IMG/VR virus record: IMGVR_UViG_3300019124_000023
Location: 1-23,852 of that record
Direction: 5' to 3' (one strand)
Origin: a virus
Length of the DNA stretch: 23,852 nt
Shown here: one piece after another, positions 1 through 23,852 of the stretch
How the letters are laid out: each line of letters begins with the position of its first letter
Position numbering within the stretch: the stretch's first letter is position 1
Translations under genes and position numbers: made by a program
Notes under the pieces: generated by a model
What the model saw: the letters and a program-made list of their open reading frames with translations, nothing else
Told to the model about the DNA's origin: nothing
Databases searched by the model: none

Positions 1-253
1 GCGTTATGTCCTGCAGCTTGTCCGGGTAGCCGGGGCACCAGGCGATGCCCTCCGGTTGGTCCTTGTCGTGGAAGCCCGCCGGCTCTGCTGCCTCCTGCTG
101 GGCGAGGGCGGCCTCCACAAGGCAAAGCGCAATGCTTAGCCCTTGCACGACTGCAGAGGTGGCAGTCCCCTCTGGCTGAGGCGCAGGCACTTGCGCGCCA
201 GCCATCCGCAGACTCTTGGCAATAGCCGCCAGCGCTTCTCGGTCTTGGGTCAT
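1..253 (-). CDS. Hypothetical phage early protein (3' end outside window)
   Basis: Leftward gene that starts at the ATG at 253 and runs off the left edge, so 84 residues are visible. A GAGGGG ribosome binding site lies a few bases before the ATG and decides the start. The visible protein begins MTQDREALAAIAKSLRMAGA, has an alanine/glutamine-rich helix near residues 35-55 and then a GIAWCPGYPDKLQD segment. I do not recognise the family. It is the most distal visible gene of the early-left operon carrying the recombination genes. Its start overlaps the stop of the preceding ORF by four bases (ATGA). Function unknown; that it is a gene is fairly likely from the binding site, frame and codon use. 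Confidence 0.6.
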   Translation of the reverse strand, partial: MTQDREALAAIAKSLRMAGAQVPAPQPEGTATSAVVQGLSIALCLVEAALAQQEAAEPAGFHDKDQPEGIAWCPGYPDKLQDIT

Positions 254-537
254 TGCATTCCCCTCATTTGGTCAGCGGCCCGGGCGCAACCCCGGGCTTT
301 CGGCATCGTTTTCCACGTGCTAGAACTCGATACCACTCGATGCCTCACCGCGCTCGCGGCCGCTGGTTGATCGTTGAGCAGGGCAGGGCGCCATCCCGTC
401 GCCACCTGGCACGCCCGCGCTTCCCGTGCCCCGCTCTTTGATGGGTCAGGCGACAACGGCGCAACCCGCTGCTGTTGGGGCGTTGGCGGCTCGCACGAAC
501 GGAAAACGTTCACCGCGTCGGCTCCCTCACTGCGCAT
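250..537 (-). CDS. Doubtful 95-aa ORF filling the gap after the exonuclease
   Basis: This leftward open frame fills the roughly 300-base gap between the exonuclease gene and the leftmost gene. Its stop overlaps the next start as ATGA, which fits the operon. Against it: no convincing ribosome binding site before the ATG at 537, many codons unusual for this window in its second half (CGA, GTA, TCT, AGG, AAA), and a Ser/Arg/Ala-rich composition without recognisable motif. It also contains the perfect hairpin at 278-297. It may be a real small gene with an internal start, or decayed or regulatory spacer DNA. Confidence 0.3.
   Translation of the reverse strand: MRSEGADAVNVFRSCEPPTPQQQRVAPLSPDPSKSGAREARACQVATGWRPALLNDQPAAASAVRHRVVSSSSTWKTMPKARGCARAADQMRGMQ
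278..297. repeat. Perfect GC-rich hairpin in the gap
   Basis: A 7-bp perfect inverted repeat, GCCCGGG with CCCGGGC, encloses a six-base loop. It is followed by only TTT on the plus strand and has no U tract on the minus strand, the strand that is transcribed here. It is therefore a weak terminator candidate at best; it could attenuate the early-left transcript or be part of a coding frame. Confidence 0.35.
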
Positions 538-554
538 GCAGTCGCCTGGTTGAT

Positions 555-1175
555 CTATGCCGCCGCCTTGCGCAGCTGGGCGGTGTACTCGTCCACCCGC
601 GCCGCGAAGACGTGAAGGTCAGCCAGCAGCGCCTCGATGTGGGCGTCATCCCGTGGCACGCGTTGCACCTTCAGCGGCAGGCCCGGGCTGTAGACCACGA
701 GGTCGCACCACTGGCGGCCGGTGATCCACATCAGGCCTTGCATCTGGTCCATGTACTCGGCGGGGTCGTGCTCGATGTACAGCTGGGCCAGCTTGAACGG
801 GTTGGCCGGACACTTGATCTCGATGAGGCCGTCGGCGTCCACGAGGCCATCGGGCGAGCCGCCGAAGCCGTCACGGATGCAGATGCCCACCTCGTCGACA
901 AACGCGCCGGTGCGGGCCTCGTACAGCTGGCGGGCCTCATCCTCCAGTTCGGTGCCGCGCTTCATGGCGGGCGTGACGAAGCGATCGACCATGCTGCCGC
1001 TGACGCGCTCGATGGCCAGTTCGGCCATGTAGTCGAGCTGCGCCTGCGACGGCGCGCCGTTCTTCAGCTTGGCGCGGGCGTCCTTGGCGCGGCTCATCGT
1101 GATGCGGCCGGTGCGCGCGGCGAACCACTCGGGCGAATGCTGCTCGCAGTCGATGACGAGGCAGGGCGTGCTCAT
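555..1175 (-). CDS. YqaJ/lambda-Exo-family recombination exonuclease
   Basis: Predicted 5'-3' double-strand exonuclease of the PD-(D/E)XK superfamily (YqaJ / lambda Red alpha type), which resects DNA ends so that the partner annealing protein can load on single strands. The 206-residue length is typical. Visible motifs in order: HSPEWFAARTGRIT (about residues 13-26), the acidic helix RGTELEDEAR (73-82), GSPDGLV with the metal-binding Asp (106-112), the catalytic IEIKCP (118-123), and the Gln-rich YMDQMQG followed by WITGRQWCDLVVYSP (141-164). The start codon overlaps the stop of the RecT-like gene by four bases (ATGA), matching the usual annealing-protein/exonuclease pairing. The family call is confident; direct biochemical properties are inferred. 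Confidence 0.9.
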   Translation of the reverse strand: MSTPCLVIDCEQHSPEWFAARTGRITMSRAKDARAKLKNGAPSQAQLDYMAELAIERVSGSMVDRFVTPAMKRGTELEDEARQLYEARTGAFVDEVGICIRDGFGGSPDGLVDADGLIEIKCPANPFKLAQLYIEHDPAEYMDQMQGLMWITGRQWCDLVVYSPGLPLKVQRVPRDDAHIEALLADLHVFAARVDEYTAQLRKAAA

Positions 1176-1924
1176 GGCTGCACCTCCCCGCTGTTGGCGT
1201 CCTGCGCGGCGTGCGAGGCAATCGCCTCATCCGCCTCGGTCGCGGTGGCGCGCAGCGCGCGCAGTTCGCCCTTCAGCGCGATGCGGGTCTGCTCGGTCTG
1301 CGCGTCCCACCACTCACGAAGCTTGACGGTGCCTTCGGTGGCCGCGTTGCGCGCCTCGGACAGCTTGGCGTCGAGAACGCCCTGATCCTGCGCTGGCTGC
1401 ACTTCCTCGACGGCGCCCATGATCTTCGGGGCGGCCGGCGCAGGTGCTGGCGCCAGATCCATCGCTTCTTCCGCGATCAGCGCACCGCCGATGGCCGCCG
1501 GGTACACAGCGCGCACGCCCTCGGCGATGCAGCGTGCACGCAGCATGGCGCGCGGGTAGTTCTTCCAGTTGTCCTTGCCCGTCAGGCCGGCTTTCTTGGC
1601 CTGCTCAAAGGTCCAGACCATGCGCAAGCTGCCGCCTTGCGGGTGGCTGAAGGTGGCGTCCGCCGTCTGCTCGTCGAGGCGGTGCCACTCAACCCGGCCG
1701 CCTGCCTGCTGGAAGCGGGCGAGAACGCTGTGCGTCTTGCGGGCGGCGCGGCCCTGAATGACATCGTAATCCTGCGCGACGGTGGCGGGGTGCATGCCCT
1801 CGGCCTGCGCGACCAGCATCAGCGCGATGGCCTGCTCCGGGGTTTTCAGCCCGAACAGGCCGGAGCGCGCGAGTGCGCTGCCCATCTGCTGCAGTTCGTT
1901 GAACGGTACGAGTGCGGTTGTCAT
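1172..1924 (-). CDS. RecT-like single-strand annealing protein (probable)
   Basis: Predicted phage single-strand annealing protein of about 250 residues that would bind single-stranded DNA and pair it with complementary strands during replication and recombination. The start is the ATG at 1924, preceded by a GGGAG ribosome binding site; the longer upstream open frame is Arg/Ser-rich shadow sequence. Recognisable features are MLVAQAEGMHPATVAQDYDV near residues 40-60, then RAARKTHSVLARFQQAGG and the NWKNYPRAMLRARCIAEGVR segment around 120-140, which resembles the conserved C-terminal part of RecT/Bet-like proteins. The tail is Ala/Pro-rich, then helical and acidic. It sits immediately upstream of and overlaps the YqaJ exonuclease gene, which strongly supports the role. 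The sequence is divergent enough that the exact annealing-protein family is uncertain. Confidence 0.68.
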   Translation of the reverse strand: MTTALVPFNELQQMGSALARSGLFGLKTPEQAIALMLVAQAEGMHPATVAQDYDVIQGRAARKTHSVLARFQQAGGRVEWHRLDEQTADATFSHPQGGSLRMVWTFEQAKKAGLTGKDNWKNYPRAMLRARCIAEGVRAVYPAAIGGALIAEEAMDLAPAPAPAAPKIMGAVEEVQPAQDQGVLDAKLSEARNAATEGTVKLREWWDAQTEQTRIALKGELRALRATATEADEAIASHAAQDANSGEVQP

Positions 1925-1937
1925 CGGTGTCTCCCTG

Positions 1938-2261
1938 TCAGTTGAAGGTGCGCGGATCGCAGAACCACGCCTTGATCCGCTGCCACAGCGTCGGCTTCTT
2001 GAACGGCCGCGCCGGGTCGTACATGCGCGCCGGCTCCGCGGGCATCTGGCTGAGTTGCACCGCGCAGTCGCATGTCCGGCCCCGGCCGACCTGGCAGCGG
2101 GTGCAGATCGCGCCATCGCCCAGCAGCGCCCGCAGCACCCAGCCGCGCTCCTGCTCGGTCAGGTCCTGCTGCTGCGTGGCGGCGAAGCTGGCTTCCCGGT
2201 CATTGCGCAGCGGGCGCAGCGCGGCTTCGTGGGTCTTGGCGAAGGGATAGGCGCGTGCCAT
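1938..2261 (-). CDS. Hypothetical early protein with CxxC-type Cys cluster
   Basis: A 107-residue leftward gene. The ATG at 2261 is chosen because GGAGG lies seven bases upstream; the frame extends further but without a binding site. The protein begins MARAYPFAKTHEAALRPLRN and has a four-Cys cluster, ICTRCQVGRGRTCDCA, near residues 52-67 that could bind zinc. It ends in a Lys/Trp-rich segment (KKPTLWQRIKAWFCD) that could be amphipathic. I do not recognise the family. It lies 13 bases before the RecT-like gene, so it is probably cotranscribed with the recombination functions. Confidence 0.65.
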   Translation of the reverse strand: MARAYPFAKTHEAALRPLRNDREASFAATQQQDLTEQERGWVLRALLGDGAICTRCQVGRGRTCDCAVQLSQMPAEPARMYDPARPFKKPTLWQRIKAWFCDPRTFN

Positions 2262-2262
2262 G

Positions 2263-2364
2263 TCAGCCTCCAAAGGCAAGGAACAGCGCGGCGATGCCGC
2301 AGGCAAGGCAGATCGCCACGAAGGCGCTGCTGTCGGGCTGAAGGTCGAACAGGTCACGGCGCAT
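2263..2364 (-). CDS. 33-aa predicted single-span membrane peptide
   Basis: Very small gene of 33 residues. The ATG at 2364 has a GGAGG ribosome binding site about eight bases upstream, and the stop lies one base before the next gene's start. After a short charged N-terminus (MRRDLFDLQPDS) comes a hydrophobic stretch of about 20 residues, VAICLACGIAALFLAFGG, that could span the membrane once. It overlaps the end of the upstream 53-residue gene by 11 bases. Function unknown; the good binding site and exact fit in the operon argue that it is translated. Confidence 0.55.
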   Translation of the reverse strand: MRRDLFDLQPDSSAFVAICLACGIAALFLAFGG

Positions 2365-2515
2365 GGCTGGCCTCCGCGGTCTCGTCCACGGCCGCCACCT
2401 GCTCGTCGCTGAGGGCGTCGTCGATCTCGTGCAGCTGCTCGGCAAGGCCACCCGTCTGCTGGTGCGCGTTCTCCATCAGGGCGCGCAGCTGGCTGAGGTA
2501 GAGAGCGAGGGTCAT
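2354..2515 (-). CDS. 53-aa hypothetical acidic helical protein
   Basis: Small gene of 53 residues from the ATG at 2515, with an AGGAG ribosome binding site about seven bases upstream. Its start overlaps the stop of the upstream gene as ATGA. The product (beginning MTLALYLSQLRALMENAHQQ) is Gln/Glu/Asp-rich and looks entirely helical, perhaps a short coiled coil. No family is recognised. The overlaps at both ends place it in a continuous translationally coupled early-left operon. Confidence 0.6.
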   Translation of the reverse strand: MTLALYLSQLRALMENAHQQTGGLAEQLHEIDDALSDEQVAAVDETAEASHAP

Positions 2516-2721
2516 TGCCAGCTCCTCACGACTTGCAGCGTTCCGAAGTCGTCGACTACGGCATGGGCCTGCGGATAGGCGGCGCGGGGGGTTACGTCGT
2601 GGTGTTCGCAGCCCACGTGCAGCGTGATCAGGTAGTGCGGGCTCTCCCGCAGGCGCTGGAAGTTCACGCCCACCTGGCCAAGCGCCAGGCCGCAGAGGTC
2701 GTTGAAGCGGGCGGCAGTCAC
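2512..2721 (-). CDS. Hypothetical early protein, GTG start
   Basis: A 69-residue product from a GTG at 2721 that overlaps the previous stop as GTGA; the stop in turn overlaps the next start as ATGA. The sequence includes NFQRLRESPHYLITLHVGCEHHDVTP, followed by AYPQAHAVVDDFGTLQVVRSW, with several His and a Cys but no complete metal-binding motif. I do not recognise it. Its four-base junctions on both sides are the main evidence that the frame is translated. Confidence 0.6.
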   Translation of the reverse strand: MTAARFNDLCGLALGQVGVNFQRLRESPHYLITLHVGCEHHDVTPRAAYPQAHAVVDDFGTLQVVRSWQ

Positions 2722-3089
2722 AGCACCCCCGGCATCAGCTTGTCGAACAGCGCACGCGCGGCAGCGGTGCCAGTGGGGTACCGGGCCGGCGCCGGCTCGC
2801 AGGCCTGCCGGTAGTAGGCGGTGCGCAGCTGGTCAGCCTTCCACGCCGCCAGGATCACCGCGCCGATCACGTCCGGCCGCTCGAAGCCGATCGCCGCGAT
2901 CAGCTCATCGCTGCACTGCGCCACCGTGTCCACCAGCCAGTCCTCGTCGCACGGAATCGTCGGCGCGATCAGCTCGGCCTGGTCCGCCGGGTGCATCTCG
3001 GCGAAGTCGCGCGCCAGCTTCTTGGCATCCACCGGATGGCGAATCGGCGGCCAGTTGGCGGGGGCGGGGATCTGGGGAGTGGGTTGCAT
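2718..3089 (-). CDS. Hypothetical protein, first gene of the early-left operon
   Basis: First gene downstream of the operator-controlled leftward promoter, 123 residues. GGAGG sits seven bases before the ATG at 3089. The protein begins MQPTPQIPAPANWPPIRHPV, then LARDFAEMHPADQAELIAPT; the middle (CDEDWLVDTVAQCSDELIAAIGFERP) is acidic and helical, and the end is Ala-rich. I recognise no domain. Its position corresponds to the start of the lambda pL transcript, where regulators or host-takeover proteins are often found, but nothing in the sequence specifies such a role. Confidence 0.7.
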   Translation of the reverse strand: MQPTPQIPAPANWPPIRHPVDAKKLARDFAEMHPADQAELIAPTIPCDEDWLVDTVAQCSDELIAAIGFERPDVIGAVILAAWKADQLRTAYYRQACEPAPARYPTGTAAARALFDKLMPGVL

Positions 3090-3115
3090 TGCTGCCTCCG
3101 GTGTCGATGGGAGAC

Positions 3116-3144
3116 AGTATCGGCAATGCCGATAGTCTTGTCAA
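3116..3144 (-). promoter_or_regulatory. Leftward early promoter (PL-like)
   Basis: On the minus strand a perfect -35 TTGACA (3144-3139) is followed by a 17-base spacer and a -10 GATACT (3121-3116). It points into the leftward operon starting at 3089. One operator palindrome covers the spacer and -10, and a second overlaps the -35, so repressor binding should block it. The sequence is observed; promoter activity is inferred. Confidence 0.75.
3118..3134. promoter_or_regulatory. Left operator 1 (perfect palindrome)
   Basis: TATCGGCAATGCCGATA is a perfect 8-bp inverted repeat around a single central base, lying over the -10 and spacer of the leftward promoter. Its GGCAATGCC core recurs at 3142-3158 and, in inverse orientation, at 5708-5724 in the repressor/Cro intergenic region. 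It is the best copy of the operator family and very probably the binding site of the repressor encoded at 5216-5656. Confidence 0.75.
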
Positions 3145-3158
3145 CGGCAATGCCTATA
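3142..3158. promoter_or_regulatory. Left operator 2
   Basis: CAACGGCAATGCCTATA matches left operator 1 at 14 of 17 positions with an identical core. The centres of the two left operators are 24 bases apart. This copy overlaps the -35 box of the leftward promoter. Confidence 0.65.
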
Positions 3159-3243
3159 TTTCTCGCGTGGTTCGATTGCGTAAAGCGTTACGTAGTTCTC
3201 GCTTCGCCAGGCCTCGCCGCTAGAGTTGAGGCAGGAGGAGAAC

Positions 3244-3531
3244 ATGCACAAACACATGGCGGTCGGCGCGTTTGCGTTGGCCCTCGGCGCGTGCGCCTCG
3301 CACACCGGCGTGGTGCCGACCGGCGGGGGCGACTTCATCATTGCCAGCCAGGCCGCGACCGGCTTGTCAGGGTTGGGCAACCTGAAGGCAGAACAGTTGC
3401 GCGAGGCGGCGGCGCACTGCGAAAGGTTGGGGCAGGGCTTCGAGGTGCTGGAGTCGAAGGAGACGCAGCCGCCGTACGTCTTTGGCAACTACCCCCGATC
3501 GGAGATCAGGTTCCGATGCGCCAAGCGATGA
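3244..3531 (+). CDS. Small phage lipoprotein
   Basis: Predicted 95-residue lipoprotein. AGGAGGAG lies directly upstream of the ATG at 3244 and fixes the start. The N-terminus (MHKHMAVGAFALALGACASH) is a short lipoprotein signal with lipobox LGAC, giving a lipidated Cys near residue 18. The residue after the Cys is Ala, not Asp, so the outer-membrane default would apply (established sorting rule for enteric bacteria). The mature part is a compact domain of about 75 residues with two Cys (AAAHCERLG and RFRCAKR) that could form a disulfide. It overlaps the following membrane-protein gene by four bases (ATGA). Small lipoproteins are common lysogenic-conversion or exclusion genes in temperate phages; the specific role here is unknown. 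Confidence 0.75.
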   Translation: MHKHMAVGAFALALGACASHTGVVPTGGGDFIIASQAATGLSGLGNLKAEQLREAAAHCERLGQGFEVLESKETQPPYVFGNYPRSEIRFRCAKR

Positions 3532-3770
3532 AGAGCGCGTTACGCCTGATCGGCTCCGTAGTTCTAGCCTTGGTCGTCTTTCGGGTTGCCCTTGGACTGT
3601 TCGGCCCGCCTGGCGCCTTGCTAGCAGCGGTCGGCCTGGGTGGGTGGTGGGCCGCCAGAGCAGCGGGTTTTTCGCTAAGTTCGTTCTGGAGGGCACCGGC
3701 CAATGGCGAAGCCGTTCCTCGCGCTGCTGATGGGCGCGACAGCGCTGGCAGCAACAGCGATTGCCAGTGA
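3528..3770 (+). CDS. 80-aa predicted two-span membrane protein
   Basis: The start is the ATG at 3528, overlapping the lipoprotein stop as ATGA. The product begins MKSALRLIGSVVLALVVF and carries two hydrophobic segments, about residues 8-27 and 31-50, followed by a soluble tail rich in Ala, Ser, Asp and Arg. The last 68 bases overlap the start of the exported nuclease gene in another frame. No family is recognised. The exact junction with the lipoprotein gene and the strongly hydrophobic N-terminus support it as real; the hydrophilic C-terminus, which lies over the next gene, is less convincing. Confidence 0.5.
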   Translation: MKSALRLIGSVVLALVVFRVALGLFGPPGALLAAVGLGGWWAARAAGFSLSSFWRAPANGEAVPRAADGRDSAGSNSDCQ

Positions 3771-3981
3771 GCGCTCCCCCGCCGTCAAGGCCGAGTTCCG
3801 CCGCCTGAACCCCTGCCCGAGCACCGGCAAGACGCGCGGCGCCTGTCCGGGCTATCACGTCGATCATCGGGAGGCGCTGATCTGCGGGGGCAGGGACGAG
3901 CTGGCGAACCTTCAGTGGCTCTCGATCCCGGAGCACAAAGAGAAGACGCGGGTCGAGGTGAAGCTGTGTCGGCCGAGATGA
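3703..3981 (+). CDS. Exported HNH-type endonuclease
   Basis: Predicted 92-residue HNH nuclease with a signal peptide. The N-terminus (MAKPFLALLMGATALAATAI) is hydrophobic and ends in an Ala-x-Ala-type cleavage region near residues 20-22. The mature part has CPSTGKTRGACPGYHVDH (C38, C48, catalytic D54-H55), then GGRDELANLQWL with the conserved Asn at 69, then an EHKEKTR helix. Four Cys could give two disulfides or a metal site, which suits a periplasmic protein. GGAGGG stands about nine bases before the ATG. Family members cut DNA with a beta-beta-alpha-metal active site; export implies action on DNA in the periplasm, for instance incoming phage or foreign DNA. That role is inference. Confidence 0.75.
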   Translation: MAKPFLALLMGATALAATAIASERSPAVKAEFRRLNPCPSTGKTRGACPGYHVDHREALICGGRDELANLQWLSIPEHKEKTRVEVKLCRPR

Positions 3982-4088
3982 GTAGCGTGTGCAATTGATT
4001 GCAGGCAGAGCGCTGGAAAGGGCTGAGCCGGCACGACGATTGCGACGTCACGTTCACAGGAAACTGCAAGATTTCGCGCTTCCTAGCC

Positions 4089-4105
4089 TATACCTGGTAG
4101 GTATA
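4089..4105. promoter_or_regulatory. Palindrome upstream of the antitoxin/Doc operon
   Basis: TATACCTGGTAGGTATA is a perfect 7-bp inverted repeat around GGT, about 80 bases upstream of the antitoxin start. Type II antitoxins usually repress their own operon by binding such palindromes, so this is a likely autoregulatory operator. It shows no similarity to the phage repressor operators. Confidence 0.5.
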
Positions 4106-4182
4106 TCGGCCGAAACTTTCCTGTACAGTCGCGGTCCATCAGCAGACACCGCACCACAGTGTCAGACCTAGAGGAGATGCAG

Positions 4183-4356
4183 ATGCTGAAGATGGAGCAA
4201 ATGAAGCGTCTCGCCACGACGGGCCAACGCGAGAAAATCCGCCCTCGGGTCGAGGTGAAGGCGGGAACTCCTTCGGAGCGCCAGCAGGTGATCGCCGCGG
4301 CGCGCCGTGTGATCTCTGAGCACCGCGAAGTGCTCATGGCACTTAAGAACCGTTGA
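4183..4356 (+). CDS. Putative antitoxin of the Doc toxin
   Basis: A 57-residue basic protein encoded directly upstream of, and overlapping, the Doc toxin gene. The ATG at 4183 is preferred because GAGGAG lies six bases upstream; a GTG at 4159 and an ATG at 4177 are in frame but badly spaced from that site. The sequence includes EQMKRLATTGQREKIRPR, then AAARRVISEHREVLMALKNR, so a helical C-terminus probably occupies the toxin groove. I do not see the Phd/YefM N-terminal DNA-binding fold, so it seems to be a different antitoxin class or a very short one. Assignment rests on gene order and size. Confidence 0.65.
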   Translation: MLKMEQMKRLATTGQREKIRPRVEVKAGTPSERQQVIAAARRVISEHREVLMALKNR

Positions 4357-4733
4357 GTAGCCTTGACGTTGATTTCGTCATCACGATCCACGACGAAATC
4401 ATCGATCAGTTCGGCGGTCTTCCTGGTTTTGCGGGGCAAGGTAAGGGCGGAGTCGAGGCCGCCCTCCAGCGAGTCGAGAACCACGCCTTCTACAACGGCC
4501 TTGATGACGTGTTCGGCATTGCCGCGATGTACGCGGAGGCGATAGCCAGAGGGCACGCCTTCAACGACGCGAACAAGCGCACAGCTCTGACGTGTGCCTT
4601 GTCATACCTTGAGCGGCAGGGCATACGCATCCGCAAGGATCCGATTCTTGAGGAGGCTACGGTGGCGCTCGCGGATAAGTCATGGGACTCCGCCGCCTTC
4701 GCGTGGCTGCTGTGGCGCCTTTCGACCAACTGA
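4353..4733 (+). CDS. doc: Doc-family toxin (Fic fold)
   Basis: Predicted Doc toxin, 126 residues, the usual length for the family. It carries the Fic/Doc active-site motif HAFNDANKRTAL at residues 68-79 (His68, Asp72, Asn74, Lys75, Arg76). Known Doc proteins phosphorylate elongation factor Tu and stop translation; this is family knowledge. The best start is the TTG at 4353, whose TTGA overlaps the antitoxin stop and implies coupled, low-level translation. The operon ends at a terminator 10 bases after the stop. Toxin-antitoxin pairs on temperate phages stabilise the prophage or exclude other phages. The motif makes the family call confident. Confidence 0.88.
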   Translation: MSSLDVDFVITIHDEIIDQFGGLPGFAGQGKGGVEAALQRVENHAFYNGLDDVFGIAAMYAEAIARGHAFNDANKRTALTCALSYLERQGIRIRKDPILEEATVALADKSWDSAAFAWLLWRLSTN

Positions 4734-4742
4734 CTCATTAAA

Positions 4743-4764
4743 GCCCGCCCCGAGCGGGCATTTT
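4743..4764 (+). terminator. Rho-independent terminator after doc
   Basis: A GC stem of six base pairs (GCCCGC / GCGGGC) with a five-base loop is followed by ATTTTC. It lies 10 bases after the doc stop codon and faces the right way, so it probably ends the toxin-antitoxin transcript. Confidence 0.75.
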
Positions 4765-4826
4765 CACGCCTGCCTGCGGCGTTACTCCGCTGTGACGCGG
4801 CCAACGCCCCAGGAGTGCGCTATTCC

Positions 4827-4847
4827 CACCCCCTAGATCATGGGGTG
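4827..4847. repeat. Hairpin CACCCC / GGGGTG
   Basis: A perfect 6-bp inverted repeat with a nine-base loop lies in the space between the doc terminator and the next gene. No T run follows on either side. It could be an operator or RNA structure; nothing more can be said. Confidence 0.3.
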
Positions 4848-4896
4848 AGCCACCCTCCCGCTATCCTGTCTGGACAGAAAAACAGTGAGCGGGCGT

Positions 4897-5313
4897 ATGA
4901 GCAGGGCTGGTTTCGACTTCCGCCGGCATGGCGGCATGATGGTGGTTGAGGTGTCGGGGCTATTCGGGCCAGCTGAGGCCGCGATTGCTGCCGCCAGGCT
5001 GGGGCGCGAGCTGACCAAGGCGCACGCGGTCAAGGTGCTGTTCGATCTGCGTCGCGCTGTGCTGCTGATGGCCGAGGATGATGGCCCTTTGTTGGCCCAG
5101 CACCTCCGGGATGTCGGCGTACCGGTGGGCCTGCTGGTGGATCCAGCTCAGCGTGCGTTTGCCTGGGGCGTGTGGTCCGAGATGGTCGACGAAGGACGAA
5201 CAGCCGTGCCGTTCCTCAGCCCTGCACGGGCGTCGGAGTGGCTGGCGGTCCCTCCAGAATCTTTGCGATCAACGCGGCTTTTTCTGCCGGTGTCTCAGGT
5301 GGGTGGTCAGTGA
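4897..5313 (+). CDS. Hypothetical SpoIIAA/STAS-like protein
   Basis: A 138-residue protein from the ATG at 4897, or 142 residues from a GTG at 4885; neither has a strong ribosome binding site. The sequence starts GFDFRRHGGMMVVEVSGLFG, continues with an alpha helix, then AVKVLFDLRRAVLLMAEDDG and VPVGLLVDPAQRAFAWGVW. The alternation of strands and helices resembles the SpoIIAA-like/STAS fold seen in many bacterial proteins of unknown role. It is convergent with the repressor gene and its last 98 bases overlap that gene's 3' end. A short CTGTC-TG-GACAG inverted repeat lies at 4866-4877 just upstream. Position between the left and right operators suggests expression in the lysogen, but this is inference. 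Confidence 0.55.
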   Translation: MSRAGFDFRRHGGMMVVEVSGLFGPAEAAIAAARLGRELTKAHAVKVLFDLRRAVLLMAEDDGPLLAQHLRDVGVPVGLLVDPAQRAFAWGVWSEMVDEGRTAVPFLSPARASEWLAVPPESLRSTRLFLPVSQVGGQ

Positions 5314-5656
5314 AAGCGATCGCCTCGCAGATCGCCATGGCCCACCTGAACTGACCGGGCGAGTCGACGCGGCGCTTCTCGAGCGCCATCGCCACCTCGA
5401 GCACCCTCGGGGACAGCTGGGCTTCCGGGGCGCGGCTGTGCCAGTTGTTCGGCAGTCCCCAGTGCTCAGGCCCAACGACGTCCGAAAAGTAGTTGACCAG
5501 CGCGGGGATGTGCTTCTTCGCCACCCGCCCGTAACGCAGCCACTCTGACACAGAGGGTTGGCGCACGCCAAAGGCCGCAGCCACATCGTGCTGCGTCACG
5601 CCCTTCTGTTTCATCGCCTCGCGCAAGGCCGCGCCCAGGCTCTCCCCCATCAGCAT
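5216..5656 (-). CDS. Short XRE-family phage repressor (CI-like)
   Basis: Predicted lysogeny repressor, 146 residues. An N-terminal helix-turn-helix occupies about residues 5-45, with REAMKQKGVTQHDVAAAFG then VRQPSVSEWLRYGR as recognition region. The remaining 100 residues (HWGLPNNWHSRAPEAQLSPR onwards) are helical and contain no Ser-Lys autoproteolysis motif, so it lacks the S24/LexA-like domain of lambda CI and P22 C2. The start at 5656 is preferred over the ATG at 5650 because the best promoter would begin transcription on that A, giving a leaderless message; neither ATG has a ribosome binding site. It is divergent from the Cro-like gene across three operator-like sites. DNA binding is confident; the role is strongly suggested by context. 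Confidence 0.75.
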   Translation of the reverse strand: MLMGESLGAALREAMKQKGVTQHDVAAAFGVRQPSVSEWLRYGRVAKKHIPALVNYFSDVVGPEHWGLPNNWHSRAPEAQLSPRVLEVAMALEKRRVDSPGQFRWAMAICEAIAFTDHPPETPAEKAALIAKILEGPPATPTPVQG

Positions 5657-5662
5657 CTGCGG

Positions 5663-5692
5663 ATTGCAACAGGCGATGCCTGTAATAGGCAA
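5663..5692 (-). promoter_or_regulatory. Repressor promoter (PRM-like)
   Basis: Minus-strand TTGCCT (5692-5687) is followed by an 18-base spacer and TGCAAT (5668-5663). Transcription would start about seven bases further, near 5656, at the A of a repressor ATG, consistent with a leaderless message. The -10 matches only four of six consensus bases, as expected of a promoter that may need activation. Confidence 0.45.
5668..5684. promoter_or_regulatory. Right operator-like site A
   Basis: AACAGGCGATGCCTGTA has ACAGGC and GCCTGT arms around a 3-base centre and matches the operator family core except for one base (GGCGATGCC versus GGCAATGCC). It lies over the -10/spacer of the repressor promoter, so binding would give negative autoregulation. 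Confidence 0.5.
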
Positions 5693-5700
5693 TGCGCTTG
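5684..5700. promoter_or_regulatory. Right operator-like site B (imperfect)
   Basis: AATAGGCAATGCGCTTG retains one good half-site (ATAGGCAATGC) and a poor second half. Its centre is 16 bases from site A and 24 from site C; the 24-base spacing equals that of the two left operators. It overlaps the -35 regions of both divergent promoters. Confidence 0.45.
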
Positions 5701-5726
5701 CGCTTAGCATCGGCATTGCCTATCAT
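5698..5726 (+). promoter_or_regulatory. Rightward early promoter (PR-like), leaderless
   Basis: TTGCGC (5698-5703) is separated by exactly 17 bases from TATCAT (5721-5726). The expected transcription start is around 5733-5734, on the ATG of the Cro-like gene, so that message would be leaderless. Operator site C sits in the spacer and -10. Confidence 0.65.
5708..5724. promoter_or_regulatory. Right operator-like site C
   Basis: CATCGGCATTGCCTATC is the reverse orientation of the left operators; read on the minus strand it matches left operator 1 at 14 of 17 positions with an identical nine-base core. It covers the spacer and -10 of the rightward promoter. Confidence 0.65.
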
Positions 5727-5733
5727 GTACCCC

Positions 5734-6108
5734 ATGAAAGCGATCGAGCGGGCAATCCAAGTCTTCGGCAGCCAAGCGGCAATGGCTTCGGCGCTGGGGA
5801 TCAAGCAACCGACCATCAGTGAGTGGCTGCGCGGCGAGCGCCGGGTGCCGGCCGAACGGTGTCCCGAGATCGAGCGCGAGACGCGCCGCCGCGGGCAGCC
5901 CGTTCTCTGCGAAGAACTGCGCCCGGACGTGGCGTGGGATGTCTTGCGCGAACAGGTGGATGAAGGTGCCGCTGCGCAGCTGCCTGCCAAGCCCAAGAAA
6001 GCCCGGTCTCCAGCGAACGACCACCGCGAGATCCACGGCGTCGGCTCTGAGGCCCGCCATACCGCCTTTGGCGACATCCGCATCGACCGCCGCGAGCGGC
6101 CGGAGTAG
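5734..6108 (+). CDS. YdaS/Cro-like regulator
   Basis: Predicted Cro-equivalent, 124 residues. The first 35 residues (MKAIERAIQVFGSQAAMASA, then LGIKQPTISEWLRGERRVPA) are the helix-turn-helix typical of YdaS/Cro-like proteins, and the RPDVAWDVLRE segment near 63-73 is also characteristic of that family. The Arg/Lys-rich tail is not conserved in my view. Two ATGs are possible, at 5725 and 5734; 5734 matches the predicted start of a leaderless transcript and the usual family N-terminus. It is the first gene of the rightward operon and should compete with the repressor for the intergenic operators. Confidence 0.8.
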   Translation: MKAIERAIQVFGSQAAMASALGIKQPTISEWLRGERRVPAERCPEIERETRRRGQPVLCEELRPDVAWDVLREQVDEGAAAQLPAKPKKARSPANDHREIHGVGSEARHTAFGDIRIDRRERPE

Positions 6109-6140
6109 GACGTGGCCGCCGCACAAGTCTCCTCCTGGCA

Positions 6141-6158
6141 GCGCGTCAGCGCGCCTTT
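6141..6158 (+). terminator. Weak hairpin after the Cro-like gene (tR1-like candidate)
   Basis: GCGCG-TCAG-CGCGC forms a 5-bp stem followed by CTTT. It lies 32 bases after the Cro-like stop, where lambda has the early terminator tR1. The U tract is short, so it could be leaky or meaningless. No antiterminator gene is recognised. Confidence 0.25.
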
Positions 6159-6197
6159 CCCCTCGGCGCTGTCTGGCCGCGGGGCTCTTTCTTCCCC

Positions 6198-6305
6198 TCA
6201 TGGCCGCCTCTGCGCTGCCAGTGCCTCGAACTCCCGCGCCAAGTTGCGGAAGCACCGGGCGATGAACGCCTGCACGGCCGACGTCGCCCATTCCTGATCC
6301 GTCAT
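6198..6305 (-). CDS. Possible 35-aa antisense peptide
   Basis: In the 220-base space between the Cro-like and CII-like genes, a leftward frame from the ATG at 6305 encodes MTDQEWATSAVQAFIARCFR followed by NLAREFEALAAQRRP. It has coding-like codon choices and an amphipathic helix pattern, but only a weak binding site (GGTGAAG). It runs against its surroundings, in the place from which a PRE-like antisense transcript would read in lambda. It may be a real peptide, a relic, or chance. Confidence 0.25.
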   Translation of the reverse strand: MTDQEWATSAVQAFIARCFRNLAREFEALAAQRRP

Positions 6306-6329
6306 CACTTCACCCAAAGGAGAGTCCTC

Positions 6330-6701
6330 ATGCGTCACATCGTCCCCTCGGCCTCGCAGAAACGCGAGCAAAGCACTGGAAACCCGGCGAAAGGCCTGCA
6401 CTACATGCACCCCGACGACCTCCGGCAGTCGTCATTGCAGGACGTGGTGGTGGAAGCGATCTTGCAGTCGCGCTTCACGCAAAGCGGTCTCGCTCGGGTG
6501 TGCGGGTTCAGCGAGGCATATCTATCGAAGGTCGTCCACGGCCATGCGGGGCTGCACGGGGAATGGTTGACCGTGTTCTGCAGCAAGACGCGATCCATCG
6601 CCGTGTGGCAGTGGCACTCGCTGCGCATCTCTGACGCCCTCCAGGCCGAAGGCTTCGATTTCGAAGCGCTGCAGTTGGCCGCCTTCCCGCGCCTGCAATG
6701 A
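6330..6701 (+). CDS. CII-like helix-turn-helix regulator (probable)
   Basis: Predicted DNA-binding regulator of 123 residues. GGAGAG precedes the ATG at 6330 with good spacing. After a variable N-terminus, residues about 37-75 (QDVVVEAILQSRFTQSGLAR then VCGFSEAYLSKVVHGHAG) form a helix-turn-helix, followed by a Trp-rich segment (VWQWHSLRISDALQAEG). It is the second rightward gene after the Cro-like gene, the position occupied by cII in lambda and c1 in P22, which are activators of repressor establishment. Sequence similarity to CII is not evident to me beyond the HTH, so this is a positional assignment. The stop overlaps the next gene as ATGA. Confidence 0.55.
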   Translation: MRHIVPSASQKREQSTGNPAKGLHYMHPDDLRQSSLQDVVVEAILQSRFTQSGLARVCGFSEAYLSKVVHGHAGLHGEWLTVFCSKTRSIAVWQWHSLRISDALQAEGFDFEALQLAAFPRLQ

Positions 6702-6874
6702 AGCGGACGCCGGGCAGGGAGGAAAGCTGTGAAGGAAAACAGAAATTCGACACACAGGCGCTTGCCCGGCGCACCGCTGATCGCATCAACCGCAACGGCG
6801 GGCGCGTTCGCGTCTATCGCTGCGTCGTGTGCGACGGCTGGCATTTGGGCGGCGTCTCACGTCCTCGTGCGTGA
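6698..6874 (+). CDS. Small zinc-ribbon-like protein (copy 1)
   Basis: A 58-residue basic protein starting at an ATG that overlaps the preceding stop (ATGA). It has the pattern of a widespread small phage/bacterial family: an N-terminal GKQKFDTQALARRTADRINR helix with alternating basic residues, then VYRCVVCDGWHLGG, a CxxC followed by a WH motif that probably completes a zinc site. The same architecture recurs in the gene at 10765-10971. The family is thought to bind nucleic acid, but the role is not established. No sign of truncation. Confidence 0.7.
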   Translation: MKRTPGREESCEGKQKFDTQALARRTADRINRNGGRVRVYRCVVCDGWHLGGVSRPRA

Positions 6875-6898
6875 AGCACCGGAAATGTGAGGAAACCC

Positions 6899-7204
6899 AT
6901 GCAGCTCGACTTCCTCGACCAGTTGGACCCGCCGGCCGCGCGCCGGTGTGACCCCGCCACCAGCAAACGAGCCGCACAAGCCGCGCTGCACCTGCAGCTG
7001 AAGCACGCGGCGCGCATCCTGGCCGCGCTCCGGCGCTACGGGCCAATGACGGTCGATGAGATCGCGCGGTTCACCAAGCTGGCCAGCCAGCAGATCAACA
7101 AGCGGCTGCCCGAGCTTGAGCGCGCCGGCCATGCCAAGCCCACCGGCCACGAGCGGCCGAGCAACAGCGGGCGGGATGAGCGGGTTTGGGAGGCGGTCGA
7201 GTGA
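6899..7204 (+). CDS. Winged-helix DNA-binding protein
   Basis: A 101-residue protein. The ATG at 6899 is chosen for the AGGA six bases upstream; a GTG at 6887 would add four residues. Residues about 35-80 (ARILAALRRYGPMTVDEIAR, FTKLASQQINKRLPELERAG) form a MarR-like winged helix, followed by an acidic/Trp end. Such proteins sit next to replication genes in many temperate phages and may regulate or help initiation. The N-terminus (MQLDFLDQLDPPAARRCDPA) is typical of this phage family. The stop overlaps a GTG that opens a 19-codon frame ending exactly on the next gene's start. Confidence 0.65.
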   Translation: MQLDFLDQLDPPAARRCDPATSKRAAQAALHLQLKHAARILAALRRYGPMTVDEIARFTKLASQQINKRLPELERAGHAKPTGHERPSNSGRDERVWEAVE

Positions 7205-7256
7205 GTCCCACTTTCCCCCTGAACAACAAGAGCCGCAACAGGGAGCATCGCGCGCA

Positions 7257-8177
7257 ATGAGCGAATCAACAACTGCCCCACTTGTCCCGGGTGACGTGGA
7301 CCTGCGGGACTTCTCCTGGATGCCGATCGAGATTCACCGCCTGCGTCGGTCGAAGGCGTGGCTGATCTGCAAGCGCAAGCCCGAACTCGCGTTCTACATG
7401 ATCAACCTGTGGACCGCTGCATGGCATGACACGCCTGCCGGCAGCCTGGAGGACGACGACGACGTGCTCGCCGACCTGGCCATGTGCGAGCCGTCGAAGT
7501 GGGCCAAGGTGCGCGAGCAGGTGCTTCGCGGCTGGGTCAAGTGCAGTGACGGGCGTCTCTACCACCCGGTTGTCGCAGACAAAGCGAAGGACGCCTGGTC
7601 CCAGAAACAGGCACAGCGACAGCGCACGGAAGCGGCACGTCTGGCACGCGAACAGAAGCGGCAACAGACACAGCAACAGAGCAAGCCGGCAAAGCCCACA
7701 GTCGCTGTCGCAGAGTCTGTCACAGACATTGCCACTGAATCCAACAGAACAGAACAGAACGGAGAGGGAGAGGGAGAGGGAACAGAGACTCTCTATTCCG
7801 CTCCTGACGGAGCGGACGCTGCCGCGTCGCCGGCCGCTCCAGCTCCGGGTAAGCCCGAGCCGGCGCTTCAGGCCCCATCCCCCGTCGACACGATCTTCGC
7901 CCTCGGCCTTCCGCTGCTGCAGCAGGCGAACGTCGCCGACCGCAACGCCCGGACCTTCCTCGGACATCTGCGGAAGATCGCCAAGGACCGAGGCGGGGAC
8001 ACGGCCGTGGTGCGTGCCCTGCAGCGCTGCGTCGAGGCCCAGGCCGTCGACCCCGTCACGTTCCTGCAGGGCTGCTTCAAGCCCGAAACCGCCGCCGTCC
8101 GCGAGGTCGATCGGGCAGCAAAGAACGCCGAGGCGGAACGCCTGCTGTTCGGCGAAACGGAGGTCATCGATGCGTAG
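7257..8177 (+). CDS. DUF1376-domain replication protein (lambda O-like position)
   Basis: A 306-residue protein. Residues about 15-110 are a DUF1376 domain: DLRDFSWMPIEIHRLRRSKA, AFYMINLWTAAWHDTPAGSL, EDDDDVLADLAM and a winged-helix-like WAKVREQVLRGWVKCSDGRLY. Then comes a Gln/Arg-rich coil (120-150), a low-complexity linker (about 155-210), and a C-terminal domain with LGHLRKIAKDRGGDTAVVRA near 240-260. DUF1376 proteins are found in phage replication modules, here followed directly by a lambda P-like gene. The start ATG at 7257 overlaps the stop of a 19-codon leader ORF (7201-7260), so translation is probably coupled. Its linker DNA is rich in short repeats, a possible origin. Initiator function is inferred. 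Confidence 0.7.
   Translation: MSESTTAPLVPGDVDLRDFSWMPIEIHRLRRSKAWLICKRKPELAFYMINLWTAAWHDTPAGSLEDDDDVLADLAMCEPSKWAKVREQVLRGWVKCSDGRLYHPVVADKAKDAWSQKQAQRQRTEAARLAREQKRQQTQQQSKPAKPTVAVAESVTDIATESNRTEQNGEGEGEGTETLYSAPDGADAAASPAAPAPGKPEPALQAPSPVDTIFALGLPLLQQANVADRNARTFLGHLRKIAKDRGGDTAVVRALQRCVEAQAVDPVTFLQGCFKPETAAVREVDRAAKNAEAERLLFGETEVIDA
7743..7788 (+). repeat. Short tandem repeats and polypurine tract inside the O-like gene
   Basis: Three copies of AACAG (7743-7757) are followed by three copies of GAGAGG (7762-7779) in a nearly pure purine run to 7788. A perfect palindrome GTCTGT-C-ACAGAC lies just upstream at 7715-7727. The DNA encodes the low-complexity linker of the O-like protein. In lambda the origin iterons lie in the equivalent part of gene O, so this is an origin candidate. 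Confidence 0.4.
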
Positions 8178-8976
8178 GGAAGACCTGCAGCCGTTCGGGC
8201 AGATGCTCGACGCCGTGTGCAGCCTGCTGAGCCGCGGCAACTACACCCCGAACGCGACCAACACGGCGCTTTTCTTCCGGGCGCTGCAGCGGTACTCGCT
8301 CGACGAGGTGCGCGCCGGCTTCGACGCCCACGTGTCGGACCCGCAGCGCGGCAAGTTCGTGCCGACGCCGGCTGATGTGATCGCGCAGATCGAGGGCCTG
8401 GCGGCCAACGACGGGCGGCCCGGCGCTGAGGAGGCATGGGCCATCGTGCTGCGGGGCCGCGATGAGGCGGAAACCATCGTCTGGACCGCAGAGATGGCCG
8501 AGGCCTGGAGCATCGCCAAGCCGGTGATGGACCTCGGCGACGAGGTAGGGGCTCGGATGGCGTTCCGTGAGTCCTACGGCCGGCTGGTCGAAGACGCGCG
8601 CCGCAAACGCATGCCGCCCGGCTGGTCGCTGTCCCTCGGGCACGACGAGCAGCGCCGGATCGAGGCGATCCGCAGCGCGGTCAGCGACGGCCGCCTGCCG
8701 GAATCGGAGCTGCAGGCTCTACCGGCGCCACGTGGGGATGTGCCGCTGCTGGCAGCGCCGAAAGCTGGCGCGATGTCACAGGCCGAAGCAACGGCACGCG
8801 AAGCGCTGCGCAACCTCGCCGACCGACTGCGTGCACGCCGGGAGGCCCCGAGCGAGGACTACGTGGCGAAGCTCGAAACCGAGCAGCTGAAGGCGGAGGC
8901 GCACAGGAAGTTTGTCGAGGCGGGCGCGGAGCTGATCGGGCGCGCAGAGACGAAGGTGCAGGAGCAGCAGCAATGA
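8170..8976 (+). CDS. Lambda P-like replication protein (probable helicase loader)
   Basis: A 268-residue protein; GGAGG lies seven bases before the ATG at 8170, which overlaps the preceding gene by eight bases. The N-terminal part (FGQMLDAVCSLLSRGNYTPN, FFRALQRYSLDEVRAGFDAH, GKFVPTPADVIAQIEGL) resembles the pattern of lambda P-type loaders and related phage proteins, which recruit the host replicative helicase to the origin. The rest is helical and charged (EAWAIVLRGRDEAETIVW, then EDARRKRMPPGWSLSLGHDE) and ends in a coiled coil. There is no Walker motif, so it is not a DnaC-type ATPase. The role is inferred from resemblance and from its place right after the O-like gene. Confidence 0.55.
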   Translation: MRREDLQPFGQMLDAVCSLLSRGNYTPNATNTALFFRALQRYSLDEVRAGFDAHVSDPQRGKFVPTPADVIAQIEGLAANDGRPGAEEAWAIVLRGRDEAETIVWTAEMAEAWSIAKPVMDLGDEVGARMAFRESYGRLVEDARRKRMPPGWSLSLGHDEQRRIEAIRSAVSDGRLPESELQALPAPRGDVPLLAAPKAGAMSQAEATAREALRNLADRLRARREAPSEDYVAKLETEQLKAEAHRKFVEAGAELIGRAETKVQEQQQ

Positions 8977-9155
8977 ACGAGACCGGCTTGACGCCCTGCA
9001 TGGGCGGATGGTGCACGAAGCGCAACCACTGCCCGCACTACCACTCGACTGCACAAACCGACCCGAACGAGCGGCTTTGTCCGCCGGGGCAGGACGGCAG
9101 CCGCGCGATGTGGCTGCGACTGGAAGGCGCGGAAACCGAGGAGGTAGCAGCATGA
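8973..9155 (+). CDS. Small Cys/His-rich phage protein
   Basis: A 60-residue protein whose ATG overlaps the previous stop (ATGA) and whose stop overlaps the next ATG. Cys and His residues are dense in the first 40 positions: TPCMGGWCTKRNHCPHYHST, then RLCPPGQDG, enough for one or two zinc sites. Small Cys-rich proteins of this type are common between the replication and Nin-like genes of temperate phages. The specific role is unknown. Confidence 0.65.
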   Translation: MNETGLTPCMGGWCTKRNHCPHYHSTAQTDPNERLCPPGQDGSRAMWLRLEGAETEEVAA

Positions 9156-9349
9156 GCCGATACCTCGCCCGCGGCGTCAACGGCAAGAGACGCGAGCCAA
9201 CGACCCGCAGCCTGAAGCTGCTGCTCGAGTACGCGCACTACCGCGCGCAGGACGCTGACAAGTTCGGATGGCCGGCGCTTGCCCAAAGCTGGAGGCAGGA
9301 CGAGGCGAGTGCACGGGCGGAGTTGCAGAAGCGGGGAGTGATGGCGTGA
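9152..9349 (+). CDS. Hypothetical small basic protein
   Basis: A 65-residue product. The ATG at 9152 overlaps the previous stop and is preceded by GAGGAGG. The sequence (SRYLARGVNGKRREPTTRSL, then LLLEYAHYRAQDADKFGWPA) is basic at the N-terminus and helical after that. I do not recognise a family. It is the last rightward gene before an inverted two-gene module; its stop is 12 bases from the 3' end of that module and no terminator is visible between them. Confidence 0.6.
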   Translation: MSRYLARGVNGKRREPTTRSLKLLLEYAHYRAQDADKFGWPALAQSWRQDEASARAELQKRGVMA

Positions 9350-9361
9350 GCGGCGGGCGCG

Positions 9362-9526
9362 CTACTTGGCTCGGTCGATCGCGCGCTCCAACCATTCGCG
9401 CCCGAGGCGTTGGAGCTTCGCCCATCGCGCGTCGTCAAGGCGCACAGAGCGCACCGGTGTTTCGCGGCGCTGCTCAGGGGGCAGGGGCGGGCGGCCCCGG
9501 CGCTTCGGCTCGGTGGGGGTGGTCAT
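9362..9526 (-). CDS. AT-hook/ribbon-helix-helix-like DNA-binding protein
   Basis: A 54-residue leftward gene, second of an inverted pair. The N-terminus has an AT-hook-like KRRGRPPLPPEQ (residues 8-19), followed by TPVRSVRLDDARWAKLQRLG, a short beta strand and helix in the pattern of a ribbon-helix-helix (Arc/MetJ) domain, and a final helix. Its ATG overlaps the stop of the upstream partner as ATGA. Such small proteins are often autoregulators of their own two-gene operon. The longer upstream open frame on the same strand is a shadow of rightward genes. DNA binding is likely; the target is unknown. Confidence 0.6.
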   Translation of the reverse strand: MTTPTEPKRRGRPPLPPEQRRETPVRSVRLDDARWAKLQRLGREWLERAIDRAK

Positions 9527-9690
9527 TCGGCGGCTTGCTCGGGGCCGAACGCCTCGACCTGCAGCGCGACCTTCTGCTCGATGGTCAGCGCCTCGAACTC
9601 GTCGCGGGTCATCGTGGCATCGGTGTCCACAAATTCGGCCCACAGCGCGAAGTCGGCGGCGATCTCTGCGTAGGTGTGTTGCTGGCCCAT
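9523..9690 (-). CDS. Small acidic protein, partner of the RHH-like protein
   Basis: A 55-residue very acidic leftward gene. The ATG at 9690 follows a strong purine-rich ribosome binding site (GAGGAGAGAGG). The sequence includes TYAEIAADFALWAEFVDTDA, then MTRDEFEALTIEQKVALQVE, a compact helical protein. It is the first gene of the inverted pair and is coupled by ATGA to the RHH-like gene. I recognise no family. The opposite charges of the two products make a complex conceivable, as in toxin-antitoxin or repressor-antirepressor pairs, but no toxin motif is visible. Confidence 0.6.
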   Translation of the reverse strand: MGQQHTYAEIAADFALWAEFVDTDATMTRDEFEALTIEQKVALQVEAFGPEQAAE

Positions 9691-9737
9691 TCCTCTCTCC
9701 TCGTTGCCCGACAACACTGCGCTGTCGATGGAATAAC

Positions 9738-9798
9738 TGTAATACGACAAAAGCCGTTGAGCAAGCAGCAGGAGGTTGATTGTGTGTAATACGGCAAA
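9738..9798. repeat. Direct repeats at the divergent junction
   Basis: TGTAATACGACAAA (9738-9751) and TGTAATACGGCAAA (9785-9798) match at 13 of 14 positions and are 47 bases apart. They flank the start of the RusA-like gene and lie upstream of the inverted pair, so they are plausible binding sites for the RHH-like protein controlling both directions. Confidence 0.45.
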
Positions 9799-10165
9799 TG
9801 AGGCGATAGCGCAGGCCAATCGGCCGGTTGTGCACATCCCCATCCGCACCGGCCGCGGCCCGAACAACCGCGAGCACTACATGGCCCGGCATCGCCGCAC
9901 CAAGGCCGAGCGCGAGGCGACGGCGTGGGCGATCCGCATGCAGAGGCCCGAGAAGCCGGCGCTGCCCTGCGTGATTCTGCTCACCCGCGAATCGCCCAGC
10001 ATCGGCCGGCTGGACGACGACAACGTGCGCGGCAGCCTCAAGGCCATCCGCGACGAGATCGCCGCCTGGCTGGGTGTGGACGACCGGCACAGCGACGTGG
10101 TGCGCTACGAGTACGCGCAGGCCAAGGCGAAGGAATGGGGCGTGCGGGTGGAGGTGGTGCGATGA
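9782..10165 (+). CDS. RusA-like Holliday junction resolvase (probable)
   Basis: A 127-residue protein. The GTG at 9782 is chosen because GGAGG lies six bases upstream; a TTG at 9776 abuts that site. The central motif IGRLDDDNVRGSLKAIRDEI, followed by AAWLGVDDRHSDVVRYEYAQ, matches the Asp-rich pattern of RusA-type endonucleases, where conserved Asp residues bind magnesium and cut Holliday junctions. The N-terminal strand HIPIRTGRGPNNREHYMARH is also in keeping. RusA-like genes commonly close the replication/Nin region of temperate phages, as here. The stop overlaps the next gene (ATGA). The family call is fairly good; activity is inferred. Confidence 0.7.
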   Translation: MCNTANEAIAQANRPVVHIPIRTGRGPNNREHYMARHRRTKAEREATAWAIRMQRPEKPALPCVILLTRESPSIGRLDDDNVRGSLKAIRDEIAAWLGVDDRHSDVVRYEYAQAKAKEWGVRVEVVR

Positions 10166-10311
10166 GCGTGCGCCCCGGCCTTGGAAGCACGAAGCCTCAC
10201 CTGATGCGCCTGAACGGGCAATGGTTCTGCCTGTGGCGCAACGCCCGTGGGCACGGTTCGACGCCGCGTGCCGCATGGGTCGACATGGAACTGCGGAGGC
10301 TGAAGCGGTGA
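10162..10311 (+). CDS. Small hypothetical protein (49 aa)
   Basis: A 49-residue protein coupled to its neighbours by ATGA at the start and GTGA at the end. The sequence TKPHLMRLNGQWFCLWRNAR, followed by AAWVDMELRRLKR, has a strand-turn-strand look with one Cys and three Trp. Similar small proteins occur in the Nin-like regions of temperate phages. Role unknown. Confidence 0.55.
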   Translation: MSVRPGLGSTKPHLMRLNGQWFCLWRNARGHGSTPRAAWVDMELRRLKR

Positions 10312-10535
10312 CGTGCCTCAGCTGCGCCCACGGCGCCCTGCGTGACGCCAAAGACCAGAAGCGCGACGGCGTGCTGCGCCGCATGGCCGCGCTCGGCTTG
10401 GTGAACTGCGAGCGAAGCGCGTTGCGGGCCAGTTTCCACGCGCCGGAGCACCGGTGCGAGCGGTGGGCGGCCGCGCCGGCAGGCGTCGAGCAGGCGAGAC
10501 GGGAGTGGTTCGAGAGGAGGGCGCTATGCCAATGA
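10308..10535 (+). CDS. Cys-rich small phage protein
   Basis: A 75-residue product from a GTG at 10308 overlapping the previous stop as GTGA. It starts with TCLSCAHG (CxxC), continues with LRRMAALGLVNCERSALRAS, and has a fourth Cys in HRCERW near residue 51, so a CxxC...C...C zinc site is likely. It resembles small Cys-rich proteins common in replication/Nin regions. The last bases overlap the start of the XRE regulator gene by ten. Specific role unknown. Confidence 0.6.
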   Translation: MTCLSCAHGALRDAKDQKRDGVLRRMAALGLVNCERSALRASFHAPEHRCERWAAAPAGVEQARREWFERRALCQ

Positions 10536-10768
10536 GACCGATTCAGGTGATCCGCTCACGCCTCGGCGTGACGCAGCAGGAACTGGCGGTGGCCATCGGC
10601 TGCCAGCAGTCGACGATCAGCTACTACGAGCGCGGCGGGACGATCGTGCCGGCTGTGGCTGCGCGGTTGATCGCGTTCGCCAAGGGCCGCGGGCTGCCGC
10701 TGACGTATGACCACGTCTACGGGGCGTCGGAGGTGCCGCACCAGAGAAGGCTCGAGGTGCAGGTGTGA
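10526..10768 (+). CDS. XRE-family helix-turn-helix regulator
   Basis: A compact 80-residue XRE/Cro-type protein. GGAGGG lies five bases before the ATG at 10526. Residues 5-60 (IQVIRSRLGVTQQELAVAIG, CQQSTISYYERGGTIVPAVA) form a classic helix-turn-helix with the TQQELA and STISYYERG positions of the family. The end (LPLTYDHVYGASEVPHQRRL) is a short extension. It lies at the end of the replication operon just before terminase, so it may control the switch to late expression or be a second Cro-like protein. The fold is certain; the target is unknown. Confidence 0.8.
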   Translation: MPMRPIQVIRSRLGVTQQELAVAIGCQQSTISYYERGGTIVPAVAARLIAFAKGRGLPLTYDHVYGASEVPHQRRLEVQV

Positions 10769-10971
10769 GCGACGACCACAAGGTCGGCTGCACGGGCAAA
10801 AGCCCGTTCGCCTCTTTCGGGGAGGCGCAGAAGCGAGCCCGCCGCATGCGGCAGCGCGACAACGGGGCACACGTGGAGCCGTACCACTGCCGCCACTGCA
10901 ATCGGTTCCACGTCGGGGAGGCGCGGTCCTACGGACGGCGGAGGCGGGAGATTGAGGAGGTCGAATCGTGA
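10765..10971 (+). CDS. Small zinc-ribbon-like protein (copy 2)
   Basis: A 68-residue protein from a GTG at 10765 that overlaps the previous stop (GTGA). It has CTGKSPFASFGEAQKRARRM near residues 9-28, then EPYHCRHCNRFHVGE, so a first Cys, a CxxC and a following FH complete the same pattern as the 58-residue protein at 6698-6874. The C-terminus is very Arg/Glu-rich. It sits between the XRE regulator and the terminase small subunit. Function not established. Confidence 0.7.
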   Translation: MSDDHKVGCTGKSPFASFGEAQKRARRMRQRDNGAHVEPYHCRHCNRFHVGEARSYGRRRREIEEVES

Positions 10972-11468
10972 CGAAAGAACGGAAGCCGCGCGGCCAGCCG
11001 CTGACCTACACCAAGGCGGTGGCGGATGACATCTGCGCACGGCTGGCGACCGGGGAGTCGCTGCGAGGCATCTGCCGGGATGAGGGGATGCCGCCGGAGT
11101 CGACGGTCAGAAGGTGGGTGCTGGAGGACCACGACGGCTTCGCAGCGCGTTACGCGCGCGCGCGCGACATGGGGCTCGATTCGCTCGCCGACGAGATCCT
11201 CGAGATCTCCAACACCCCCCAGGTAGGCACGAAGACGGTGAGCAAGGCGACCGGCGTGGAAGTGACCGAGGCCGACATGATCGAGCACCGCCGGCTGCAG
11301 GTGGACGCGCGCAAGTGGTACCTCGCCAAGCTCGCCCCCAAGAAGTACGGCGACAAACTGGCGATCGGTGGCGCCGACGACCTGCCGCCGCTCAAGACGC
11401 TGCCCGACGACCAGCTCGAGGCCAAGATCAAGGCACTGCAGGACAAGCTGAATGCCGACAAGGGCTGA
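10968..11468 (+). CDS. terS: Terminase small subunit
   Basis: Predicted 166-residue DNA-recognition subunit of the packaging terminase. It starts at a GTG overlapping the previous stop (GTGA). Residues 10-50 (LTYTKAVADDICARLATGES, LRGICRDEGMPPESTVRRWV) form the homeodomain-like helix-turn-helix that binds the packaging site. The middle (ARARDMGLDSLADEILEISN) and the RLQVDARKWYLAKLAPKKYG segment give the helical core for ring assembly; the acidic, Lys-rich tail would contact the large subunit. It lies immediately upstream of, and overlaps by 17 bases, the large-subunit gene. The family is common in phages of high-GC proteobacteria and is not the P22 gp3 type. Confidence 0.85.
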   Translation: MTKERKPRGQPLTYTKAVADDICARLATGESLRGICRDEGMPPESTVRRWVLEDHDGFAARYARARDMGLDSLADEILEISNTPQVGTKTVSKATGVEVTEADMIEHRRLQVDARKWYLAKLAPKKYGDKLAIGGADDLPPLKTLPDDQLEAKIKALQDKLNADKG

Positions 11469-12897
11469 ACTCGAAGAACTCGCCCTGCTGCTGGAGGAGA
11501 AGGCGGCGCGGCTGAAGGCGAACCGCTACCGGACGGTGTTCGCCAGCCTGTACGGGTGGCAAGTCGAGTTCATCGCGGCCACGGCGAGCTACTCGCAGTG
11601 CTGCCTGATCGCGGCCAACCGGATCGGGAAGACCTACACCGGCACGTACATCGACGCGATCCATGCGCTGGGCGAGTACCCCGACGACTGGCCGGGCCAC
11701 AAGTTCGAGCATGCCCCGCTGATCTGGTGCCTGGGCTACTCGGGCGAGAAGACGCGCGACCTGCTGCAGACGCCGCTGGTCGGGCGCAAGAACGGCGACA
11801 GCTTCGAGGGCGGCCTGATCCCGGCCGATCGGATCGTCGGCTACGAGTCGATGACCGGCACGCCGAACGCCGTCCGGACGCTGCTGATTCGCCACAAGAG
11901 CGGGGAGGTCGCCCGCATCCAGTTCTGGAGCTACAGCCAAGGGCAGCACGCGCTGATGGGCGACGCGGTCGACTGGTTCCACATCGACGAGGAGCCGCGC
12001 GACCCTGCGATCTACCCACAGGTGCTGGTGCGCACGGCGTCGGGCGACAAGGGCAGGGGCGGCCGCGGCATCCTGACGTTCACGCCGGAGAACGGCCGGA
12101 CCGAGCTGGTGATCCAGTTCATGGACACGCCAGGCCGTGCCCAGTTCTGCATGCAAAAGGGCTGGGACGACGCGCCCCACCTGAACGAGAAGACCAAAGA
12201 GGAGCTGCTGTCGAGCTTCCCGGCGCACCAGCGCGAGATGCGGACCAAGGGCGTCCCGATGCTCGGGCACGGGCGGATCTATGACATCGCCGAGGAGGAC
12301 GTGACCTGTGCGCCGTTCGAGATCCCGCCGCACTTCAAGGTGATCAACGGGATGGACTTTGGCTGGGACCATCCGCAGGCGCAGGTGCAGCTGGCGATCG
12401 ACCTGGACAATGACGCCTACTACGTGACACGAGCCTGGAAGAAGGCGCGGGTAAGCCCCAACGACGCATGGGGTTCGGTGAAGTCGTGGGCGGCGGGTGT
12501 GCCGACCGCCTGGCCGGCGGACGGGCTGCAGACCGAGAAGGGTAGCGCGAAACAGCAGAAGTCCTACTACACCGAAGCCGGGTTCAAGCTGCTGGCCAAC
12601 CACGCGGCCTGGCCCGATGGATCCAACGGCGTCGAGGCGGGGCTGTACGAAATCCGCGACTTGATGCTCAAAGGCAAGTTCAAGATCTTCCGCGGCCTGC
12701 GCGATCTGCTCGACGAGTTCCTGCAGTACCACCGCGACGAGAACGGAAAGATCGTCAAGGTTCGCGACGACGCCCTCGACGCGATGCGCTACGCGTACAT
12801 GATGCGCCGCTTTGCCGTGCCGTTCGGTGAGGTGGGCAAGCCCAAAGCGCCGGCATTCGACCCAATCCCTATAGCCTCGCCGTGGGCTAGGCGTTAG
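11452..12897 (+). CDS. terL: Terminase large subunit
   Basis: Predicted DNA-packaging motor and nuclease, 481 residues, a normal length. The ATPase domain shows the Walker A-like AANRIGKT at residues 54-61 and Walker B WFHIDEE at about 175-181 with the catalytic Glu. The RNase H-like nuclease domain starts with INGMDFGWDHP (298-308, first metal-binding Asp at 302) and ends with RDDALDAMRYAYM around 438-450, carrying the last conserved Asp residues. The start ATG at 11452 lies inside the small-subunit gene. The enzyme translocates DNA through the portal into the prohead and cuts concatemers. All key motifs are present. A 111-base non-coding gap with a repeated element follows. Confidence 0.95.
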   Translation: MPTRAELEELALLLEEKAARLKANRYRTVFASLYGWQVEFIAATASYSQCCLIAANRIGKTYTGTYIDAIHALGEYPDDWPGHKFEHAPLIWCLGYSGEKTRDLLQTPLVGRKNGDSFEGGLIPADRIVGYESMTGTPNAVRTLLIRHKSGEVARIQFWSYSQGQHALMGDAVDWFHIDEEPRDPAIYPQVLVRTASGDKGRGGRGILTFTPENGRTELVIQFMDTPGRAQFCMQKGWDDAPHLNEKTKEELLSSFPAHQREMRTKGVPMLGHGRIYDIAEEDVTCAPFEIPPHFKVINGMDFGWDHPQAQVQLAIDLDNDAYYVTRAWKKARVSPNDAWGSVKSWAAGVPTAWPADGLQTEKGSAKQQKSYYTEAGFKLLANHAAWPDGSNGVEAGLYEIRDLMLKGKFKIFRGLRDLLDEFLQYHRDENGKIVKVRDDALDAMRYAYMMRRFAVPFGEVGKPKAPAFDPIPIASPWARR

Positions 12898-12955
12898 ACT
12901 CCGCGGCGCGGGGCCGCGAGTCGGCGACCGCCCACCTACGACCGGCCCCGCCGGC

Positions 12956-12985
12956 CCGCTGAGTAGCCCGAGCCGCCAGCAGCTC
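12956..12985 (+). repeat. Bipartite late intergenic element, copy 1
   Basis: CCGCTGAG, six variable bases, then GAGCCGCCAGCAGCTC. A second copy with the same spacing lies at 22622-22651. Here the end of the element is 23 bases before the start of the SGNH hydrolase gene. It is preceded by a short GC hairpin (CCGGC / GCCGG) and by a CACCT...CGA...CGGCC stretch also seen at copy 2. Function unknown; a late promoter, activator site or RNA leader are candidates. Confidence 0.6.
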
Positions 12986-13008
12986 ATCCGCAGACAGGAT
13001 GAACTGCC

Positions 13009-14583
13009 ATGCCGACCCTACGCTCTGGCGCCTCCACCACCATCACCCTCCCGGCCGGGTGCTCCGTCGTGTTCGACGGCAACAGCGCCGGCAGCGTCTC
13101 CATCACCTCCGGCCGCCTGGCCGGGCAGGCTCTCTCTGTCGGGGTGGAGGGCGGCAAGCTCGGCCCCTATGACACGACGCAGACGCTGTCGCTGAGCGCA
13201 CAGCGTGACCTGAGCTACATGCTCTACGGCTCCAACGGGCAGCCGCTGGGGATGTGCGAGGGCATGGTGCTGCTGGGAGATAGCCACCTCCAGCTGCAGT
13301 ACAACGATTTCAGCTTCCCCGGGGTGCTCCAGGGCGTGAGCCGCAAGGGCTACATCTACCTGGCCAACATGATGACGGGCAACCGGGTGCGCATCGTGCG
13401 CAACTTCGGCATTTCCGGCCAGCGCACCGACCAGATCCTCGCGCGCGTCCCCCAGCTCATCCCGATGGTGCGCTTCGAGGGCGTGCGGCATGTGGTGCTC
13501 GACGGCGACGCGAACGACATCGCGCAGCTGGGCACCACGGACAGTTTCGGGCGCACGATCACCGCGCAGACCATCATCGCGAACATCATGGCGACGGTCG
13601 ATCAGCTGCGCGCGATCGGCATCGACGGCGAGATCATTCTGCAGACCGGGTTCCCGCGCGCACAGCCAGGCGGCCCGGCAAGCACGGCCATGTCGGCGTC
13701 GGCCATCGCCGCGCACAACGAGGTGAACCGCTGGAAACGGCAGTTCGCTCTGACGGCCACGAAGGTGCGGCTGCTCGACCTGTTCCCGGTGCTGCTGGAC
13801 TACACCAGCCCGACGACCATGTCGCGCTGCCAGCCCAATACAGCGTGGGTCGACAGCGAGGGTCTGCACATCAACTCGTTTCAGGCGACCCTGCAGCTGG
13901 CCCGGCGAACGGCCGCGCTGTTCCAGACGCTTTTCCCGGCGGTGCCCAACATCTTCGGCGGCACCCACTACGACGGGACGAACGGCGACGCGCCGAACCA
14001 GTTCTGGAAGGCGCCGGCCGGCACCTCCGGGGCAGTGGGAACGGGCTTCACCGGCACGATGCCGACGAACACCCGCATCCTGCGTCAGTCGGGCGACAGC
14101 ACAACGACAGGCACGGCCTCGGTCATCACCCGCGAGCAGATGTGCACGGAACTCGGCATTGCCTTCGACGGCGTGCCGGGCACGGTGGCCAAGGTCACGA
14201 TCACCGCAGGCGCGTCGGACGGGAACGCCATCATCGACAACAACTGGAACACGGCACTTCTCGCCTCCACCGCGATCGGCAAGAGCCTGGTGCTCTCTGG
14301 CGAGGTCGGTGCACGCATCACCAGCGGCGGCGCCAACGACACGCTCCAGGGGGTTTACGCCAACATGGTCGGCCAGTCGACAAACGAGCATGTGTTCGAC
14401 GACCTGCGCACCGACAAGTGGACCAGCTGCAAGAGCTTCTTCGCGACGCTGCAGACTGCGCGCCCGTGGCTGGTGACCAGCGGCGAAAGCGGCTTCCGCA
14501 TCAATCCATGCTTCGGCTACCAGCTGAGTGCAGGCGCGACGGCTGACATCTACCTCTCGCAGCCCAGCTGCCCGGCCGTTTAA
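13009..14583 (+). CDS. SGNH/GDSL-type hydrolase, probable virion-associated esterase
   Basis: A 524-residue protein placed between terminase and portal. An N-terminal beta-rich domain (about residues 1-80) precedes an SGNH hydrolase domain with the block I nucleophile in EGMVLLGDSHLQLQ (Ser92), a Gly block in NFGISGQRTDQIL, the block III Asn in VVLDGDANDI (Asn169), and block V VDSEGLHINS (His287). At the usual Asp position three residues before the His there is Glu284, with Asp282 nearby. The C-terminal 190 residues are Thr/Gly/Ser-rich and beta-like, ending in DIYLSQPSCPAV. SGNH enzymes on virions de-esterify surface polysaccharides, so a receptor-degrading or tail-fibre role is likely. No P22-style tailspike signature is seen. 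Confidence 0.72.
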   Translation: MPTLRSGASTTITLPAGCSVVFDGNSAGSVSITSGRLAGQALSVGVEGGKLGPYDTTQTLSLSAQRDLSYMLYGSNGQPLGMCEGMVLLGDSHLQLQYNDFSFPGVLQGVSRKGYIYLANMMTGNRVRIVRNFGISGQRTDQILARVPQLIPMVRFEGVRHVVLDGDANDIAQLGTTDSFGRTITAQTIIANIMATVDQLRAIGIDGEIILQTGFPRAQPGGPASTAMSASAIAAHNEVNRWKRQFALTATKVRLLDLFPVLLDYTSPTTMSRCQPNTAWVDSEGLHINSFQATLQLARRTAALFQTLFPAVPNIFGGTHYDGTNGDAPNQFWKAPAGTSGAVGTGFTGTMPTNTRILRQSGDSTTTGTASVITREQMCTELGIAFDGVPGTVAKVTITAGASDGNAIIDNNWNTALLASTAIGKSLVLSGEVGARITSGGANDTLQGVYANMVGQSTNEHVFDDLRTDKWTSCKSFFATLQTARPWLVTSGESGFRINPCFGYQLSAGATADIYLSQPSCPAV

Positions 14584-14595
14584 GGGGGCCTGATC

Positions 14596-16671
14596 ATGGC
14601 GCGCACGTCGAAGGCCGACCGCCTGGCGGACCTCCACGCGGAGGCCCTTGCGGAGTTTGACGAGATCCAGGCGGCGGCCAGGCCTGAGCGCCTGCAGTGC
14701 CTCCAGGACCGCCGCTTCTACTCGATCGCGGGCGCGCAGTGGGAAGGGCCGCTGGGGGACGCGTTCGAGAACAAACCGCGCTACGAGTTCAACAAGGTTC
14801 ACCTCGCGGTCATCCGGATCATCAACGAGTACCGGAACAACCGCATCACGGTCGACTTCCAGCCAAAGGACGGCGCGTCGGACGACAAACTGGCCGACAC
14901 CTGCGATGGCCTGTACCGCGCCGATTACCGCTCCAGCAGCGGCGACGAGGCCGTGGACAACGGCTTCGAGGAGGCCACGTCGGGCGGCATCGGCGCCTGG
15001 CGCTTGCGTGCGTGCTACGAAGACGAGGACGACGACGAGAACGAGCGCCAGCGCATCGCGTTCGAACCGATCTTTGACGCCGACACTTGCGTGTTCTTCG
15101 ACCTCGGCGCCAAGCGCCAGGACAAGGCGGACGCGAAGCGCTGCTATGTGCTGACGCCGTACCCGCGCAAGGCCTACGAGGCAGAGTTCGGGGACGACCC
15201 GACGACCTGGAATCGCGCGATCCACCAGAGCCAGTTCGATTGGGACACGCCGGACCTGGTCTGGGTGTGTGAGCTGTACCGCATCGAGGAGGATCACGAG
15301 GTCGTCCGGTTCTACCGCGGGCTGGACGAGGACGCGCCGGACATGCGCGTCACCGAAGCCGAGCTGGAGGCGAATCCGGACATGCTGGAAGTGCTGCACG
15401 CCACCGGCTTCCGCCTCGTGCGAGAGAAGAAGGTGCGCCGCCGCAAGGTGATGAAGTACCTCATGTCGGGCGGAAAGATGCTGACCGAGGGCGAGCAGAT
15501 CCCCGGGCGCTGCATCCCGATCGTCGTCACCTACGGCAAGCGCTGGGTGGTGGACGGCGTCGAGCGCTGCATGGGCCACGTCCGCCTCGCCAAGGACGCG
15601 CAGCGCCTGAGCAATACCCTCATGAGCTGGCTTGCCCAGATGGCGATGCGCTTCGACGTCGAGAAGCCCATCTTCGACCCCGAGCAGATTCGCGGCCACG
15701 CGCAGATGTGGGCGAACGACAACATCGAGAACTTCCCGTACCTGCTGGCGAACTCCCTCAAGGATATGGAGGGCAACCCCATCCCCGGGACGGCCGCGCC
15801 GGCCGCCTACACCAAGGCGCCGAACATCCCGCCCGCAATGGCGGCGCTGGCGCAGATCGCCGAGCAGGCGCTTTCCGACCTCCTGGGCAACCAGCAGGCA
15901 GGCGAGCAGCTGCAGCCGAACCTCAGCGGCAAGGCGGTCGAGCTAATCCAGAACCGGCTCGACATGCAGGTCTTCATCTACATGAGCAACCTTGCCAAGG
16001 CGATGAAGCGCTGCGGCGAGGTGTGGCTGTCGATGATGAAAGACATCGTCGTCGAGCAAGGCCGGCGAATGAAGGTGCTGGACGCCAACGGCAAGGCATC
16101 CTCGGTCGTGATGAACCAGCCGGCCTACGACCCTGAGACGGCGAGCGAGTACCTCGACAACGATCTCTCGAAAGCGAGTTTCGAGGTCGACGTGGACGTC
16201 GGCCCAAGCAGCGCCAGCAAGCGCGCGGCGACCGTCCGTGCCCTGACCGGGATGATGCAGTTCGCGCAAGACCCCGAGACGCTGCAGGTGCTCAACAGCC
16301 TGACGATGATCAACATGGAAGGCGAGGGGCTGAACGAGGCCCGCGACTACTTCCGCACCAAGCTGCTGCGCATGGGCGTGGTCAAGCCCAGCGAGGACGA
16401 GGCGAAACAGCTGGCGCAGGAGCAGGCCAACGCACAGCCAGATCCGCAGTCGCAGGCGTTGATGGCCATGGCCGAGGAAGCAACCGCGAAGGCGGCCAAG
16501 GCCCGCGCCGACACGGTGGACACGATCGCTGCCGCCGACCTGAAGCGCGCACAGACCGCGAAGACGATCGCCGAAGCGATGGGCGCGGAACAGCAGCAGC
16601 AACTGGCCTCGGCCGAGTTCCTCCGCGAGATGCTCGCGCCTCCGCCGCAACCGACAACCCCGGGCGCATAG
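14596..16671 (+). CDS. Portal protein, P22 gp1-like
   Basis: Predicted portal protein of 691 residues (P22 gp1 is 725). It forms the dodecameric DNA channel at the unique capsid vertex. Segments recalling the P22 protein include the RRFYSIAGAQWEGPLGDAF region near residue 40, NEYRNNRITVDFQPKDGA (76-93), GGIGAWRLRACYEDEDDD (135-152), GHVRLAKDAQRLSNTLMSWL around 330-350, and the RDYFRTKLLRMGVVKPSEDE region near 585-605. The C-terminal 80 residues are a long Ala/Gln-rich helix, matching the helical barrel of P22 portals. It starts 12 bases after the SGNH gene with a modest binding site. Family membership is very clear. Confidence 0.93.
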   Translation: MARTSKADRLADLHAEALAEFDEIQAAARPERLQCLQDRRFYSIAGAQWEGPLGDAFENKPRYEFNKVHLAVIRIINEYRNNRITVDFQPKDGASDDKLADTCDGLYRADYRSSSGDEAVDNGFEEATSGGIGAWRLRACYEDEDDDENERQRIAFEPIFDADTCVFFDLGAKRQDKADAKRCYVLTPYPRKAYEAEFGDDPTTWNRAIHQSQFDWDTPDLVWVCELYRIEEDHEVVRFYRGLDEDAPDMRVTEAELEANPDMLEVLHATGFRLVREKKVRRRKVMKYLMSGGKMLTEGEQIPGRCIPIVVTYGKRWVVDGVERCMGHVRLAKDAQRLSNTLMSWLAQMAMRFDVEKPIFDPEQIRGHAQMWANDNIENFPYLLANSLKDMEGNPIPGTAAPAAYTKAPNIPPAMAALAQIAEQALSDLLGNQQAGEQLQPNLSGKAVELIQNRLDMQVFIYMSNLAKAMKRCGEVWLSMMKDIVVEQGRRMKVLDANGKASSVVMNQPAYDPETASEYLDNDLSKASFEVDVDVGPSSASKRAATVRALTGMMQFAQDPETLQVLNSLTMINMEGEGLNEARDYFRTKLLRMGVVKPSEDEAKQLAQEQANAQPDPQSQALMAMAEEATAKAAKARADTVDTIAAADLKRAQTAKTIAEAMGAEQQQQLASAEFLREMLAPPPQPTTPGA

Positions 16672-16716
16672 CAATGGCGCTGATAACCGAGCCACGGGCC
16701 AGCAATGGCGCTGATA
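16670..16716 (+). repeat. 16-bp direct repeat at the portal-scaffold junction
   Basis: AGCAATGGCGCTGATA occurs at 16670-16685, overlapping the portal stop codon, and again at 16701-16716, a period of 31 bases. It lies in the 119-base gap before the scaffold gene. A 7-bp arm pair CCACGGG / CCCGTGG (16692 and 16743) also brackets the gap. It may come from local duplication or be an RNA control element. Confidence 0.55.
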
Positions 16717-16790
16717 TGCGTCGCGCCGATCCGTTGCGCTCACCCGTGGGCGGTTTTGACAATCCCGGTATTGCATTCTGAGCCGCGCCA

Positions 16791-17768
16791 ATGACCGTCT
16801 CCAAGCTGCTGCGCTACCTGCTCTCTCGCGTTTTCTCCCCGGGCATCGTGGAGGGCGGGGGCGGTGGCGCGGCCGTGCTCGAGAGCGACCCCGAGCAGGA
16901 TGAGCTGGCCGTCGAAGAAGACACCGACGACCATGGCGAAGCGGACCCCGACAAGACCGGCCCCGACGCCGAGACCGAGGCCGAGCCAGGCAAAGAGGCC
17001 GAGCAGGACGCGGTAGACGATGAAGTGGTCGTCAGCATCGGTGATCCGCCGGAGACGCCCGAGGAGGACGAGCGCAAGGCGCCCGAGTGGGTGCGGGATC
17101 TGCGCCGAAACAACCGCGAGTTGGTCCGCAAGCAGCGCGAACTCGAGGCGGAGAACGCGCGGTTGCGCGGAATGGGGGCTCAACAGCCGGCCGCAGTCGT
17201 TGTCGGCGAGAAGCCCACACTAGAGGGCTGCGACTACGACGCCGACAAGTTCGCTGAGCAGCTGGAAGCCTGGCACGCGCGCAAGCTCGAGGCCGACGCG
17301 CAGCAGAAGAAGCGCGAGCAGGCCGAGGAGCAGCAGAAGGCGCAATGGCAGACGCGCATCGACGCGGTCAGCAAAGCCGTTGCCAGCATCAAGGTCAGCG
17401 ACTACGCGGACGCCGCCGAGGTGTTCGAAGACACGTTCTCGATCGTGCAGCAGGGCATCGTGCTCGGCGGCCCCGAGGATGCGAAGACCTCCGCGATGCT
17501 GCGCTATGCGCTTGGCAAGAACCCCGGCAAGGCGAAGGAACTCGCGGCGATCACCGACCCCGTCAAGTTCGCCTTCGCCGTGGCCAAACTGGAGACGCAA
17601 TTGAAGGTCACCCCGAGAAAGACCGCGCCGCTGCCTGAATCGCGGCTGCGCGCCTCGGTCGCGGGTGCGGCCAGCAGCGCGGCCCGCCTGCAGGAGCTGC
17701 ACGAAAAGGCGCAGCGGACCGGCGACTACACCGAATATCTGGCAGCGAAACGCAAGCTGCAGAAGTAG
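16791..17768 (+). CDS. Scaffolding protein, P22 gp8-like
   Basis: Predicted prohead scaffold, 325 residues (P22 gp8 is 303). The first 80 residues are extremely acidic (for example LAVEEDTDDHGEADPDKTGP). Then come a coiled coil (RRNNRELVRKQRELEAENAR, near 105-125), the EGCDYDADKFAEQLEAWHAR segment (144-163) that resembles other P22-type scaffolds, and further helices. The C-terminus is basic (EYLAAKRKLQK), as expected for coat binding. It lies between portal and coat. No maturation protease is seen, in line with P22-type heads where scaffold exits intact. The start ATG at 16791 lacks a clear binding site; no better start exists. Confidence 0.85.
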   Translation: MTVSKLLRYLLSRVFSPGIVEGGGGGAAVLESDPEQDELAVEEDTDDHGEADPDKTGPDAETEAEPGKEAEQDAVDDEVVVSIGDPPETPEEDERKAPEWVRDLRRNNRELVRKQRELEAENARLRGMGAQQPAAVVVGEKPTLEGCDYDADKFAEQLEAWHARKLEADAQQKKREQAEEQQKAQWQTRIDAVSKAVASIKVSDYADAAEVFEDTFSIVQQGIVLGGPEDAKTSAMLRYALGKNPGKAKELAAITDPVKFAFAVAKLETQLKVTPRKTAPLPESRLRASVAGAASSAARLQELHEKAQRTGDYTEYLAAKRKLQK

Positions 17769-17884
17769 CCCAAGGGCTACCACGAGGCGGCCGCCCGGCC
17801 TGAACAGGGCGAGTGCAAAGGCTTCCGTCCGGCCTCAAGGGATGAGCAAACGCCCCTGGTTTCCTCACTTTTGAAAGGCACATC

Positions 17885-19111
17885 ATGCCCAACGCACTCG
17901 CCAAATCGCTCGAACTGATGTTCGAGAAGTTCGTGGAAGGCTACGACGCTGAATGCGTCATCAGCATGGAGGCGGAACGGTCCTACCCGGACGCCAAGGC
18001 CATGCAGCGCGCCGGTGACACGTTCTACAAGAAGCAGAACTACCACGCTGCGGTCGTCACCGGCCTCGACGTGTCGGCCGCCTCGCGCACCGACGTGATC
18101 GAGCGCTTCGTGCCGACCGTGTTCCGCTCGCCGGACAACGTGATATACGAGTTCGACGCGCGGGAGCTGCGCGACGAGCAGCACATGCAGAAGATGGGCG
18201 AAGCCGCCGCGCTGCGCCTGGCTGCCGAAGTCGATAAGAACCTCTACGCGACCGTCGCTGCGAACGCATCGATCGTCGTGAAGAAGGTCGGCGCGATCGC
18301 CTGGAGCGACGGCGCCACCGCTGAAGCGCTGATGCTCTCCCGCGGCATCGCCGGTCGCACGCCCCGCAAGCTGTTCCTCAACCCGTTCGACTACGCGGTG
18401 ATCGCGCAGGATCTGGGCAACCGCGCCTACCTGGGTGATCGGTCGAAGGACGCCTACGAGCGCTCCAAGGTTCCGGACGTCGCGACCTTCGCCACCTTCC
18501 GCACGGACAACGTGGCGAACGTGGCGGCCATCGGCACGGTGACGGGCACGACGGTGACGTCGAACACCTCGCACACCGTCACCGCGATGACCGGCGACCT
18601 GCCCACCGACAACCGCTACGGTGTGCTGCCGGTGTCGGGCGCCAACATCGCCAACATCAAGAACGGCGACTGCTTCACGATCAACGGCGTCAACGCCGTG
18701 CACATGATCGACAAGAGCGACACCGGCCAACTGATGACCTTCCGTGTCATCAGCGGCGGCGGAACCAACTCGCTGACCGTCACGCCGAAGATCGTCACGT
18801 CTGGCCCGTACCAGAACGTGACGGCGCAGGCTGCGGCGGGGGCGGCGCTGACGTTCCTGAACACGGTGACGAAGCCGATCAACGCCTTCTGGGCGCAGGG
18901 CGCGGTCACGCTCGACTATGGCCGCCTGGAGTTCCCCGGCGACACCGGCGCGCGTGTGATGACCGCGACCACCAAGCAGGGCGTGCCCCTGGTGATGGTG
19001 GCGCAGATGAACGCGCAGACCGGCAAGCTGTTCGTCCGCAACACCACGCTGTATGCGGCGACGGTGATCGACCCGGAGAAGTGCGGACTGATCCTGGCCA
19101 GCCAGACCTGA
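17885..19111 (+). CDS. Major coat protein, P22 gp5-like
   Basis: Predicted HK97-fold coat protein of 408 residues (P22 gp5 is 430). Segments recognisable from the P22 family include DNVIYEFDARELRDEQHMQK near 78-97, KLAA-like helix MGEAAALRLAAEVDKNLYAT (98-117), EALMLSRGIA and RKLFLNPFDYAVIAQDLGNR around 150-180, then the NRYGVLPVSGANIANIKNGD insertion (telokin-like) and FRVISGGGTNSLTVTPKI near 284-300, then KPINAFWAQGAVTL. The ATG at 17885 is preceded by AAAGG. A 116-base non-coding gap separates it from the scaffold gene, and a strong terminator follows, suiting a highly expressed gene. Assignment is by order and similarity. Confidence 0.92.
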   Translation: MPNALAKSLELMFEKFVEGYDAECVISMEAERSYPDAKAMQRAGDTFYKKQNYHAAVVTGLDVSAASRTDVIERFVPTVFRSPDNVIYEFDARELRDEQHMQKMGEAAALRLAAEVDKNLYATVAANASIVVKKVGAIAWSDGATAEALMLSRGIAGRTPRKLFLNPFDYAVIAQDLGNRAYLGDRSKDAYERSKVPDVATFATFRTDNVANVAAIGTVTGTTVTSNTSHTVTAMTGDLPTDNRYGVLPVSGANIANIKNGDCFTINGVNAVHMIDKSDTGQLMTFRVISGGGTNSLTVTPKIVTSGPYQNVTAQAAAGAALTFLNTVTKPINAFWAQGAVTLDYGRLEFPGDTGARVMTATTKQGVPLVMVAQMNAQTGKLFVRNTTLYAATVIDPEKCGLILASQT

Positions 19112-19123
19112 TCTGGCGAACCG

Positions 19124-19149
19124 AGCGGGGGCTTCGTGCCCCCGCTTTT
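19124..19149 (+). terminator. Strong Rho-independent terminator after the coat gene
   Basis: A perfect 9-bp stem (AGCGGGGGC / GCCCCCGCT) with a TTCGT loop ends in TTTT, starting 12 bases after the coat stop codon. It is the strongest terminator in the window. Genes downstream must be reached by readthrough, antitermination or another promoter. Confidence 0.88.
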
Positions 19150-19173
19150 CTCGAACACCCGACAGGAGCCCAC

Positions 19174-19515
19174 ATGCCGCAGATCGAAGTGCCCCGCATG
19201 CTGTACCGCGTACCCCAAGACCACGACCGCAACATCTCCGACCTCGAAAGCGGGCGCTTCGCCTGGTGCGTGGTTCAGACGACGGAGGAGTTGGAGACAG
19301 CGCAGGCTGACGGCTGGCACCTGGACCAGTACCAGGCGAAGGCCGCAGCCGAAGCCGCTGCTGCGCCTGCGCCTGAGCGCGCGCCGGCAGACGACAACCG
19401 GCCGCCCACCCGCCCGGAACTGGAGCAGAAGGCCGCCGAGCTTGGCATCGCCTTCAGCCCCCGGATGAGCGACAAGAAACTCGGCGAAGCGATCGCCGCG
19501 AAGCTGGCCGGGTGA
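19174..19515 (+). CDS. Hypothetical head protein with Rho-N/HeH-like C-terminus
   Basis: A 113-residue protein; CAGGAG precedes the ATG at 19174. Residues 1-50 (QIEVPRMLYRVPQDHDRNIS, FAWCVVQTTEELETAQADGW) form a compact domain, followed by an Ala/Pro-rich linker (about 55-75) and a C-terminal helix-extension-helix motif (TRPELEQKAAELGIAFSPRM then SDKKLGEAIAAKL) of the type found in Rho-N/HeH/SAP-like modules that bind nucleic acid or proteins. Small linker-plus-HeH proteins are common after coat genes in tailed phages. Lying between coat and the gp4-like gene, it is probably a head or head-tail accessory protein; the function is not established. Confidence 0.7.
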   Translation: MPQIEVPRMLYRVPQDHDRNISDLESGRFAWCVVQTTEELETAQADGWHLDQYQAKAAAEAAAAPAPERAPADDNRPPTRPELEQKAAELGIAFSPRMSDKKLGEAIAAKLAG

Positions 19516-19519
19516 CGGG

Positions 19520-20005
19520 ATGAGCTGGACGAAGCGGCAGCTGTGCGAGGAGGCCTTCGCCGAGCTGGCGCTGGCCGGCTATTCCTTTGATCTTCAGCCG
19601 GAGGAGATGCAGCGCGCGCTTCGGCGTCTCGATTCGATGATGGCCACGTGGGACGCCAAGGGCATCCGCGTCGGGTACCGCTTGCCGGCTTCCCCTGACG
19701 CGTCGGACCCCGACGAGGACTCCGGCCTGCCCGATACCGCGGCGGAAACGGTCTACCTGCACCTGGCGCTGCGCCTGGCGCCTGGTGAAGGCAAGCAAAT
19801 CAGCCAGGACACCCGACGCGCCGCGCGCGATGGGTACGAAGCGCTGCTGTTCGAGGCCGCGCGCCCGCGGCAGCAGCAGTTCCCCCACACGATGCCGCTC
19901 GGCGCCGGCAACAAGCCCGGACTCACCGGGCGCACCTTCATGCCTGCCCCCGACACGAACCCGCTGCAGGTCGCAGACGGCGGCAGCCTTGACCTTCAGG
20001 AGTGA
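19520..20005 (+). CDS. Head-completion/tail accessory factor, P22 gp4-like
   Basis: Predicted 161-residue protein (P22 gp4 is 166) that binds under the portal after packaging and forms the first layer of the tail. Features in common with gp4 are an N-terminal helix pair (KRQLCEEAFAELALAGYSFD, QPEEMQRALRRLDSMMATWD), the GIRVGYRLPASPD strand, DTAAETVYLHLALRLAPGEG, and a Pro-rich end with PHTMPLGAGNKP near residue 121. P22 gp4 has been reported to have muramidase activity; whether this homologue does cannot be seen. It lies directly upstream of the structural protein and the gp10-like gene, in the P22 order. The start has only a weak binding site. Confidence 0.85.
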   Translation: MSWTKRQLCEEAFAELALAGYSFDLQPEEMQRALRRLDSMMATWDAKGIRVGYRLPASPDASDPDEDSGLPDTAAETVYLHLALRLAPGEGKQISQDTRRAARDGYEALLFEAARPRQQQFPHTMPLGAGNKPGLTGRTFMPAPDTNPLQVADGGSLDLQE

Positions 20006-20008
20006 CGC

Positions 20009-20458
20009 ATGGCGATCGAGAAACTGAACCAGGGGACGCCGACCGCCGCGGCGCAGATCCCGTTCCATGACGTGACGAACGGTCAGGACCGCCGCGCCTC
20101 GGTCGCCGACATCCTGGCGCTGGCCACCGCCAACGCGAGCAGCGGGCTCATCACGCAATACGCCGCACCGAACGCAAACGCCTTCAGCGTGAGCATCGCG
20201 CCACCCACGGACGGCACGAGCATGTGGCTGCTGCTGACGCCTGCCGCCGGGTACGCGGCCGGCACGATCGTTCTCCCGGCCCTCGCCACGTGTCAGGACG
20301 GGCAGGAGCTGCTGGTGTCGTGCAACCAGGCGGTGGCGGCGCTCACCGTCGACGGCAACGGTTCGACGGTCAACGGCGCGCCTGCGTCGCTGGCTGCAAA
20401 CGGCTTCTTCCGCCTGCGCTTCGACGGCGTGATCGGCGGCTGGTACCGGGTGGGCTGA
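20009..20458 (+). CDS. Virion structural protein, beta-rich (unassigned)
   Basis: A 149-residue protein following the gp4-like gene after three bases, with AGGAG before its ATG. The N-terminus (MAIEKLNQGTPTAAAQIPFH, DVTNGQDRRASVADILALAT) is a short anchor-like segment of a kind common in phage tail or decoration proteins. The rest (from SMWLLLTPAAGYAAGTIVLP to LTVDGNGSTVNGAPASLAAN, ending RLRFDGVIGGWYRVG) is a small beta domain. P22 has no counterpart at this place between gp4 and gp10. A head-decoration or tail-shaft-attached role is likely from context; I cannot name a family. Confidence 0.65.
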   Translation: MAIEKLNQGTPTAAAQIPFHDVTNGQDRRASVADILALATANASSGLITQYAAPNANAFSVSIAPPTDGTSMWLLLTPAAGYAAGTIVLPALATCQDGQELLVSCNQAVAALTVDGNGSTVNGAPASLAANGFFRLRFDGVIGGWYRVG

Positions 20459-20461
20459 CCT

Positions 20462-21862
20462 GTGCAGATCCCGGTCATCAACGGCATCTACGCGGACCAG
20501 GCGGGGCGCTTCCGCACGAGCTACCCCCGCAACATGGTGCCGGTGCCCAAGCAGACGGGCATCTCGCAGGGCTACTTTCAGCCGGGCGCCGGGATCGAAC
20601 TGCACAGCGTTGGCCCCGGCGTGGACCGAGGCGGCTACAACTGGCGAGGCGTGTGTTACCGCGTGATGGGCAGCCAGCTGGTGCGCGTTGACAGCGACGG
20701 CACCGTCACGCAGCTGGGCGACGTCGGCGAGGGCGGCCAGGTGTCGATCGACGAGGGCTTCGAGTGCATGGCCATCTGGTCGGGCGGTCGCCTGTACTAC
20801 TGGGACGGCGGCAGCCTGGCGCAGGTCACCGATCCCGACCTTGGCACCGCGATCGATGGCGTGTGGCTGGGCGGTTACTTCCTCAGCACGGACGGCGAGA
20901 GCATCATCGCGACGGAGCTGAACGACCGAACGTCGGTCAACCCGCTGAAGTACGGTTCGTCGGAGGTGGACCCCGACCCGGTGCTCGCGCTGGACAAACT
21001 GTCGAACGAACTCATCGCGCTGAACCGCTACAGCATCGAAGCCTTCACCAACGTCGGCGGCGCTGGGTTCCCGTTCGCCCGCATCGACGGCGCGCAGGTA
21101 TCCAAGGGCGTGATCGGCACGCACGCTTACGCCAAATTTGCGGACACGATCGCCTTTGTCGGCAGCGGCCGCAACGAGCCGCCCGCGGTCTACCTGATGG
21201 GGCCGGGCCGGGCGCTGCCCATCAGCACCCGCGAGATCGACACGATCCTGCAGCGCTACACCGAGGAGCAACTGGCGCAAATCGTCTGCGAGACCCGGAC
21301 GAACCAGGGGCATGAGCACCTGATGATCCACCTGCCGGATCACTGCCTGGTCTATGACGCCGCGGCGAGCAAGGTCACGGGCGAGCCGGTGTGGTTCACC
21401 CTCGACAGCGGGGTGGAGGCGCCATCGACCTACCGCGCCCGCAATCACGTGTGGTGCTATGACCGCTGGCTGTGTGGCGACCCGACGAGCAACAACGTGG
21501 GCCGCCTCGTCGATGACGTGTCTACCCATTACGGCGAGGACATCGGCTGGCAGTTCGGGACGCTGGTGGTCTACAACGACGGCCGCGGCGCGATCTTCCA
21601 CGAGCTGGAGCTGGTCGCCCTCCCGGGGCGTGTGCAGTTCGGCGCCGACCCGGTGATCTGGACGAGCTACAGCGAAGACGGCGAGACCTGGAGCCAAGAG
21701 CGCGCGACGTCCGCCGGCAAGCAGGGCGAACGTGGCAAGCGCATCGTGTGGCGCAAGTTGGGGCGCATGCGCAATTACCGCATCCAGCGCTTTCGGGGGA
21801 CGAGCGACGCCCATGTCGCCTTCGCCCGCCTGGAAGCGCGGGTGGAGCCGCTGAATGCCTGA
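20462..21862 (+). CDS. Tail accessory factor, P22 gp10-like
   Basis: Predicted 466-residue tail protein (P22 gp10 is 472) that forms the hub linking gp4 with the tail needle and the tailspikes. Shared features include the start (IPVINGIYADQAGRFRTSYP), the NWRGVCYRVMGSQLVRVDSD segment (near 60-80), GRVSM-like GGQVSIDEGFECMAIWSGGR (near 91-110), SKGVIGTHAYAKFADTIAFV (about 212-231), HEHLMIHLPDHCLVYDAAAS (near 284-303), and RIVWRKLGRMRNYRIQRFRG close to the end. It starts at a GTG three bases after the preceding stop. Family and role are clear from similarity and order. The last eight bases overlap the next gene. Confidence 0.9.
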   Translation: MQIPVINGIYADQAGRFRTSYPRNMVPVPKQTGISQGYFQPGAGIELHSVGPGVDRGGYNWRGVCYRVMGSQLVRVDSDGTVTQLGDVGEGGQVSIDEGFECMAIWSGGRLYYWDGGSLAQVTDPDLGTAIDGVWLGGYFLSTDGESIIATELNDRTSVNPLKYGSSEVDPDPVLALDKLSNELIALNRYSIEAFTNVGGAGFPFARIDGAQVSKGVIGTHAYAKFADTIAFVGSGRNEPPAVYLMGPGRALPISTREIDTILQRYTEEQLAQIVCETRTNQGHEHLMIHLPDHCLVYDAAASKVTGEPVWFTLDSGVEAPSTYRARNHVWCYDRWLCGDPTSNNVGRLVDDVSTHYGEDIGWQFGTLVVYNDGRGAIFHELELVALPGRVQFGADPVIWTSYSEDGETWSQERATSAGKQGERGKRIVWRKLGRMRNYRIQRFRGTSDAHVAFARLEARVEPLNA

Positions 21863-22226
21863 CCTCTACAGCGTCGAACTGCCCCGCAAAGATCTGGCGA
21901 CGTTCCTGCCGAGCCAGCGAGCGATCGTCGCGTTCGAGAACGTCATCAAGGATCTGCGGCAGGTGCTGGGGCCTGCAGTGGACACCGCGGCCGATTCCGT
22001 TGCGGATCTGGAAGCCAGCGCCAGTTCCGCGCTGGCGGCTGCGCGCGCGGCGGAGGCGCTGGCCCACCTCGCTGCCGTCATCGCCCTGGACCTGGCAGCG
22101 GGGCCGCCGCCGGTGCCTGCGACATCGCCCGAGCAAGACGAAACCACCGCCCAGCTGGTCGCCATGCGTGAGGAGCTGGCGGCCCTTCGCACTCTCGTGA
22201 ACGACCTACAAGCGAGCCCGCCATGA
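21855..22226 (+). CDS. Hypothetical tail-region protein with coiled coil
   Basis: A 123-residue protein whose ATG lies inside the end of the gp10-like gene. The first 45 residues (MPDLYSVELPRKDLATFLPS, QRAIVAFENVIKDLRQV) form a conserved-looking head. Then come an Ala-rich helix (SASSALAAARAAEALAHLAA) and a Pro-rich break, and a C-terminal leucine-containing coiled coil (TAQLVAMREELAALRTLVND). The layout suggests a trimeric or scaffold-like protein, perhaps linked to the tail hub. P22 has the tail needle gp26 at this place, also coiled-coil and trimeric, but this product is only half as long and shows no clear similarity. The stop overlaps the next start (ATGA). Confidence 0.6.
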   Translation: MPDLYSVELPRKDLATFLPSQRAIVAFENVIKDLRQVLGPAVDTAADSVADLEASASSALAAARAAEALAHLAAVIALDLAAGPPPVPATSPEQDETTAQLVAMREELAALRTLVNDLQASPP

Positions 22227-22564
22227 CAGCCACCCCGAAAGTCCTGATCGCCCACCAGAACGTGCCGAGCGCGCAGACCACCGCCTACACCTCACCGACC
22301 GGCGGCAAGGGCACATGGGTCGACAAGTTCGTCGCCACGAACTACAGCGGCGGGGTCGTCACCATCTCGGTGAACGTCGTCACGTTGGGGGACACGGCCG
22401 GCAATCACAACCTTGCGATAAAGACCAAGAGCCTTGCGGCCGGCGAAAGCTATACCTTTCCCGAGCTGGTCGGAAAGTTCCTCAACCCCGGCGATTTCAT
22501 CAGCTGGGTCGCAAGTGCTGCCACGTCTATCAATGGCGCTGCTAACGGGCGCGAGTTGACATGA
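22223..22564 (+). CDS. Small beta-sandwich-like virion protein
   Basis: A 113-residue protein coupled to the previous gene by ATGA. The sequence (PKVLIAHQNVPSAQTTAYTS, then VDKFVATNYSGGVVTISVNV, then NLAIKTKSLAAGESYTFPEL and GKFLNPGDFISWVASAATSI) has the alternating pattern of a small beta-sandwich, as seen in phage decoration or tail-tip proteins. I cannot name a family. It ends the gp4-to-gp10 block; a 114-base gap with the bipartite repeat element follows. Confidence 0.6.
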   Translation: MTATPKVLIAHQNVPSAQTTAYTSPTGGKGTWVDKFVATNYSGGVVTISVNVVTLGDTAGNHNLAIKTKSLAAGESYTFPELVGKFLNPGDFISWVASAATSINGAANGRELT

Positions 22565-22600
22565 CAAAACGCCACGTGCGCCGCCGATAATTCGCGCACC

Positions 22601-22622
22601 TCGACGGCCCATTGCGGCCGTC
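22601..22622. repeat. Hairpin preceding late element copy 2
   Basis: GACGGCC and GGCCGTC form a perfect 7-bp stem around CATTGC in the gap before the cupin-like gene, directly before the repeat element. No T run follows, so it is not a typical terminator. A shorter hairpin stands in the equivalent place before copy 1. Confidence 0.5.
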
Positions 22623-22651
22623 CGCTGAGACCGTAGAGCCGCCAGCAGCTC
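22622..22651 (+). repeat. Bipartite late intergenic element, copy 2
   Basis: CCGCTGAG, six bases, then GAGCCGCCAGCAGCTC, identical in both conserved parts and in spacing to the copy at 12956-12985. It ends 27 bases before the ATG of the cupin-like gene, which has its own GGGAGAG binding site. Confidence 0.6.
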
Positions 22652-22678
22652 GCCGCCCCGAAAAGGGAGAGTGCTGCG

Positions 22679-23137
22679 ATGGTCTCAGAACCCGAACTGG
22701 AAACGACACCTGCCAACGTGCCGCAGGTGTTCAAGACAACCCCCTCGAGAGCAGAGATTCTTCGCCTCCAGGCAGCGATGCTTGGCATGGAGCGCGAGGA
22801 GGTGCCCGTCGAGCACACGTTCGGCCCCGGGTTCTACGCGCGCACCATCCACATCAAGGCCGGCACGGTTCTCGTCGGCAAGGTCCACGCCACCGAGCAC
22901 CTGTTTTTCGTGTCGAAAGGGGAGATCGCCCTTGCCACGGAGGACGGCGTGCATCACGTGCGCGCGCCATTCCAGACCGTCGCCCGCCCCGGGCTGAAGC
23001 GCGTAGGCGTTGCGATCACAGACGTTACCTGCACGAACGTCCACATCACGAGCGAAACGGATCTGGCGAAGCTCGAGGCCGAGCTGATCGTGCCGGAAGC
23101 GCTCGAGGCGCCGGCCGCGGTGGAGGCTCTCGCATGA
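22679..23137 (+). CDS. Cupin-like virion protein (unassigned)
   Basis: A 152-residue protein; GGGAGAG precedes the ATG at 22679. After about 40 residues, the middle (FGPGFYARTIHIKAGTVLVG, KVHATEHLFFVSKGEIALAT, then APFQTVARPGLKRVGVAITD) matches the double-strand beta-helix pattern of cupins, with a His-x-x-x-x-His (H88, H93 region) that could hold a metal. The C-terminus is an acidic, Ala-rich helix. Cupin-like small proteins occur among the late genes of several podoviruses; their role is unknown. It is the first gene of the ejection-protein block and overlaps the next gene as ATGA. The fold is a prediction by eye. Confidence 0.6.
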   Translation: MVSEPELETTPANVPQVFKTTPSRAEILRLQAAMLGMEREEVPVEHTFGPGFYARTIHIKAGTVLVGKVHATEHLFFVSKGEIALATEDGVHHVRAPFQTVARPGLKRVGVAITDVTCTNVHITSETDLAKLEAELIVPEALEAPAAVEALA

Positions 23138-23772
23138 GCTGGATCGCAGTCGCAGTCGCGGGCGCAACGGTGGTCACCGGCGCCTATTCCGCCAACCAGC
23201 AGAAGAAGGCCGGCGAACGGGCGGCCAGGTCGCAGGGTCAAGCCGCCGAGGCAGGAATCGAGGAACAGCAGCGGCAGTTCGACGCCGTCAAAGAGCTGCT
23301 ATCGCCCTACGTGCAGGCGGGCAACAAGTCTCTATCCGCCCAGGGCGACCTCGTCGGGATCAACGGCGTGGACGCGCAGGCGTCGGCGATCAAGGCGCTG
23401 GAGGCCTCGCCGCAGTTTGCCGCGCTGACGCAGCAAGGCGAGAGCGCGATTCTGCAGAACGCATCAGCGACCGGCGGGCTGCGCGGCGGCAACACGCAGG
23501 CGGCGCTGATGCAGTTCCGGCCGCAGATGCTCGCCCAAACGATCAACGACCAGTACGCCCGCCTTGGTGGGCTGACCAGCATCGGGCAGAACGCAGCGGC
23601 CGGCACCGGTAACGCTGGCATGCAGACGGGCAACAACATCGCGCAGCTGCTCCAGATGCAGGGCGCTGCGCAGGCCGGCGGTGCGCTCGCGGTGGGCAAG
23701 GCGCATGCGGGTTACGCCAACGCGATCCAGCAGGGCCTCGGCATGTATTTCGGCATGGGGGGCAAGTTCTGA
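23134..23772 (+). CDS. DNA transfer/ejection protein, P22 gp7-like
   Basis: Predicted 212-residue internal virion protein delivered into the cell to help carry DNA across the envelope. It starts with a hydrophobic segment (MSWIAVAVAGATVVTGAYSA) followed by a basic Gln/Ala-rich helix (NQQKKAGERAARSQGQAAEA), QFDAVKELLSPYVQAGNKSL, and then a Gly/Ala/Gln-rich low-complexity part (SATGGLRGGNTQAALMQFRP, GLTSIGQNAAAGTGNAGMQT), ending GLGMYFGMGGKF. This composition and length match the P22 gp7/phage DNA-transfer family. In P22 gp7 lies before gp20 and gp16, as the partial gene downstream suggests here. The start overlaps the preceding gene (ATGA). Confidence 0.82.
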   Translation: MSWIAVAVAGATVVTGAYSANQQKKAGERAARSQGQAAEAGIEEQQRQFDAVKELLSPYVQAGNKSLSAQGDLVGINGVDAQASAIKALEASPQFAALTQQGESAILQNASATGGLRGGNTQAALMQFRPQMLAQTINDQYARLGGLTSIGQNAAAGTGNAGMQTGNNIAQLLQMQGAAQAGGALAVGKAHAGYANAIQQGLGMYFGMGGKF

Positions 23773-23852
23773 TGGGGCCGATCGACTACTCCATCGACGT
23801 GCAAAGCCCGTTTGTCTCGGCACTTCAGGGCTTCCAAGCGGGTGCCGGCATC
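23772..23852 (+). CDS. Probable ejection protein (5' part only)
   Basis: The ATG at 23772 overlaps the previous stop by one base (TGATG) and the frame stays open to the window edge, 27 codons. The visible protein starts GPIDYSIDVQSPFVSALQGF, then QAGAGI. It is probably the next DNA-ejection protein (gp20/gp16 position in P22), judged by order and by the Ala/Gln-rich start. Too little is visible for a family call. Confidence 0.6.
   Translation, partial: MGPIDYSIDVQSPFVSALQGFQAGAGI

Follow-up and report, generated by a model that had tools for sequence, protein, structure and literature searches.

Before two late genes of a P22-like phage stands a bipartite repeat of 30 bases, and the question raised by this locus is whether the repeat acts as a promoter or activator site in the DNA, as a processing site, or as part of the leader RNA of the genes behind it. 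The window, that is, the whole stretch of 23,852 nucleotides that was analysed (IMG/VR record IMGVR_UViG_3300019124_000023), is a fragment of a P22-like phage genome with genes for an Sf6-type small terminase, P22 portal, scaffold, P22 coat, gp4-like and stabilisation proteins. No real match to named phages was returned by megablast of the whole window or by blastn of the leader. A pair of HTH genes on opposite strands, one YdaS/P22 Cro-like (5692-6108, plus strand) and one HTH_3 repressor-like (5216-5716, minus strand), suggests a temperate phage. Genes for a YqaJ-like recombinase nuclease and RecT (555-2116, minus strand) and for a Fic/Doc-family protein resembling the Doc toxin of addiction modules (PF02661; 4353-4733) were also noted.

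The repeat, its occurrence and the genes behind it

The sequence CCGCTGAG-N6-GAGCCGCCAGCAGCTC occurs exactly at 12956-12985 and 22622-22651, on the plus strand only, and no further copy was found in the window with up to three mismatches. The 3' ends of the two copies lie 23 nt (copy 1) and 27 nt (copy 2) upstream of an ATG. Copy 1 precedes the gene of an SGNH/GDSL hydrolase (PF13472, phrog_6102; 13009..14583, plus strand), located between the large terminase gene terL (11452-12897) and the portal gene, and the first gene 3' of the copy 2 leader encodes a cupin-like short tail fibre/adhesin protein (phrog_12032; 22679..23137, plus strand). Upstream of each copy are a GC hairpin (12942-12954; 22603-22622) and a stretch of similar sequence, CACCT..CGA..CGGCC. 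The positions of the two copies in the earlier note, its distance of 23-27 bases to the gene starts and its hairpin with the adjoining stretch were recovered as given. Its judgement that chance is an unlikely source agrees with the absence of the repeat from 100 dinucleotide shuffles, none being expected by chance. The 30-base box it drew is too short, since in copy 1 the conserved unit extends from about 12940 up to the start codon.

The earlier note had tied its proposal to conservation in related phages, and such conservation was found. The full exact pattern is present in at least 56 IMG/VR contigs, and a shortened pattern, lacking three bases at the start and allowing any spacer, in more than 119. 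Amongst 84,980 species genomes three carry the exact pattern, all Burkholderiales by title (a Comamonadaceae strain, Roseateles aquatilis and Aquabacterium olei), as prophages. In all recurrences the orientation of the invariant CTGAG-N-GAGCCGCCAGCAGCTC to the downstream gene is constant. In total, 105 non-redundant leaders were gathered, and these counts are lower bounds. Amongst 369 sampled genomes of the host class the element was found solely in the Roseateles genome itself, and the exact complement of the 16-mer, as would be offered by a host RNA partner, is absent from all three prophage-bearing host genomes.

With a covariance model, a second copy was recognized in many long records holding only one exact copy, and pairs of copies separated by about 8-12 kb, an arrangement also seen in the window, were found in G001, G002, G003, G007, G008, G009, G010, G014, G015, G023 and G421. 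One copy each is carried by a second group of records, in which a -10 box adjoins the element. Portal, hydroxylase and GNAT relatives yielded additional diverged copies. Examination of the closest relatives, as judged by their portal, hydroxylase, cupin or GNAT proteins, yielded a single degenerate copy, 5' of the cupin-like gene in the uncultivated record MW202867.1, and the element is absent from the isolate phages examined. The more distant hydroxylase relatives (L290-L306) are without the leader. Phage DSL-LC05 (L493) has no room for one, as its cupin-like gene overlaps the preceding gene.

The downstream genes are diverse. They encode portal and SGNH-type proteins, Asp/Asn beta-hydroxylases (PF05118) and DUF2824 acetyltransferases, as well as cupin-like short tail fibres, P22 gp7-like ejection proteins, a phrog_917 virion protein and phrog_21390. 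One leader-bearing phage (L072, 1025-1888) encodes its cupin-like tail protein as a fusion with a SET domain (PF00856). No shared metabolic gene was found behind the leaders, and no ligand is suggested in that way. A P22 portal is encoded in 26 of the 27 carrier records. The exception, the 42-kb record G004 (L468-L470), lacks a P22 portal gene; its head gene set is of another kind, it encodes a phrog_684 virion protein, and its leader stands 5' of the same cupin/ejection block. Because the downstream genes vary and G004 differs in this way, the leader is tied to late blocks and not to one gene or head type. G004 is also a sign that the cupin/ejection block moves between phage types.

The pseudoknot and the hairpin before it

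Compensatory base changes amongst the relatives show that the repeat would fold, as RNA, into an H-type pseudoknot, in which GCUG (S1a) pairs with CAGC (S1b) in the loop of a GAGC/GCUC hairpin (S2). In copy 1 (12958..12985, plus strand) the order is S1a GCUG 12958-12961, a loop of AG and six variable bases 12962-12969, S2a GAGC 12970-12973, CGC 12974-12976, S1b CAGC 12977-12980, A 12981 and S2b GCUC 12982-12985. In copy 2 (22624..22651, plus strand) the same parts are S1a GCUG 22624-22627, AG with six bases 22628-22635, S2a GAGC 22636-22639, CGC 22640-22642, S1b CAGC 22643-22646, A 22647 and S2b GCUC 22648-22651. The general architecture comprises two stems of 4 bp. The first loop consists of AG and, as a rule, 4-9 further nt; S2a is separated from S1b by 2-3 nt, and S1b from S2b in most cases by an A.

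Both copies are supported by pair counts on an alignment of 38 distinct sequences (A8) and by a covariation test of S1. Diverged copies replace the S2 pairing with GCGC/GCGC, AAGC/GCUU, GGGC/GCCC, GGGU/ACCC, GGGU/GCCC, GAGU/ACUC, GCCU/GGGC, UGGC/GCCA or AUGC/GCAU. In A8, 99.7% of cells pair, four of the eight pairs have changes on both sides, and 20 double-change cells stand against 2.6 in shuffles (0/500); pairing collapses in the slid controls. For S1, where ACUG occurs with CAGU as a variant, a dedicated scan with the partner base left open found A opposite CAGU in 115 of 119 matches (17 non-redundant, one apparently coding), the four others looking like chance matches in coding sequence, and G opposite CAGC in 64 of 65 non-redundant copies. 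RNAalifold on a first alignment had returned S2 alone, without covariation, because all of its rows had been fetched with the exact pattern; this uniformity was remedied with relatives fetched by protein and by relaxed patterns. The S1 sequence and the unpaired AG after S1a are nearly invariant, the length of the inner spacer varies among copies, and the distance from pseudoknot to start codon varies little (median 24 nt). A possible resemblance between GCCAGCAGC and the 16S 530 loop was dropped, as this stretch varies in relatives.

The preceding hairpin, P1, is likewise shown by covariation as a predicted feature of most leaders. In the 77 leaders without an adjacent -10 box there are 43 distinct arm pairs (P=2e-13 against shuffles), and in most of these leaders P1 is present and ends at the pseudoknot. 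The P1 of copy 1 (CCGGC/GCCGG; 12942..12954, plus strand) covaries in relatives, and that of copy 2 (22603..22622, plus strand), with GACGGCC at 22603-22609 and GGCCGUC at 22616-22622, was recognized from folds and covariation.

Sigma70-like hexamers were found 5' of most copies in two arrangements. In the first the -10 box ends 6-8 nt before GCUG and P1 is missing; in the second it ends mostly 22-34 nt before GCUG and P1 is present. The usual arrangement is fitted by copy 2, with a -10-like GATAAT (22586..22591, plus strand) 32 nt 5' of the pseudoknot. At copy 1 there is no good promoter at the usual distance. A weak sigma70-like candidate read from the sequence (TAGCCT 12872-12877, 17 nt, TAGACT 12895-12900; 12872..12900, plus strand) overlaps the terL stop codon and lies 57 nt 5' of the pseudoknot, farther than usual; the automatic promoter scan did not pick it, and relatives carry TAGACT or TAAACT at the same gene border. 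Between this weak -10 box and P1, immediately behind the terL stop, an extra strong GC hairpin (GACTCCGCGGC...GCCGCGAGTC; 12897-12922) was noted, which is without a T run and is not seen in the relatives aligned. Because the spacing is variable towards the promoter and tight towards the start codon, the conserved element is best placed in the RNA leader and not in the promoter. That the repeat would be part of a folded 5'-leader RNA, and not a DNA signal, is thus a well supported reading of these alignments.

Pairing at the ribosome site and competing explanations

The 3' strand of the pseudoknot, S1b-A-S2b (CAGCAGCUC), has a second complementary partner around the Shine-Dalgarno sequence and start codon, with which it could form an alternative hairpin, P3. 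In the predicted P3 of copy 1 (12979..13007, plus strand), GCAG 12979-12982 pairs with CUGC 13004-13007 and UCAUCC 12984-12989 with GGAUGA 12997-13002, covering the Shine-Dalgarno AGGA at 12996-12999. In that of copy 2 (22645..22677, plus strand), GCAGC 22645-22649 pairs with GCUGC 22673-22677, and a CCC/GGG pairing holds the Shine-Dalgarno GGGAG at 22665-22669.

In computed energies, which ignore pseudoknot loop terms, opening of the ribosome site costs 15.6 kcal/mol in copy 1 when P3 is allowed and 8.3 when the strand is held in the pseudoknot, the corresponding values for copy 2 being 15.7 and 10.0. Over the 105 leaders the mean cost is 12.4 against 8.0 kcal/mol, an average drop of 4.4 compared with 1.4 for shuffled strands, and it is lower in 98 of the 105. 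Shuffling the strand lowers both the downstream pairing (P=1e-14, S2b part) and the stability of the fold in the same leaders. Complements of GCAGC are found near the start codon in 38% of leaders and 15% of other gene starts (P=5e-6), and P3 extends into S1b in a minority of leaders by a 4-mer test.

The 21 leaders with a changed S2b gave a divided result: their own strand paired their own downstream region better than it did the regions of canonical leaders (16/21, P=0.014), but it had no advantage there over a canonical strand substituted for it (13/21, P=0.26). Matched changes in P3 were seen in some diverged leaders, such as CAACCC/GGGUUG (L288) and GCGGC/GCCGC (L404). Covariation of P3 is less tight than that of the pseudoknot, and parts of P3 could coexist with it. 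Swapping of downstream regions among leaders was useless as a control, because nearly all leaders carry the same strand. Competition between P3 and the pseudoknot, as modelled here, is well supported but not proven.

The element is therefore best read as an RNA switch of translation located where late operons begin, and a P22-like genome usually has two. Probably it forms the core of a cis-acting 5'-leader RNA that would control how the first gene in late transcription units is translated, with two competing folds switching the ribosome site. P1, in most leaders, would be followed by the pseudoknot; when the pseudoknot forms first during transcription, or is held by a bound factor, the ribosome site would be open, and when it is lost, its 3' strand (GCAGCUC) would pair with the Shine-Dalgarno/start region as P3 and close that site. 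We infer this sense of the switch, with the pseudoknot as the open and P3 as the closed state. The factor could be a host or phage protein or a metabolite, or folding kinetics alone might decide between the states. With two copies per genome, the head block and the adhesin/ejection block would have their output set together. The element thus looks like an on/off switch for the production of virion proteins. Of the options in the earlier note, a leader motif co-regulating the SGNH hydrolase and cupin-like genes is the one strengthened here, both pseudoknot stems and the preceding hairpin covarying across phages, while no evidence of a processing site was found.

A bolder proposal is offered tentatively, as one that may well prove too broad: the leaders could represent a new family of phage riboregulators. 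The pseudoknot switch would then respond to a signal that Burkholderiales cells contain when infected, whether a metabolite or a protein of host or phage, and would coordinate the translation of the two late virion blocks in P22-like phages. It would also travel along with the adhesin/ejection cassette, even into a phage whose head is unrelated.

Other explanations were considered. It is unlikely that the pseudoknot is the operator of a repressor protein, of the T4 gp32 or S15 kind, whose binding would stabilise the pseudoknot, block initiation and exert feedback on late protein synthesis, P3 being an ordinary start-site hairpin. The T4 gene 32 pseudoknot, which serves that phage as a translational operator (PMC3014915), is indeed placed similarly, and the near-invariant S1 sequence and unpaired AG are as expected for protein contact. 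However, the downstream genes come from many unrelated families, there would be no explanation of why the pseudoknot strand can pair with the start region, and G004, with its element and ejection block and no P22 portal, makes P22 head proteins unlikely ligands; an operator for those proteins is accordingly disfavoured.

Less probable still is a structured 5' end that stabilises the late mRNA or helps ribosome loading, without switching. Transcripts of one class would start almost at the pseudoknot, given the -10 box 6-8 nt before GCUG, and those of the other class would have P1 close to their 5' end; such generic protection, however, needs neither a near-invariant sequence, nor a tight distance to the start codon, nor a strand complementary to the ribosome site. 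An antitermination RNA like the put RNA of phage HK022, modifying RNA polymerase at the start of late operons, would fit a folded RNA close to the predicted 5' ends of the two long late transcription units in a genome, but it is very improbable, since antitermination requires neither a placement some 24 nt before a start codon, as seen here, nor the overlap with the hairpin at the ribosome site. The late promoter or activator site for a phage regulator, which the earlier note had put first, can hardly be maintained in spite of the nearly exact repeat and the sigma70-like hexamers 5' of most copies, since the compensatory changes track RNA pairing, the inner spacer is variable in length, and the distance to the -10 box ranges from 6 to more than 30 nt and so lacks a fixed spacing to the promoter core.

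Comparison with known systems

The leader is an RNA element without an Rfam family, a paper, or an examined isolate phage that carries it. Rfam 15 gave no match at either window copy (E<=5) or on 16 loci with diverse copies (E<=1), and the exact element, in DNA or RNA letters, was not found in the full-text papers searched. In outline it is like riboswitches of the preQ1 and SAM-II types, in which the last strand of a compact pseudoknot competes with a ribosome-site hairpin. By the measures applied to riboswitches, the leader has a conserved aptamer-like fold in its pseudoknot and P1, and for mutually exclusive pairing of the ribosome site the folding statistics are strong and the covariation mixed. 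It differs from those types in lacking an Rfam match and a shared metabolic gene, and in having few invariant unpaired bases and no obvious ligand pocket.

The rpsO (S15) leader also has a pseudoknot in a translational operator (PMC3014915), whereas the genes behind the present leader are phage virion and accessory genes and not that of a ribosomal protein, again without an Rfam match. The phage-associated candidate motifs manA and wcaG and the repeated STAXI pseudoknots are structured RNAs likewise found by covariation in bacterial, phage or metagenome DNA (PMC2864571), but no Rfam model matched the leader, and STAXI pseudoknots occur in tandem arrays near DNA-handling genes, in contrast to a single pseudoknot directly before a late gene.

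The closest known system is the T4-type operator, the pseudoknot in the gene 32 mRNA of T4, T2 and RB69 by which gp32 regulates its own synthesis, which is also a phage 5'-leader pseudoknot located 5' of the ribosome site for translational control (PMC3014915). The gene 32 pseudoknot lies 67 nt upstream and is followed by an unstructured A+U-rich stretch (PMC3014915), whereas the present one lies about 24 nt from the start codon and is followed by a hairpin holding the Shine-Dalgarno sequence, with no A+U-rich repeats. In addition, the leader precedes many unrelated genes, often twice per genome, and these encode portal, SGNH, hydroxylase, GNAT, cupin-like and ejection proteins and not a single-stranded DNA-binding protein. 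Because spacing, start-site hairpin, downstream genes and copy number all differ, the leader was not placed in the gene 32 operator family. If it is a true switch, late virion gene expression would be set at translation by a shared RNA, and the small two-state fold would be a handy model of RNA switching and a starting point for a ligand search. A 2010 review considered the T4-type gene 32 pseudoknot as perhaps still the only viral pseudoknot in translational autoregulation (PMC3014915); the leaders described here would form a second and far wider set of phage leader pseudoknots, in more than 100 environmental phage contigs, defined by covariation well enough for testing.
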